From Methanococcoides orientis (GTDB lineage Archaea > Halobacteriota > Methanosarcinia > Methanosarcinales > Methanosarcinaceae): DNA of 64,000 nucleotides. Position 1 is the first letter of the stretch, and every line of letters starts with the position of its first letter. The translations under genes were made by a program, and so were the position numbers. The stretch is taken from NCBI RefSeq assembly GCF_021184045.1, contig NZ_CP073710.1, positions 248,001 through 312,000 on the forward strand, written 5' to 3'. The notes beneath the pieces are model-generated. The model did no database searches, was not told the DNA's origin, and worked only from the letters and a program-made list of their open reading frames with translations. Shown here piece by piece: positions 1-64,000 of the stretch.

Positions 1-1502
1 TGTGGATCGATCAGTTGTTCCGCTATTGCCTGTGACAGGGCTATCAGCGGTTCAGCATAGATTCCAAAGACGAATGCCAGTGCTGCAAGTGTTATTATGG
101 GTATTACTATCATGTAGGAAGGTTTGTGTGAGGAGTATTCTCCGTATTTTTCGACGTCCCTTATTTCTCCCCAGAACATCAGGAGCCATGCCCTGAACAT
201 GTAGAACAGGGTGAAGACTGCAAAGAAAAGGGCTATGGCAATGGGTATGTAATACTCTGCAAGAAGTCCTGCGTCAAAGAGCACGAACTTTGCAATGAAA
301 CCACCCATTGGTGGTAATCCTGCAATGGACATGGCACCTATCAGGAAAGCCACGCTCATTACCGGGCTTGTCTTCATCATTCCTCCCATTTTGGTCATGT
401 CCCTTGTTCCTGCATGGTGGATGATCCCTCCTGAGGTCAGGAACAACATGGACTTTGCAATCGCATGGTTCACCAGGAACACAAGAGCTGCTGCGAGTGC
501 ATAGACAGTTCCGAAACCAATTCCCAGGAATACATATCCTATCTGGCTAACACTGGAATATGCTAACAGTCTCTTGACATCCTTTTGTCCGACCGCGGAT
601 ACTGCTCCGATGATGATCGTTGCGAGAGCCAGGAATATTATGATGGGTTGGAATATGTATGTTGCATCCCTGAATATCAGGAAGAAAACCCTGAGCATGC
701 CGTAAGCACCGACCTTTATCATCACTCCGCTAAGCATTGCGCTGATGGGTGATGGTGCAGTGGGGTGCACATCCGGAAGCCAGTAGTGCATCGGGAATAT
801 TGCTGCTTTGTTCCCGAATACAACGATGAAGAGCAATGCAATAGCGAATATGTGCCATGGTAGGGTTCCGGCAGCGCTCATTGCGCTGATCTTGACAGAG
901 AGGTCTGCCATGTTGAGAGTTCCTACGGTGGCGTAAAGGGAAGCTACTGCTATAAGCATTACAATGGAGCCTATCATGTTCAGTACAAGGTACTTGAATG
1001 TGGCTTCCATCTTGTCGGAACTTTTTGTGACTCCTCCTTTCTCGTTTGCGACTACGAGTGCGCAGGAGGACAACAGGAGTATCTCAAAGAATACGAACAT
1101 ATTGAATATGTCTCCTGTCAGGAAAGTTCCGTTAAGTCCTGCTACAAGCAGGTTGAAGAGTGAATGGTAACTGGAGCTTAATGACTTGCCTTCTATGTAG
1201 TCCAGTGAGTAGAGGAGTGCGAGGAAGGATACAAGTGAGCTTAGTACTACCATTCCTGAACTTAGCAGGTCGGCTACAAGTATGATGCCGTATTTGCCCC
1301 ATTCTCCTACTTCATATACCTGGATTCCTCCGTTCCAGACCTGCCAGAGGAGCACGAAGCTCAATGCCATCATAATGAATGATACTGTAATGTTCACTCC
1401 TTTCTGCAACCCTGCGTTGGAGCGCAAAAAGAGCATGATGGCAGCCATGAGTATTGGCACGGCTATCAGTAGTATTGGTAGGTGTGATATTTCTGCGATC
1501 AT
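1..1502 (-). CDS. mrpD: Mrp antiporter subunit D (partial, C-terminus outside window)
   Basis: This is a NuoL/M/N-like proton-translocating membrane subunit of the Mrp Na+/H+ antiporter. The reading frame opens with ATG at 1502, overlapping the mrpC stop as ATGA, and stays open to the window edge. The N-terminus reads MIAEISHLPILLIAVPILMA, followed by further long hydrophobic helices. Mrp D subunits are about 490-500 residues, so nearly all of the protein is present. It is the last gene of the visible mrpABCD run, and mrpEFG would be expected beyond the left edge. Members of this family exchange Na+ for H+ in the cytoplasmic membrane, which links the sodium gradient made during methanogenesis to pH and salt homeostasis. 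Confidence 0.85.
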   Translation of the reverse strand, partial: MIAEISHLPILLIAVPILMAAIMLFLRSNAGLQKGVNITVSFIMMALSFVLLWQVWNGGIQVYEVGEWGKYGIILVADLLSSGMVVLSSLVSFLALLYSLDYIEGKSLSSSYHSLFNLLVAGLNGTFLTGDIFNMFVFFEILLLSSCALVVANEKGGVTKSSDKMEATFKYLVLNMIGSIVMLIAVASLYATVGTLNMADLSVKISAMSAAGTLPWHIFAIALLFIVVFGNKAAIFPMHYWLPDVHPTAPSPISAMLSGVMIKVGAYGMLRVFFLIFRDATYIFQPIIIFLALATIIIGAVSAVGQKDVKRLLAYSSVSQIGYVFLGIGFGTVYALAAALVFLVNHAIAKSMLFLTSGGIIHHAGTRDMTKMGGMMKTSPVMSVAFLIGAMSIAGLPPMGGFIAKFVLFDAGLLAEYYIPIAIALFFAVFTLFYMFRAWLLMFWGEIRDVEKYGEYSSHKPSYMIVIPIITLAALAFVFGIYAEPLIALSQAIAEQLIDP

Positions 1503-1930
1503 CCCCACAGCCTCCTGAGCTCGCGTATGTCAGTAGTCCCATATTCTTCATATATCCTGTAAGCAAGGATCAGTATGAATGCTGTTGTTGCGAGACTGAT
1601 CACAATTGCAGTTAGTACAAGTGCCTGAACAAGCGGGTCAACGAAGTCCACATGCGTTGAGGCAGAGACTACAGGTGCCAGCACACCATCTGCAAGATTA
1701 TCGTTGAATATTATGCCGGATGCTTCTCCTTCGTGCCCGGAGCCTGTGATGATGGGTACTTTTGTGCCATCAAATATTCCTGTAGAGACGATAAGCAGGT
1801 TCACCGCATGGGATAAAACTGACAGTCCGATTATGACCTTTATGATGTCCCTTCTTAGCATAAGGAATGTGCCTATGCCGAAGAGTAGTGAGATCGTAAT
1901 TGTAAGTAATGTATTATTCATTGTCATCAC
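1499..1930 (-). CDS. mrpC: Mrp antiporter subunit C (NuoK-like)
   Basis: This 143-residue membrane protein has three hydrophobic helices typical of MrpC/NuoK. The N-terminal helix begins MNNTLLTITISLLFGIGTF, and a conserved stretch GLSVLSHAVNLLIVSTG lies in helix 2. A loop of about 35 residues precedes the last helix (LVQALVLTAIVISLATTAF). A second Met three codons in (MMTMNN) is an equally good start. The gene overlaps mrpB upstream and mrpD downstream, so translation is probably coupled. The subunit sits in the membrane part of the Na+/H+ antiporter. Confidence 0.9.
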   Translation of the reverse strand: MMTMNNTLLTITISLLFGIGTFLMLRRDIIKVIIGLSVLSHAVNLLIVSTGIFDGTKVPIITGSGHEGEASGIIFNDNLADGVLAPVVSASTHVDFVDPLVQALVLTAIVISLATTAFILILAYRIYEEYGTTDIRELRRLWG

Positions 1931-2333
1931 CTACGTTCTTGAAGATGAATAGTAGTGATCCTATCACTACGAAATAAACGCCGATATCAAAGAGTCCGGC
2001 AGACACGAGTTCAATTTCTCCGAAAAGTGGAATGTGGACGAACTCCACAGCACTCCTGAAGAAGTTATGTCCGAAGAACATCGCTGCGAATGCGGTCAAT
2101 GATGCCAGCGTGAGCCCGAATCCGAACCACTTGGCCCAGTCAGGGTTAAAGAATGTTTTTACATATTTCAGTCCGAATACTACATACATCAGTGCAATGA
2201 CTGATGCGAACATCACGCCTCCGATAAATCCTCCTCCTGGGTTATTATGACCTGCAAGTAGCAGGGATATAGAGAAGAGGATGACCAAGGGGATGCATAC
2301 TTTCGTTATTGTTTTAGTTATTATTGTGGTCAT
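1914..2333 (-). CDS. mrpB: Mrp antiporter subunit B
   Basis: This 139-residue protein has four predicted membrane helices and matches the MnhB/MrpB family. The motif HNNPGGGFIGGVMFASVIAL near residues 29-48 is the family signature. It overlaps mrpA by a few bases upstream and mrpC downstream. It is a membrane subunit of the Mrp complex, and in methanogens the whole operon acts in Na+/H+ exchange. Length and order (A-B-C-D) are as expected, and nothing is unusual. Confidence 0.92.
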   Translation of the reverse strand: MTTIITKTITKVCIPLVILFSISLLLAGHNNPGGGFIGGVMFASVIALMYVVFGLKYVKTFFNPDWAKWFGFGLTLASLTAFAAMFFGHNFFRSAVEFVHIPLFGEIELVSAGLFDIGVYFVVIGSLLFIFKNVGDDNE

Positions 2334-4702
2334 TGTTCCTCACCTCGGCTGTGTATCAGGTTGTATACTCCGAGTGCTGCAAGACAGAGTACTGATATTT
2401 CTCCAAGGGTATCATAACCTCTGAAATCCACGATGATCACATTGACGATGTTGTGCCCTCCTGCAAGTGGGAGGCTGTTCTCAATGAAGTAGTGGGACAG
2501 TGATTCAAATGGTGCCACTATTCCCTGTGTCGCGTTGAGCAATACTACAAATACGCTTGCTGCAACTGCCAGGGAAATTGCGAGGTCCCTGAAAAGGACC
2601 GATTTTGGTATTATCTCCTTGTACTTCTGTGGTATCTTTGTGATAGCAAGCAGGAATATTATGGTAGAAAGGGTTTCCACCAATATCTGTGTCAGGGCAA
2701 GGTCGGGTGCTTTCAGGTAAATGAAAAGCAGGCTTACTCCATACCCAAGCGCAGATAATGCAATAATGGCTGGCAGGTATTTCGGGAGAACTGCTGCAGC
2801 CAGGGCTGCCACAATTAGCAATAGTAGTAGAATTGCTTCATATGGGGCGATGCTAAAGTTCAATGTGGACGGTACTATGTTAGTAGCCAGGGTGATGACT
2901 GGGATCGCTACCAATGCTATCATGAGAAGCAGCATTGCGGTCATGTAGTACTTGATGTTTCCTGGCTGTGTGATGGTAGAGAATCTGAATGCTCTTTCTT
3001 TTGCAGAATTCACTGCATTGTCATAGTAGTAATTGACGCTGATCCATGGGAACCTTGCGTTGAACTTATCCTGCCAGGCGGCGATCCTGTCGTATCTGGT
3101 GTATATGAGTATGCCCAGTATGAATGTGACAATGGTCATCATCAGGGATGTTGTAAAACCATGCCAGAGCTTCACGTGCAGGTGTGCTGTTTCCAGCAGG
3201 ATGCCTGATACGGTTGGTTCAATTATGGTGTGTATCGGCAGGGATGGGACAAGTCCGAAAAGTATTACAAGCAGTGCAAGGAATGCCGGTGGTATCAGCA
3301 TTGTAAGTGGTGGCTCGTGTATATGTTCCGGGAGATGCTCTTTTGAGCGTTCTCCAAGGAATATTCCGTCGATGAGCTTTATGGAATATGCGAAAGTGAA
3401 AACACCACCAAGGACTGCGCATGCAGGGATCAGGAATGTGAATCCTCCTCCAAGTAGTGCTCCCATCTCAAGGGACGATTCATAGAACATTTCCTTACTA
3501 AGGAAGCCGTTAAGTGGTGGTACGCCTGCCATTGAAAGGGCGGCAATGCTCGCCACGATGAAAGTTATCGGCATCTCACGCCGCAACCCACCAAGCTTTC
3601 TTATGTCACGCGTAGCGGCTTCATGTGCAACGATACCCGCTACAAGGAAAAGGCAGGCTTTGAATGTTGCGTGATTTAGGAGGTGGAATGTTGCTGCTGC
3701 CACGCCGATTCCCGGTTCGTGATGGGTGGTGTAACCATACATGGTCATGATGTATGCCAGCTGACTGATGGTGGAATATGCGAGGATACCTTTAATGTCG
3801 GTCTGCCTGAATGCAAGGAATCCGGCTACAAGCATTGTAAAGATACCTATTCCACTTACAAGGATGAACCATGCATCTGTTCCTGAGAATATCGGGTGTA
3901 TCCTTGCAACGAGGTAGATACCTGCTTTGACCATTGTTGCTGAGTGCAGGAAAGCACTGACTGGGGTTGGAGCTTCCATTGCGTTTGGAAGCCATATGTA
4001 GAACGGACCCTGTGCAGATTTTGCTGCTGCACCGATCAATATGAGTATAAGTGTTATAAGGAAGAGCTCGTGTTCCTTGACTGCATTGATGACCTGTGGG
4101 TCACTCAGTATGGTGGCAAGGTCGAAAGATCCTGTGATGGTGCGTAACAGAAGGAAACCTGCAAGCATTGCAAGCCCACCGGCAGCGGTGATGAGGAGGG
4201 ATTTTGTGGCACCATAGATGGATTCGGGCTTGTGCCTCCAATATCCGATAAGCATGAAAGATGTGATACTGGTAAGTTCCCAGAAAATGAACAATTGTAT
4301 CGTATTTGCGGAAAAGACCATTCCAATCATGGATCCCATGAAGAGAAGCAGATACTGGTAATATCTTTTCAGATCCTCTTTCTGGGACATGTATCCATTG
4401 GAGTAGGACATGATAAGGACTCCGATCCCGGATGCGATAAATCCGATCATCATTGCGAGTCCGTCTGCGTAGATCGCAAAGTTAACTCCTGCAGAGGGTA
4501 TCCATGATATTGAGCCCTGTACGATATGCCCTTCTCCAAGTACTTCCGGCGCTGCCAGGCCGATGAGTGTGAAGGATGTAAGGGCTGTGGCTGCTGCAAA
4601 CCAGCCCACGCGTTGCTTTAATAACTTTTCCATTACGGGTATGAGCCCGGCAAATATGAACGGCAGGAATATAGCTGCCGTTATTGCATTAAATGAATCC
4701 AT
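2330..4702 (-). CDS. mrpA: Mrp antiporter subunit A, with MbhD/MbhE-type C-terminus
   Basis: This 790-residue polytopic protein is the large subunit of the Mrp Na+/H+ antiporter. Residues 1 to about 480 form the NuoL-like proton channel domain, with the typical stretches FIFWELTSITSFMLIGYW and AKSAQGPFYIWLPNAMEAPTP and the later histidines (HSATMVKAGIYL, LNHATFKACLFLVAG). The C-terminal part (about 590-790) carries the MbhD/MbhE-type helices, including YLKAPDLALTQILVETLSTI and DFRGYDTLGEISVLCLAALG. It is the first gene of the operon. The 119-base gap to the divergent MoeB-like gene carries TATA-like A/T blocks. Confidence 0.93.
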   Translation of the reverse strand: MDSFNAITAAIFLPFIFAGLIPVMEKLLKQRVGWFAAATALTSFTLIGLAAPEVLGEGHIVQGSISWIPSAGVNFAIYADGLAMMIGFIASGIGVLIMSYSNGYMSQKEDLKRYYQYLLLFMGSMIGMVFSANTIQLFIFWELTSITSFMLIGYWRHKPESIYGATKSLLITAAGGLAMLAGFLLLRTITGSFDLATILSDPQVINAVKEHELFLITLILILIGAAAKSAQGPFYIWLPNAMEAPTPVSAFLHSATMVKAGIYLVARIHPIFSGTDAWFILVSGIGIFTMLVAGFLAFRQTDIKGILAYSTISQLAYIMTMYGYTTHHEPGIGVAAATFHLLNHATFKACLFLVAGIVAHEAATRDIRKLGGLRREMPITFIVASIAALSMAGVPPLNGFLSKEMFYESSLEMGALLGGGFTFLIPACAVLGGVFTFAYSIKLIDGIFLGERSKEHLPEHIHEPPLTMLIPPAFLALLVILFGLVPSLPIHTIIEPTVSGILLETAHLHVKLWHGFTTSLMMTIVTFILGILIYTRYDRIAAWQDKFNARFPWISVNYYYDNAVNSAKERAFRFSTITQPGNIKYYMTAMLLLMIALVAIPVITLATNIVPSTLNFSIAPYEAILLLLLIVAALAAAVLPKYLPAIIALSALGYGVSLLFIYLKAPDLALTQILVETLSTIIFLLAITKIPQKYKEIIPKSVLFRDLAISLAVAASVFVVLLNATQGIVAPFESLSHYFIENSLPLAGGHNIVNVIIVDFRGYDTLGEISVLCLAALGVYNLIHSRGEEQ

Positions 4703-4821
4703 GTCTTCTCCCTAAATATAGTCACTATATATAACTGTTTTTCATTACAATTATAAACCATGATAAATCCCTTTTCCATCTCCGGTCTATTTATAAGATT
4801 TTATGGGTATATATTAGATTT

Positions 4822-5595
4822 ATGAAATTAACTTCTGATCAAAAGGAGCGGTATGCAAAGCACATCATGATGAAATCTATGGGTGAGGATGGACAAAAGC
4901 TATTGCTGGAGTCCCGAGTTCTTTGCGTAGGTTCAGGTGGGCTTGGTTCTCCTGTGATACAGTATCTTGCTGCAGCAGGCATTGGAACTCTTGGTATTAT
5001 CGATGATGATGTTGTGGAGATGAGCAACCTTCAACGCCAGGTGATCCATGCAGGCAACCTTGGCAGGTCTAAAGTAGAGTCTGCAAAGGAATATGTGGAA
5101 AGCCTGAACCCTGATGTTAAAGTGCTGGCGTATGACCTGCGCTTGAGTCCTGATAATGTTGAGGAGCTTATCGTTGATTACGATGTTGTTGTGGATTGCT
5201 CTGATAATTTTGCTACTCGCTATCTCCTGAATGATGTATGTGTGTTGCAGAACAAACCTCTATTCCACGGCAGCATCTTTATGTTCGAGGGCCAGGTCAT
5301 GACAATTCTTCCTCACGAGGGGCCATGCTATCGATGTATTTTTTCCAGTTCTCCTTCAACTGATGCTGCAAGGGCTGCTGGGGTTATGGGCATTCTTCCA
5401 GGTGTGATCGGGACTATGCAGGCAACAGAGGTGGTGAAGTACATTTCTCGTCTCGGAAAGTCGCTGGTAGGGCGCATGATCTACTATGATGCCCTCGGAA
5501 TGAGGTTCGATGAGATAAAAGTTAACAAGAATCCGAAATGTCCAGTTTGTGGTAAAAACCCAAAAATAACGTCGATTGATGCTGAAAATTACTAA
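4822..5595 (+). CDS. moeB: E1-like sulfur-carrier adenylyltransferase, MoeB/ThiF/HesA family (copy 1)
   Basis: This 257-residue enzyme of the ubiquitin-activating E1-like family activates the C-terminal Gly of MoaD/ThiS-type sulfur carriers by adenylation. Visible are the nucleotide loop GSGGLGSPVIQYLAAAG near residue 38, the acidic DDDVVEMSNLQRQV stretch, the DCSDNFATRYLLND segment, and two CxxC pairs (CYRC near 175, CPVC near 240) that bind structural zinc. A second, very similar enzyme lies at 25419-26237. There is no Shine-Dalgarno site. A TATA-like block about 30 bases upstream suggests a leaderless transcript. Which carrier it serves is not shown by the sequence. No MoaD/ThiS gene is adjacent. 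Confidence 0.85.
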   Translation: MKLTSDQKERYAKHIMMKSMGEDGQKLLLESRVLCVGSGGLGSPVIQYLAAAGIGTLGIIDDDVVEMSNLQRQVIHAGNLGRSKVESAKEYVESLNPDVKVLAYDLRLSPDNVEELIVDYDVVVDCSDNFATRYLLNDVCVLQNKPLFHGSIFMFEGQVMTILPHEGPCYRCIFSSSPSTDAARAAGVMGILPGVIGTMQATEVVKYISRLGKSLVGRMIYYDALGMRFDEIKVNKNPKCPVCGKNPKITSIDAENY

Positions 5596-5769
5596 ATTCA
5601 CGTGTTTTTGCAGGTGGGCTGCAATAGCCTTCAATTGCACGATTAATAGAAATGTTTTTATACCATATGTCGGTTATAGGAGTTTGCTTCGGGCAGCATG
5701 GTTCGAAGCAAATACGAAACAGACGCGTTGTTCAGGATTCAATTTTACTGGACAACAAACAAGCAGAAT

Positions 5770-5846
5770 GGGCTCGTGGTCTAGATGGTTATGACGTCGC
5801 CTTGACATGGCGGAGGTCCGGAGTTCGACTCTCCGCGGGCCCACCA
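5770..5846 (+). tRNA. tRNA-Val (GAC), CCA encoded
   Basis: A full cloverleaf can be drawn. Acceptor GGGCTCG pairs with CGGGCCC, the anticodon loop TTGACAT gives anticodon GAC, the T arm contains GTTCGA, and ACCA follows the acceptor. It is first of a three-tRNA group. A TATA-like TTTTTATA lies about 110 bases upstream. Confidence 0.93.
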
Positions 5847-5914
5847 CAAATCTTTAAATTATGTCGATTCGATAGGTTTATATCGAAAAACGATATGTAT
5901 TGGTTGCTCTCAAA

Positions 5915-5989
5915 GCCCAGGTAGCTCAGTGGGAGAGCGCTGCCCTGAAGAGGCAGTTGTCCCCGGTTCGAATCCGGGTCTGGGCACCA
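5915..5989 (+). tRNA. tRNA-Phe (GAA), CCA encoded
   Basis: The acceptor is GCCCAGG, the anticodon loop CTGAAGA gives GAA, the T arm is CCCGGTTCGAATCCGGG, and an encoded ACCA ends the gene. GGTTTATATCG about 40 bases upstream is a likely own TATA box. Confidence 0.95.
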
Positions 5990-6003
5990 AAAAAATGCAT
6001 ATC

Positions 6004-6075
6004 ACACCAGTAGTGTAGCGGTTATCACCGGGCGTTGCCAACGCTCGAACCCGGGTTCGATTCCCGGCTGGTGTA
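6004..6075 (+). tRNA. tRNA-Gly (GCC)
   Basis: Acceptor ACACCAG pairs with CTGGTGT, and the discriminator is A. The anticodon stem GGGCG/CGCTC has loop TTGCCAA, giving GCC. The T loop is GGTTCGATTCC. CCA is not encoded, unlike in the two tRNAs just upstream. Confidence 0.93.
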
Positions 6076-6676
6076 TTCTCTTATTTTTTCTTGTTTTATT
6101 TCTCTAATTAATTATATTTTTTGATCATGTTTCATTTTCATGTGCCTTTGCTCATAGAGTTTTAACGAATCAACCTAGGGCTCAATCCAATTAATTTGCC
6201 TCTATTTTTACCCATCTTATATCGGGTAATTTTTCATTTATTTCTATTATTGCCAAAGGGATCTGTTATATTCCGTTCAAAGAGGTCAGGTCTATATTTT
6301 TGAACGCTATCCTTTGTTTGACCATATCCTGGATCTGTCGTGATCTAATAAGGGTAGTAATCTTTAATTGTGACTTGGATGTTTTCTAGATATCCTGCAT
6401 AATGATATTTGGATGAATGTTTATTTTTGCTTGATTAATTAGTAACTTTGGTGTAAAAAAGTCATCAATTTATGTGGTGGGGTCGTGTTGCAAAATTCTC
6501 CGATCCTATAATGTATTCTAGTCCCTCTGTTTATTTTCAAGATTGTTATTGGTGGACAAATTTACATTGATTTCTGGTTCTTAAAAAGCAATGCTGATGC
6601 AAATCTGCATTAATATTTGATCGTTCGAAGTATCAAATCACCCTTGCATATATATCCATGTCACTCACTGACACAC
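6076..6676. other. AT-rich intergenic stretch without recognisable gene
   Basis: About 600 bases lie between tRNA-Gly and the rRNA promoter. Stop codons are frequent in all frames, and no ORF has a ribosome binding site and protein-like composition. I see no tRNA or known RNA gene. Confidence 0.6.
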
Positions 6677-6688
6677 AATATATAAATA
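6677..6688 (+). promoter_or_regulatory. Probable TATA box of the rRNA operon
   Basis: AATATATAAATA is a good archaeal TATA box, about 410 bases before the 16S gene. Initiation would be expected near 6712, just at GGGGTGCTCTCAGTGAGC. A CTCTCAGT / ACTGAGAG inverted repeat follows at about 6712-6756. A second TATA-like GGTATATATGCG near 6830 could be an additional promoter. Confidence 0.5.
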
Positions 6689-6939
6689 CGAGTGAGCTAT
6701 TGTAGGGGTGCTCTCAGTGAGCTGGTCGCTGTCGATTCTGACACGATCTACTGAGAGTTCGAAAAACGTCATAGATTTCACGTATATCGGCACATTCTCC
6801 AAAAATGTGTCATAATCTTCCGATCAGGAAGGTATATATGCGATGAGATATATTATGAGAATCCCGCACAACGTGCGTGGAATTTCAATCACCTCCATTT
6901 CAAAATCATTAGTGGAGACCGGAGCTTTTCCGGTCTGAC

Positions 6940-6975
6940 GTTGAAAGTGGCAGTTCGGTTAATTCTGACTGATAG
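6940..6975 (+). other. 5' half of pre-16S processing stem (bulge-helix-bulge)
   Basis: Bases 6940-6955 are the exact reverse complement of 8629-8644, and 6964-6975 of 8609-8620. Between the two helices, CGGT (6956-6959) can pair with ATCG (8622-8625) including one G-U. That leaves three-base bulges TAA (6960-6962) and ATA (8626-8628). This 3-4-3 geometry is the substrate of archaeal splicing endonuclease EndA and excises pre-16S rRNA. Confidence 0.85.
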
Positions 6976-7101
6976 TGACTTTATCTATCAAACAGAACTA
7001 ACCAACATTGTGCAAAGAAAACAACTCTCTAATTAAACAAAAGAGTTCTTTTCCGACAATTTTCTTAGTTAACTTCCAAATTTTGTGTGCTTTAACAAAT
7101 A

Positions 7102-8578
<1,477 letters not shown>

Positions 8579-8608
8579 AAGCAACGATCCGCACAAAGCG
8601 GATCAACG

Positions 8609-8644
8609 CTATCAGTCAGAAATCGATAAACTGCCACTTTCAAC
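8609..8644 (+). other. 3' half of pre-16S processing stem
   Basis: These bases pair with 6940-6975 to form a bulge-helix-bulge motif around the 16S gene. The outer helix is 16 perfect base pairs and the inner helix 12 perfect base pairs. Confidence 0.85.
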
Positions 8645-8690
8645 AAACCACTTCAATGAAACAAGATTTCGCTGGAAAAAATGCGAGCGA

Positions 8691-8763
8691 GGGCTTGTAG
8701 ATCAGTTGGAAGATCGTCGCCTTTGCAAGGCGAAGGCCCTGGGTTCGAATCCCAGCAAGTCCA
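8691..8763 (+). tRNA. tRNA-Ala (TGC) in the 16S-23S spacer
   Basis: Acceptor GGGCTTG pairs with CAAGTCC. The anticodon loop TTTGCAA gives TGC, the T arm is CTGGGTTCGAATCCCAG, and the discriminator is A. Its place between 16S and 23S is the usual euryarchaeal arrangement. Confidence 0.95.
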
Positions 8764-8870
8764 TTGGATCAATTACGATTCACAATCATCAAGTGCACCG
8801 AGCAAGTAATGTTGCTTGGGAAGGATGGATGCGCCCTTTCCCCGATATTGGGCGCTATGAGATCATGTAT

Positions 8871-8901
8871 ATATTACATATCAGACGCTCACTGGACAAA
8901 G
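8871..8901 (+). other. 5' half of pre-23S processing stem (bulge-helix-bulge)
   Basis: ATATTACATATCAGA (8871-8885) is the exact complement of 11855-11869, and TGGACAAAG (8893-8901) of 11839-11847. Between them CGCT pairs with GGCG (one G-U), with CAC and AAA as three-base bulges. This is a second canonical EndA site, framing the 23S gene. Confidence 0.83.
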
Positions 8902-8915
8902 TGAGATGGACTCTG

Positions 8916-11826
<2,911 letters not shown>

Positions 11827-11838
11827 TCATCCGTTTTG

Positions 11839-11869
11839 CTTTGTCCAGGCGAAATCTGATATGTAATAT
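11839..11869 (+). other. 3' half of pre-23S processing stem
   Basis: CTTTGTCCA, GGCG, the AAA bulge and then 15 bases complementary to 8871-8885 follow the 23S gene. Together with the upstream half this forms the pre-23S bulge-helix-bulge. Confidence 0.83.
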
Positions 11870-11898
11870 AATAACATGATCATTTCCAGTATTAGAGA

Positions 11899-12027
11899 TG
11901 AGTATGGCGGCCATAGCGGCAGGGCAACTCCTGTTCCCATTCCGAACACAGAAGATAAGCCTGCCCACGTTGCTTACTGTACTGAGGTACGAGAGTCCTC
12001 GGGAAATCTGCGTCGCTGCTATGCTCA
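11899..12027 (+). rRNA. rrf: 5S ribosomal RNA
   Basis: The 5' strand GAGTATGGCGG pairs (with G-U pairs) with the 3' strand CTGCTATGCTC. Between them are typical 5S segments CCCATTCCGAACACAGAAG and GTACTGAGGTACGAGAGTCC. The length of about 128 bases suits Methanosarcinaceae. A T-rich tract (TTTACCTTAACTTTTCTTC) follows and may end the operon. Confidence 0.93.
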
Positions 12028-12219
12028 CTCTTTACCTTAACTTTTCTTCGATCTGCTACAACTCATGAGTAGTAACTTTATCTTTTTTCTTGTATTCAAC
12101 AGTCCTTGAGCTTTGCTTAAAGTTAGTACTGAGCGGGTGACTAATCATCAGACTTGTGCCTTCATTGTCGGAATGTAAAGGCTTATATGCCTGTATTACC
12201 TACTAGGATTCGTTCAAAT

Positions 12220-12291
12220 GCCAAGGTGGCGGAGCGGCTACGCAATCGCCTGCAGAGCGATTCCATTCCGGTTCGAATCCGGACCTTGGCT
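12220..12291 (+). tRNA. tRNA-Cys (GCA)
   Basis: The acceptor GCCAAGG pairs with CCTTGGC and the discriminator is T. The anticodon loop CTGCAGA gives GCA and the T arm is CCGGTTCGAATCCGG. GGCTTATATGCC about 40 bases upstream is a likely TATA box. Cysteine on this tRNA may be made by the SepRS/SepCysS route, since SepCysS is encoded 2.7 kb downstream. Confidence 0.94.
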
Positions 12292-12339
12292 TTCATTCAT
12301 TAACAAAAGTAAGGTCTTATTCAGTATCCTGATTTCTTG

Positions 12340-12397
12340 AGCAAAGCTCAAAGGTCGCGCGCTGCAGAAGCGCTGATCTGGATTCGGATCTTGGCTT
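12340..12397 (+). pseudogene. Decayed tRNA-Cys copy
   Basis: The stretch GCGCTGCAGAAGCGCTGATCTGGATTCGGATCTTGGCT resembles the 3' two thirds of the intact tRNA-Cys at 12220-12291, including the CTGCAGA anticodon loop and the TTGGCT end. The acceptor 5' strand and D arm are lost and the T arm is damaged. The flank TTTCATCCATTAATAAGAGT also resembles TTTCATTCATTAACAAAAGT after the real gene, so a larger segment was duplicated. Confidence 0.6.
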
Positions 12398-12418
12398 TCA
12401 TCCATTAATAAGAGTCAG

Positions 12419-12452
12419 AGTACGGCGGCCATAGCGGCAGACACACTCCTTT
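12419..12452 (+). pseudogene. 5S rRNA fragment (5' end only)
   Basis: GAGTACGGCGGCCATAGCGG and the following CAGACACACTCCT match the first 33 or so bases of the 5S gene (11900-11932) with few changes. Similarity then stops and no 3' strand is found. It directly follows the decayed tRNA-Cys, which points to a duplication of the 5S/tRNA-Cys end of the operon followed by decay. Confidence 0.7.
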
Positions 12453-12946
12453 TCTACTCAATTGCCCCTTTTCTTTAACTGATCTTAACTCACTAGCTTT
12501 GGGTTTGCTGTTCTGATATGTTCTTATTCATGATCACAGTTTTGCAGATCATAGTTGCTATACTTATCTGATTATTTTTAGTTTAGTTGAATGATCTCTA
12601 CAGCCTGCAGTATGCCTTCTAACTAATAATTAAACCATTGGATAATAGAGATAATTGAAAATATGGGATTGTTTCTTGATCTGAATAAACCATTCCAATC
12701 ATGTTGGTGATCTGACTATAATTTCAATACTCTTCATATATCTAATCTGAAGATGTATCCTAATGATAATTTATTTTCATTATCGATTTACAAACGATAT
12801 TTTGGGAAAATAAAAAATAGTTAAAAATGAGTAATGAGCTCATTATTCTCACAATGAGTTCGCCATTGGTTGTAACACCTTTTACCAATTGATTTTGATA
12901 ATTGGTTTCCAGGTTATTAAGTTGATCTTTTTTTACAGAATTAAAT
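12453..12946. other. AT-rich intergenic stretch, no gene seen
   Basis: About 490 bases lie between the 5S fragment and the end of the HTH gene. Stop codons occur in all frames and I see no ribosome binding site with a credible ORF. The one ORF here (12760-13002, minus) lacks protein-like composition and overlaps the HTH gene. Confidence 0.5.
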
Positions 12947-13349
12947 TTATGTTGCCAATACTTCGTACTCCTTAGGTACAGTATATACATTGGCAAAATC
13001 AAATTCAGCCTGTGAAACTGTTTCGCCTGCTGCCTGCTGGTTGGTCATTTCTTTCAGACCATACAGGCTTTGCCTCGCGTCTTTGAAGTAGAATCTTTCT
13101 TGCAGGAAATTCTCATCCTTCAGTCTTCCCAATGCATATCGGATAGTGCGTGGGGGAAGATAACTTTGTTCGGCGATTTCTTTCTGTGTCAGAAGACCAC
13201 CGTATTCAAGTACCTTGTAGACAAGTTTTGCAGAAGGTGGCAACGCTTCAATTGTCTTTCTCAGGTGTTTGTCCTTTGGCTCTTCGATGCTTTTCTTTAT
13301 CTGTACGTTTTTCTCGTGATTGTCAACAAAAGCGATCCCTCATTTTCAT
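12947..13349 (-). CDS. Winged-helix transcriptional regulator, frameshifted near its start
   Basis: The visible open frame encodes a winged-helix DNA-binding protein of the MarR/ArsR kind. Its core is LPPSAKLVYKVLEYGGLLTQKEIAEQSYLPPRTIRYALGRLKDENFLQERF, a clear helix-turn-helix and wing. The frame remains open upstream to about 13358 without ATG, GTG or TTG, except TTG at 13243, which would remove part of the conserved start. A strong AAAGGAG site stands before ATG at 13349 in another frame, which stops after MKMRDRFC. A one-base shift near 13325-13335 would join it to VDNHEKNVQIKKSIEEP, so this is a frameshifted or mis-sequenced gene, or one with recoding. Target unknown. Confidence 0.6.
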
Positions 13350-13621
13350 TACTCCTTTGTATAGGTTGAATATAGTCGCACCATAGTTTGATATGGTACG
13401 TTGCAAATTCACTATTGTGAAGTCACACTTGTGAATACAAGTCTCTAATATATAAGCATATCGGCAATACACATCTGTTAAATAAGATCTACGGCATATT
13501 TTGTATTCTGGTCTTACAGTGGATTGATGAAGAATACGTCTTTATTTGCCTGTATCTTAGCTCTTATATCTTTAGAAGTAGAGCTATTTTCATTCCAATA
13601 TTAATGACCAAAGGTGAAAAA

Positions 13622-13855
13622 ATGACTGAAGACTCGATCGAATTAGATCTTAGGGGGGAGATTTGTCCCTTTACTTTCGTAAAAACCAAATTACAATTAG
13701 AGGAGCTGGAAAGTGGTGATAATCTCACGGTCGTTTTTGATTATGCACCTGCGATTTCAAATGTTCCTAAAAGTGTGAAGAATGAGGGTCATACGATTCT
13801 TGGTATTGACAAAGAAGAAAATAACATCTGGAAAGTTCACATTAAAAAAGCCTGA
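13622..13855 (+). CDS. TusA/SirA-like sulfur-carrier protein (copy 1)
   Basis: This small protein of about 77 residues has the TusA fold. The conserved N-terminal motif IELDLRGEICPFTFVKTKL contains the persulfide cysteine in CPFT, in place of the usual CPxP. TusA proteins hand sulfane sulfur to partner enzymes. The start at 13622 is preferred over 13604 because GGTG lies eight bases before it. It faces away from the sulfur cluster DUF169-SepCysS, and a further TusA-like gene is at 26291-26527. Confidence 0.85.
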   Translation: MTEDSIELDLRGEICPFTFVKTKLQLEELESGDNLTVVFDYAPAISNVPKSVKNEGHTILGIDKEENNIWKVHIKKA

Positions 13856-13953
13856 TCTCTCGGTAAAGCCTTATTTTTAATTATTTTATTCTTTTAAAAG
13901 TAAACAAAAGTAGATCTTCTACAACTCATGTGAGATCCACTTTTACTAAAAAT

Positions 13954-14961
13954 TCACTGTATCGTCTTGCGCTTGAATTTAGCAACACGGTCCAGCATTA
14001 CTTCTATTCCGTTGTTAACAAGTGCGTTGAACTTTTCAGGTTTCATGGCTGCACGTCTTATCGGTTCGTGGAGTTCGATCAGCAATATTGCATCCATCCA
14101 GTTGTCCCTGAGGCGATAGTTCATCGGTTCCTCGAACAGGTAGGATGCCATATCATCTGAAGCTTTTGCTGCAGCCGCATCTTTGAATTTGACTGGAACA
14201 TGCAGTGTAACTGAAGAGCTCTTCCCGCTTTCGTCTTTTGGAATGTATAGCCTTACGATCTCATCCCCGAAACGTCCGATGAAATGATCCGTGCCTTTCG
14301 TGAAACCAAGTGCAAGGATTGCATCCACCAAACGTGCCGGCAGGTCATCCATAAGACAGCCACAAAGTGCTTTTGTGATACTCTCTTCCTTCAGTGATTC
14401 TGTGAGCTCAACAAAGGCCTCCATAGGGAACCCGAACACGATCTCATCGTTCCTGTAATCGCTGAACATACGAGCTCCGGCACACAAAAGTGAGAGGTTC
14501 ACCTTGTTCTCCATTAACGGGATGGTCGTACATTCTCCACAGACAGCGAATTCACCTTTAAATTTTGCATTAACCATATCTCCTTTCACTTTGGAGAGTG
14601 TTGCAGCTACACGCATGAGTTTACTTGCGGTTCCTACAACCACCACAACATCAGGTTCGAATTCACATCTGTCAAGCGGTGTGACGGTCATTGTCCTGGT
14701 ATCCGCAGGTTTCATTCTTGGATACACATCCCCATAAGCAGGTTCTGTGAAACCAAGTGCCAGTTCTGCGCTTGCACATGACATATCATCAGCTGAACAA
14801 GTATAGGATGTACCAAAGGCTGCTGCTTTTCTCACGATCTCACAATAACGCATTGGGTGCGGAATATTTGGCTCATCGTCGCTATTGAACTTCACGGCAA
14901 CCGGTGTAAGCGGCAACTCGAAGAATTGTCTGAACTGTTTTGTCAGTTCCGTATATTTCAT
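13954..14961 (-). CDS. DUF169 family protein, coupled to SepCysS
   Basis: This 335-residue protein of the DUF169 family has no known reaction. The N-terminal part reads LTPVAVKF, typical of the family, and several cysteines are spread over the middle (CSADDMSCASAE near 56-67, CGEC near 143, CGCLMDD near 205). These could bind a metal or an iron-sulfur cluster. Its start overlaps the SepCysS stop as ATGA, so the two are translated together. DUF169 members are often found near methanogenesis or redox genes. A role in giving sulfur or electrons to SepCysS is my inference from the coupling only. Confidence 0.75.
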   Translation of the reverse strand: MKYTELTKQFRQFFELPLTPVAVKFNSDDEPNIPHPMRYCEIVRKAAAFGTSYTCSADDMSCASAELALGFTEPAYGDVYPRMKPADTRTMTVTPLDRCEFEPDVVVVVGTASKLMRVAATLSKVKGDMVNAKFKGEFAVCGECTTIPLMENKVNLSLLCAGARMFSDYRNDEIVFGFPMEAFVELTESLKEESITKALCGCLMDDLPARLVDAILALGFTKGTDHFIGRFGDEIVRLYIPKDESGKSSSVTLHVPVKFKDAAAAKASDDMASYLFEEPMNYRLRDNWMDAILLIELHEPIRRAAMKPEKFNALVNNGIEVMLDRVAKFKRKTIQ

Positions 14962-16115
14962 GCTTCATCCTCCACCGGTATATCATATTTCCTTGCTATC
15001 TCAATGAAAGCGTTTGCGACGTATTCTACCTGAACTCTGCTGAGTCCGAATGTATTTAATTTGAAACTTTTGCTCATCCCGGGCTGGATTCCAATTATCT
15101 TTCGCTTCTTAAGTTCATGGTATAGGAAATAACCACGTTTCTTGGTCTTGGCAGCAGCTTCAAAGAGCGGGAGGGATTCGAATGCTACAAGTGTATGTTC
15201 TGTTGGCTTGACACCCATCTGGTGAAATCCTTCTATACGCTCGAGCTGAGATGCAAGGTATCTTGCATTCTCGACATGTTCATCCCAGTGCTTCACACGT
15301 TCCACAACACTCGGGAATGATGCCATAAGTGACATCACCGGAACTCCAAATACAGGTGAGCATCCAAACAGGGCAACCTCCTTTTTAGTGAAGCCACGTC
15401 CACTCCAGTCACCTCGGATGGTTGACTTATCGAATACCTGCTGGTTCCATTCAAAGGTAGTTGCAAGTATTCCCATTGGGGCGGATGCCGCCCAGCTTTT
15501 GTGTCCGGAAGCACACAGGAAGTCCACACCAAGTTTCTTTCCATCAATAGGCATTATTCCTGAAGAGTAAGCTGTATTCAGCAGGAACGGAACACCGTAT
15601 TCTTTACAGATCTTCCCAACGGATGCAGCATCTGCCACATTTCCATAACGATAATCAACATGTGTAAGCAATGCCAGTGCTGGTAGTGAACCGGTATTGC
15701 GTTCAACTTCCTCGAACTTTTCTGCGTATCCTTCAGGATCGATTGTAAATTCCGGGTAGCCGCTATGTGGTACCTCAACGACCTTCAGCTGGTTCGCCTC
15801 TGCTGCAAGATATGATGTATAATGTGCAAGTGAATCCAGTACAAGGGTCTCACCGGGTTCTGTGACCATGTGCATTGCTGCCCATTTTGCATGGCGGCAA
15901 CCGGCTGTGAACCTCACGTCATCCATATTCAGGAATTCTGCAATATCTGCTGTAAGATTCCTTACAGGGGGGTTTTGGACAAGATCGACCCTTGATTCGA
16001 AACAGAAGTCACAAACTGAATAACCATCCGCAAATTCAAGTGCTGCTTTTCTGGCCTCAGCGGTAAGCACTCCTCCCCGCTGGATCGGGTTCAGGTTAAT
16101 GTATGTGCTTTCAAT
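14958..16115 (-). CDS. pscS: O-phosphoseryl-tRNA(Cys) : cysteinyl-tRNA(Cys) synthase (SepCysS)
   Basis: This PLP enzyme converts phosphoserine on tRNA-Cys to cysteine, which is the tRNA-dependent cysteine route of methanogens. Seen: N-terminal INLNPIQRGGVLTAEARKAALEFADGYSVCDFC with conserved cysteines, the PLP lysine in CASGHKSWAASAP, and CRHAKWAAMH. GTG at 16070 is the first conventional start, but the conserved INLNPIQRGG lies upstream of it. The frame is open there with no ATG, GTG or TTG, so ATT at 16115 (giving xESTYINLNPIQ) may be the initiator. A TATA box TTTATAAATA at 16131-16140 fits a start close to this point. DUF169 follows with a four-base overlap. Confidence 0.92.
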   Translation of the reverse strand: MESTYINLNPIQRGGVLTAEARKAALEFADGYSVCDFCFESRVDLVQNPPVRNLTADIAEFLNMDDVRFTAGCRHAKWAAMHMVTEPGETLVLDSLAHYTSYLAAEANQLKVVEVPHSGYPEFTIDPEGYAEKFEEVERNTGSLPALALLTHVDYRYGNVADAASVGKICKEYGVPFLLNTAYSSGIMPIDGKKLGVDFLCASGHKSWAASAPMGILATTFEWNQQVFDKSTIRGDWSGRGFTKKEVALFGCSPVFGVPVMSLMASFPSVVERVKHWDEHVENARYLASQLERIEGFHQMGVKPTEHTLVAFESLPLFEAAAKTKKRGYFLYHELKKRKIIGIQPGMSKSFKLNTFGLSRVQVEYVANAFIEIARKYDIPVEDEA

Positions 16116-16197
16116 ACCCCTGTTTAAATTTTTATAAATATCAAGATTCAGTTGGAATTCCTCCTGTATTCTGTTGGTCTAATACAATTCTTCTTGC

Positions 16198-16446
16198 TCA
16201 GAGGAAGCCTTCAAGTTCCTCTTGTATCTCGTCCTTTTCCACTCGACCGATAAACACAACTTCCTCATTAATAGTGATAGTAGGCACTTCTTCTATCCCG
16301 AGTTGCTTTGCTCTTTCAGCACCTTCCAGGCTTGTTACGTTTATTTCCTTGAACATAACACCTTCGGGGAGAACTTCTATTATCTGGTTCCTGACATAAT
16401 GGCAGTTCATGCAAATATCGGAATAATACAGTTCTATTAATGTCAT
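16198..16446 (-). CDS. Thioredoxin/glutaredoxin-fold protein (CMNC)
   Basis: This thioredoxin-fold protein of about 82 residues begins MTLIELYYSDICMNCHYVRN. It has a CMNC redox motif in place of CGPC or CPYC and the cis-proline motif EEVPTITI. Small methanogen redoxins of this type act in disulfide exchange. It lies directly upstream of, and on the same strand as, SepCysS. That would suit a reductant for persulfides or disulfides in that system, which is inference. The longer frame up to 16530 adds a non-conserved N-terminus and is not preferred. Confidence 0.75.
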   Translation of the reverse strand: MTLIELYYSDICMNCHYVRNQIIEVLPEGVMFKEINVTSLEGAERAKQLGIEEVPTITINEEVVFIGRVEKDEIQEELEGFL

Positions 16447-16544
16447 CGATGGTCTATTAACTGCCAGATAAATAACAAATGGTATCCTGACAATTATTGC
16501 CTCCCCCATTACCTTATTAATATCTTGCATATATAAGAAGTTCT

Positions 16545-16772
16545 ATGGACGCTACAACGATCAACAGGACAAAGTCAGCGATAGACGCTCTTATCGAGGT
16601 ACAACAGTTGTGGATAGACAATGTACCTGAGTATGATCTTTCAGACAGGGAACTTGTACTATTGAAAAAGCGCCTTAATCGCGCAATGGACAATGTCCGG
16701 AAGATCTATGAAGACAATGAAGAAATTATGACCAGGGCAGAAGAATCGCTTAAAAAAGAAAATGCCAGATGA
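16545..16772 (+). CDS. Small helical protein of unknown function
   Basis: This 75-residue, highly charged protein (MDATTINRTKSAIDALIEVQ...) is probably all alpha-helical with heptad-like spacing of Leu, Ile and Val. I do not recognise a family. It is divergent from the thioredoxin-fold gene, and the shared region holds possible TATA boxes. No Shine-Dalgarno site is clear, so it may be leaderless. Confidence 0.55.
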   Translation: MDATTINRTKSAIDALIEVQQLWIDNVPEYDLSDRELVLLKKRLNRAMDNVRKIYEDNEEIMTRAEESLKKENAR

Positions 16773-16886
16773 AACTGTCAGAGCTGATCACTAATATTAC
16801 GCATTTTAATATTGAGTGAAAAGATATTATATTCCATAATGCATCGATCCGAATTAATATTATCCGGATCGGGTATACTTATCTTT

Positions 16887-17846
16887 TTATGAAACAAGAC
16901 TGATGGCAGTATATGCTATCAGACCTGCTACCAGTGGTGATGTGATCCACATGGTCACGATCCGTTTTACAGTTTTGTTCTTTATTGTATCTATGCCCCT
17001 ATTAGCACATCCAATACCAATGACAGCTGCAGGTACTAACTGGCCAAGTGCCACAGGAATGCCGTAATGGGATGCACCATGTACGATGATAGCTGCAATG
17101 GCTTCGATGAAGATCGCACGTATAGTACAGATCTCCGCGATGTCCGTTCCAACTGTCTGAAGGATACGGCCACCTATCAGTATAGCTCCAATGCCAAGTG
17201 TAAGCCCTCCGATAACAGCTCCGGTTGTCGGATCCATAAATCCTGCTCCCACAATAGGACCAACAGCATTTGCAGCATTGTTAGCACCTGCTGAATAAGC
17301 AACATAACAACCGGTCACAGTCAGGAGTTTTGCAATAGTGCTTCTTATCTGTGCTTCAGATTCATGTTCTACAAGCCAGACCACAAGCCTGGGGTGAATA
17401 TATTTGCCAGAAAGATACGCAAGCACGAAGGCAAGTACCGGTGTGGCTATCCACCAACCCACGATCTGTGATAGCAGCTGGGTATCGAGTACCCCGTAGA
17501 ATATGCCAATTCCGACAATAGCTCCTACAGCTGACTGACTGGCTGATATGGGGACCTTCAGTATATTTCCGATGAACAGGCTGATGGCAGCTGCACTTGT
17601 TGCAATGATCGCTGCAGTAAGGGTTATCGTGTTGCCTGGAACAATTCCCTCACCAAGGGTCCTGATAACTTCCTCACCACTAAGTACAGCACCAAGCAGG
17701 GAAAATATTGCAATTAATGTTACTGCCTGTCTTTTGGTACGGGCTCGTGCACCATATGCTGCTCCCATGGCAGCGGCTGCATTGTTCCCGCCAATGTTGA
17801 TCCCCATGAAGATCGCAGATGCAATGGCAGCCAGTGCTATGATCAT
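16887..17846 (-). CDS. PiT-family anion permease, possibly a sulfate permease (CysP-like)
   Basis: This 319-residue membrane protein of the inorganic phosphate transporter family has about ten helices and two inverted repeats, each with the family signature (MGINIGGNNAAAAMGAAYG near residue 13 and AYSAGANNAANAVGPIVG near 184). PiT members carry phosphate with Na+ or H+, but Bacillus CysP of this family carries sulfate and also has a MNIG-x-AAASMG-like start. The gene is divergent from the sulfite reductase/APS reductase/CysDN run, with only 233 bases between. Sulfate is therefore a good candidate substrate. Start ATG at 17846 has GGGAG upstream. Confidence 0.8.
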   Translation of the reverse strand: MIIALAAIASAIFMGINIGGNNAAAAMGAAYGARARTKRQAVTLIAIFSLLGAVLSGEEVIRTLGEGIVPGNTITLTAAIIATSAAAISLFIGNILKVPISASQSAVGAIVGIGIFYGVLDTQLLSQIVGWWIATPVLAFVLAYLSGKYIHPRLVVWLVEHESEAQIRSTIAKLLTVTGCYVAYSAGANNAANAVGPIVGAGFMDPTTGAVIGGLTLGIGAILIGGRILQTVGTDIAEICTIRAIFIEAIAAIIVHGASHYGIPVALGQLVPAAVIGIGCANRGIDTIKNKTVKRIVTMWITSPLVAGLIAYTAISLVS

Positions 17847-18079
17847 TTGTTAGTAACTCCCTTGATTTCGTTCCGTTTACTTTATAGCTCTCGATTTACT
17901 TAGCTTTATTTACAAGTTTTATTTACAAGTTTTATTTTTGGAGTAAATATATAGCATATGAAAGGTAATTTGTTATATAGCAGTGGGGAATGGGGCTAAA
18001 ATTACCACTAAAAAGAGTGCAACTTTTGCCTTTTTATATACATATATATCTATATCTGCGGAACTTACGGTGATAATAC
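17847..18079. promoter_or_regulatory. Divergent promoter region of the permease and sulfate-reduction genes
   Basis: This 233-base AT-rich region contains a tandem repeat of TTTATTTACAAG at about 17907-17935. On the plus side it contains TTTTTATATACATATATATC (18031-18050), a likely TATA box for the sulfite reductase gene. The repeats may be operator sites for joint control of the two directions. Confidence 0.4.
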
Positions 18080-18940
18080 ATGGGTAATAAGACTATCAAC
18101 TATGACAGGCTCAAACAGGGCGGTTTTCTTCGCCAGAGGCAGAAGGAAGACCTTTTCTCAATGCGGCTTCGCGTTGTCGGTGGTCAGCTGACCGCTGATC
18201 AGCTTCGGGCACTCGCTGATGCTTCTGAGAAGTATGGCAAGGGTGAGGTTCACATAACTGCACGACAGGGGCTTGAGATATCATATATTCCTTTTGATGA
18301 TGCAGAGAACCTTCTTGACGAACTCGAGAACAGAAATGTTCGCCAGGGTACCTGTGGTCCGAGAGTTCGTGGAGTAGTTGCCTGCCAGGGGAATCTCATC
18401 TGTCCGCGTGGACTGATCGATGCAGAGGATATCGCAAAAAAGATCGATGAGAAGTACTTTGCCATGGAACTTCCCGGCAAGTTCAAATTTGCAGTTACAG
18501 GCTGTCCATCATCATGTATGAAACCACAGGAGAACGACCTTGGTGTAATGGGTGGGCTTGAACCAAAATGGGTAGAGGATAAATGTACCTATTGTGGTCT
18601 CTGCCAAACAGTATGTCCAGTAGATGCTATCAAGGTCGAGGATGGTGCCCTGCATTATTACAGGGACAAATGCAACTTGTGTGGTCAGTGTCTCCTGATA
18701 TGCCCAACTGAGGCATGGGTCAAGTCAAGAGAAGGGTACACGGTCTACGTTGGTGGCAAGGTTGGAAAACATCCAAGACTTGGTATCAGACTGACCGAGC
18801 TTGTAGACGAAGATACTCTGTTCAGGATCATTGAGAGGTCTGTGGAGTTCTTCAATATAGAAGCAACTTCAGGAGAACGATTTGGAGATACTATCCAGCG
18901 TGTAGGGCTTGAAGAGTTCAAGGCCTTTGTGCTGGAATAA
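18080..18940 (+). CDS. Siroheme sulfite reductase-like protein with ferredoxin domain
   Basis: This 286-residue assimilatory-type small sulfite (or nitrite) reductase reduces sulfite to sulfide. The N-terminal ferredoxin-like half domain (1-70) is followed by siroheme/[4Fe-4S] ligands C-x5-C (CQGNLIC near 103) and C-x3-C (CPSSC near 142). A two-cluster ferredoxin insert follows, CTYCGLCQTVCP near 172 and CNLCGQCLLICP near 202. Start ATG at 18080 has GGTGA at the right distance. It is the first of four genes for sulfate to sulfide. Many methanogens have such small Dsr-like proteins of unproven role, but the context here makes sulfite a convincing substrate. A hairpin follows the gene. Confidence 0.88.
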   Translation: MGNKTINYDRLKQGGFLRQRQKEDLFSMRLRVVGGQLTADQLRALADASEKYGKGEVHITARQGLEISYIPFDDAENLLDELENRNVRQGTCGPRVRGVVACQGNLICPRGLIDAEDIAKKIDEKYFAMELPGKFKFAVTGCPSSCMKPQENDLGVMGGLEPKWVEDKCTYCGLCQTVCPVDAIKVEDGALHYYRDKCNLCGQCLLICPTEAWVKSREGYTVYVGGKVGKHPRLGIRLTELVDEDTLFRIIERSVEFFNIEATSGERFGDTIQRVGLEEFKAFVLE

Positions 18941-18951
18941 TTTGAGAGTTT

Positions 18952-18978
18952 GTACCATCAGTAAGGAACTGCTGGTAC
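18952..18978 (+). terminator. Hairpin after sulfite reductase gene
   Basis: GTACCATCAG and CTGCTGGTAC form a 10-base stem with one mismatch and a short loop, with T-rich sequence after it. It may end or attenuate the transcript before cysH. Confidence 0.45.
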
Positions 18979-19051
18979 GGACCTCATTTTATTTATGCTT
19001 ATAATCACAGTTTCTCATAATATTTCATCAAGATCACAGGAAAAAGAGATC

Positions 19052-19795
19052 ATGCCAGAAAAGGATCCGGAAATAATAAAAGAGATCGAACAATTTGCTG
19101 AAGATTATAAAGACAGTTCACCGCAGGAGATCCTTGAGTATGCACTGAACAGGTTTGGCTCAGGCATATCTATTGCATTCAGTGGTGCTGAGGATGTTGT
19201 GCTCATTGATATGGCAACTAAGATCAAGGCACAAGTCAGTGTATTTTCCCTTGATACAGGTCGTTTGCACTCTGAAACCTACAAGTTCTTCGACGTGGTG
19301 CGGGAGCATTATAACATCCCACTGGAGATCTTCTTTGCTAACAGGGAAAAGACCGAAGAACTTGTCCTCAAGAAGGGTATGTTCTCATTCTACAAGGACG
19401 GTCACCAGGAATGTTGTGGTGCCAGAAAGGTCGATCCACTAAGACGTTCCCTTAGCAAGAGGTCTGCATGGATCACAGGCCAGCGTAAAGACCAGAGTCC
19501 TAACACGCGTGCAGAAATACCCGTGGCTGAATTTGATTTGGCATTTGGTGACGGTACACTTGTGAAGTTCAATCCTCTGGCCAACTGGACTTCCAAACAG
19601 GTCTGGGATTATATAAGGGAAAACGATGTTCCGTACAACGAACTCCATGAGAAGGGATATGTCAGCATTGGCTGTGAACCATGTACCAGACCTGTACTGC
19701 CGGGACAGCATGAACGTGAAGGACGCTGGTGGTGGGAAGAAGCAACCAAGAAAGAATGTGGACTTCATTCAGGAAATGTTAGATCACAGTCTTAA
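19052..19795 (+). CDS. cysH: Adenylylsulfate (APS) reductase, CysH family, iron-sulfur type
   Basis: This is a thioredoxin-dependent reductase of the CysH family, about 247 residues, yielding sulfite and AMP from APS. Motifs: [12 protein letters not shown] near the PP-loop, [25 protein letters not shown], and [21 protein letters not shown], ending with ECGLH, which holds the catalytic cysteine. The CC plus CxxC set binds a [4Fe-4S] cluster, which marks APS- rather than PAPS-reductases. No APS kinase is present, in keeping with this. Start ATG at 19052 is preferred because the frame upstream is not conserved. Confidence 0.9.
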
Positions 19796-19887
19796 AAATC
19801 AGAATCAAGATTTCAGAATAAAAGATCACAGGTTCAATTGAGAACGTCATTGAATATATTTATCAAAAAATAAGTGGAGGGTCAAAT

Positions 19888-20796
19888 ATGGTCACTACGG
19901 AAGAATCTTATCGGCTTTCAAATCTAAAGACACTTGAAGCAGAAAGCATAGGCATTATCAGAGAAGTTGCTGCAGAATTTGAAAATCCAGTGATGTTGTA
20001 TTCGGTAGGTAAGGACTCGTCGGTCATGGCCCATCTGGCGATTAAGGCCTTTTATCCGAAAAAAGTGCCTTTCCCTTTATTGCATATTGACACCGGATAC
20101 AAGTTTCCTGAAATGTACGAATTCAGGGATTATTATACAAAAAAACACAACCTTGATCTGAAGGTTCACAGGAACGAAGAAGCCCTCAAAAAAGGGATAA
20201 ATCCACTTACGGTGGGGACGGTCAAATGTTGTGCCGAGCTTAAAACAAAAGCACTCCTTGATGGTTTAAATGAAGGTGGCTATGATGCAGCGTTTGGTGG
20301 TGCCCGGAGAGATGAAGAAAAATCAAGGGCAAAGGAAAGAATTTATTCATTCCGCGACAAGCATGGCCAGTGGAATCCAAAGGACCAGAAACCTGAATTA
20401 TGGAATCTCTTTAATTCAAAAATAGATCCCGGGGAATCCATAAGGGTATTCCCGCTCTCGAACTGGACAGAACTTGATATCTGGACATATATTTACCATG
20501 AAAATATTGAGATCGTTCCTCTTTACTTCGCAAAGAAAAGACCGGTCATTGAGAAGCATGGTCAACTAATTCCGGTTTATACGGATGAGCACGAGGAAGA
20601 GGTCAAGGAGGTCATGTGCCGCTTCAGGACACTGGGATGCCACTACTGTACAGGTGCAGTAAGGTCAGAGGCAGACACTCTGCCGAAGATCATTGAGGAG
20701 ATGATGGTTGCCCGCCATTCCGAGCGTATCACAAGGGTGATCGACCACGACCAGGATAGCTCCATGGAGCAAAAGAAGAAGGAGGGATACTTTTGA
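19888..20796 (+). CDS. cysD: Sulfate adenylyltransferase subunit 2
   Basis: This 302-residue PP-loop catalytic subunit of heterodimeric ATP sulfurylase makes APS from sulfate and ATP. Visible: [19 protein letters not shown] (PP-loop), [49 protein letters not shown], and the C-terminal [15 protein letters not shown]. The ribosome binding site is GGAGGG. It overlaps cysN by four bases. CysDN-type ATP sulfurylase is mostly bacterial; its presence in a methanogen suggests acquisition. Confidence 0.96.
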
Positions 20797-22340
20797 AGGG
20801 TTCCGAATCTTTAGTTGAACAAAATCAGAATATTGATCTATTACGCTTTGCCACTGCAGGAAGTGTGGATGATGGTAAATCAACCCTTATTGGGAGATTA
20901 CTATATGATTCAAAATCAATATTTGAGGATCAACTGAATTTAATAAAGACATTCTCGAAAGCCCACAGAAACCAGGAAATAGATTATTCTCTGGTAACTG
21001 ATGGTCTTAAATCTGAAAGGGAGCAGGGAATTACAATTGATGTTGCATACAGGTTCTACTCGACCCCTAAAAGGCGCTTTATTATTTCAGATACCCCAGG
21101 GCATGAGCAATATACAAGGAACATGGCTACAGGTGCATCAAATGCATCTCTCGCCCTAATCCTCATTGACGCCAGGAACGGAGTTGTAACACAGACAAAA
21201 CGTCACTCATTTATCTCATCGCTTCTTGGTATCCGGAACTTTGTAGTTGCCGTCAATAAAATGGATCTTGTTGACTACTCAGAAGAAGTGTTCGAGAATA
21301 TTGTAAGTGAGTTCAATGCCTTTGCTGATAAATTATCGGATGAATCAATTTACTTCATACCCCTAAGTGCCCTCAAAGGTGACAATGTAATCGAAAGAAG
21401 CGACAATATGCCTTGGTATAAGGGATCTACGTTGCTTGATTATTTGGAGAACGTAAATGTGACCGGTGGTCGCAACCTGACAGAATTCAGATTCCCCGTC
21501 CAGTATGTTAACTGGGGAGGGGGCGATGATTTCAGGGGTTATTGTGGCACAATAGCTTCAGGCGTGGTCCACAAAGGAGATAAGGTAAGAGTTCTCCCTT
21601 CGGGAAAAACCAGTAAGATCTCAAGTATCGTTACGTATGATGGTGATCTGGATTATGCTTATGCTCCTATGGCAGTAACCCTTTGCCTTGAGGATGACGT
21701 TGACATAAGTCGCGGTGATCTGATCGCAAAGGTTGATGACCTTCCTGTAATTGCCGGCAGTCTGGAGGCAAACTTGGTCTGGATGGATAATGCTCCCATG
21801 GAGGTCGGGAAAGATTATGTGATCAAGCATACTACCAGCATGGTTAAAGGAAATTTCTCAGAAGTACTTCATGAGTTCGATCCTGAAGACATCAGCATGA
21901 AAACTTCGGAGTTCTTGAGCTTAAATGAGATCGGAAAAGTTAAGATCGATTTAAAGGCCCCGATATTTGCCGACATTTATTCTGAGAACAAGATCACAGG
22001 TTCATTTATTGTAATTGATCCTCACACCAACCAGACTGCTGCTGCGGGTATGATCACGAAATACAATCAGGTATCTCCTGACAAAGCATGCAAGGCTGTG
22101 ACTGCGAAGGTTATCCGTTATCCTGGAGATAAAAGGGAAGAGGCACAGTCCAATTATGACCGCCTTTCCATGAAGGGTACACATTGTATCTACGTGGATG
22201 ATGATCTGCTACAGGAAACCCTTTGCAAAGGAGTCCCGGTTGGAAGTGAGCAATATTCCGACACAATTGAGGATCTGTGCAAGATCGTTACGAGATCAGG
22301 CGTATCAGTAGTTTTGTGCTCTGATCATTTGAGCAGTTGA
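20793..22340 (+). CDS. cysN: Sulfate adenylyltransferase subunit 1 (GTPase)
   Basis: This 515-residue EF-Tu-like GTPase subunit couples GTP hydrolysis to APS synthesis by CysD. GTPase motifs: [17 protein letters not shown] near 26-42, [12 protein letters not shown] near 100, and NKMD near 154, with EF-Tu beta-barrel domains II and III after about 230. It has no C-terminal APS kinase domain. The TTG start at 20793 overlaps the cysD stop and has GGAGGG before it. A hairpin at 22360-22386 follows. Confidence 0.95.
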
Positions 22341-22359
22341 ATTGATTGAGATGGGATGC

Positions 22360-22386
22360 CTCTGCATTTAATAGATAGGTGCAGAG
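22360..22386 (+). terminator. Hairpin after cysN
   Basis: CTCTGCA and TGCAGAG form a seven-base stem with a 13-base loop, followed by TTATTTCCTCTC. It probably ends the cysHDN transcript. Confidence 0.4.
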
Positions 22387-22586
22387 TTATTTCCTCTCTA
22401 TTCTGGACACATTTCCGATTGGTATGCTGCTGATGAGGTTATTGCAGATGTAGCTTCTTCTTTAAAATCTTTTTTCAGAGCTTAAAACCGAAAAAGCTAA
22501 TTTAAGATAAAAATGACTAAAAAACAAAAAATGTGTATGCGAAAAAAGCTATGAATATAAAAAAGTACAAAGGTAAAATGGTTAGT

Positions 22587-23495
22587 TTAACGTCCCAATT
22601 TTTCAACAAACCGAAGGTCGAAGATATCCTTCTGATTGAGTTTCTTTGAAATATATCCAAGTTCGTTCAGTACATCTACAAATCTCATGGTGGAGCTGAT
22701 ATATTCTTCTGATATGCCTGCTGAGTATTTTGGTGATACTTTATACATCTCGTTCACAAAATCAGAATCAATTATCTCTATGGTCTCGGCAACCAATTTT
22801 GCTGCTTCTTCAGTGTTCTCACGAATGAATACACAGGCTTTCTCATGCAACTTTATGAACTTCAAAAGAACATCCGGTGAGCTTTCGATCATCTCAGAGG
22901 TTGCAACTATACCGTAACTTGGATTGTCAGGCCATAGTTTTTCAGGCGGGGTCACTATCTTTGTATCACAGTATCTCTTTGCCACAACAGCCAGTGATGG
23001 TGTTCCAACTGCAACTTTGATCTCCCCGTCTGCTATTGCTTCGGGGATCATGTCAGCCCACTCATAGTTGAGGACATCAATGTCATTCTCAAGCCCTGCT
23101 TCTTTGATATAGTTCTTTATAATCACATCATGAATGGAGCCGGAAGGAGGGCAGGCTACCGTATAGCCTTTGAATTGCTCCAAAAAAAGTGTTCGGTCAT
23201 TTCTACATTCATCGAGTGTTAGAAATTCGGGATTAGCGATCATCACTGTGCCTTCGACATGACCGCCTGCAATGCACTTGATCTTCAAACCGTGATCTAT
23301 TCCTATCATTGCAGGAGGAAGTCCGATATATCCGATATCAAGCTCGTTGTTCTCAAGCGCCCGGACAATTGCAGGCCCTCCTCCAAAAAGTTTCCACTCA
23401 GGTTCTATGCCTGCGTTTTTAAGCCAGTCCATTCCCATCAGTATGAATGAGGTATGGTACATGGTTGAAAGGTGTCCGATTCTCAATTTCATCAT
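22587..23495 (-). CDS. NMT1/THI5-type solute-binding-like protein without signal peptide
   Basis: This protein of about 302 residues (start ATG at 23495 with GGAGTGGTGA upstream) has the fold of periplasmic binding proteins for sulfonates, nitrate or thiamine precursors. MKLRIGHLSTMYHTSF begins the first strand, and GGGPAIVRALENNELDIGYIGLPPAMIGIDHG is typical of SsuA/TauA/NMT1. There is no signal peptide or lipobox and no ABC permease or ATPase gene beside it. It may therefore work in the cytoplasm as a ligand-binding protein or enzyme. It is third in the run ThrC-like, MoaD-like, this gene. I infer a sulfur-compound ligand. Confidence 0.7.
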   Translation of the reverse strand: MMKLRIGHLSTMYHTSFILMGMDWLKNAGIEPEWKLFGGGPAIVRALENNELDIGYIGLPPAMIGIDHGLKIKCIAGGHVEGTVMIANPEFLTLDECRNDRTLFLEQFKGYTVACPPSGSIHDVIIKNYIKEAGLENDIDVLNYEWADMIPEAIADGEIKVAVGTPSLAVVAKRYCDTKIVTPPEKLWPDNPSYGIVATSEMIESSPDVLLKFIKLHEKACVFIRENTEEAAKLVAETIEIIDSDFVNEMYKVSPKYSAGISEEYISSTMRFVDVLNELGYISKKLNQKDIFDLRFVEKLGR

Positions 23496-23583
23496 AGGTT
23501 CACCACTCCAAGGACTGGCAGGCCTTTTGTGCTCGATCATTTTTTCGGATTTACCGGCCTGCTTTCCCCTGTTATTTTAAAGA

Positions 23584-23859
23584 TCAGCCTCCGCTTACTG
23601 CTGGCAATATTGAAATTTCGTCAGCATCGGTAATTTCTGTAGCAAGACCTGAAAGATGTCTTATATCTTCCCCATTGACGTAGACATTAACGAATCTTCG
23701 CACCTCTCCATCATGAAGCAGGCGTCTTTCAAACTCTTCGCCGTACTCAGTAGTAAGTGTATCAAAAAGGGTCTTTACTGTAGTATCACCCAGATCGATG
23801 CTTGTTGATCTTGTTTTCGTTATGTTGTTCAATGCTGATGAAAATCTTATAGATACCAT
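23584..23859 (-). CDS. MoaD/ThiS-family sulfur-carrier protein
   Basis: This 91-residue beta-grasp protein ends in PAVSGG, the diglycine tail that is adenylated by a MoeB/ThiF enzyme and converted to a thiocarboxylate. Start ATG at 23859 has a strong GAGGTGA. Its neighbours are a threonine-synthase-like PLP enzyme upstream on the same strand and a MoeB-like enzyme 1.5 kb away, divergent. This resembles sulfur-carrier-dependent cysteine or homocysteine synthesis (CysO-CysM of mycobacteria, HcyS of Wolinella) more than molybdopterin synthesis, as no MoaE is near. The acceptor enzyme is inference. Confidence 0.85.
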   Translation of the reverse strand: MVSIRFSSALNNITKTRSTSIDLGDTTVKTLFDTLTTEYGEEFERRLLHDGEVRRFVNVYVNGEDIRHLSGLATEITDADEISILPAVSGG

Positions 23860-23879
23860 TTTACTTCACCTCTTGATCA

Positions 23880-25127
23880 TTAGTTATTGTTTTTTGTAAT
23901 ATTGCTGTACTTCTTCGTGAATTCGGAATATAACGGCTTGATTGATTCAGGACTCTCAACTGCTCCTGCAATCGTATCCTGTGCTTTTAGACCATTACCT
24001 GTTACATATACAACTGTTCTTTCATCGGGGTCAATATGGCCGCTTTCTACAAGTCTCTTAAGACCTGCAACCGTTGTCCCGCCGGCAGGTTCTGTGAAAA
24101 TACCTTCAGTTCTTGCAAGCAGGAATATGGCCTCAAGTATCTCCTCATTCGTCACAGATGCAGCATATCCATCGGAATTCTGGATCTCCTGCTTTGCATA
24201 ATATCCATCAGCAGGGTTTCCGATCGCAAGGCTGTGGGCTATCGTGTCAAGTTCCCTTATTGGGATAACTTCCGTGTCGTTCTGGACAGCAGTCGAGATC
24301 GGAGAACAACCTGTTGGCTGTGAACCTGATATCCTGATCTTCCTTTCGGGTTCAACAAAACCTATCTTTTCAAGTTCTCTGTAACCTCTGGTAAGGGCAC
24401 AGAGCAGTGCTCCGCTTCCAAGTGGTGCAACGATGTGATCCGGAGCATTCCATCCGAGCTGTTCAGCAGTTTCAAACGCAAGTGTCCTGGAACCTTCCGT
24501 ATAATATGGTCTTATGTTTATGTTGACAAATGCCCAGTCGGGATTCTGGTCTGCGACCTCACTTGCAAGGCGATTTGCATCATCATAGGTGCCATCAACT
24601 GCTACGACGTTTGGTTCGTATGCGAGCATCTGTGTTATCTTTCCAAGCTCGATCGAGGAAGGTATGAAGATATATGATGGAATCCCTGCTTTTGCAGCAT
24701 GTGCTCCTACAGCGGATGCGAGGTTTCCTGTGGATGCACATCCAATTGCGGTGGCGCCGAGTTCTAATGCCTTGCTTACAGCCACGGATGTTACCCTGTC
24801 CTTGAACGAATTTGTGGGATTGACAGAATCATCAAGAATGTATAATTCTTTAAGTCCCAGTTCCTTTCCAAGGTTCTTTGCATGATGTAACTTGTTGTAA
24901 CCTGAACCAAGGTCAACATAATTCGTACCATCTATTGGAAGCAGGTCTGCATATCTCCATATGGACGGAGGGCCTCTGGCGATCTTCTCCTTACTTACTG
25001 TGTTCTGTATCTCGTCCCAGTCGTAGTGCACTTCAAGAGGTCCGAAACATTCATAGCAGGTATTCTGGATTCCACTCGGATATTCAGCACCACATTCTCT
25101 GCATTTTAATCCAATTACTTTACTCAT
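23880..25127 (-). CDS. Threonine-synthase-like PLP enzyme (threonine, cysteate or thiol-forming synthase)
   Basis: This 415-residue fold-type II PLP enzyme of the threonine synthase family has an N-terminal zinc ribbon (CRECGAEY near 9 and CYECFG near 25). The PLP lysine is in NPTNSFKDRVTSVAV near 105, the phosphate loop is CASTGNLASAVGAHA near 138, and a glycine-rich APLGSGALLCAL follows. Methanosarcina species have a cysteate synthase for coenzyme M that arose from this family, so annotation as threonine synthase alone is unsafe. Its operon partner is a MoaD/ThiS carrier. An O-phospho-amino acid substrate with a sulfur donor (sulfite or carrier thiocarboxylate) is therefore a real alternative. 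Start ATG has TAGGAG upstream. Confidence 0.82.
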   Translation of the reverse strand: MSKVIGLKCRECGAEYPSGIQNTCYECFGPLEVHYDWDEIQNTVSKEKIARGPPSIWRYADLLPIDGTNYVDLGSGYNKLHHAKNLGKELGLKELYILDDSVNPTNSFKDRVTSVAVSKALELGATAIGCASTGNLASAVGAHAAKAGIPSYIFIPSSIELGKITQMLAYEPNVVAVDGTYDDANRLASEVADQNPDWAFVNINIRPYYTEGSRTLAFETAEQLGWNAPDHIVAPLGSGALLCALTRGYRELEKIGFVEPERKIRISGSQPTGCSPISTAVQNDTEVIPIRELDTIAHSLAIGNPADGYYAKQEIQNSDGYAASVTNEEILEAIFLLARTEGIFTEPAGGTTVAGLKRLVESGHIDPDERTVVYVTGNGLKAQDTIAGAVESPESIKPLYSEFTKKYSNITKNNN

Positions 25128-25418
25128 TTTATTTGTCTCCTAATAATGTATGAATATTAACTATTAAACATAAAAACACATTATAATATTACCATTGGTT
25201 ATGGGGCAATAATTGCCTATATTCTAATTTGATGTCTTATGAGTTGGGTTTTGTGATATTTGGGGCGTGGTTGCACAAAATTGCCGCTTTCTATACCTAT
25301 TTATTAGGAAATTACACTTTTTTGAAAATGACAGTACGAATTGCAATCCCTCACAGAAATTGTGAAAGGATCATGGTCGATGCAATTCATTGCGATAAAT
25401 TATTTCAGGGAGGCAAAA

Positions 25419-26237
25419 ATGTTAGGCGAATTTACTGAAGAACAGATCCGGCGGTATTCAAGACACATCATACTGCAGGAAGTTGGCGGAAAGGGACAAC
25501 AAAAACTGTTGTCTTCCAGGGTACTCTGTATAGGTGCAGGAGGACTTGGATCTCCTATCATACAATACCTGGCTGCTGCCGGGGTTGGGACTATCGGGAT
25601 AGTTGACGATGATGTTGTGGATCTCAGCAATCTTCAAAGACAGGTCATACATGGTGGGAATGTCGACATTCCAAAAGTTGAATCTGCAAGACAATATGTT
25701 GAGAATTTAAATCCCGATGTGAAGGTTATCACTTATCAGAAAAGGATAAGTCCTGACAATATTCTTGATATAATAAACGATTACGACATCGTAGTGGATG
25801 GTTCCGACAATTTTGCAACCCGCTATCTAGTAAACGATGCCTGTGTGCTTGCAAAAAAACCTCTGTCACATGGCAGTATTTTCCGATTCGAAGGTCAGGT
25901 CACGACCATCCTTCCGGATGAAGGTCCCTGTTACAGGTGTCTTTTTGAACATGCACCACCTGCCGGAATGGTTCCAAGCTGTCAGGAAGCCGGAGTTATC
26001 GGAGTACTTCCGGGAATCATTGGTGTTATTCAGGCAACGGAGGTCATCAAATACCTGCTGGGATTCGGAGACCTGTTGAAAGGTCGGCTTATATTCTATG
26101 ATGCCTTTGGAATGTCTTTCGATGAGATTAAGGTCCGTAAGAACCCTTCATGTCCGGTATGTGGTGAAGATCCGTCGATAACATCAATTGAGGATGAGAA
26201 CTACCAGGACGGTGGCGGCGTCTGTAGTATTGGATAA
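25419..26237 (+). CDS. moeB: E1-like sulfur-carrier adenylyltransferase, MoeB/ThiF family (copy 2)
   Basis: This 272-residue E1-like enzyme is a close relative of the one at 4822-5595. Motifs: GAGGLGSPIIQYLAAAG, DDDVVDLSNLQRQV, DGSDNFATRYLVND, zinc pairs CYRC and CPVC. It has an extra C-terminal tail ending GGGVCSIG. Start ATG at 25419 is chosen over the long upstream frame because CAGGGAGGC lies just before it. It is divergent from the ThrC-like/MoaD genes, which makes that MoaD its likely substrate. Confidence 0.87.
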   Translation: MLGEFTEEQIRRYSRHIILQEVGGKGQQKLLSSRVLCIGAGGLGSPIIQYLAAAGVGTIGIVDDDVVDLSNLQRQVIHGGNVDIPKVESARQYVENLNPDVKVITYQKRISPDNILDIINDYDIVVDGSDNFATRYLVNDACVLAKKPLSHGSIFRFEGQVTTILPDEGPCYRCLFEHAPPAGMVPSCQEAGVIGVLPGIIGVIQATEVIKYLLGFGDLLKGRLIFYDAFGMSFDEIKVRKNPSCPVCGEDPSITSIEDENYQDGGGVCSIG

Positions 26238-26290
26238 AAAGGTCAAAGTATTATAGCATCAGAGAACAAAAACATCAACGGGAATGAATA

Positions 26291-26527
26291 TCAGGCTTTG
26301 CGGACGTATATGTTGAAAATGCCTCCCTCTTCTTCAACAGCAAGCAGTACATTCCCTGTCTTTTTTGCCCAGGTGGCGATGTTTTGAGGTGTCATGGCCT
26401 CATTTGCTATGACCAGCAGTATTTCATTTGTTTCCATCTCATCCACCATCTCCTTTGTCCTGATAAGTGGGTAAGGGCAGCACTGTCCTCTTACATCAAG
26501 TTCAAAGTCTGCTATTATTTTATCCAT
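26291..26527 (-). CDS. TusA-like sulfur-carrier protein (copy 2)
   Basis: This TusA/SirA-like protein of about 78 residues contains ELDVRGQCCPYPLIRTKEMVDEM, with the CPxP motif intact and an extra Cys before it. The family carries persulfide sulfur. It lies convergent to the second moeB with about 50 bases between the ends. Start ATG at 26527 gives MDKIIADFELDVRG; TTG three codons earlier is possible. Confidence 0.87.
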   Translation of the reverse strand: MDKIIADFELDVRGQCCPYPLIRTKEMVDEMETNEILLVIANEAMTPQNIATWAKKTGNVLLAVEEEGGIFNIYVRKA

Positions 26528-26764
26528 TTGAATCAACCATAATTATTATCTGTTTAATATTGTAGATATTCAATGAGGCAATATTTGTTATCACTATATC
26601 TATATTCTTCTGTTTTTCTCTTCATCGGCACTTCTTACCGCAAACAGTGCTGCTATGTATGTGAGAATATTTTACTAACCTAATTCAATACTTTAACAAT
26701 GATGTAACCTTAGAAAAAGCCTGCTATAATATTTTACAATATCATTAACGGAGGATAAGGATCC

Positions 26765-27175
26765 ATGAAAATGCTAATGTTCGATACGGAATATTTTTGG
26801 TTTGAAACCTTCAGCAAGACCCTTGATCACGTAGATGATGCTGAAAGAGAGGAAAAGATAGAAGATACGGCAGTTGTTTTCATTCATGTTGAGGCAGAGG
26901 ATGAATTAAGAAAGAACAAAGTGGTAAAAAGTGCAGTGGCAAATTTGAAATGGTACCTCAATAAAGTAAATAAAAAAAGAATAGTCCTTCATTCATTTGC
27001 TCATCTCTCTTCTAGCAAATCTTCTCCTGAGTTCGCAGTAGAGGTAATTTTAGCTATCAAAGAAAAGCTGGATAGTAAAGGATTTGATGTTCACACTACT
27101 GTCTTTGGATACTTCTCTGAATTTTCGATCCATGTTCGTGGCGAGTCAATGGCAAAAGTGTTCAAAGAGATCTAA
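26765..27175 (+). CDS. Stand-alone archaeal ThrRS editing-domain protein
   Basis: This 136-residue protein resembles only the N-terminal editing domain of archaeal threonyl-tRNA synthetase (D-aminoacyl-tRNA deacylase fold), which removes serine from mischarged tRNA-Thr. The match is strongest in KKRIVLHSFAHLSSSKSSPEFAVEVILAIKEKLDSKGFDVHTTVFGYFSEFSIHVRG, typical of that domain. No catalytic or anticodon-binding domain follows; the frame ends and a membrane protein gene comes next. The ribosome binding site is GGAGGATAAGGATCC. It may edit in trans or may have another role. Confidence 0.75.
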   Translation: MKMLMFDTEYFWFETFSKTLDHVDDAEREEKIEDTAVVFIHVEAEDELRKNKVVKSAVANLKWYLNKVNKKRIVLHSFAHLSSSKSSPEFAVEVILAIKEKLDSKGFDVHTTVFGYFSEFSIHVRGESMAKVFKEI

Positions 27176-27242
27176 AAAGCAGATCATCTTTTCTTATTTT
27201 ATTACATATCTATAATTAACAAAAGCAACATTCTCCAAATGT

Positions 27243-27875
27243 ATGGGTAATGAGGATGAACTTCCTAAAAGTGAAGGCTTTGAAGAACTTATCAGGTATA
27301 CTGTTCCCGGATACGTCCTGGGACTTATTGCAGGTATTTTCCTTGATATGCAGGGTTATCAGACAAGTCCTGTGGGGCAATGGCTTGTCAGGACATTATC
27401 CGGTGAAGGCGAAAGCATACTGGAAGGTATCTATTCGATTCGTCAGCGCTTTCTTGGTGGAGCGAGTACAATGGCAGAAGCCTACGGTTGGGGCAAGCTA
27501 TTTGGATTGGCAATTCCCTGGATTATCGATATTGCCAGTCGCCTTGCAGGTGTTAATGTATATGGTGTTGAGGGTTTCTATATCCCTTACTTCTATGCAC
27601 TTAGTGACCAGATCGGTGCAAACATTTCCGGGATGCTTTTCCTGAAGAAAAAGGAAGGTAACTGGGTCGGAGCGTTCAATAGATATGTGCATCATCCTGT
27701 TATGCTCGCAAGCCTTGCAATAATTATTATCGTACCTGTCGGTCTTTTACTTTTACGCATATATGGTTTCAGCCCGACCACCCAAACATTTACTGCCCTT
27801 GAGACCATTGTGGCAAACCTATGCTGGGTTCCACCTCTTGTGGGCTGGTATGTACAGAAAAAAAGAGGGATATGA
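27243..27875 (+). CDS. Membrane protein of unknown function
   Basis: This 210-residue protein has perhaps four or five hydrophobic stretches, including [19 protein letters not shown] near 20, [20 protein letters not shown] near 83, [19 protein letters not shown] near 151 and a last helix near 190. I recognise no family. It is followed after nine bases by a TPR gene, so the two probably form an operon. No clear Shine-Dalgarno is seen. Confidence 0.6.
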
Positions 27876-27884
27876 GGATATTCT

Positions 27885-28580
27885 ATGGCAAAAGATGATG
27901 TAAGTAAGATCGTTGAGAGGTACATTGCTTCCGGCAGATCTGAAAAGGATGCTGAAAGGAAGGAACATTACTTCAAGATGGCTTTGCAGCTGCAGCCTAA
28001 AAATGTCCACGCATTGAACAATATGGCTCTTCTTTTGCAGCAGGAACGAAAATTCAGGAAAGCTGTAGATATCTATGAAAAGATCCTGAGCATAGGTGTT
28101 GTGGCACGACCATATCCTGTATTTTATAATATCTCACTTTGCCTGAAAAGTCTTGGTAACCTTGAAGGTGCAAAAACATACATAAACAGGGCACTGGCAA
28201 TAAAGCCTGACGATGAAATATTTCTTGAGTTAAAAGAAGAGATTATTGATCTTTTAAGTAGTGGTTCAAAAGAATCAGCTCCAAAGATAACTTCGAATGC
28301 TCTGGAGATCGGTGCAACCTATGGTGAATGGGATCCTCCGGCAGTTTCGACACTTACCAGCCAGATATATTATGCTGACTGGAATGATTACAAATATCAT
28401 CGTGGATTGGGTGAGGCCGATCTTCACGAAAAGTTTGTCCGGGACAAATTGGAACAGCGGGTCTACTGCTGCAATTCATGTCGTTATTTCTCTGCAGGTA
28501 AATGCAGGAAAAAAGGGAAAGTTGGCAGGAAAGTATTGCCGGATTCGATATGCAAAAGTTTTTATCCGGAAAAGCATTGA
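27885..28580 (+). CDS. TPR-repeat protein with C-terminal cysteine cluster
   Basis: This 231-residue protein has about three tetratricopeptide repeats (residues 15-125: ALQLQPKNVHALNNMALLLQQERKFRKAVDIYEKIL, then ...YPVFYNISLCLKSLGNLEGAKTYINRALAIKPDD). A linker follows, then a C-terminal region with five cysteines (YCCNSCRYFSAGKCRKKG...SICKSFYP) that could bind zinc or an iron-sulfur cluster. TPRs bind partner proteins. Its partner may be the membrane protein just upstream. GAGGATAT gives the ribosome binding site. Confidence 0.7.
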   Translation: MAKDDVSKIVERYIASGRSEKDAERKEHYFKMALQLQPKNVHALNNMALLLQQERKFRKAVDIYEKILSIGVVARPYPVFYNISLCLKSLGNLEGAKTYINRALAIKPDDEIFLELKEEIIDLLSSGSKESAPKITSNALEIGATYGEWDPPAVSTLTSQIYYADWNDYKYHRGLGEADLHEKFVRDKLEQRVYCCNSCRYFSAGKCRKKGKVGRKVLPDSICKSFYPEKH

Positions 28581-28880
28581 TTCAATTTTGATTTTCACGA
28601 AATGTATTATTATATTTCAAGCAATAAGTAAGTTATTTTTAGAAAATCAATTTCTTTTTTAAAAAAACCCGTTCATTTATGGAAAGGTTTATCTATTAAG
28701 CAATTATAGTATATTTTGTCCTTAGGAGAGAACATTGAGACCATTCCTGAACACAAATACATAAACTATTGTACCACCAACATATTCCCCCACTCAAACT
28801 CAAAGTTCTCTTCTAGTGGTTCCAATCAACAGATAGATATGTTAGAGTGGACTAATTTTTTCTTATAAGTGGTGCTCAAT
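28581..28880. other. Intergenic region before the surface-protein gene
   Basis: About 300 AT-rich bases. TTAAGCAATTATAGTATATTTTG near 28696 could carry a promoter. GGAGAGAAC (28724-28732) and GTTCTCTTC (28809-28817) form a widely spaced imperfect inverted repeat. There is no gene. Confidence 0.35.
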
Positions 28881-30116
28881 ATGATCAATAAAAATATAGT
28901 TCCAGATAGTTTTACGATTAGTCAGCTAAAAATCCTTGATTCTAATTTGCCCAGATATTTCTTGATGGCTTTTATGTTGGTACTATCAATATGTGCTATC
29001 ATGAGCCCGGTCTCTGCAGAAACAGGCGTGAGTCTTTCTCCGGCTAACCAATCCGTGGGATTGGGATCGGAAATTGTTGTCAATGTCTACGTCGAGCCAG
29101 ACATGCCTATATCCGGGGCACAGTTTGATCTTTATTTTGATGGTTCTGTACTTGATGTGAAAAGTGTATCTGAGGGTGATCTGTTTAGCAAAACCGGAAA
29201 CACTTTTTTTGATGGAGGTACTGTTGATAATTCAGCTGGGACCATCATATATGCACATAGTGTTATTTTGGGAAAAGATGAGGTCACGAGTCCAGGAATA
29301 CTTGCAACGATCGTTTTTAAAACAACCGGTTCTGGTCAATCCAACTTGCAATTGGCCAATGTTGTGGTAAGTAATTCCACTGGGGCAGCAGTCCCGATAA
29401 CTGTGGGAAATGCTGTGGTGAGCATATCTGATACGTCTTCATCCGGAGGGAGTACTGACAGTGCTGGTTCAGGAAGTAGTGGGGGTGGAGGTGCCGGTGA
29501 TTCAGGCGAGCAATTTGGGAATATTGAATTTAAAGATGTTACTGAAAGGACGGTTAATAAGGGTATGAATGTGTCTTATACTTTTAAATCTCCTGAGAAC
29601 CCTATTGTGAACGTAAATTTCACTCCACTAAAAAATTCAGGTTCTATAACTACAACGATTGAAGTTTTGAATGAGAGGTCTGCTCTTGTCTCGGATGATC
29701 CTGAGGGTCTTGTTTATCGGAACATGAACATTTGGGTTGGCAAATACGGCTTTGCAACTCCTGCAAACATTGAAGCTATGACAATTGGTTTCAAGGTAGA
29801 AAGTTCATGGATGGAGGCAAACGGCGTAAATAGTTCTGCTATCAGGTTGAACAGGCATTCTGATGGTAAATGGGATATTCTTCCAACAATGATCGCAGGT
29901 GAGCAAGATGAGTATGTTTACTTTGAATCTTCAACACCAGGGTTTTCACCATTTGCAATAACTGCAGTTCCAGATTCAAGTGTAATCTCAGATGATGTTT
30001 CTCTAGAGGATTCAGCATCTGAAGATTATGAAGATCAAACCCTGGACCAAAATTTGGCTTTGGTACTTTTTATTGTGCTTATGGTCCTGATTGCAAAACG
30101 TGGCAGAGATACATAA
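28881..30116 (+). CDS. Secreted cohesin-domain / PGF-pre-PGF surface protein
   Basis: This protein of about 411 residues has a signal peptide (hydrophobic FLMAFMLVLSICAIM, cleavage after PVSA). A cohesin-type beta domain follows (ETGVSLSPANQSVGLGSEIVVNVYVE ... ATIVFKTTGSGQSNLQLANVVV), then a Ser/Gly-rich linker. Next is a domain like the archaeal PGF-pre-PGF repeat (NVNFTPLKNSGSITTTIEVLNERSALVSDDPEGLVYRNMNIWVGKYGF ... STPGFSPFAITA), and last a C-terminal anchor (NLALVLFIVLMVLIAKRGRDT). It is exposed on the cell surface and may bind other envelope proteins. Start ATG at 28881 is used because GGTG precedes it. Confidence 0.8.
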   Translation: MINKNIVPDSFTISQLKILDSNLPRYFLMAFMLVLSICAIMSPVSAETGVSLSPANQSVGLGSEIVVNVYVEPDMPISGAQFDLYFDGSVLDVKSVSEGDLFSKTGNTFFDGGTVDNSAGTIIYAHSVILGKDEVTSPGILATIVFKTTGSGQSNLQLANVVVSNSTGAAVPITVGNAVVSISDTSSSGGSTDSAGSGSSGGGGAGDSGEQFGNIEFKDVTERTVNKGMNVSYTFKSPENPIVNVNFTPLKNSGSITTTIEVLNERSALVSDDPEGLVYRNMNIWVGKYGFATPANIEAMTIGFKVESSWMEANGVNSSAIRLNRHSDGKWDILPTMIAGEQDEYVYFESSTPGFSPFAITAVPDSSVISDDVSLEDSASEDYEDQTLDQNLALVLFIVLMVLIAKRGRDT

Positions 30117-30370
30117 TCTCTGTCAATAAACTTTTATCATTTATACTTGCCTTGGATCAACAAATTCACTAAAGTAGAATAAGTCTGTCCGGAGTACATT
30201 GCAGATATTGCCTGCTTCCCGATTTGGTTAATATAATAATGAAGTCTCCGTTTCAACATATCTGGAGTTGGAACTTCAAGTATATTGTCGCCTTTATTAT
30301 AATCTTCAAGGGTTTTGTACTTAATAAAAAAGGTAAAGGTCCTAAAAAATCACATTAAGGCTGGACCAAT
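30117..30370. other. Intergenic region between convergent genes
   Basis: This 254-base region lies between the surface-protein gene and the end of the Gfo/Idh/MocA gene. I see no gene, only short A/T-rich tracts that may end both transcripts. Confidence 0.4.
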
Positions 30371-31306
30371 TCAGTCGATCTTTATTATGCCGCCCCTATT
30401 GTAGGATCCTATGGCTGCGAGTGCAACTTTTAATGCATGTTTTCCGTCAATGCCTGATTCGAGTGGCGTCTCGCCTGTCTCTACACAGTTGATGAAATGT
30501 TCGAGTTCCTTTTGCAATGGTTCAGCTTTCTCAACCTTTGCATCTCTTATCCATTTAGCATCATGTATTGTAACTGTTTGATCGATATAGTCCAGGTATC
30601 CGACCCCATTTACTCCAATAACTTCCATTTTTCTCACTCTGTGTGGGGTCAACCAGTTAACATTAACTACGCCTGCCTGTTCATCATCAAATCTAAGCAT
30701 TATGGATGCGTGGTCTTCCTTTGAATGAATATCCTTGCCGGCAATAGCGTAGACTTCTGTAGCATTGCTGCCGTACATATAGGATATAGCATCGATGTCA
30801 TGTACTCCAAGATCTAAGATGATTCCCACATCCCTTATCCTCGGGTTGTACGGGCCAACTCTCTTTGTGGAAATAGATACTATCTTTCCAAGGAGTCCGC
30901 TATCGATTATTTCTTTCATTTTTGTAGTTGCAGGGTTGAATCTCTCGATCTGTCCTACCATAAGGATAACTCCTGCTTTTTCAGCGGCTTCTATCATTAT
31001 GTCGGCATTTTCAAGTGTATCTGCAATGGGTTTTTCTACAAGTACATTCGTATTTGAATTTATAGCATCTAATGTGACATTTTTGTGGAGTGTAGTTGGG
31101 ACAACAATACTTACTGCATCAAGATTCTCTTTTAAGAGTTTTTCATAATCGGTATAAGCTTTAACATCATATTCTGCTGCCAGTTCTTCGGCTCTTTCCT
31201 TATCAACATCAGATATTCCTACAAGTTCTACTCCTTCCATTTCTTTGTAGATCCTGACATGGTGCTGGCCCATAGCACCAACCCCTATAACTCCTACACG
31301 TATCAT
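30371..31306 (-). CDS. Gfo/Idh/MocA oxidoreductase, probable UDP-GlcNAc 3-dehydrogenase
   Basis: This 311-residue NAD-dependent sugar dehydrogenase has an N-terminal Rossmann motif GVIGVGAMGQHHVRIYKEM, the EKPIADTLENAD segment (the family EKP motif) and the C-terminal substrate domain with LGVHDIDAISYM. With the aminotransferase and acetyltransferase upstream on the same strand it matches the archaeal route that makes UDP-2,3-diacetamido sugar for N-glycans, where this enzyme forms the 3-keto intermediate. It starts one base after the aminotransferase stop. Confidence 0.85.
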   Translation of the reverse strand: MIRVGVIGVGAMGQHHVRIYKEMEGVELVGISDVDKERAEELAAEYDVKAYTDYEKLLKENLDAVSIVVPTTLHKNVTLDAINSNTNVLVEKPIADTLENADIMIEAAEKAGVILMVGQIERFNPATTKMKEIIDSGLLGKIVSISTKRVGPYNPRIRDVGIILDLGVHDIDAISYMYGSNATEVYAIAGKDIHSKEDHASIMLRFDDEQAGVVNVNWLTPHRVRKMEVIGVNGVGYLDYIDQTVTIHDAKWIRDAKVEKAEPLQKELEHFINCVETGETPLESGIDGKHALKVALAAIGSYNRGGIIKID

Positions 31307-31307
31307 T

Positions 31308-32384
31308 TTACTTGACCCCCTCGATTACAGTTTTGATTATATGTTTAAGGTCGTTCTCTAAAATACCCGGGTGTACCGGGAGTGAGATCACTTCCTTTGC
31401 TGCCTTTTCACATACTGGCAGATCGTAATTGTATCCCGCTTCAATATATGTCGGCTGCATATGTATTGGTATTGGATAATAGATGCCTGTACCAATGCCA
31501 TTCTCAGTCAGTTTTTTGATAAGACCATCGCGTGATTCCACTCTTATGGTGTATTGGTGGAACATGTGCTCACATCCTTTCCTGATAGTTGGAATGGTAA
31601 TGCCACGTGTACTTTTCAGTCCTTCTGAAAGGATATGTGCATTCTTCTGGCGCTTAAGGTTGAACCCATCGATCTTTTTGAGCTGAACAAGACCAATTGC
31701 AGCTGAAATATCGGTCATTCTGAAATTATAGCCTACCATTTCGTGAAGGTAACGTTCCTGTGAACCATGTGCACGTATCATCCTGGCTTTTCTGGCAACT
31801 TCGCTGTCATTGGTAGTTATTATTCCGCCTTCGCCGGTGGTCATGTTCTTTGTAGGGTAGAAACTGAACGCTCCTGTTCCGAAGGAACCTACTTTCTTAC
31901 CTTGATAAGTTGCACCATGGGCCTGGCATGCATCTTCAATAATGGTCAGATCGTGATCTTCTGCAATTTCATTTATCTGCTTCATCTCTGCTGGATGGCC
32001 GTAGAGGTGTACTGGCATCAGTGCCTTTGTGTCTTTGGTTATACTCTTCTCTATCAAACTTGTATCAATATTGAACGTTTCAGGTTCAATATCTACGAAT
32101 ACTGGCCTTGCACCGGTATACATGATACTGTTACCAGTTGCTATGAAGCTAAAGGACGTTGTGATGACCTCATCGCCTTTACCTATTCCATGTGCCATTA
32201 GTGCGGCATGAAGAGCAGCTGTCCCCGAGTTCACCGCGATCGCATGCTCTGTTCCGATAAATTCTGCAAAAGCACTTTCAAACTCTGCAACACGCTTTCC
32301 TTCCGCAATAATTCCTGAAGCCAGCACCTCGGACACTGCCTCTATCTCTTCATTGCCAAGATTGGGTTTTGCTATTGGGATCAT
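31308..32384 (-). CDS. DegT/DnrJ/EryC1 sugar aminotransferase
   Basis: This PLP sugar aminotransferase of about 358 residues carries [49 protein letters not shown] and the PLP lysine in [19 protein letters not shown]. It would aminate the C3 keto sugar made by the neighbouring dehydrogenase. Start ATG at 32384 has GAGG before it; the frame extends ten codons further without need. Confidence 0.9.
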
Positions 32385-32460
32385 TTTATTCCTCGTGTGT
32401 TTGGAATTATTCAAATGGCTGATTAGATTAGATTGATTAGATCAACTGGGGTGGGCTAAA

Positions 32461-33129
32461 TTAGATGCTATTTAAGGATCTCAGCTCTTCTGGGAGCTCT
32501 TCTATCTTTGCGGGACATCCGATTGCAAGTTTCCATGGGGGGACTTCACGTGTCACCAGTGCCCCACCTGCTATAAATGCACCTTCTCCTATCTCAACTC
32601 CCGGGAGTATGGTTGCATTTGCACCAATTGATGCTCCTTTTCGAATGATGGGGCCTTCAGGCCTGTATTCTTTACGAATTGGATATTTATCATTTGCAAG
32701 TACTGCACATGGACCAATGAAGACGTTGTCCTCTATCATTACATTAGTGGGGATATAGGCATTCCCTTGTATACTGACATTATTCCCGATAGTCACATTT
32801 CCGTCGATGATAACGTTGGTCCCTATCAGGACATTATTGCCAATGGTGGTGTTCTCACGTATCATGCAGTTGTGTCCGGTCTTGAAATTGCTACCTGTCC
32901 TGACATTACTGAAGATCGTTGTATTTGGTCTTATGAATGAGTTTGGTCCAATTTCGCATCCTTGAAAATCAGAATCTTCGATGCGGGTATCGTCCTCTAC
33001 TATTCGGGAGAGGATCTTATGTTCCGGATATCCAAGTATAACGTTCTCAAGTACTACTGAATTTTCTCCTATGGTGCTTGATCCATATATTTTGGCAGAA
33101 GAATGTATTTTCAAATTTATATTATTCAA
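32461..33129 (-). CDS. Left-handed beta-helix sugar N-acetyltransferase
   Basis: This 222-residue enzyme of hexapeptide-repeat type has many [IV]-G-x-N-[VT]-x turns ([33 protein letters not shown]) and a late loop [28 protein letters not shown]. It ends the three-gene sugar pathway by acetylating the new amino group (WlbB/PglD-like). A TTG start at 33129 has GGGGAG upstream. The 76-base gap to the aminotransferase start keeps the operon plausible. Confidence 0.85.
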
Positions 33130-33421
33130 TATAAGCTCCCCGGAATCTTATATGTCAGTAATATATTGATAATGTTTATGGTTTGTACCATATAGTATTT
33201 TGGAAGTATTCTTTGAAATTGACAGTACCTGTTGGTGGTATTTTTTCATCTAATGGACAATTTACTGTTGACTTACACTTATATTCAGTTGGAATGAGTG
33301 ATCTAATATTGTTCCCATTCTCTGTGTCAATTATTATTTCAGTAGCAAAACGATGCCAATTTTCTTAAAATCTCCAATGTTGCCAAATGCTTTATATGTA
33401 TAAACTGCAATTTCCCCCTCT
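33130..33421. other. Divergent intergenic region between the sugar operon and purA
   Basis: This region is 292 bases long. TTTATATGTATAAAC at 33390-33404 is a likely TATA box for purA, giving a short or absent leader. On the other side, TATATGTCAGTAATATATTGATAATG near 33148-33175 could drive the sugar operon. No gene is seen. Confidence 0.45.
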
Positions 33422-34693
33422 ATGTTTACTATTCTGACAGGATCACAGTTTGGTGATGAAGGAAAAGGAAAGATCGTTGATCTGCTCTCAAAAGACTACG
33501 ATCTTGTCGTCAGGTTCCAGGGTGGCGACAATGCCGGTCATACGGTAACAGTTGGCGAAGATGTCTATAAGTTACACTTGATACCTTCAGGTTTTTTACT
33601 TGATTCAAGGGTGCTGATCGGTCCGGGTACTGTCCTGAACCCTGAGGTTCTGGCAGAGGAGATCGATATGCTTGGAAAGGGTGGTGTAGATGTCCATTCT
33701 GATAAGCTTGGTATCGATGCTAAGACCAGTATCATTATGCCATATCATATTGAGCAGGATGCTCTTCGTGAATCTTCTCGTAAGGAGAAGATCGGCACTA
33801 CTAAGAGAGGCATTGCTTTTGCTTACATGGACAAGATCGCAAGGGATGAGATCCGTATGGGTGACCTTGTCGACTCCGAAAAGCTCCTGAGCAGGCTTTC
33901 AGAGATGGCACCTTCCAAAGAGGCAGCTATTAAGCAACTCGGTGGTGATCCTTCAATTGTCACCGATAAGGAACTTATTGATAAGTATGTGAAACTTGGT
34001 CAGAGATTAGCTCCTTATGTTACCGATGTTTCCTATGAGGTGAACAAAGGTATTGAAGATGGCAAGAACGTAATGGCTGAGGGCGCACAGGGCACTCACC
34101 TTGATGTTATCCACGGTACGCAGAAGTTTGTGACCTCTTCAAGCACTATTGCAGGTTCAGCATGTGCAAATCTTGGTGTTGGTCCTACTAAGGTGGATGA
34201 GGTTCTGGGTATTGTTAAGGCTTATATTACAAGGGTCGGAGAAGGTCCGCTTCCAACAGAGCTTGATGATGAGGCAGGCAAACATTTACATGATGTGGGT
34301 CATGAGTTCGGAACTACTACCGGAAGGTCCCGCAGATGTGGTTGGTTCGACCTCCCACTTTTGAAGAAGGCGATCTTCCTGAACGGCTACACAAGTGTTG
34401 CATTGACAAAATTGGATGTGCTAACAGGTCTTGAAATTAATAAGATATGTGTTGCCTATGAGCTTGATGGGAAAAAGCTGGATTATCCGCCTATTGATAC
34501 TTCCGATCTTGACAGGTGCAAACCTGTTTATGAAGAGATGCCTGGGTGGTCTGATGATCTAACAGAAGTCAAAAGCTATGCAGATGTTCCTGAAGCTGCC
34601 CGCAACTATGTTGAGCGCCTTGAAGAATTGATGGGCGTACCTATTGAATACGTGTCCGTAGGACCTGGCAGGGCGCAGACTTTCAGGAAATAA
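33422..34693 (+). CDS. purA: Adenylosuccinate synthetase
   Basis: This 423-residue enzyme joins IMP and aspartate with GTP to form adenylosuccinate in AMP synthesis. The N-terminus MFTILTGSQFGDEGKGKIVD has the GDEGKGK P-loop, followed by QGGDNAGHTV, EGAQGTHLDVIHGT and FGTTTGRSRRCGW. Length is normal. A TATA box 20-30 bases before the ATG and the absence of a Shine-Dalgarno suggest a nearly leaderless message. Confidence 0.97.
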   Translation: MFTILTGSQFGDEGKGKIVDLLSKDYDLVVRFQGGDNAGHTVTVGEDVYKLHLIPSGFLLDSRVLIGPGTVLNPEVLAEEIDMLGKGGVDVHSDKLGIDAKTSIIMPYHIEQDALRESSRKEKIGTTKRGIAFAYMDKIARDEIRMGDLVDSEKLLSRLSEMAPSKEAAIKQLGGDPSIVTDKELIDKYVKLGQRLAPYVTDVSYEVNKGIEDGKNVMAEGAQGTHLDVIHGTQKFVTSSSTIAGSACANLGVGPTKVDEVLGIVKAYITRVGEGPLPTELDDEAGKHLHDVGHEFGTTTGRSRRCGWFDLPLLKKAIFLNGYTSVALTKLDVLTGLEINKICVAYELDGKKLDYPPIDTSDLDRCKPVYEEMPGWSDDLTEVKSYADVPEAARNYVERLEELMGVPIEYVSVGPGRAQTFRK

Positions 34694-34896
34694 TGCTCTA
34701 TTATCTATGATAGGGTGCATGTGTATGGTGGGATATGCGAAAGCTGCCGAAACACGTATATACTAACCAATAAATTACAACCCTATTTCCATGCACACAT
34801 TATGATAGATAATTATACTTGCTGGTAACAAGTTTACTGAATAAATCAACTACAAATAAAAATCCAATCGATACATTTCATTCCAAGGAGGATAAG

Positions 34897-35346
34897 ATGA
34901 CTACAGCATATGATGTTCCTGCTGCAAATATTATTGCAAAGGTGGCAGAGAAGTTAAAAGAGAACGAGCAGATCAATGCTCCCGTATGGGCAGCTCACGT
35001 TAAGACAGGTGTTCACAAAGAATTACCACCTATTGATAATGAATGGTGGTACACCCGCTGTGCAGCTATCATGAGGACCATTTACATGGAAGGCCCTATC
35101 GGCGTGGAGAGATTAAGGTCTGTCTATGGTGGTAAGAAGAGGAGAGGCGCAAACCCTTCCAAGAAAGCAAAAGGAAGCGGCTCTGTCGCAAGGGAAGCAG
35201 CTCAGCAGCTCGAAAATGCAGGCTTTGTCCGCAAGTTGAAGAGCGGAAGAGTAATTGCTCCTGCTGGCCAGTCACTGCTTGACAATATGGCAGTTGAGGT
35301 CAAGAACGAGCTTGTCGAAACAATTCCAGAGCTTGCAAAGTACTGA
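34897..35346 (+). CDS. rps19e: Ribosomal protein eS19
   Basis: This small-subunit protein of about 149 residues contains [37 protein letters not shown], the eS19 signature. Start ATG at 34897 has AAGGAGG. It opens the archaeal translation cluster that runs to ftsY. Confidence 0.96.
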
Positions 35347-35454
35347 ATGGGTTTAAGGGAGTTGATCTCCCCTCCTGCTCAGACACATAATAATTGCTAT
35401 ATGATGGTTCCATTGGAGCCATTATAATTAAATCGGAAAGGACGTGATGAAGTA

Positions 35455-35811
35455 ATGGTGGACGATATTGAAGCTATCCGAAGAAAGAGACTTGCTGAAA
35501 TGCAGCAGCAACAGCAGGCTGCTCCCCAGATGCAAAATGATGCCCAGGCTGCATACCAGCAGGAACAGGCACAGGCTGAAAGGGATGCCCAGGTCCAGGC
35601 GGTCCTTCGTCAGATCATGACTCCGGAGGCGCGTGAGAGGCTGACTCGCCTGAAACTATCACGCAAGGAACTGGCTGAGCAACTTGAATCCCAGCTTGTG
35701 ATGCTTGCTCAAAGTGGTCGCTTACAGTCAATGATCGATGATGATAAGCTTAAAGTGCTCCTTTCACAGATGCAGCCTAAAAAACGTGAACCAACCATCA
35801 CACGCATGTGA
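35455..35811 (+). CDS. PDCD5-family DNA-binding protein
   Basis: This 118-residue protein of the archaeal PDCD5/TFAR19 family has a Gln-rich coiled N-terminus (RRKRLAEMQQQQQAAPQMQ) and a compact helical core with ALRQIMTPEARERLTRLKLSRKELAEQLE-like text. Family members bind DNA and possibly ribosomal or chaperonin partners. It normally follows eS19 in this cluster. GGACGTGATG lies before the ATG. Confidence 0.93.
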   Translation: MVDDIEAIRRKRLAEMQQQQQAAPQMQNDAQAAYQQEQAQAERDAQVQAVLRQIMTPEARERLTRLKLSRKELAEQLESQLVMLAQSGRLQSMIDDDKLKVLLSQMQPKKREPTITRM

Positions 35812-35813
35812 AC

Positions 35814-36407
35814 ATGAAAGCTCAGGTACTGTTCAGTGGAGGAAAAGATAGTTCACTATCGGCAATATTGCTTGATCCCTTCTTTGATGTCGAACTTGTG
35901 ACCTGCAGTTTCTCGATCCTACCGGTTGGGGAAGTTGCAAAGGTTGCCGCAGATGAGTTGGGTTATTCCCACAGAGTACTGGAACTTGACAGAAGCATAT
36001 TAGAATCCGCTTTGGAGATCATAATAGATGATGGTTATCCAAGGAACGCTATCAATCACATACACAAGGCCGTGATCGAGACACTTGCAAAGGAAGATGA
36101 GGTCTCTCTGATCGCGGATGGTGTCAGGCGCGATGATCGTGTTCCAAAACTGACCGATGCAGAAGTTCGAAGCATAGAGGACCGGTTCGGTGTAAGTTAC
36201 ATATGCCCTCTTCATGGCTATGGTAGAAGTGCAGTTAATTTACTGGTGAGCCAATATCTGGTTATCGAAGAAGGTCAAAGTGATAGTATTGCAAAAGCAG
36301 ACTATGAAACTGAGCTTCGTGAACTGATAAGGCAGCAATATGGTGATGAAAAAGTACTTGAAATATTTCCGGAACATGTTCAATCGAGGGTTATCAGGCG
36401 TGTCTGA
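35814..36407 (+). CDS. PP-loop ATPase of the adenine nucleotide alpha hydrolase superfamily
   Basis: This protein of about 197 residues has an N-terminal PP-loop (QVLFSGGKDSSLSAILLDPF), a DGVRRDDRVP motif like those of tRNA-modifying or NAD-synthase-like ATPases, and no cysteine motif. It is probably an AMP-forming ligase or RNA-modifying enzyme of unknown substrate. It occupies the normal site between the PDCD5 gene and rpl39e. The start may be GTG 35808 or ATG 35814, next to the PDCD5 stop. Confidence 0.75.
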   Translation: MKAQVLFSGGKDSSLSAILLDPFFDVELVTCSFSILPVGEVAKVAADELGYSHRVLELDRSILESALEIIIDDGYPRNAINHIHKAVIETLAKEDEVSLIADGVRRDDRVPKLTDAEVRSIEDRFGVSYICPLHGYGRSAVNLLVSQYLVIEEGQSDSIAKADYETELRELIRQQYGDEKVLEIFPEHVQSRVIRRV

Positions 36408-36564
36408 TGGTCTGACGATGTTTTGGATAAGCAATTTAATAAGCAATTTGTTATGTGAAGGCAGGAATCTATCGTACATAGATTAATAATTTATAGGATA
36501 ATCGATTTATAGACGCAAATCTTTTAGATTGGCGTTACAATTAATCAATTCACAGGTGAGATAA

Positions 36565-36720
36565 GTGAGCCACAATACAAAAGGACAGAAAATAAGGTTG
36601 GCAAAAGCGCACAATCAGAATCAGCGCGTTCCAACCTGGGTTATCATAAAGACTAACAGACAAGTTGTTAGCCACCCTAAGAGAAGACACTGGAGAAGAA
36701 ATAGTTTAGATGTAAAGTAA
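36565..36720 (+). CDS. rpl39e: Ribosomal protein eL39
   Basis: This 51-residue basic protein reads [20 protein letters not shown] ... [30 protein letters not shown], the whole eL39. It starts with GTG at 36565 after CAGGTGAGATAA. It is too short for common ORF filters. Confidence 0.96.
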
Positions 36721-36730
36721 GGTGATGACA

Positions 36731-36997
36731 ATGGCAGAAGACGCGGTAAAGGAACAGATATACACAATTCCACTACGCCAGGCAAAGCTTGCACCAAGGT
36801 GGAAACGTTCCAGCAGGGCAATTTCACTTATCAGAAAATATCTGGTAAGACACATGAAGGCAGAACCTTCACAGATCAAGATCGATGCTTCCGTCAACCA
36901 CAAGGTTTGGGAGAGAGGTTCTCAGAAACCACCATCTTCAATACGCATTCGTGCAGCTAAGTTCGAAGATGGGGAAGTTCAGGCAGAACTTGCCTGA
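36731..36997 (+). CDS. rpl31e: Ribosomal protein eL31
   Basis: This large-subunit protein of about 88 residues contains [48 protein letters not shown] at 36731 is ten bases after rpl39e and has GGTGATG just upstream. Normal length and position. Confidence 0.95.
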
Positions 36998-37046
36998 TCC
37001 TTCTTTCGATGATGGATAATATTCAACAAAAGTATAAAGGACAATA

Positions 37047-37700
37047 ATGATCAAAACCGTGAACATTTACGACAATCCCGTTCTAGGGGTTTTTGCCACA
37101 TGCACAGAGGATGTGGCAGTTGTTCCTATTGGTACAACTAAGAAGGCCATTGATATGATCGCAGAACTGCTTGATGTCAGGGTCATCTCTACACTGGTAA
37201 ATGGCAGTACTGTTGTTGGCTCTCTTTCCAAGGGCAACTCGAATGGTTTTTTACTATCCAGGGATGCTAGTGTCAACGATCTCAAAGACGTTGATGTCCC
37301 TGTGGAAGTGCTTCCAGACAGGCTCACTGCCACTGGGAATGTGATATTGGCAAATGATACGGCTGCACTGGTGCATCCGGATATCAGTGACAGATCCATG
37401 GAAGTTATATCAAGGGTTCTTGGTGTGGATGTTCATAGGGGTACAATTGCAGGCCTCGGTACGGTTGGAATGTCCGGCGTAGCTACTAACAAGGGACTTC
37501 TGGTTCACCCAATGGTGACGCAGGAGGAACTTGCACATCTTGAGGAAGTGTTCGGACTTTCTGTGGATGTGGGAACTACAAATTATGGCTCACAGGCCGT
37601 AGGTTCCGGATTACTGGCCAACTCGAAAGGGTATGTAGCAGGTTCCAATACAACTGGACATGAGCTAGGTAGGATTGAGGATGCTCTGTTCTTTGATTGA
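37047..37700 (+). CDS. eif6: Translation initiation factor 6 (aIF6)
   Basis: This 217-residue ribosome anti-association factor has five pseudo-symmetric repeats, with NPVLGVFATCTEDVAVVP near the start and repeats like VLANDTAALVHPDISDRSMEVISRVLGVDV. AAAGGAC precedes ATG. It binds the large subunit and prevents early joining. Confidence 0.95.
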   Translation: MIKTVNIYDNPVLGVFATCTEDVAVVPIGTTKKAIDMIAELLDVRVISTLVNGSTVVGSLSKGNSNGFLLSRDASVNDLKDVDVPVEVLPDRLTATGNVILANDTAALVHPDISDRSMEVISRVLGVDVHRGTIAGLGTVGMSGVATNKGLLVHPMVTQEELAHLEEVFGLSVDVGTTNYGSQAVGSGLLANSKGYVAGSNTTGHELGRIEDALFFD

Positions 37701-37744
37701 TCATATTATTGTTAAAATTTAATTTATAAAACAGGTGATTCCGT

Positions 37745-37921
37745 ATGCAGAATTATGTTGTCAAAGGCACATTCAAAGCAGGTCATTCTTGGGAAAATTT
37801 TACTAAGACCGTTGAGAGCCAGAACGAGAAGAATGCTCGTGAAAAGACGTATTCCACTTTCGGCAGTAAACATCATATTAACAGATCATTGATCAAGATC
37901 GATAGTATCGTAGAGGCGTGA
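37745..37921 (+). CDS. rplX: Ribosomal protein L18a / LX (eL20)
   Basis: This 58-residue protein reads [20 protein letters not shown], then [25 protein letters not shown]. It ends ..SIVEA. ACAGGTGATTCCGT supplies the ribosome binding site. It overlaps the possible GTG start of the prefoldin gene. Confidence 0.94.
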
Positions 37922-37926
37922 AGCAC

Positions 37927-38343
37927 ATGTCAGAATTAAGTGAGCAGGATGTGAGGAATCTCGCATCTCAGCATCGCGAGCTCCAGAATCAGGCAGAATC
38001 TCTGCAGCAGCAGATGGGAATGGTTCAGATGTCCATCGAAGAGTGCACACGTGCAATAGGAACTCTCGAGGAACTTGAATCTGTTTCCGGCAGTATCAAC
38101 ACGATGCTTCCTCTTGGGGGCGGTGCATTCGTACATGCAAATGTCGCTAATCTCGAGAAGGTTGTTGTAAGTGTTGGTGCAGGCATAAGTGTGGAGAAAC
38201 CCCCTGCTGAAGCAAAGGAACTCCTTAATCAGCGCAAAGAAGAGCTAAATAAGGTAGTTGAACGCTTGAATGGATCAATTGCTCAGGTCGGACAGCGTAT
38301 CCAGTCCATAGAATCTATGGTTGGTAACAGAAGTCCGCAGTGA
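37927..38343 (+). CDS. pfdA: Prefoldin subunit alpha
   Basis: This co-chaperone subunit of about 138 residues is coiled coil at both ends (DVRNLASQHRELQNQAESLQQQMGMVQ and LNQRKEELNKVVERLNGSIAQVGQRIQSIE), with a central beta region LPLGGGAFVHANV. It delivers unfolded proteins to the thermosome. GTG at 37918 is an alternative start overlapping rplX. Confidence 0.94.
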   Translation: MSELSEQDVRNLASQHRELQNQAESLQQQMGMVQMSIEECTRAIGTLEELESVSGSINTMLPLGGGAFVHANVANLEKVVVSVGAGISVEKPPAEAKELLNQRKEELNKVVERLNGSIAQVGQRIQSIESMVGNRSPQ

Positions 38344-38402
38344 TCCTGTTCATGAAGTTCTGATACTTTTTTTATTTTTATTATTTTTAAGGATGAGTTT
38401 GC

Positions 38403-39542
38403 GTGTTCAATAAACTCAAGGATAAACTCAGTAGTTTCAAGCAATCGATTGGAAAAACGATCGATGAGAAAGCAGTTGATCTTGAAGAGCCGGTGGTAGA
38501 ATCTGTTGAAGTGCCAGCTGAAGAGTTGGTTGCCGAACCTATCGAAGAGTCCGTCATTCTAGGGGAAAAAACTTCTACTCCTGAAGCTTCAACCACTCCG
38601 GAAACTTCAACTACTCCTGTGGCTCAGCCAGAATCAAAACCCTCATTCAAGCAGAAGATAGGTTTTGCCCAGAAGGCCAAAGCTCTTGTTTTTGAGCGTG
38701 AGGTCATACTGGACGAGGGTGATATCAGCGATTCCCTCTGGGAACTGGAGATGGCATTGCTTGAAAGTGATATTGCTATTACCGTTGCTGAAGCTATTGT
38801 CGAAGCTGTCAAAGCAGAACTTGTGGGCAGCCGTAAAAAGATAGGAAGTAACACTGGTGAACATGTGGAGCAGGCTCTTAGGAATGCGATATATAATGTG
38901 ATGTCTGCTAATGTTTTCGATCTTGACGAATACATCGAAAAGGCTGATAAGCCTGTTCATATAGTTTTCATCGGCATCAATGGAACCGGTAAGACCACAA
39001 CGATCTCCAAGATGGCAAAACGTCTGAAAGACATGAAATATTCTGTTGTCATTGCAGCAGGTGACACTTTCAGGGCAGGGGCTATTGACCAGATCGCTAT
39101 CCATGCAGAACGAATTGGCGTAAAACTGATAAAACATCAGGAAGGCGGCGATCCCGCTGCTGTTGTCTATGATGCGGTACAGCATGCAAAGGCCCACAAT
39201 GTGGATGTCATTCTATCTGATACTGCAGGCAGGATGCACACCAATGTGAATCTCATGGCACAGCTTGAAAAGGTTTGTCGTGTAAGCACTCCTGATCTTA
39301 TCATCTTTGTTGATGAGGCCGTTGCAGGGAACGATGCTGTAGAGCGTGCAGAGCAGTTCAACGCTGCTGTCCCTATCGATGGGTCCATACTGACAAAAAC
39401 AGATGCAGATTCAAAAGGTGGCGCAGCTATCTCCATCGCATATATCACTGGAAAACCGATCCTGTTCCTTGGAATGGGTCAAGGATATGATGATCTTAGG
39501 AAATTTGATCCGCAATGGTTTGTGGACCAGTTGTTCGAATGA
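38403..39542 (+). CDS. ftsY: Signal recognition particle receptor FtsY
   Basis: This 379-residue SRP GTPase has an acidic N-terminal region (about 1-80), the N domain, then the G domain with INGTGKTTTISKMAKRLK (P-loop), GDTFRAGAIDQ, SDTAGRMHTN and TKTDADSKGGAAISI. It docks SRP-ribosome complexes at the membrane. A GTG start at 38403 has GGATGAG. A hairpin and T-tract follow. Confidence 0.96.
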   Translation: MFNKLKDKLSSFKQSIGKTIDEKAVDLEEPVVESVEVPAEELVAEPIEESVILGEKTSTPEASTTPETSTTPVAQPESKPSFKQKIGFAQKAKALVFEREVILDEGDISDSLWELEMALLESDIAITVAEAIVEAVKAELVGSRKKIGSNTGEHVEQALRNAIYNVMSANVFDLDEYIEKADKPVHIVFIGINGTGKTTTISKMAKRLKDMKYSVVIAAGDTFRAGAIDQIAIHAERIGVKLIKHQEGGDPAAVVYDAVQHAKAHNVDVILSDTAGRMHTNVNLMAQLEKVCRVSTPDLIIFVDEAVAGNDAVERAEQFNAAVPIDGSILTKTDADSKGGAAISIAYITGKPILFLGMGQGYDDLRKFDPQWFVDQLFE

Positions 39543-39585
39543 GAAGATCCTAAAAATGACACTTTAAAAGAAATCTTAACGAAAA

Positions 39586-39625
39586 AAGGTCTTTGAGTTT
39601 ATCAAGGACCTTCTTTGTTTAATTT
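39586..39625 (+). terminator. Terminator after ftsY
   Basis: AAGGTCTTTGA and TCAAGGACCTT form an 11-base stem with a 5-base loop, followed by CTTTGTTTAATTTTC. It ends the translation cluster. Confidence 0.6.
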
Positions 39626-39702
39626 TCTTTTAGTTTTGTATTTTATTATATTCGATTGTATTCCTTTATATAATAGCATACTTGACCAAATTTTACTATT
39701 TT

Positions 39703-40479
39703 TCAGACCTTGCATCCGCTTTTAATATCGCTTGCAAGTTCTTCAAGACGTTTGTTAACATTCTCTCCTGATGCGACGATGTCCACAAAAGCAGATCCCA
39801 CGATGATGCCGTCAGCTCCTGCTGCAACAACTTTTGAAGCCTGTTCTCCGTTCGAGATCCCAAATCCGACAGCTTTTGGTATGTCGGTCTTCACCCTGGA
39901 AAGTATCTGTGCAGTAGCATCGGTAACCTCTGAACGTGCTCCTGTAACGCCAAGTCTTGAGACAATGTAAACAAAGCCGGAACTTTTTTCCAGTATCATC
40001 TTTATTCTCTCATCTGTAGTAACAGGTGCTATCAGGAAGATCAGGTCTACACCGTTAGTTGAACATGATCTTGCAAGTTCTTCACTTTCCTCTGCAGGCA
40101 GGTCTGGTACTATAAGTCCGCTAATGCCGGAGTTTACACAATCTTTCACGAATTTGTCAAGACCTCGCTGGAATATCAGGTTATAGTATGTCATGCAGAC
40201 AAGAGGTACATCAACATCAAGGGACGCAACCAGTTCAAAGTACCTGTCAGGGTTCATTCCGGCTGCAAGTGCTCTTTCGGATGCTTCCTGTATCGTAGGT
40301 CCGTCTGCAACAGGGTCTGAAAAAGGTAATCCCAGTTCGATGATGTCGGCACCGCCTTTTATAAGTGAATCAACGATCGCTGGTGTTGCTTCAATATTTG
40401 GATCGCCTGCGCAAACATATGCCAGTAAAGCAGCTTCTTTCTTAGCACTAAGTTCACTGAATTTAGTAGATAATTGCAT
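39703..40479 (-). CDS. trpA: Tryptophan synthase alpha subunit
   Basis: This enzyme of about 258 residues cleaves indole-3-glycerol phosphate to indole. Visible: LPFSDPVADGPTIQEASERAL with the active-site Glu/Asp, FSDPVADG, and the phosphate loop VGFGISNGEQAS. ATG at 40479 (MQLSTKFSEL) lies just after the trpB stop. The longer frame to 40617 runs inside trpB and is not used. Confidence 0.96.
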   Translation of the reverse strand: MQLSTKFSELSAKKEAALLAYVCAGDPNIEATPAIVDSLIKGGADIIELGLPFSDPVADGPTIQEASERALAAGMNPDRYFELVASLDVDVPLVCMTYYNLIFQRGLDKFVKDCVNSGISGLIVPDLPAEESEELARSCSTNGVDLIFLIAPVTTDERIKMILEKSSGFVYIVSRLGVTGARSEVTDATAQILSRVKTDIPKAVGFGISNGEQASKVVAAGADGIIVGSAFVDIVASGENVNKRLEELASDIKSGCKV

Positions 40480-40480
40480 T

Positions 40481-41665
40481 TTACTCACCCCTGTCGATCT
40501 TTCGAACAGCTTCAAGGTCTTTATCTCCCCTTCCTGAAAGGTTGATAACCACAAGTTCACCAAGCTCTCCTGACTCTGCTGCTTCCATGACATGGGCAAC
40601 CGCGTGTGAGGATTCAAGTGCCGGGATGATGCCTTCCATAAGGCTCAGTTCATGGAATGCATTGAGTGCCATGTCATCATTTGCAACGCGCGGTGTAAGC
40701 CTGCCAATATCTGCAAGATATGCCAGTTCAGGCCCCACTCCGGAATAGTCCAGTCCGGCAGAAACCGAACTTGATTCCAGGATCTGTCCGTGTTTGTCCT
40801 GTAGGATACGGGTGCGAGCTCCCTGGAGGACACCATCTTCTCCCACTGAAAGTGATGCGGAGTGGAGTGCAGCACCTTCTGTCTGTTTCATCCCGCTACC
40901 TCCGGCTTCCACAGCAACAAGTTTCACTTCCTTCTCTTCAACAAACGGATGGAAGATTCCCATGGCATTACTGCCACCACCTGTGCAGGCTACTATGGAA
41001 TCAGGGTAACGTCCTTCCTTCTCCATTATCTGCTGTTTGACCTCATTTCCTATCACACTCTGGAAATCCCTGACCATCATTGGGTATGGATGTGGTCCCA
41101 CTACTGAACCTATAAGGTAGTGAGTTTCCTCTACATTTGAGACCCAGTCCCGTAAAGCTTCATTGATTGCATCTTTGAGCGTCTTTGAACCGGATTCTAC
41201 AGGATGTACTTCTGCTCCCATAAGCTCCATGCGGTAAACATTCATTCGTTGCCTGACGGTATCCTTTGCTCCCATGTATACGTGGGTCTGGAATCCCATG
41301 TTCGTGCCTGCCATGGCCGTTGCAGTTCCATGCTGGCCTGCCCCGGTCTCAGCTACAAGTCTTGTTTTTCCCATGTATTTTGCAAGTAGTGCCTGGCCGA
41401 TGGTATTGTTCAGTTTGTGTGCTCCACCGTGTACGAGATCCTCTCTTTTCAGGTAGATCTTAACACCGTATTTCTTGCTCATGTTCTTTGCATAATACAA
41501 TGGGGTCTCACGTCCGGCAAAGTCCTTGAGGTAATAATCCAGTTCCTTCAGGAATTCTGGATCATTTTTATATTTTTCATATCCTTCCTCAAGTTCCTCA
41601 AGTGCGGGCATAAGTATCTCAGGGACAAATTGTCCTCCGTACTTGCCATACTTTGGTCCACTCAT
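40481..41665 (-). CDS. trpB: Tryptophan synthase beta subunit
   Basis: This 394-residue PLP enzyme condenses indole with serine. The PLP lysine is in [18 protein letters not shown] near 88. [16 protein letters not shown] and [15 protein letters not shown] are present. GGAGGAAATGAA precedes the ATG. It lies between trpC and trpA on the minus strand. Confidence 0.97.
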
Positions 41666-41694
41666 TTCATTTCCTCCTAATTGTCAATTGTATT

Positions 41695-42498
41695 TCAGTC
41701 AAGAGCATCAACAAGCTCTTTCGTCTTGCTGTAAATATCGTCATTTTTCACGATGGATGTTCCAATGAGTATCGCATCGGCACCAGCTGAGATCATCCTT
41801 CTCACATCATCTGCAGTATGAACTCCACTTTCACTTATTATGAGATGTTCAGTACCGCTCATGCGATCGTGTTCTTTTATTATTGGTATAAGTTCTTCTG
41901 TTGTTGCAATGTCCACTTGCATTGTTGTAAGGTTCCTGTTGTTAATTCCAATGATCCTTGCTGAGGTATCAAGTGCATTGAGCAGTTCTTCTTCATTGTG
42001 CACTTCTACCAGAGGTTCGAATCCCTTTGAACGTGCATATATGATGAAATCTTCAAGTTTCTCATTTAGAAGGCCTGCGATAAGCAGAATCAGATCACTT
42101 TTAACCTCATCGAACTGGACTTTGTCAATTATAAAGTCCTTTCTGAGGACTGGTATAGATATATTCTCCCTGACCGCTGTCAGGTTATCAGTGGACCCAT
42201 TAAAAAATTCAGGTTCAGTTAGAACAGAGATCGCAACAGCTCCGGCCTTTTCCATTTCTGTGGCTATTCTCTTTGCTTCGGTAGGATCTATATCTCTTAT
42301 TTTCATTGATGGGGATGCTGGCTTTACCTCAGAAATGATAGGAGCTTTTCCCTTCTGTTTTTTTGATAATATTGAGTTGATTATGTTTTGTGTATTGGGT
42401 GTGGAATTATCTAGGGGTATGCTATCATTTTTAAGTTCATAAAGTTTTTTAACCCTATTTTCAGTTGAATTTATAATTTTATGTATTGCAGAATGCAT
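41695..42498 (-). CDS. trpC: Indole-3-glycerol phosphate synthase
   Basis: This TIM-barrel enzyme of about 267 residues has the APIISEVKPASPS segment with the catalytic lysine, LTEPEFFNGSTDNL, VLRKDFIIDKVQ, INNRNLTTMQVD and SESGVHTADDV. It starts at ATG 42498 (MHSAIHKIIN); the frame upstream to 42582 is not conserved. It is the first of trpCBA. No trpD, trpE or trpF is within the window. Confidence 0.95.
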   Translation of the reverse strand: MHSAIHKIINSTENRVKKLYELKNDSIPLDNSTPNTQNIINSILSKKQKGKAPIISEVKPASPSMKIRDIDPTEAKRIATEMEKAGAVAISVLTEPEFFNGSTDNLTAVRENISIPVLRKDFIIDKVQFDEVKSDLILLIAGLLNEKLEDFIIYARSKGFEPLVEVHNEEELLNALDTSARIIGINNRNLTTMQVDIATTEELIPIIKEHDRMSGTEHLIISESGVHTADDVRRMISAGADAILIGTSIVKNDDIYSKTKELVDALD

Positions 42499-43221
42499 AA
42501 TAACCACTTGTGTACAATGATGTCTAATGATGTACATAATACTTATTGTATATACGTTTTGCGGATTATAATATATTCTCAAGTATTGCTGTTACATAGT
42601 GTACAGACATGTCTGTTTTGAATTATTTGGGTAGGTAGTTAGGTTACACAAGACTGTAAAATAGATACGATCGTTGCAATTAACCTACTAATATCAATTC
42701 TGTAGTGACGGTTGTTTTATCTTTCCGAATGTCTTTTTTAGTAATAATTGCTGCAAAGGTTAAAATGCATAGTTGTGATAGCAATGCAAATTGCTGTGTT
42801 TAAAAGTAGTACTGGATTCTTTCGATTCATCTTTTCTAATCATATGAGAACTTCTTATACAAAAAATCCAGTCATTTACGTTTGAAGCAAAGGTTTATTT
42901 GAAATCTCCAACCGGTGAGTATTTATACGATATTCTTCAGACTCATAATGATTATAATAATATTAACTTTAAGTAATATGTAGCATTGTTTGTTTGGGCT
43001 ATAAGCTTTAGAAAGGATAAAAACAATTACTTAAATGCCTCGATACTTGTCCTGGATTCAGGCTTGAGCCTTAATTCAATGACAACCGGGGATATTCAGA
43101 TAATTCCATAAAATGGATTCCAAACGATTCAAAGTTTACCATTCAACTCTGAATTTGAATGAAAAATACATAACATAATCATAATTCAATGATCAAATAT
43201 AACTTATGAGGAGATGAATAA
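42499..43221. promoter_or_regulatory. Divergent control region of trpCBA and the archaellin gene
   Basis: About 720 AT-rich bases separate trpC from the archaellin gene. No ORF is credible. Several TATA-like blocks are seen (ATTATAATATATTCTC near 42567, reading toward trpC). A TrpY-like operator could be present, but I cannot point to a repeat with confidence. Confidence 0.4.
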
Positions 43222-44001
43222 ATGAAAGCAAACAGGCATCTGATGAGAAAAGATGAGTGTGGACAAGTAGGTATAGGCACACTTATCATCTTCATCGCAA
43301 TGGTATTGGTAGCTGCGGTAGCTGCCGCGGTATTGATCCAGACATCTGGTGTTCTTCAGGATAGGGCACAGTCAACTGGTACACAAGCTGCTCAGGAAGT
43401 ATCAACCAACATGATGATCAAGAGCATTGAAGGTGTAAGGTCCAGTAATGGTACCGAGCTCTCTGACACCGTTGACCTTCTCAAGGTCAAAGTAGCACTC
43501 AATATTGGTAGTTCTGCCATGGACCTTAATCAGTTTGTCATTACTGTGACTGATGGTGTGACTACAAATGATCTTGTCTATGCTGGTAATGATAAAACAC
43601 ATAGTACTGCCATGGCTGGTTTCTCTTCATCTGCAAACGCTTCTGCAAATACAATTCAGTTACTCACAAACAATACAACTGGTGTCGGTGAGAACGGCAA
43701 GTACTTCTTCACTGTTGAGAAGATGAGGGATGATGACGAGTCATTCTCACAGGATAGTCCAATTATGAACCAGGGAGATTTTGTTACGATCTACATCTCT
43801 ACTGTAGGCAATGCTGCAACAGGTAACACAGCTGTTGGTGATTTGACTGTATCTTCTGGTAGTCTCGATAATACCGGGCTTACAATTGAACCAAGATCAA
43901 CATTCAGCCTAATACTAACTCCTGAAGCTGGTTCATCAACGACTGCGAAGTTTACAGCACCATCCTTTGGTCTGGACACAAACATTGCCCTCAAGGCATA
44001 A
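43222..44001 (+). CDS. arlB: Archaellin (archaeal flagellin)
   Basis: This 259-residue preprotein has a type III signal peptide; ArlK/FlaK-like peptidase would cut after MKANRHLMRKDECG, leaving QVGIGTLIIFIAMVLVAAVAAAVL as the filament helix. The remainder is a Thr/Ser-rich beta domain with several N-x-S/T sites for N-glycans (NNTT and NAS, for example), possibly using the sugar made by 30371-33129. GAGGAGATG precedes the ATG. No other archaellum gene follows, and a perfect palindromic terminator ends the transcript. Confidence 0.94.
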   Translation: MKANRHLMRKDECGQVGIGTLIIFIAMVLVAAVAAAVLIQTSGVLQDRAQSTGTQAAQEVSTNMMIKSIEGVRSSNGTELSDTVDLLKVKVALNIGSSAMDLNQFVITVTDGVTTNDLVYAGNDKTHSTAMAGFSSSANASANTIQLLTNNTTGVGENGKYFFTVEKMRDDDESFSQDSPIMNQGDFVTIYISTVGNAATGNTAVGDLTVSSGSLDNTGLTIEPRSTFSLILTPEAGSSTTAKFTAPSFGLDTNIALKA

Positions 44002-44031
44002 GGTGAATTAATTCACCTTATTCTTTTTTAT
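43998..44031 (+). terminator. Palindromic terminator after archaellin
   Basis: A perfect 24-base palindrome (43998-44021, half site ATAAGGTGAATT) is followed by TCTTTTTTA. It overlaps the archaellin stop codon. Confidence 0.7.
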
Positions 44032-44194
44032 TTTTAAAACCGTGAATATCAATATTTCTATTATTTTGGCCATTAATTTATCTTAGTGTATTATATTGCC
44101 TTCAGGTTATTAATCTAAAAATAATGTGGTAAAAATTGTATCTGGTTGTATGCATATTTAGAAATGCATAGGTTATACAAGGAGTTATTTTCAT

Positions 44195-45145
44195 ATGGTG
44201 GTAGTGTTGGGAAAAACATTTTTTTGTACATTAATGTGCATTGCCTTGTTGCTGGTCACTTGTAGTGGGTGCCTGGGTTCAAGTTCCGATGAAGATGTAA
44301 ATGAGACTATATCTTCATTTTTGACTTCATTTAATAATGGTGATCTTAATACCGCATTTTCTTATTATGAAGGGAAAGATTTCCTTGTTCCTGCGACATT
44401 GGAGATCAAGTTCAATAACAGGGGTATACTAATTGATTCCATAAAACAGTTCGAACTGAAGGATACTGTGGTTGATGGAGATGTTGGTTATACAACTGCA
44501 GTATGTGAGGTTACGCATTTTGAAAAGAACAAAGCTGCTGGTACAGAACAGAAACTGATATACTTCAGGGTCCAGAAAGTGGGTGCCCTCTGGGTCATTA
44601 CAAAAGTAGATCTTGATGGACCGATATCTGCTTCTGAAACGCTTGAAGATATAGAAGTTCCCGCTACACCGGTTGATCCGATCATCAATAATATTCCTCT
44701 AATTTCAGGGGTAACAGTTGCTGTGTTGGCTCTAGGTATTATCTTGAATAAAAAGGATAAGTCCGGGGGTGACAGCACTCCGGTACTGGATATTTCTACT
44801 GCTGTGCCGGTGGAAAAAGAAGCTCTTGCACAGTTCATTAAATTCGTACCTGCTCATCAGTACTCTGCAGGTTCAAAGGCAGCAGTGGATATATGGATCA
44901 AGAACTTCTCGCAGCAATCCTATGATAACTTAACAGTAATTGCCAATTTCCCGGGAACTGTCAAAGTTAAAAAGCCTGCATTATCATTTGGAAGCATTGG
45001 TCCGGGTGAGACTGTCAAGAAGACATGGAGTATAACTCCGGCTATATCTGGTTGGGTTGCCATAGAAGAACCTATGGTCGTTTTCGAGTATGCTGGTACC
45101 CGATATTCCGGGCAGCTTGATCCTGTCTGGCTTAATGTTCAGTGA
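44195..45145 (+). CDS. Lipoprotein-like membrane protein of unknown function
   Basis: This 316-residue protein has an N-terminal signal with lipobox-like LLLVTCSGC. An NTF2-like alpha+beta domain (about 35-150: ETISSFLTSFNNGDLNTAFSYYEGKDFL) and a membrane helix (PLISGVTVAVLALGIILN near 175) follow. A C-terminal immunoglobulin-like beta domain (about 225-316) has FVPAHQYSAGSKAAVDIWIKNFSQQ. AAGGAG serves as the ribosome binding site. It follows archaellin but has its own leader and terminator. Function unknown; a surface or envelope role is likely. Confidence 0.65.
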   Translation: MVVVLGKTFFCTLMCIALLLVTCSGCLGSSSDEDVNETISSFLTSFNNGDLNTAFSYYEGKDFLVPATLEIKFNNRGILIDSIKQFELKDTVVDGDVGYTTAVCEVTHFEKNKAAGTEQKLIYFRVQKVGALWVITKVDLDGPISASETLEDIEVPATPVDPIINNIPLISGVTVAVLALGIILNKKDKSGGDSTPVLDISTAVPVEKEALAQFIKFVPAHQYSAGSKAAVDIWIKNFSQQSYDNLTVIANFPGTVKVKKPALSFGSIGPGETVKKTWSITPAISGWVAIEEPMVVFEYAGTRYSGQLDPVWLNVQ

Positions 45146-45151
45146 AGGCGG

Positions 45152-45177
45152 AAGGTTTTTCTAAACCTTTTTATTTT
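45152..45177 (+). terminator. Terminator after the lipoprotein gene
   Basis: AAGGTTT and AAACCTT form a 7-base stem with loop TTCT, then TTTATTTTTC. Confidence 0.55.
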
Positions 45178-45254
45178 TCACTTTTTAGTATGTATTTTTA
45201 AAAGATGAGCTACATATTATATTCTGTTATTTAACAAACAAGGGGATGTAGTTT

Positions 45255-45497
45255 ATGGTAAAAGTAACTCTTATTCATGCTTCGTGGTGTCATGTTTGTC
45301 CTGCTGCCAGAAAGTTCTGGAATGATCTTAGATCGGAACGTGACTTTGACTATGAGGAGGTAGATTATGATACTCCGGAGGGTGCCGAACTCTCGGAAAA
45401 GTATTCGATCATGTCTGTTCCAACAACTATAATCGATGGTGAGATTGCTTTTATAGGCGTCCCTGGCAAGGAAGAAGCTCTTTCGAAAATATCCTGA
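45255..45497 (+). CDS. Thioredoxin-like protein (CHVC)
   Basis: This 80-residue thioredoxin/glutaredoxin-fold protein starts MVKVTLIHASWCHVCPAARKFW and has redox motif CHVC and cis-proline SVPTTII. It lies directly upstream of a thioredoxin reductase, its likely partner. AAGGGGATG is the ribosome binding site. Confidence 0.88.
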   Translation: MVKVTLIHASWCHVCPAARKFWNDLRSERDFDYEEVDYDTPEGAELSEKYSIMSVPTTIIDGEIAFIGVPGKEEALSKIS

Positions 45498-45511
45498 TGA
45501 GGTGGCTCAAA

Positions 45512-46432
45512 ATGGTATACGATCTAATTATTGTAGGTGGCGGCCCCGGAGGCCTGTCTGCCGGAATATATGCTGTTCGTTACGGGTTGAACACACTCGT
45601 TCTTGAGAAAGGATTTGTCAGTGGCCAAATAGCGACCACTGGTGAAGTAGAGAACTATCCGGGTTTTCCTTCCATAAGTGGTATGGACCTGATGGATAAG
45701 TTCTCCGAACATGCAAAAGCAGCAGGTGTGGCAGTTGAGAGCAGGGAGATCCTTGGGATCCGGTCAGAGGGTGATCGTAAGATCATCAGTACGGACTCAG
45801 GAGACCTGGAAACGCTTAGTGTCATAATAGCTACAGGTGCGAATCCCCGACACCTTGGAGTTCCCGGGGAGAAAGAGTTCCGCGGAAAAGGAGTTTCATA
45901 TTGTGCTACTTGTGATGGTCCTTTCTTCAAGGGTCGCAATGTGATCGTTGTGGGCGGAGGTGAATCTGCACTTACCGATGTATTGATCCTTTCAAATATT
46001 GCAGCTTCTGTATGTGTTGTACATCGCAGAGATACGCTTCGAGCATCACAGATACTTCAGGACAGGGCTTTTGCGAAGCCCAACGTTGAGTTCTCATGGA
46101 ATACTGTCCTTGAAGAGATCATTGGTGATTCCGTTGTAAGGGAGGTCGTACTTAGAAACACCGTTACAGATGAGGTATGGAGAACTCCTATTGATGGTAT
46201 CTTCATCTATGTTGGCATTGAGCCAAATACTGAATTTGTTGATGTTGAAAAAGATGCTTCCGGCTTCATCATAACAGATGAGAGAATGGCTACATCAGTG
46301 GATGGCATATTTGCAGTCGGGGACTGCAGGGCAGGTATTCTGCGTCAGGTTATAACTGCTGTAAGTGATGGTTCTATTGCGGCGTTTGGTGCCTACGAAT
46401 ATGTTTCCAATATGAAACACAAAAGCGAATGA
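45512..46432 (+). CDS. trxB: Thioredoxin reductase
   Basis: This FAD enzyme of about 306 residues has GGGPGGLSAGIYAVR (FAD), the redox pair CATC in VSYCATCDGPFFKG, the second dinucleotide site VGGGESALTDVLIL and the C-terminal AVGDCRAGILRQV. It reduces the thioredoxin-like protein encoded just upstream. GAGGTGG before ATG 45512 decides the start over GTG/ATG 45497. Confidence 0.94.
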   Translation: MVYDLIIVGGGPGGLSAGIYAVRYGLNTLVLEKGFVSGQIATTGEVENYPGFPSISGMDLMDKFSEHAKAAGVAVESREILGIRSEGDRKIISTDSGDLETLSVIIATGANPRHLGVPGEKEFRGKGVSYCATCDGPFFKGRNVIVVGGGESALTDVLILSNIAASVCVVHRRDTLRASQILQDRAFAKPNVEFSWNTVLEEIIGDSVVREVVLRNTVTDEVWRTPIDGIFIYVGIEPNTEFVDVEKDASGFIITDERMATSVDGIFAVGDCRAGILRQVITAVSDGSIAAFGAYEYVSNMKHKSE

Positions 46433-46517
46433 ATAGATATTTCTATTGTCTTACCCTTTAGGAATACCTTAAAAACAAAATAACTAAATGTTTCAATTTC
46501 AGGTGGGATGTAATAAT

Positions 46518-46910
46518 ATGATGTGTTTAAAGATCTGTCCGGATTCAACTTCTGAAGACCTTAAGCCAATTGCAGAAGCGGTACATTCGCTTCTTGGTAT
46601 CCCTACTACTATCCGAAGCAAGAGCTTCCATGGGATCCGAATGGAGAAGGGTCAGATAATCGATGAAGATTATACCGGTCCTGTTCTGGAAGAGGTGTTG
46701 GAAAAGAATACGATCATCAGGAAAGTTCCTATGGAGGGTGTCTACAAAGGCAAAGCTGTGGTCGTGGTTCCTATCAGGTCAGCCGATGGTGAGGTTTTAG
46801 GTGCTATTGGTCTTGTGGACCTTGTGGCAGCTCTTGATATCCTTTCTGTCTTCCGTGAATATCCTGACATCATCGGTGAGGTCGAAGATGCTAAAAAGCG
46901 TATGTCATGA
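46518..46910 (+). CDS. DUF2111 family protein
   Basis: This protein of about 130 residues of the methanogen DUF2111 family begins CLKICPDSTSEDLKPIAEAVHSLLGIPTTIRSKS. The last half resembles a small ligand-binding or PAS/GAF-like fold (VVVVPIRSADGEVLGAIGLVDLVAALDILSVF). No reaction is known. GGTGGGATG stands before the start. Confidence 0.75.
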   Translation: MMCLKICPDSTSEDLKPIAEAVHSLLGIPTTIRSKSFHGIRMEKGQIIDEDYTGPVLEEVLEKNTIIRKVPMEGVYKGKAVVVVPIRSADGEVLGAIGLVDLVAALDILSVFREYPDIIGEVEDAKKRMS

Positions 46911-46982
46911 TGGCATAGGTTTTTCTTCTCATTTTTGATCTGGTAACACAAAGCTCTTTAATATTCAGGACAATTACTGCCG

Positions 46983-47873
46983 ATGATAGACGATGTGCTC
47001 AAGTTCTTCAGGACACTGGATAGTAAGGACCTCAGAATTCTGACCGGTATTGAGATCGGGATGAAAAATTATGAATGGGTCCCTATCGAAGAGATCCGTA
47101 AATATACAAAACTCTCTTTCGAACAGCTTGAGTACAGGCTTTTTAAGCTTTACAAGTCAAACATCGTCGTGGGTACGAAAACCCCCTATGAGGGCTATCA
47201 GATCTATTTTGACGGATATGATGCACTTGCATTGAACACATTTGTAAAAAGGGGAGTCGTCAGCGCCATAGGTGATGAGATCGGTGTCGGCAAGGAATCA
47301 GTGGTTCATGAAGCTATTCAGGAACCTGAGTTAGCTATTGCAGATCCTATCCCTGTTATCATCAAGTTCCATAGGGAAGGAAGGACTAGCTTTAAACGCG
47401 TAAAAAGAGTGCGTGACCACCTTGTTGACCGTGAACATTTCTCCTGGATATACGCAGCCAGACTTGCGGCCAAAAGGGAGTATGATATCATGCAGACATT
47501 ATATGACAAGATATCAATACCTAAACCTCTTGATCACAACAGACATGCAATTGTCATGGCTCCCGCAAAGGGAAGCATTCTTGTAAAGACCAGACTTCTG
47601 GAACCGGAATGGGTTCTCGATGAGATCCTTTCCCAGATAAAGATCGTTTACTCTGAAGGAATAATACATTCTGACCTTAGTGAGTACAATATCTTCGTCA
47701 GTGATGAAGGTGTGGAGTTCATAGACTGGCCTCAGTATGTTACAGTGGAGCATCCCCATGCAGATGAGCTTCTTGAGAGGGATGTTTTCAATGTGCTGAC
47801 ACATTTCAGGCGCAAGTACAATCTTGAGAAGGATCTGGATGAGGTAATTTCCCAGATCAAAGAAGATGCATAA
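46983..47873 (+). CDS. rio2: RIO2-family serine kinase/ATPase
   Basis: This 296-residue protein has an N-terminal winged helix (about 1-85: DLRILTGIEIGMKNYEWVPIEEIRKYTKLS). The RIO kinase fold follows, with ISAIGDEIGVGKESVV-type P-loop text, VIIKFHREGRTSFKRV containing the ATP lysine, the catalytic loop IHSDLSEYNIFV and metal motif FIDWPQYV. RIO2 acts in small-subunit maturation. It has no Shine-Dalgarno and is probably leaderless. Confidence 0.95.
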   Translation: MIDDVLKFFRTLDSKDLRILTGIEIGMKNYEWVPIEEIRKYTKLSFEQLEYRLFKLYKSNIVVGTKTPYEGYQIYFDGYDALALNTFVKRGVVSAIGDEIGVGKESVVHEAIQEPELAIADPIPVIIKFHREGRTSFKRVKRVRDHLVDREHFSWIYAARLAAKREYDIMQTLYDKISIPKPLDHNRHAIVMAPAKGSILVKTRLLEPEWVLDEILSQIKIVYSEGIIHSDLSEYNIFVSDEGVEFIDWPQYVTVEHPHADELLERDVFNVLTHFRRKYNLEKDLDEVISQIKEDA

Positions 47874-47928
47874 AGGTTGACCTCAAAATTGTATGTTAGT
47901 TTAAAATAATTATTATAGGTGATCGTTT

Positions 47929-49413
47929 ATGCTAAAAGGTCTCAAAGGCAACATGAATGGTAAGTTAAAATTCCTCTCCGATGAGGAATGTGAAGAGATT
48001 CATTACTCTTCTTTGGAAGTGTTGGATGAGACCGGTCTGAAGATCGAATCTAAAAAAGCTTTGGACAAATTAGATGAATTTGGGTGTGATGTAGATAGAA
48101 GAACTTCTATTGTTAAGTTCCCAAGTTATATTGTGGAAGAATGCCTGAAGCTCACCCGTCCTTCTATTAAATTGTATGGTATTGATTCCAAATATAACCT
48201 TAAGATTGAAAAAAGAAGGTCTTATGTATCTTCTTCTTCCGGCTATGGAATAATAGATCGCGAGACACATTTGCCTCGTGATGGAAACTTAAATGATGTT
48301 GCAGAAGGTGCTTTGCTTGCAGAGAATCTTGATAACATCCACTCAGTTGTTCCTTTAATGGCAGGAGTTTCTGATGTTCCGAGTCCTGTGATGACTCCTG
48401 TCATATTAGGGGAAACTTTAAAGAATACTCAAAAATCGATTGAGTTCTACATAACCGGGGGGGTTGATGCAGATACTGATATGGACAACATCATTGAGAT
48501 GTGTAAAATTGTATCTTCGGGTTCGTCTAAGTTAAAAAAGAACCCTTTTTTGATGTTCGTTGTTGATTCATTCTCGCCTTTGACTTACACAGATGATCAA
48601 ATAAAAAGCCTGTTCAGATCAGTCGAAGAGGGTTTGCCTGTGGTACTTATGCCTGGTGTAATCGGTGGTGCAACAGGTCCTCTTACTCTTGCTGGTATGC
48701 TGGTTCAAAGCAATTCTGAATTTTTAGCAGGTGTGGTACTTTCAAATCTGATCAAAAAAGGTGCTCCTCTGATGTATGGTCACTATAACACTATTATGGA
48801 TATGCGTACAGGTATCTATTCTGCAGGTGCGGTCGAGATGGGCATACTTGGTGCATGCATTGCTCAGATGGGTAACTATTATGATATTCCTACAAATGGT
48901 TTTTATCCAATGTCGGATTCACACGTTCCTGATCAACAGGTTGGTTATGAGAAAACAATGCAATGGGTTTTGTCGTCTCTGGGTGGTATGAATTATTTGA
49001 CAGGTGCCGGTGGAGTTGAAAATGGAACTTTGGTCTCACTTGAACAATTAGTTATTGATAATGAGGTTGTTGGGATGGTGGATCGAATGCTGGAAGGTAT
49101 TCAAGTAGACGATGAGCGAATTGGTGTTGATGTTATCAAGAGTGTTGGTCCAGGTGGTAATTATCTCAAGCACAAACATACGAGGGAATGGATGTATCGT
49201 GAATATTACACTCCTAAGATAAGTGAAAAGCATTCATTTGCTGACTGGAGTAAGGATAGTGGGAACGATGTAGTTCAGAGGGCCAAAATTAATCTTGAGA
49301 ACATTCTTCAAAAATCAGATTCTCCTGTACCAAGTGATATTATTAAAGATATTTCGGAATTTCAGGAGCATTTGATAAAAGGATCAATTAAGCAATACTC
49401 AAACTCAAGCTAA
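47929..49413 (+). CDS. MttB-family corrinoid methyltransferase without pyrrolysine (possible glycine betaine methyltransferase)
   Basis: This 494-residue TIM-barrel protein of the trimethylamine methyltransferase superfamily would move a methyl group from a quaternary or tertiary amine to a corrinoid protein. In MttB the pyrrolysine stands just before a D-S-x-[IV]-P-D segment; here YPMSDSHVPDQQVGYEK gives methionine (about residue 328) at that place and there is no in-frame TAG. Such non-Pyl members include glycine betaine (MtgB) and other betaine or carnitine enzymes. GGTGATCG lies before ATG. No corrinoid protein gene is adjacent; the nearest is at 55974-56624. Confidence 0.85.
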   Translation: MLKGLKGNMNGKLKFLSDEECEEIHYSSLEVLDETGLKIESKKALDKLDEFGCDVDRRTSIVKFPSYIVEECLKLTRPSIKLYGIDSKYNLKIEKRRSYVSSSSGYGIIDRETHLPRDGNLNDVAEGALLAENLDNIHSVVPLMAGVSDVPSPVMTPVILGETLKNTQKSIEFYITGGVDADTDMDNIIEMCKIVSSGSSKLKKNPFLMFVVDSFSPLTYTDDQIKSLFRSVEEGLPVVLMPGVIGGATGPLTLAGMLVQSNSEFLAGVVLSNLIKKGAPLMYGHYNTIMDMRTGIYSAGAVEMGILGACIAQMGNYYDIPTNGFYPMSDSHVPDQQVGYEKTMQWVLSSLGGMNYLTGAGGVENGTLVSLEQLVIDNEVVGMVDRMLEGIQVDDERIGVDVIKSVGPGGNYLKHKHTREWMYREYYTPKISEKHSFADWSKDSGNDVVQRAKINLENILQKSDSPVPSDIIKDISEFQEHLIKGSIKQYSNSS

Positions 49414-49557
49414 CTAGCTGATAGTTATATACCTTTTTTATTAGATGCATAACTTTGGCAGAAACATTGCATTAATGAATTAATGCAATATTTTTCTCAT
49501 TTCAATTTATAATGACTTTATTTTAGCATTTTTTGGCCGCGATCTTGCCAATGATTA

Positions 49558-50115
49558 TTAATCTAACAAAAGCAACCCCCACCATTCAATTTTATCGGTA
49601 ACAGGGAATTCGAGTGTTATACCTGCATTCTTCAATGTACCGACTACGTCTATTCCCATGCCTTCCATGGACGGTCTCGCATTAAACGGATGCCTACAAT
49701 CTTCTCCGCTCTTCACACATTTATCACAGTACGTACAGTCTCCGCCTGAAAATCCAGCTGCAAATCTATATCCTCTTTTCAGTGCTTCCCCTTCAAGGAT
49801 CAATAGAATATCAGAAAGTTGTTTGGCCTTCTTGTTCAGTTCATGTTCAACCGAAGCAGAATCCTGAATGGTTTGTGGTTTAGGTGGATTTTTATGCTCG
49901 ACTGCAAGTACCATAGCAACTCTGTATCTGGAAATAATTTTCCGGACTTCATCAATTGGTGGAAGATTGGGAGGACAAACCAGATCACCATAATGGTTAC
50001 ATCTTGGAACCATGCACTTTAGGCGAACACGTTCATCGACAATAATGCCTGTAGCCTGCATAAGCGAAGCTCTTGCAGCTCCATTTTCGAGTGCAAGGGA
50101 TATGATTTCATCCAA
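49558..50115 (-). CDS. DUF2284 metal-binding protein
   Basis: This 185-residue predicted metal-binding protein is Cys-rich: CMVPRCNHYGDLVCPPNLPPID near 34, CTYCDKCVKSGEDCRHPFNARPSMEGMGIDV near 132. The first set resembles a [4Fe-4S] site. DUF2284 is common in anaerobes and methanogens, with no assigned reaction. It begins with TTG after GTGATAAATAG and lies downstream of the NorD-like gene on the same strand, 68 bases after it. Confidence 0.82.
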   Translation of the reverse strand: MDEIISLALENGAARASLMQATGIIVDERVRLKCMVPRCNHYGDLVCPPNLPPIDEVRKIISRYRVAMVLAVEHKNPPKPQTIQDSASVEHELNKKAKQLSDILLILEGEALKRGYRFAAGFSGGDCTYCDKCVKSGEDCRHPFNARPSMEGMGIDVVGTLKNAGITLEFPVTDKIEWWGLLLLD

Positions 50116-50183
50116 CTATTTATCACTGCATTCCATCTATCTCTCTCCTGTTGTTTTATGTAAATTTAGCTAATGTCTGTCCT

Positions 50184-53165
50184 TTACGTTGTAATGTGAT
50201 TGTACAAAATGGGCAACCTCTCTGGCAAAGTGACTGCATTGTCAAGAATGGTGTACCCTACATCCGAAAATATAGAATCCATGTAGTCACTTGCCTCGGA
50301 ATCAACCGTTATGCAGAAAAAATGCATTCCAAGGGTATTACCTTCCTGAATAGCCATTCTTGTATCCTCGATTGCAGCCTGTCCCTGGTATTTCCCATCA
50401 GCAAATCCTAGATCATAAGGTTCTCCATCGGAAAGCAATATTAGCAGCTTAATCTTGGCATCAACCTTTTTGAGTTTTGTTATGGAATGCCTTATGGCTG
50501 CACCCAATCTTGTGTTATACGCAGGTTCTAGTGCAGCAATTTTGCCTTCGACATCTTCTGAGAATTTTTCCCCGAAATCCTTTATACCATAATATTCCAC
50601 ATCAGTTCTCGTATCTCCGGAAAACGCATAGATAGCATATTTGTCACCTATACTCTCAAGCGCTTCTATCATTATGACCAGAGCCTCTTTTTCAACATCC
50701 AGTATGTTTTTCCCGTTATCCAGCTCTTTATCTGTGGAAGCGCTTATATCCACCAGGAAAAGAGTAGCTACATCCCTTTCGCGTTTATCCCTTCGTATGT
50801 AGAGGTTTTCCGTTGGGTTGATTCCACATCTCCTATCCGTGAACGCTTCTGTAATTGCATCGAAATCAAGTTCATCTCCGTCAGTCTGTCTCCTTAGTTT
50901 CTGGAATGATACGGGTTTCATCATTTTGAAAATGCGGTTTATAAGTGATATTTCATGGTTGTAGTGTTCCACTGTGTCCTGGTAAAAACTACTGGATTTT
51001 CCGGTGGGCAATACATCATATACCATGCACCATTCGGATTTGTAGTCCTTTATCCCGGCATCCCATTCATCGTAGCTATAACTGTCCAGCACATCCCAGT
51101 TTTTAGCAATCGCGCACTTTGGACCGGATTGCAAGTCTTCCTGCATAATCTCATCTTCATCCAGGTCTAGTATGGTCTGGGGGATAAAACGTTCGAGGAT
51201 CTTTTCCGTAAACTCCTTCTCTTCTTCCAGGGTTGATGAGATCCCGATTCCTTGTCCCCGATAATCCAAATTTCGAATAGCATTGTATTCCTTGGTTTTT
51301 AGGGATCCAAACTGTTCCTCAAGCATGCTGTAAATGTCAAATGTCACTTCGAGTGAAGTGAAAGAGGTTGAATTGGGCTGGAATATCTTCTTTTCCAGTA
51401 TACTTCTAACTTTCTCAATTGGCAGCCTGTGGCTGCCGTCAAGGTCAAATCCGGCTTCATGTCCGAGAGAGACTAACAGAAAGGCTTCCATGAACTTTTC
51501 CAGCTGTTCTTCAGGTTGTTCCCTATCTGCCACCATCTGTTCCTTTACCTTTTTGAACTCCCTGCGCAGTCCTCTGTAGAGATTTGTGGTCTGGTACTCA
51601 ATCCGTGCATCCTCAATAATGCCCAATATGTCTGTTGCAATGAATGGGTTTGGGAACAGGGCGATTGGAATTGCAAAATCAATAGTTATTTCATCATCTG
51701 ATGTTCCGTTTGCTTCAGCGATACCCTCTAAAAACGTAGTGTCCAGATCTGCCGCTATTTTTCCGAACAATGGCAAAAGGGCACTAACAGAACAGGTTGA
51801 GGTTCCGAATTTGGCATGTCCAACTTCATGCATAACGCTGAGCTTGTAAATCCTGAAATTATCTTCAAAATCTCCGTGTCCCTTCATTGTTGGTGTCAGG
51901 TAGATTGCCTTTCCTGAAACCACTGGATGTGAGGGATGGGCGTGTTCTTCCGGCAGGAGGTTATGCGACCTTATAACAAAATTAATTCCGGAAATGCCGA
52001 AGGCATAATACTTCAGGACTTTTGATACCCTTTTAAGGGCAACACCGCTCATCAATTGTTCAACAAATTCCTTTGAACTTCTGGATTTTAATGAAAAATA
52101 TAGCCGGGCGTTAGACTCATCATTTTCAAATATCTCAAGGCCGTACATGGCCCATTCTTCAAGTTCTGTTACATCAAGATCTTCCAGCAAAGTAAGGGAG
52201 TTCCTGAAATAACCGATGGCTATTTCCCGGTTTGTTTCAAACAATATGATTCCGGTATTCACCCATTTATCAAGCTCCTTCGGATGAATATTCATCAGGA
52301 TCTGTGGGAGATTCTCAAAATAGATTCCTGCAATTAAACGATCTTTTTTCAGCAACAATTCCGCATTTTTAAATATTAGTTCATAGAATTTTCGATTCAG
52401 TTTTTTCAGGACCTTTAATGAATTATTGTAATAGTCCGAGCCGTAAACTGAAGTTTCCTCTGAGATCTTTTTTCCTATAGTTACCCATTTCCCAAAGTCT
52501 TCTGCTGTGAGTTCTGTCATAACTTCGGGAGCATTTTCAAAATAGCTTTGGATGCATTTCCGGTTGATCGCAGCAAGCTGTGCACCAAGATCGATAAGGT
52601 GGCTTCTTTCTTCCATGGTTGTATTCTTGAAAGAATTTGCCAGTCCACCAAAAGTTCCCTCGAAAAAGGCTTTTGCAATATCCTTATCTTCAGCAATCAG
52701 CTCCTTTCCCTTTTCCACCCATCGCAACAGTTCTTCCATTTCCATATCGCTAAGCAACTTGGGTGTCATATCCAGGAAAATAATTGCAAGCTCTGGCTTT
52801 TCCCTTGTAAGATCCAGTGCGGTCGCTTTCCATTTTTCAAAATCTTTGTCCGTTAGAGTTGCCATCACAAGAGGGGTATTTTCAAAAAAGGTAAGTGCTG
52901 CCTGGCTATCTGATCTGGCAAATTCTTCGGTGAAACTTAGCAGTTTTTGCCGTTGTTGGAGTGGAATGGCCGAAAAAACGGTTTTTGTTTTATTGATTAG
53001 ATCAATTGCATTCTTTGCCTTTTTTGCTGAAATTTGCCTGATTAAAGCTTGCCATGATCGGAGCACTTCCAGATCCATCAGTGGCATTAATTCCGGAAGT
53101 TTATCCTGATATGCCTTAACTATCTTCTTGTCAATAGTTCCCAAATTCTCTTTGTCTTTGGGCAT
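50184..53165 (-). CDS. NorD/CbbO-like VWA protein with zincin-type HEVGH motif
   Basis: This 993-residue partner of a MoxR ATPase has three parts. Residues 1 to about 370 hold repeated helical units of about 35-40 residues (LTAEDFGKWVTIGKKI, HPKELDKWVNTGIILFETNREIAIGYFRNS, and so on). Near 445 there is HEVGH followed by IEDARIEYQTTNLYRGLRREF, like the middle domain of NorD, but with an intact metalloprotease-type motif. The C-terminal part is a VWA domain with MIDAS DISAST (about 805) and SDGEPYD. NorD/CbbO proteins join a NorQ/CbbQ ATPase to remodel or load metal enzymes. It follows the ATPase gene by six bases. The target is unknown. Confidence 0.85.
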   Translation of the reverse strand: MPKDKENLGTIDKKIVKAYQDKLPELMPLMDLEVLRSWQALIRQISAKKAKNAIDLINKTKTVFSAIPLQQRQKLLSFTEEFARSDSQAALTFFENTPLVMATLTDKDFEKWKATALDLTREKPELAIIFLDMTPKLLSDMEMEELLRWVEKGKELIAEDKDIAKAFFEGTFGGLANSFKNTTMEERSHLIDLGAQLAAINRKCIQSYFENAPEVMTELTAEDFGKWVTIGKKISEETSVYGSDYYNNSLKVLKKLNRKFYELIFKNAELLLKKDRLIAGIYFENLPQILMNIHPKELDKWVNTGIILFETNREIAIGYFRNSLTLLEDLDVTELEEWAMYGLEIFENDESNARLYFSLKSRSSKEFVEQLMSGVALKRVSKVLKYYAFGISGINFVIRSHNLLPEEHAHPSHPVVSGKAIYLTPTMKGHGDFEDNFRIYKLSVMHEVGHAKFGTSTCSVSALLPLFGKIAADLDTTFLEGIAEANGTSDDEITIDFAIPIALFPNPFIATDILGIIEDARIEYQTTNLYRGLRREFKKVKEQMVADREQPEEQLEKFMEAFLLVSLGHEAGFDLDGSHRLPIEKVRSILEKKIFQPNSTSFTSLEVTFDIYSMLEEQFGSLKTKEYNAIRNLDYRGQGIGISSTLEEEKEFTEKILERFIPQTILDLDEDEIMQEDLQSGPKCAIAKNWDVLDSYSYDEWDAGIKDYKSEWCMVYDVLPTGKSSSFYQDTVEHYNHEISLINRIFKMMKPVSFQKLRRQTDGDELDFDAITEAFTDRRCGINPTENLYIRRDKRERDVATLFLVDISASTDKELDNGKNILDVEKEALVIMIEALESIGDKYAIYAFSGDTRTDVEYYGIKDFGEKFSEDVEGKIAALEPAYNTRLGAAIRHSITKLKKVDAKIKLLILLSDGEPYDLGFADGKYQGQAAIEDTRMAIQEGNTLGMHFFCITVDSEASDYMDSIFSDVGYTILDNAVTLPERLPILYNHITT

Positions 53166-53171
53166 TGATCT

Positions 53172-53996
53172 TCACTCCACAATGGCGGATACGATCTCGT
53201 CTATGCTTTTCTGAAGATCAAAATCATCTGTAATGGGCTTAACCATTGCTGCCCTGCATGCCTGCTTTGGATCGATGCCGGAATGTATCAGCATACCGGT
53301 GTATATTAAAAGGCGTGTGCTTACCCCTTCCTCAAGTCCATGCTGTTTGAAATTTCGTATCCTCTGGCCAATTTCCACAAGGGTGTGGGCAGTCTCTTCA
53401 TCAATTCCGCTCTCATGTGCCACGATTTTAGTTTCAAGATCAGCAGGTGGGTACTCAAAGTCCATGGCTACAAATCTCTGCCTTGTGCTCTGCTTCAGGT
53501 CTTTTAGAACGCTCTGATATCCAGGGTTATATGATATAGACAGTGTAAATTCCGGGGGAGCATGGAGAATAATTCCCAGCTTGTCAACCGGCATGATGCG
53601 TCTGTCATCCGTAAGCGGGTGAATTACCACCCTTGTGTCCATTCTTGCTTCTACAAATTCATCGAGGTAACAGATGGCACCGGTCCTGACAGCTTTTGTA
53701 AGGGGTCCATCATTCCATTCTGTTGATTCTCCTTTGATCAGGAACCTTCCAATGAGATCGCTGGCTGTCAGGTCCTCATGGCAGGAAATCGTAATCAAGG
53801 GACGCTTTAATTTGTAGGCCATGTACTCCATGAACCGTGTTTTTCCACAACCTGTCGGGCCTTTCAGGTTGATGGGTAGGTTGTTTTCATAGGCAGCCGT
53901 ATAAATTTCCACTTCGTCACCAACAGGCAGGTAGTAAGGCTCTTCTGTGATGATATATTCTTCAACCGGTTGCTCGGAACATATGATGTTTTTCAT
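53172..53996 (-). CDS. MoxR/NorQ/CbbQ-type AAA+ ATPase (copy 1)
   Basis: This 274-residue AAA+ ATPase has the Walker A motif [13 protein letters not shown] (about 45), Walker [28 protein letters not shown], sensor [23 protein letters not shown] and a C-terminal helical lid. MoxR ATPases act with VWA proteins to remodel client enzymes. It has a GGTGAT start site. It is translated with the NorD-like gene that follows. The paralogue at 62722-63546 is nearly the same over most of the sequence. Confidence 0.92.
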
Positions 53997-54064
53997 GATA
54001 AATCACCTGTCATTTTGGAAACACAGTTACATGTGAGTAATACAAACGTTTTTAAAATTCTGAA

Positions 54065-54310
54065 TTAAACTAATTCGTTTTTAATGTGTTCCGACCATTC
54101 GGGAACAAGTTTATACTCAATATCCATAACACTTTCATGTTTTCCTGTGCAGCTGATTATTCCATCTTTTTTAAGTTTGACAATTTGAGGAATAAGCTTT
54201 CTGGCACAGGGACGCTTGGATAGGGAGAGTAGAATTTCTCTCAGGGTCAGTGGTCCATTGGAGGCTACAAGAGCTTTAAGGACGCCACGTTGTAATGATG
54301 TTAAATACAT
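54065..54310 (-). CDS. Small winged-helix protein
   Basis: This 81-residue protein (MYLTSLQRGVLKALVASNGP...) has a helix-turn-helix and wing (LTLREILLSLSKRPCARKLIPQIVKLKKDGIISCTGKHESVMDIEYKL). A very strong AAAGGAGGAAAT before ATG 54310 sets the start; the longer frame to 54562 adds a Pro/Lys-rich, non-conserved tract. It lies between the MtmB-like gene and the MoxR gene on the same strand and may control them. It could also be a non-DNA-binding winged helix. Confidence 0.65.
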   Translation of the reverse strand: MYLTSLQRGVLKALVASNGPLTLREILLSLSKRPCARKLIPQIVKLKKDGIISCTGKHESVMDIEYKLVPEWSEHIKNELV

Positions 54311-54580
54311 ATTTCCTCCTTTTTTTGAATGAACTGATAAGCTTTCATATTCGGGGAAAGGTATTTTCCTTACAGGGGGTGAAATTAGAGGGCTTTGATC
54401 TTTATGAGTAATCTCACTTGTATCATAGCCCTCTTTTGTGGGTGTTGTTTGGTGGTTTTTGGTTTTTGGGGGTGGGGAAGAAGGCTTTGATTTCTTTCTG
54501 TTGCCAGAAAATGTTTCAAAACCTTCTTTTAAGGTTTTGGTGCAAATAAAATGGAATTGCACTAATCATTTCATTTTGTT
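54311..54580 (-). other. Long 3' untranslated stretch after the MtmB-like gene
   Basis: About 270 bases lie between the MtmB-like stop and the small winged-helix gene. On the minus strand it is C/A-rich with runs such as CCCCACCCCCAAAAACC. A low-complexity frame is open through it but no ribosome binding site is in place. It might hold a processing or termination signal. Confidence 0.35.
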
Positions 54581-55960
54581 TCAGAACTCGAATTCCATAC
54601 CGAGGTCTGTCAGTTTAGCCTTGGATTTAGCCCACAGATCCACATATTCCTGGGATGGGGTAACTTTTTCAAGGTCGTAGCATTCATAGAATTTCTTACC
54701 CTTTGGAGCATTTCCAGCGGTTGTCGTAGGTGCATATGTCTTTTCAAGCTCAACACAGAATTCGTTCATGTCAGCCATACTCATCTTTGCAGCTGCAATT
54801 CCGATTTCTGCGGTTATGCGGGAATCCATTCCTGTGTATGCATCGACTTCAGTTCCGCAGGTACCTGCACCACCAAAGAGAATATCGATACCACCAGCAG
54901 TTATTGCACCGGCATATACTGCAATCTCATCGATCATCATTTCAGTGCATGCTCCTGCAGATGGGAATACATAGTTGCTGTACAGTCCCTTGGTGTTTCT
55001 CTTCAATGCAGCTCCTGTATGTGCTGAAACAAATGTTGGTGCTGCACTTGAACCTTCACCTGACATTGGGTTGAATGGTGGGCAAATTGAGTAGCTAGCA
55101 GCCCCAAAGACCATGTATGCCACAATACCCTCAGCAATATTTGCGATGGCAGTTGTTGCAGGTCCGCCAGTGTATCCTCCCATAATTGGACACATGCATC
55201 CATCTACTGTGAGGCTGTTCTGGCTGGTGTTAACTGCTTTCTTAAGACAGTCCCAGTCAATCTTCATATCATTCAGGAGACACAGAAGATGCATATCTTC
55301 AGGTCTCATTGCGCCAGGACCATCACCAAAGATCTGTCCTTCACTGGTAACTGATGACATGATACCGACCATTGGCATTCCAGGTCTTCCTGCCATACGC
55401 ATACCTTCACGGGTCCAGACAGCTTCTGCTCTTGCACCGAGCATCTCTATTGGGGATCTTGCCTTCATCTCCATTCCGTGCAGGGTTGCAACTGATCCAC
55501 AGTGAATTCCGGATGCTAATGGTTCTCTTGCATAAGATTCCATGACCTTTGCATAGTATTGTTCGCTGATTACACCACCATTTGCACCGCCGAATGTTGT
55601 TGGAGCTCTTTTGTCACCGGGCTGCCTTTGCACTACAGTAACTTTCTCGTTTCCAACACCATATGTTTTTTCACCAGGTAGAAGTCTCAACTGTTCTTTT
55701 ATTTCGCTTTCTTCGAGCTTAATTACACTGTTGGTGCTTATGTTGTAGATACCGACATCGACTATGAGTTCCATAGCTGCTTTGAACATGGAATCAACCA
55801 TATCCATATCCTGAGGAACAATTTCATCAGGATTGTATGTAATATCATATTCTTTTGCGAGCTCATTCAGCCTTTTTGGGAGTATTCTGTTGTCAAAGTT
55901 TTTCTCCTCTATCTTATCTGCTTCAACTGATTTCTGGTATAGGTTAATTATATCTAACAT
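54581..55960 (-). CDS. MtmB-family (monomethylamine-type) corrinoid methyltransferase lacking pyrrolysine
   Basis: This methyltransferase of 459 residues matches the size of MtmB. Shared with MtmB: AMAGRPGM-like text (here MRMAGRPGMPMVGIMSS), LNDMKIDWD, CPIMGGYTGG, PSAGACTEMM and ECYDLEKVTPSQEY near the end. In MtmB pyrrolysine 202 follows AGRPGMGV; here the same place is valine (about residue 198, GTC codon), with no in-frame TAG. The true start ATG 55960 has GAGGTGA in front; a nine-codon longer frame overlaps the corrinoid gene. The substrate is unknown. The cognate corrinoid protein is directly upstream. Confidence 0.88.
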   Translation of the reverse strand: MLDIINLYQKSVEADKIEEKNFDNRILPKRLNELAKEYDITYNPDEIVPQDMDMVDSMFKAAMELIVDVGIYNISTNSVIKLEESEIKEQLRLLPGEKTYGVGNEKVTVVQRQPGDKRAPTTFGGANGGVISEQYYAKVMESYAREPLASGIHCGSVATLHGMEMKARSPIEMLGARAEAVWTREGMRMAGRPGMPMVGIMSSVTSEGQIFGDGPGAMRPEDMHLLCLLNDMKIDWDCLKKAVNTSQNSLTVDGCMCPIMGGYTGGPATTAIANIAEGIVAYMVFGAASYSICPPFNPMSGEGSSAAPTFVSAHTGAALKRNTKGLYSNYVFPSAGACTEMMIDEIAVYAGAITAGGIDILFGGAGTCGTEVDAYTGMDSRITAEIGIAAAKMSMADMNEFCVELEKTYAPTTTAGNAPKGKKFYECYDLEKVTPSQEYVDLWAKSKAKLTDLGMEFEF

Positions 55961-55973
55961 TTTAGTCACCTCT

Positions 55974-56624
55974 TTACTTTGAGACAAGTTTCTTTGCAGC
56001 TTCTACTGCCTGGTGTGAATTGAGTGCGTATGCATCTGCTCCAATACTGTCAGCATAATCCTGGCTGACTGGGGCACCACCGACCATCACTTTATGGTTT
56101 TCTCTGATTCCCATACCTTCAAGCAGTTTTACGATGTCTCCAAGATATGGCATTGTTGTGCTCATGAGTGCAGAACCTGCAACTATGTCTGCATTGTTGT
56201 CTTTAGCAGCCTGTACCATTGTTGTAACCGGTACATCTCTGCCCATATCTACAACTTTGAAACCGGAAGCTTGTAGCATACCTGCTACGATGTTTTTACC
56301 TAGGTCGTGGATGTCTCCTTCGATAGTTCCAATAACTACAGTTCCTTTTGTAGCAGATGTTTCGCCGGATGCAGCCATTTTTTCAGACAATGCATTGCTT
56401 GAACTGTTCATTATCTCAGCAGCGATCATGACCTGTGGAAGATAATATTCCATGGTCTCGAATCTGACACCAACTTCGGTCATAGCTTCTGCCAATTTAT
56501 TCAGGAGTGTAACTGGGTCTAAATCTGCACTGATCCATTCAGCTACCGCCTCTGCTGTTCCGTCTTCATCAATTGCTACGAGGGTATCGTAAGCTTTTTG
56601 CAAAATCTCATTTTCGGATGACAT
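55974..56624 (-). CDS. Methylamine-type corrinoid protein (MtmC/MtbC/MttC-like)
   Basis: This 216-residue corrinoid carrier has an N-terminal helical methyl-cap domain (1-90) and a B12-binding Rossmann domain with base-off motif GDIHDLGKNIVAGMLQASGF (DxHxxG near 104). GSALMSTTMPY and GGAPVSQDYADSIGADAY follow. It accepts a methyl group from the methyltransferase encoded next (13 bases on) and passes it to a coenzyme M methyltransferase. AGGTGA serves as ribosome binding site. Its substrate class is set by the unusual MtmB-like partner. Confidence 0.92.
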   Translation of the reverse strand: MSSENEILQKAYDTLVAIDEDGTAEAVAEWISADLDPVTLLNKLAEAMTEVGVRFETMEYYLPQVMIAAEIMNSSSNALSEKMAASGETSATKGTVVIGTIEGDIHDLGKNIVAGMLQASGFKVVDMGRDVPVTTMVQAAKDNNADIVAGSALMSTTMPYLGDIVKLLEGMGIRENHKVMVGGAPVSQDYADSIGADAYALNSHQAVEAAKKLVSK

Positions 56625-57041
56625 TTTTGTTCACCTGTTTCCCATTTTCATTTGAGCACACTTTATCTCCTGATTATTTCCTTCTGTTTTTCTGTGCTCA
56701 TATTAATCAAACATTACATCATATTTAAAGCTATTTACAAAAGACTTATATATTACATTTTAACAACAAAACATTTATATATTATAATAAGAACCTGTTA
56801 GTGGGGCTGTGGAATCCATCTTCAACTCGACACCTGACTTCTCCTCGGTGCCTTCCACGGTCCTTCTCTTTTTTGTAGGAATTTCTTTTGTATATTATAT
56901 ATAAAAACATCGATTAATAATTATTATATATAAACATTTTTACCATAAACTTATATATAACATCATCTCCTTTTTATATTACCACTTAATTTGATGGTAA
57001 TGGACTTGTAAAGTGTGACTAGACTTGTAGGAGGTCTATAC
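56625..57041. promoter_or_regulatory. Divergent control region with repeated TATA-like boxes
   Basis: This 417-base region lies between the corrinoid gene (minus) and the permease (plus). It carries five similar A/T motifs of the form TTATATATTA or TTATATATAAACAT near 56747, 56773, 56891, 56924 and 56951. It also holds a G/C-richer island at 56800-56875 (see ncRNA). Such repeats may be alternative promoters or binding sites for a regulator such as the methanogen Msr/HTH types. Confidence 0.55.
56800..56875 (+). ncRNA. Candidate small RNA in the divergent methyltransferase/permease spacer
   Basis: A TATA box (TTTATATATTATAAT, 56773-56787) stands about 27 bases upstream of a G/C-rich stretch. 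That stretch can fold: GTGGAA (56809-56814) pairs with TTCCAC (56853-56858), and CACC (56831-56834) with GGTG (56847-56850). It ends with CTTCTCTTTTTT (56863-56874), as archaeal T-tract terminators do. No ORF lies in it. A free sRNA is one reading; an attenuated leader of the permease operon is another. Confidence 0.45.
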
Positions 57042-58088
57042 ATGGATATACGAGAATTAAAAAGGTTAGAAAATAAAAGAAAAATGAATAAAGGATATAT
57101 GTGGGCCCTTTTCTGTGCAGTATTATGGGCTCTCTGGTACATCCCGGGAACGATAATCTGGGCAATACCTCCATTTGATACAATGTGGGTAGCCATCGAC
57201 GCAACACATGGTGCTTCAATGGCAACAATTATAGTTGCTGTGCTAATAACGGCATTCAATGCACTGACTGTTATTATTGCACTTTTAGTGTGGAATGGTG
57301 TTCTTGGAAAATTTGGGGAGATGAAAAGAACTCTGACGGAACTCCATCCTTGTAGTAAATGGTTCTTCCTTGCATCTATCTTCGGTGGTCCGATCGCAAT
57401 TCTTGGTTCATTTATTGCTATAGGTTTTATTGGTGCATCATTTGCAGCAGTAGCTGCATTATTATACCCTATTGTAGGTTCTGTCCTTGCATGGAAATGG
57501 TATGGTGAACAGATCTCCAGGCGTGCAGCATTTGGTATTGTTGTTATTATGATCGGTGGTATCACCATATTCGTAGGTGGTGCCATTGCAGATATTGCTG
57601 CAGGTGGCGTTAGCTGGATAGGTTATCTTGGTGGTTTGATGTGTGCTTGTGGTTGGGGTATTGAAGGTGCTATTGCAGGCAAGGGTCTCGATATTGCAGA
57701 GCCTGATGTGGGTATTACAATTCGTTTCATCGGCGAGAATGTCATCTGGTGGATCATTATCATACCTATTGTAGCACTAGCTGGCTTCCCAGTGGTCGAA
57801 TATGCATTTGCAGCACTGAATCCTCTGTCGATCCTCGTACTGGGATTTGCAGGTATCACTTTTGGTTACTGCTATGTTTCCTGGTACAAGTCCTTCCCTC
57901 TCATTGGTGTAGGTCGCGGACAGGGTATTGCAAACCTGTATGGTCTTTGTGCAGTGATCTTCCTTTATCTGTTCTTTGCGCAGGTTCCGCCATGGACTGT
58001 TCTTCTCGGTGGCGCACTTTGTGTCCTCGGTAGCTTTGTAATGATCTCTGAAGAAACGGGTGATGTGGAATCAATAAGGGGTGATTAA
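57042..58088 (+). CDS. DMT/EamA-like permease, possible methylated-amine transporter (MttP-like)
   Basis: This protein of about 348 residues has ten hydrophobic helices in the drug/metabolite transporter pattern (MNKGYMWALFCAVLWALWYIPGTIIWAIPP near the start; AAVAALLYPIVGSVLAWKWYGE near 150). GTAGGAGGTC lies before ATG 57042. In Methanosarcina, permease genes (mttP, mtbP, mtmP) lie beside methylamine methyltransferase genes, and this one is divergent from an MtmB-like/corrinoid pair. A methylated-amine or related substrate is therefore inferred. Two tiny genes follow in the same transcript. Confidence 0.75.
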   Translation: MDIRELKRLENKRKMNKGYMWALFCAVLWALWYIPGTIIWAIPPFDTMWVAIDATHGASMATIIVAVLITAFNALTVIIALLVWNGVLGKFGEMKRTLTELHPCSKWFFLASIFGGPIAILGSFIAIGFIGASFAAVAALLYPIVGSVLAWKWYGEQISRRAAFGIVVIMIGGITIFVGGAIADIAAGGVSWIGYLGGLMCACGWGIEGAIAGKGLDIAEPDVGITIRFIGENVIWWIIIIPIVALAGFPVVEYAFAALNPLSILVLGFAGITFGYCYVSWYKSFPLIGVGRGQGIANLYGLCAVIFLYLFFAQVPPWTVLLGGALCVLGSFVMISEETGDVESIRGD

Positions 58089-58089
58089 A

Positions 58090-58386
58090 ATGGCAGGACA
58101 ACGCCCAATAAAATTCAGGTTACTTGAGCTGTTTTCCGATGAAAAGGAACACTGGAACAATGAGATCGTTGTACAGATCCAGAAAGAGTACAACATGAAC
58201 AGCAATTTCGGAAGGGATTCGATCAACTTCGATATCCTCGAGCTTGCTTCAGGTGGTATGCTCAAATCTGTAGAGTCAAAGGTCGACGAGGATGGTGTAT
58301 ACAAGAAAGGTTTCCTTTTGCACAAATATGCTATCACAGATTTCGGAAAGGTTCGTGCATCCGATGCATGCTTAGAGTACGTATAA
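58090..58386 (+). CDS. Small winged-helix-like protein in permease operon
   Basis: This protein of about 98 residues (MAGQRPIKFRLLELFSDEKEHWNNEIV...) looks like a winged helix: helices 1-3 IKFRLLELFSDEKEHWNNEIVVQIQKEY and NFGRDSINFDILELASGGMLK, then a wing VESKVDEDGVYKKGFLLHKYAITDFGKV. GGTGA precedes ATG, and it starts as the permease ends. It may regulate the permease/methyltransferase genes. I know no family name for it. Confidence 0.7.
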   Translation: MAGQRPIKFRLLELFSDEKEHWNNEIVVQIQKEYNMNSNFGRDSINFDILELASGGMLKSVESKVDEDGVYKKGFLLHKYAITDFGKVRASDACLEYV

Positions 58387-58398
58387 GGAGGTTTGAAT

Positions 58399-58557
58399 AT
58401 GGGAGCAATGAACGACTTTATGGTAGGTTACTACGGCGAAGGATTTGACATGACCCTGGCCCCTGTACCAGCAGCAGAATATACCTGGATGATCGCGATC
58501 ATCGTTATTGCACTGATCGCATTGTGGCAGGCAAGAACATTTGTGTCTCAATTTTAA
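58399..58557 (+). CDS. 52-residue single-span membrane protein
   Basis: Below usual ORF length cut-offs, this gene has a perfect AAGGAGG 10 bases before ATG 58399. The protein begins MGAMNDFMVGYYGEGFDMTL and has one helix (MIAIIVIALIALW) and a short tail QARTFVSQF. It follows the winged-helix gene by 12 bases and is followed by a terminator, so it is the third gene of the permease operon. It is perhaps an accessory subunit of the permease. Confidence 0.75.
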   Translation: MGAMNDFMVGYYGEGFDMTLAPVPAAEYTWMIAIIVIALIALWQARTFVSQF

Positions 58558-58586
58558 GGATGCAAAAAAATAAGGTAAACAATTAT

Positions 58587-58628
58587 GAATATTCTGGTTC
58601 CGCTCCAGAATATTCCTTTCTACTTTTT
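58587..58628 (+). terminator. Terminator of the permease operon
   Basis: GAATATTCTGG (58587-58597) and CCAGAATATTC (58605-58615) form a perfect 11-base stem with a 7-base loop, then CTTTCTACTTTTTC. Confidence 0.7.
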
Positions 58629-58775
58629 CAGTCAAATTTAAAATTTTCATAATTGAATGGCCATTTTGCTCATGTCTATTCTTCCTTAAAATGACACCAA
58701 CTGGGTATATATTTCTCTTTAACATATATTACATATGGGGACATCTGATCAAGCTCTATGTGATGATGGTAGATT

Positions 58776-60761
58776 ATGCAAAATCCAGATTATCAAACCA
58801 GGGTAATATTCGGGATAGACATCGCAAAAGGCTCCTCTCGTGCGAAGGAGCTTCCAAGGTATGCAGTTGCTGTGCTGAAAGAGGGAGAGGTAACCCATCA
58901 TAAAATGGTGCGCCTTCCGCGTATATTGAAGATGGTCCGTGAGGAGCATCCTGAATATATCGCAGTGGACAACATTTTTGAACTGGCTCCGGACAAGAAG
59001 GAACTTGTGCGTTTTCTTCAAAAACTTCCTGAAGGTGTCCGGCTTGTACAGGTTACAGGTGGTCTGCACAAGAAATCCCTGTTACATCTTGCAAAAGAAA
59101 ATGGACTCTCCTTCAACCAGTTCGATCCCAACGAGGAGGCAGAGGCATGTGCGCGTCTTGCAAGCATGGGAATTGGCTCTGAAGTTTCCCTTTTTGAGGA
59201 CATCACGAAGATCAAGGTGAGCCGTGCAAGGTCACTTGGGCGTGGGGGATGGAGCCAGAACCGGTATCGACGTAAGGTCCATGGGGCTGTCAGGGAAAGG
59301 AGTCGCGAGGTCGAGGCGATATTGAAGAAAGCGTCAAAGGAACATGGATATACGTATACAAGCAGGATCTCCAGTGGGTTCGGAGGCTATGTGCGCGCTG
59401 AGTTCACTGTGTATGCAAAGAGGAATAAGGTTCCTGTTGGTTCAGGTTCCACTGCGGATGCCCAGATCCGTGTAAGTAACGTGGTTCGTGACAAGATCCA
59501 GTACACTCCCCTAAAGAAGCTCAAAAGGAGGCCTACTATTGTGGGCATCGATCCTGGCACCACGGTAGGAATAGCTATACTTTCTTTCGATGGGGAACTT
59601 CAGCTTCTGAAAAGTATCCGTGGCATTTCCCATGATGAGGTTGTCAAGCTTATCGCTGAATATGGGAAACCGGCGGTCATTGCTACGGATGTCACGCCGA
59701 CTCCGGGTTCTGTGGAGCGGATAAGGCGCAGTTTCAATGCTGTGATAAGCACGCCTTCAGCTGAGATATCCTCTGAGGAGAAGATCGCTCTTGGAAGACC
59801 TTTTGGATATTCTAATGACCATGAACGTGACTCTCTTGCCGCGGCTCTTTATGCTTACCGGAATTACAAGAACATGTTCTCGCGTGTTGAAAAGAAAGCA
59901 CCTCAGCATCTGGATATGGATAAGATCAAATTGTACGTGATCCAGGGTGCTTCCATAGGTGAAGCCATCGAGAAAGTTTCCGGCGTACCGGTTCCTGAGA
60001 AAAAGCCTGTGAAGGTAGTGGAAACTCTTGATGAAGATACTGAAGAAAGGGTCAGGAAAATTTCAGAGAAACTTAAGTTAAAAGATACCCAGATAAGCAA
60101 TCTCAGAGATTATCTCCAGGAACTCAAGAAGGAGTTGAAGGCAAAGGATAAGCGTATCTCAAAACTTGAACTTAAGCTGGAGAATATGAGGAAAGCCAAC
60201 CATCTTCAGATCCGCAAGGACAAGGAGATCGAGATACGTGAACATAAGATCTCATCTCTGAAGAAAGACCTGCGCAGGTCTAAAAAGTCGTTAAAAAAAG
60301 CCTATTCCAACATTAAGAAACTGAAGCAGATAAGAAAGATGGAGATCAAAGGCGAAGGGATCCCTGTAAAGATACTTCCTTCCTTTACCCGTGAGGCAAT
60401 TTTTGAAATAAAGGACCGTCTTGGCATCAAGAAAGGGGATGTCATCTTCCTTCAGGATGCAAGTGGTGGGAGTTCAGTGACAGCTTCAATGGTAGTTGAA
60501 TTGGGTGTTCGTGCTGTGATCACTTACTCGGATATGACATATGCTGCAGAGGATGTTTTCTTCAGGGCAAATGTCCCATTACTTAAAAATGTCAGGATGC
60601 AGAGAGTTGACGATCTTGCAGTTGTAGAGCCTGCTCTTCTTCAGGAAGCCCTGGCTGAGTGGGAAAAGGAAGCTGAGATTAAGCGTCAGGAAGAAAAGGA
60701 AAAGAAATTGAAGCATCTTGTGGATGAGTACAGAAGTGAGAGGCGCAGGGGTCTTGTCTGA
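58776..60761 (+). CDS. DUF460 / RNase H-like fold protein with coiled coil
   Basis: This 661-residue archaeal protein of COG2433 has an N-terminal RNase H-like half (1-250: VIFGIDIAKGSSRAKELPRYAVAVL). A second RNase H-like unit follows at about 258-375 (TIVGIDPGTTVGIAILSFDG ... YSNDHERDSLAAALYAY with acidic residues at the usual places). Next come a long Lys/Glu coiled coil (about 420-530) and a C-terminal small domain. Function is not assigned; a structure-specific nuclease is plausible. The gene is well kept in euryarchaea. Confidence 0.85.
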   Translation: MQNPDYQTRVIFGIDIAKGSSRAKELPRYAVAVLKEGEVTHHKMVRLPRILKMVREEHPEYIAVDNIFELAPDKKELVRFLQKLPEGVRLVQVTGGLHKKSLLHLAKENGLSFNQFDPNEEAEACARLASMGIGSEVSLFEDITKIKVSRARSLGRGGWSQNRYRRKVHGAVRERSREVEAILKKASKEHGYTYTSRISSGFGGYVRAEFTVYAKRNKVPVGSGSTADAQIRVSNVVRDKIQYTPLKKLKRRPTIVGIDPGTTVGIAILSFDGELQLLKSIRGISHDEVVKLIAEYGKPAVIATDVTPTPGSVERIRRSFNAVISTPSAEISSEEKIALGRPFGYSNDHERDSLAAALYAYRNYKNMFSRVEKKAPQHLDMDKIKLYVIQGASIGEAIEKVSGVPVPEKKPVKVVETLDEDTEERVRKISEKLKLKDTQISNLRDYLQELKKELKAKDKRISKLELKLENMRKANHLQIRKDKEIEIREHKISSLKKDLRRSKKSLKKAYSNIKKLKQIRKMEIKGEGIPVKILPSFTREAIFEIKDRLGIKKGDVIFLQDASGGSSVTASMVVELGVRAVITYSDMTYAAEDVFFRANVPLLKNVRMQRVDDLAVVEPALLQEALAEWEKEAEIKRQEEKEKKLKHLVDEYRSERRRGLV

Positions 60762-60875
60762 CCGGTTGCGATGGTCTTTTGTTTTATCCTCATTGCTGCA
60801 TTCCAGTCTGATGTATCTATTTTGCTGCTTTAGCTTCATATTGAAGCTTCAACCTTTATTTTGTCTTATAGTATA

Positions 60876-61421
60876 TTATTTTCTGTCAAAGAACAGGTTC
60901 TTGCCCTTGATGCTGAGAGGCATTCCACATGCGATGTCAGCATCCAGAAGTCCTGCTGATAATGCTCCGGCACCTACCGAGTACATTACCCTGTTGTCAA
61001 CACAGAGGTCCTTTGCTCTTGCAGCAGCGCTTCCCAGTGCAATACCCATGTCAATGTACTTGAAAGAACAGTGTGGGCCTGTGAAATCAACGTTTACCTT
61101 TGATTGCTGGAGCATGTCCTTGCAGCTTTCAAAACCACAGGCTCCACAGTTTAGACCAACGACACTTTCGGTCTTGAAACCGATAAGTAATACTGCATCT
61201 GCATTGCGTACATTCTGTGCATCGCGGTTGAAGAATGTAAATCCATCTCCCTTCCTTTCTGCCATCTCTTCCATGGCTGACGCAAGGGTTTCCACATCTT
61301 CTGTTTCCAGTAATGCTGTTACAATATCGTCTTTTCCTTTTGCTTTAGGCGCTGTCCTTGCTGCAACAAGTATTGTCTTTGCAAGCATGTCAATAGTTTC
61401 GGATTCAGGATTAATTTTCAT
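60876..61421 (-). CDS. DUF2148 ferredoxin-domain protein
   Basis: This protein of about 181 residues contains LNCGACGFESCKDM near 115, a cysteine arrangement like that of CO dehydrogenase/4Fe-4S (Fes) domains, with a further cysteine in GPHCSF. DUF2148 proteins are found in anaerobes. The reaction is unknown; electron transfer is likely. The start is ATG 61421, or GTG two codons earlier. Confidence 0.82.
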   Translation of the reverse strand: MKINPESETIDMLAKTILVAARTAPKAKGKDDIVTALLETEDVETLASAMEEMAERKGDGFTFFNRDAQNVRNADAVLLIGFKTESVVGLNCGACGFESCKDMLQQSKVNVDFTGPHCSFKYIDMGIALGSAAARAKDLCVDNRVMYSVGAGALSAGLLDADIACGMPLSIKGKNLFFDRK

Positions 61422-61510
61422 GAACACATTTATGTTATTTTCAGACTTAATAATTTCTGTGTAAAGCTATACGCATCTTTTTGTATCATCATTCTCAATT
61501 ACAATTTAAG

Positions 61511-62116
61511 ATGACAATATCAGCATTGATCCTTGCAGGCGGGCGTGGCAGGCGCCTTGGAAATATGGAAAAGGCCCTTATGAACTGTGATGGCAGGTCT
61601 GTGCTGGAAAGAACCATCAACATGCTTGATGATGTAGTTGATGAAGTACTGGTCTCCGTAAGAGATGAAGCGCAGGAAAAAGAGTTCGAGTCACATTCCT
61701 GTGGTAAAAAGATGGTCCTTGACAGTTATTCTGATATAGGACCCCTGGCAGGGATCCTTGAGGGTTTCAAGGCAGCAAAGGGGGAGTATGTCTTTGTGAC
61801 TGCATGTGACATGCCTTTTATTGATCCGAAGGTCGTTGAGCTCATGTTCCAGTGTGCAGAAGGGCATGATGCAGCAGTACCCTTGCGTCCGGATGGTTCC
61901 ATGGAGCCATTGTGCGGGGTCTATCGTGTTGCACCTATGTTGCCTTTGATCGAAAATTCGATAAGTTCGGGGAAGAGGTTCATACTTGCACCGGTCTTTG
62001 AACTGGATGACGTTGTAGGCGTTGAAATGGAGTGTATTCGTGAAGTAGATCCGCAGTTAAGGACATTTATCAACATTAACACATTTGATGATATGGATAA
62101 ACTGGATGTATGTTGA
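61511..62116 (+). CDS. mobA: Molybdenum cofactor guanylyltransferase-like protein
   Basis: This nucleotidyltransferase of about 201 residues has the signature ALILAGGRGRRLGNMEKALM (GTP binding with Lys), VTACDMPFIDP (metal-binding Asp) and PLCGVYRVAPMLPLI. MobA turns molybdopterin into its GMP dinucleotide, as needed for formylmethanofuran dehydrogenase. Start ATG 61511; the ten codons before it are not conserved. Confidence 0.85.
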   Translation: MTISALILAGGRGRRLGNMEKALMNCDGRSVLERTINMLDDVVDEVLVSVRDEAQEKEFESHSCGKKMVLDSYSDIGPLAGILEGFKAAKGEYVFVTACDMPFIDPKVVELMFQCAEGHDAAVPLRPDGSMEPLCGVYRVAPMLPLIENSISSGKRFILAPVFELDDVVGVEMECIREVDPQLRTFININTFDDMDKLDVC

Positions 62117-62712
62117 TATATCGTTACATTTTGTATTTTTCATTAGGCTTCTAAAATTCGTCACAAACAATTTGTTTTCTATGTTTCTTTTAGATACTGT
62201 TTTTCCTATGGTTCCTACAAAATCTATTTATATCAGCCATTCTCATAATTATTATGGGAATGTTATATTACATCCCATAATTGCAGGCAATTAGGCCTGA
62301 TACAAGAGGGGAACGATTTGAGAGATTCAGAATCAGCACAAGAGAAAGAAGAATCTGGGCAGATGATGTACGAAGAAGAATGTAATGGGTTCTATTCAAG
62401 TTCAGGACAGGCTTTTATCAGAATACCGATGAAATAATTTGATTTCCAATGTTTGCTCCATCGATCTGTTGATCGATTTATTCGGTTTATCTGATATTAG
62501 ACAGAACTTATTCAGCAAAAGAAGTTTTCTTTTTTAATTTCTTCTTTTTGCTTTTAACAATTTTATTTGTTTGCTACTATTCTCATCTAAGTTTCATCGA
62601 TATTTCTGATATTACTCTAATTTATGTTGTCAGATTTTATTTTTTATCCTGCTCTTTCATCTGCAAAACATTATCAACTTTAAACACTAAAATTATATCA
62701 GAAAGTTAAGGA
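62117..62712. other. Intergenic region with one possible very small ORF
   Basis: This region is about 595 AT-rich bases. TCTATTTATATCAGCC near 62223 looks like a TATA box, with an imperfect inverted repeat CTCATAATTATTATGGGAA next to it. A possible 39-codon gene is listed separately. The rest, 62438-62700, shows nothing but T-rich tracts. Confidence 0.4.
62318..62437 (+). CDS. Possible 39-residue acidic protein
   Basis: A TTG codon nine bases after GAGGGGAACG opens a frame of 39 residues (MRDSESAQEKEESGQMMYEE then CNGFYSSSGQAFIRIPMK). A TATA-like site about 90 bases earlier could drive it. I know no homologue. The good ribosome binding site and Glu/Ser-rich composition are the only support. 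Confidence 0.3.
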   Translation: MRDSESAQEKEESGQMMYEEECNGFYSSSGQAFIRIPMK

Positions 62713-62721
62713 GTGATCCCA

Positions 62722-63546
62722 ATGACCGATATTATCTGTTCCCAGCAGCGTGCTGAAGAATGCGTCATTAAAGAAGAACCATACTACGTTCCTGTCGGAA
62801 ATGAGGTCGAGATCTTCAGGGCTGCTTATGAAAATAAACTGCCTGTCAGTCTCAAAGGACCAACCGGGTGCGGGAAAACACGTTTTATCGAATATATGGC
62901 CTACGATCTGGGGCGTCCTCTTATTACGATCTCCTGTCATGAGGACCTGACAGCTAACGATCTTATCGGCAGGTTCCTGATAAAAGGAGAAGGAACCGAA
63001 TGGAACGATGGACCCTTAACAGCTGCTTTGAAAAGCGGTGCTATCTGTTACCTTGATGAGTTCGTGGAAGCAAGGATGGATACAAGAGTAGTAATTCATC
63101 CGCTTACGGATGACCGGCGTATCATGCCCATCGAGAAAATGGGTATTGTACTTCAGGCACCACCTGAGTTCATGCTGACCATCTCCTACAATCCGGGATA
63201 CCAGAGCGTGCTGAAGGACTTGAAGCAGAGCACAAGACAGAGATTTGTTTCTATTGATTTTGACTACCCGCCTGCTGAACTGGAAACCGACATAGTTGCT
63301 CATGAAAGTGGCGTGGATGAGGAAACTGCTCGCACTCTTGTGGATATTGGTCATCGCATACGTAATTTTAAGCAGCATGGCCTTGAGGAAGGAGTAAGCA
63401 CCCGTCTTCTCATATATGCAGGTATGCTTATCAGGTCCGGGATAGAACCAAGGGAAGCATGCAAGGTCGCCATGGTCAAGCCGATCACAGATGATGCTGA
63501 CCTCCAGAAAAGCATAGATGAGATCATATCAGCTATTATGGAGTGA
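62722..63546 (+). CDS. MoxR/NorQ/CbbQ-type AAA+ ATPase (copy 2)
   Basis: This ATPase of about 274 residues is nearly the same as the one at 53172-53996: [55 protein letters not shown] is shared except for a few residues. Walker B reads [26 protein letters not shown] precedes ATG 62722. A VWA-protein gene begins seven bases after its stop, repeating the gene order of copy 1. Confidence 0.92.
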
Positions 63547-63552
63547 AAGTAG

Positions 63553-64000
63553 TTGTCACAGGATGAAGGGGAGGTCGTTCATCTTAAGGAGGTAATTGAT
63601 ATCCTGGATTCAGCAGGTCTGCTCGAGGACCTGTCAGAAGTTGAAATCAGTGAAATCTCTGCTGAATTTGAAAAAATACCTCTGGAATTGCTTGTACTTT
63701 TCAGAAAACAACCCTCCAGGTTTGTAGAATGGTTCTCTATCTGGATGTATTCACTTAACAAGGACAAGGGTCTTGAAAATATTTATTTATCTGAAACTTT
63801 TCCCGCATTCATTGCCCTCGGTTCTGCCACTTTCAGTAGTTTGGTCGAACTGGCCATAGAACTAAATTCTTTGAATTCCAGTGTTGGAAATGCATTTCTG
63901 GGAAAGATCGAAGAGCTTGGACTTTTGATGGAACCGGAACTTTTAACCATCTGGTATCCGATGATACGGGAGATTGCCGGTAACAAATGGGAAGTTGCTA
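63553..64000 (+). CDS. NorD/CbbO-like protein, N-terminal part (continues past window)
   Basis: A frame opening at TTG 63553, just after an in-frame TAG, stays open to the window end and gives about 149 residues (LSQDEGEVVHLKEVIDILDS ...). The text VEFSIWMYSLNKDKGLENIYLSETFPAF-like helical units resembles the N-terminal repeats of the NorD-like protein at 50184-53165, though less exactly than the ATPases do. By position it should be the VWA partner. The exact start codon is uncertain. Confidence 0.7.
   Translation, partial: MSQDEGEVVHLKEVIDILDSAGLLEDLSEVEISEISAEFEKIPLELLVLFRKQPSRFVEWFSIWMYSLNKDKGLENIYLSETFPAFIALGSATFSSLVELAIELNSLNSSVGNAFLGKIEELGLLMEPELLTIWYPMIREIAGNKWEVA

Follow-up and report, generated by a model that had tools for sequence, protein, structure and literature searches.

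The window analyzed (64,000 nucleotides of the Methanococcoides orientis genome) contained a gene for an MtmB-family methyltransferase without pyrrolysine (Pyl) and, directly upstream on the same strand, a gene for a corrinoid protein, referred to as mtqB-type and mtqC-type, respectively, after the published pair described below. A divergent permease gene with a small companion lay on one side of this pair, and a small conserved gene, two genes of the CbbQ/VWA type, and an MttB-family methyltransferase gene lay on the other (Table 1). The pair was separated by only 13 bp, and each gene was preceded by a ribosome-binding site (AGGTGA for the corrinoid protein and GAGGTGA for the methyltransferase), and they thus form an operon.

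Table 1. Features of the locus; positions refer to the window unless a genome position is given.
Feature	Position	Strand	Basis
mtqB-type gene, non-pyrrolysine MtmB-family substrate:corrinoid methyltransferase, 459 aa	54581..55960	-	Pfam, PDB, AlphaFold, clade
Codon 198, GTC (Val), equivalent to Pyl202 of MtmB	55367..55369	-	Pairwise alignment to 1l2q and 76-homologue alignment
mtqC-type gene, cognate corrinoid protein, 216 aa, first in operon	55974..56624	-	B12-binding domains, DxHxxG, tree
Divergent intergenic promoter region	56625..57014	.	A+T-rich tandem TATA-like element at 56741-56787
MttP-type methylamine permease paralogue, EamA family	57015..58088	+	EamA match, identity to trimethylamine-cluster copy
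Small protein accompanying the permease, 101 aa	58081..58386	+	94% identical to same-place gene of trimethylamine cluster
Small conserved gene directly downstream of mtqB, 81 aa from inner Met	54065..54310	-	Conserved position
CbbQ-type AAA ATPase	53172..53996	-	Domain match; also beside clade members in G004, G011
VWA-domain partner of CbbQ ATPase	50184..53165	-	Domain match
Non-pyrrolysine MttB-family methyltransferase, 494 aa	47929..49413	+	PF06253 308 bits, no TAG
Class 2 non-pyrrolysine MtmB, outside the window	G000:C1:212368-213717 (L003, L064:9354-10784)		Met at Pyl position

The methyltransferase (length counted from ATG) matched the MtmB family of Pfam (PF05369) with 363.8 bits (cut-off, 25) over profile positions 1-450 of 450, and 455 residues were aligned with MtmB from M. 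barkeri in the PDB (1l2q; E 4e-71). An AlphaFold model, for which 37 relatives were used as input, had a mean pLDDT of 94 and was superposed on MtmB (1l2q/1nth) with a TM of 0.96, a Z of 60.9, and an rmsd of 1.4 Å (32% identity to 1l2q), indicating that the TIM-barrel fold of MtmB is present and that the barrel is intact. These results confirmed the assignment to the MtmB family along the whole length that had been made in the first-pass annotation. In a comparison with the closest relative, dN (0.15) was much lower than dS (1.2), giving a dN/dS of ~0.12 and thus pointing to purifying selection; by all sequence signs, the gene is functional.

Both B12-binding domains were found by Pfam in the corrinoid protein, together with the motifs DxHxxG (residue 104), SxL, and GG. 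The best NCBIfam match was MtbC, below the cut-off of that model, and in a phylogenetic tree the protein grouped with those adjoining other mtqB-type genes (support of 100), apart from MttC, MtbC, and MtmC. The proposal that the methyltransferase is paired with a corrinoid protein of its own was therefore correct, and a working substrate system, as also proposed, is likely by analogy with non-pyrrolysine MttBs.

At the place of the catalytic pyrrolysine, Val198 was found opposite Pyl202 in the alignment with the PDB MtmB. Furthermore, when 76 homologues from related genomes, including 50 TAG-bearing MtmBs, were aligned, all of the 50 TAG codons fell in a single column, in which the residue of the window protein was also V198. 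No in-frame TAG was found along the whole ORF, and pyrrolysine at another place in the frame was ruled out. The two alignments thus agreed with the valine (GTC) that had been claimed for this position, and the Pyl position did not fall elsewhere on a TAG codon.

The replacement of pyrrolysine, which had been recognized in the first-pass annotation, was accompanied by a coordinated change of several other pocket positions, which had been overlooked. Six positions that were invariant in 50/50 TAG MtmBs were all changed in the window protein: E205M, E259C, Q260M, M261C, Q333Y, and Y335F (M201, C255, M256, C257, Y330, and F332, respectively, in its own numbering). E205, E259, Q333, and Y335, which reportedly surround the Pyl ring in the MtmB structures of Hao et al., make up the pocket of the Pyl adduct, and none of them was present in the window protein (M201, C255, Y330, and F332 there). 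Among the columns conserved in pyrrolysine MtmBs, 108 of 242 were retained. As judged from the primary structure, the pocket appears to have lost acidic residues and to have gained thioether, thiol, and aromatic groups, and may be suited to a quaternary ammonium cation.

In a maximum-likelihood tree of 52 proteins, three groups were obtained, each with a support of 100/100: pyrrolysine MtmBs (23 proteins), the clade of the window protein (7), and a second class of non-pyrrolysine MtmBs (22; referred to as class 2). The same groups were recovered from a wider MtmB sample. A tree with Pyl and non-Pyl homologues marked, as suggested in the first-pass annotation, hence placed the window protein inside a fully supported non-pyrrolysine clade, away from the pyrrolysine enzymes. 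The other clade members were from two genomes of the genus (G004, 77% identity; G007, 54%), Methanosarcina sp. KYL-1 (45%), and a Methanosarcinaceae MAG with three copies (40-42%). The clade was present in 3 of 11 genus genomes; among the genomes of named relatives, with near records excluded, only Methanosarcina sp. KYL-1 and the Methanosarcinaceae MAG yielded members. No further close member was found in a phylum sample of 393 genomes, and a search of plasmids gave zero matches. Bacterial members of the MtqB kind have been reported (PMC13044021). A third, more divergent group of non-pyrrolysine MtmBs was also observed in Methanosarcina sp. KYL-1 and G007 (L067:10853-12208, L091, L090).

Within the window clade, M201, C255, and M256 were invariant (7/7), and Y330 was kept in 6/7; F332 was found in the Methanococcoides members and lost in the more distant ones. 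All six pocket residues were identical across the three Methanococcoides members. The pattern is consistent with the Met and Cys residues and the aromatic groups close to the ligand that are expected in the pocket of MtqB. On the other hand, the residue at the old Pyl position varied: V in the window, Q in G004, and I in G007, with T and L also found in the clade as a whole.

MtmB homologues of the source genome numbered four: the window copy, two TAG-bearing proteins, and a class 2 protein. The last of these, also a non-Pyl MtmB homologue, differed from the window protein in its separate clade (100/100), the Met at the Pyl position, a G/G/Q/C/Y/W pocket, and the lack of an adjacent corrinoid gene in the genus. 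The first-pass annotation was correct on the non-Pyl MtmB of the window and missed this second one from another clade. Class 2 was found in most Methanococcoides and many other Methanosarcinaceae, adjoining a cdc6/orc1-type gene and a hydantoinase-like gene. An orphan corrinoid protein of the same genome (G000:C1:1084234-1084815; L113) was sister to the corrinoid protein beside the class 2 MtmB in another genome (G104; L077:6197-6844), and is probably the unlinked partner of the class 2 enzyme.

The permease, which the first-pass annotation had described as divergent from the pair, was confirmed as an EamA-type transporter. It shared 82.8% identity with the EamA gene located after mttB(TAG)-mttC in the trimethylamine cluster of the same genome and 73% identity with its counterpart in the mtqB region of G004. 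Since the permease and its small companion were 83% and 94% identical, respectively, to the pair in the trimethylamine cluster, the permease was regarded as an MttP-type copy. MttP homologues have been proposed as quaternary amine importers (cited in a review). In G004, the same permease followed an extra whole mttB(TAG)-mttC set adjoining the mtqBC operon, an arrangement that makes sense because tetramethylammonium yields trimethylamine. The TATA-like element in the divergent promoter region was conserved ahead of the corrinoid gene of G007 (85% over 47 bp). A+T-rich tandem elements of this type (56741-56787 and 56926-56960) were common to the upstream regions of the G007 corrinoid gene and of mtaA in the source genome (L123:18904-18941); common regulation is possible, the sequence being of low complexity.

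The small gene downstream of mtqB occupied the same place in all three Methanococcoides genomes that carry the clade (65% and 47% identity); a profile search for a family match gave none, and by eye the product is probably a DNA-binding regulator. The CbbQ and VWA genes (50184-53996) directly followed the operon both in the window and in G004, and in the MAG G011 they were found close to clade members; they could encode an activase for the system or be mere neighbors. A second CbbQ copy was found at 62722-63543, and a protein similar to DUF2284 metal-binding domains was encoded between the MttB and VWA genes (49558-50115). In G004 and G007, an MttB gene is divergent from mtqC, and the MttB-family protein of the window shared 61% identity with its product. 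Because homologues also occurred in G002, G003, and G005, which are genus members lacking mtqB, the MttB-family gene is not strictly linked to mtqB; its product is possibly an enzyme for a later step or for another quaternary or tertiary amine. In G003, the non-Pyl MttB and permease genes were close together with no mtqBC, CbbQ, or VWA between them, so that the mtqBC/CbbQ/VWA block of the window looks like an insertion. When RNA elements were searched, the sole match was to PYLIS_3 of Rfam inside the MttB gene (48910-49009), with 32.9 bits (below the cut-off of 38); this gene has no TAG, and the match most likely reflects coding similarity to mttB.

The first-pass annotation regarded the non-Pyl branch of MtmB as uncharacterized, a statement that is now out of date. 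MtqB from Methanococcoides methylutens Q3c (ACT9XH_RS04775), a non-Pyl MtmB homologue with an adjacent corrinoid protein (MtqC; RS04770), was shown to demethylate tetramethylammonium and choline (Kashyap et al., Front Microbiol, 19 March 2026; PMC13044021). In cob(I)alamin methylation by the partially purified enzyme, activities with tetramethylammonium and choline were 37 and 42 nmol per min per mg, respectively; monomethylamine was a weak substrate (11 nmol per min per mg), and no methylation was observed with TMA or glycine betaine (PMC13044021). The gene is described as lying directly after an MtbC-like corrinoid gene (order C then B), near the Pyl operon, and MtqC as being apart from MttC, MtbC, and MtmC (PMC13044021). 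Q3c MtqB is 78% identical to its homologue in AM1 (PMC13044021), a choline-using strain (PMC6498239), and G004 is probably the genome of AM1.

The window pair shares with MtqBC of Q3c the genus, a non-Pyl MtmB homologue, and an MtbC-like corrinoid gene directly upstream. Since the genus, the order of the genes, the type of corrinoid protein, and the level of identity (77% between the window protein and the G004 copy, vs the published 78% between Q3c and AM1) all agree, the pair is very probably the MtqBC orthologue with a shared function, the comparison with Q3c being made by genus, position, partner, and identity levels. The separate grouping of the corrinoid proteins adjoining window-clade enzymes, away from MttC, MtbC, and MtmC, also agrees with the published placement of MtqC. 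That MtqB might instead be the class 2 enzyme is unlikely: identities within class 2 were 82-98% for the pairs compared from the genus, too high for a value of 78%, and in this genus the class 2 gene has no corrinoid gene as its neighbor. As a point to the contrary, the probable unlinked corrinoid partner of class 2 was located in the mtqC-type clade of the corrinoid tree.

Compared with MtmB from M. barkeri (1l2q), the window protein has the same fold and length and likewise a corrinoid partner, but differs in Val for Pyl202 and the six pocket replacements. Pyrrolysine-free demethylation of quaternary amines onto a cognate corrinoid protein would be a feature in common with MtgB and other non-Pyl MttBs (COG5598); however, these belong to another family, the fold of which is only distantly similar (Z of ~25 and 12-14% identity to the window model).

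The substrate range may vary within the clade, because the old Pyl residue differs (V, Q, and I), the identity to the G007 copy is only 54%, and the distant members are without F332. The clade may be a small radiation of pyrrolysine-free MtmBs, with the window enzyme preferring some quaternary or tertiary amine that is neither tetramethylammonium nor choline and possibly acting in series with the neighboring non-Pyl MttB (choline to dimethylethanolamine and onward); we consider this doubtful. A related explanation, that the window protein is sister to MtqB, follows the same corrinoid route, and acts mainly on another compound (a further quaternary amine, a betaine-like compound, or dimethylethanolamine), appears improbable. 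The variation at position 198, the identity of only 40-45% to the Methanosarcina and MAG members lacking the aromatic residue of F332, and the nearby non-Pyl MttB are in its favor, whereas the three genus members have the same core pocket (M201, C255, M256, C257, Y330, and F332), and the identity to the G004 copy, probably that of AM1, is at the published level.

It is highly improbable that the protein is a pyrrolysine-independent methyltransferase with monomethylamine still the main substrate: in spite of the weak activity of Q3c MtqB toward this compound (11 vs 37-42 nmol per min per mg; PMC13044021), none of the residues considered to hold the Pyl adduct is retained, and two TAG MtmBs, with corrinoid genes of their own, are also encoded by the genome. 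A decayed or non-functional mtmB duplicate, for which the loss of the catalytic residue might speak, was rejected as scarcely credible, being contradicted by purifying selection (dN/dS of ~0.12) on an intact reading frame, coherent pocket changes across the seven proteins of a separate clade, and an operon that retains the corrinoid partner.

As the orthologue of MtqB, the window enzyme would bind tetramethylammonium or choline, each a quaternary ammonium cation, in the pocket of the TIM barrel, with M201, C255, M256, C257, Y330, and F332 presumably lining this pocket in place of pyrrolysine and its acidic partners. A pyrrolysine adduct would not be needed, because the nitrogen is already positive and a good leaving group. 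The methyl group may be taken by Co(I) of the corrinoid on MtqC in an SN2 reaction and transferred to coenzyme M by MtbA, with RamA re-reducing Co(II); the substrate probably enters the cell through the adjacent MttP-type permease. The source genome contained two RamA activators above the curated cut-off and an MtbA candidate (591 bits vs a cut-off of 600; the frame was slightly trimmed), as well as ten strongly scoring corrinoid proteins, including that of the window. The trimethylamine left from tetramethylammonium would be processed by the ordinary pyrrolysine enzymes that this genome also encodes, the TAG-bearing ones being two MtmBs and one MttB; tRNA-Pyl was not found in the four stretches of the genome that were scanned.

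The difference between pyrrolysine-dependent and pyrrolysine-free catalysis in the MtmB family accompanies a complete and coherent change of the pocket, and M201, C255, and M256 provide residue markers that separate the window clade from both pyrrolysine MtmBs and class 2. With the window pair as the very probable orthologue, methanogenesis from choline and tetramethylammonium by the newly described MtqBC route would be extended to another Methanococcoides genome.
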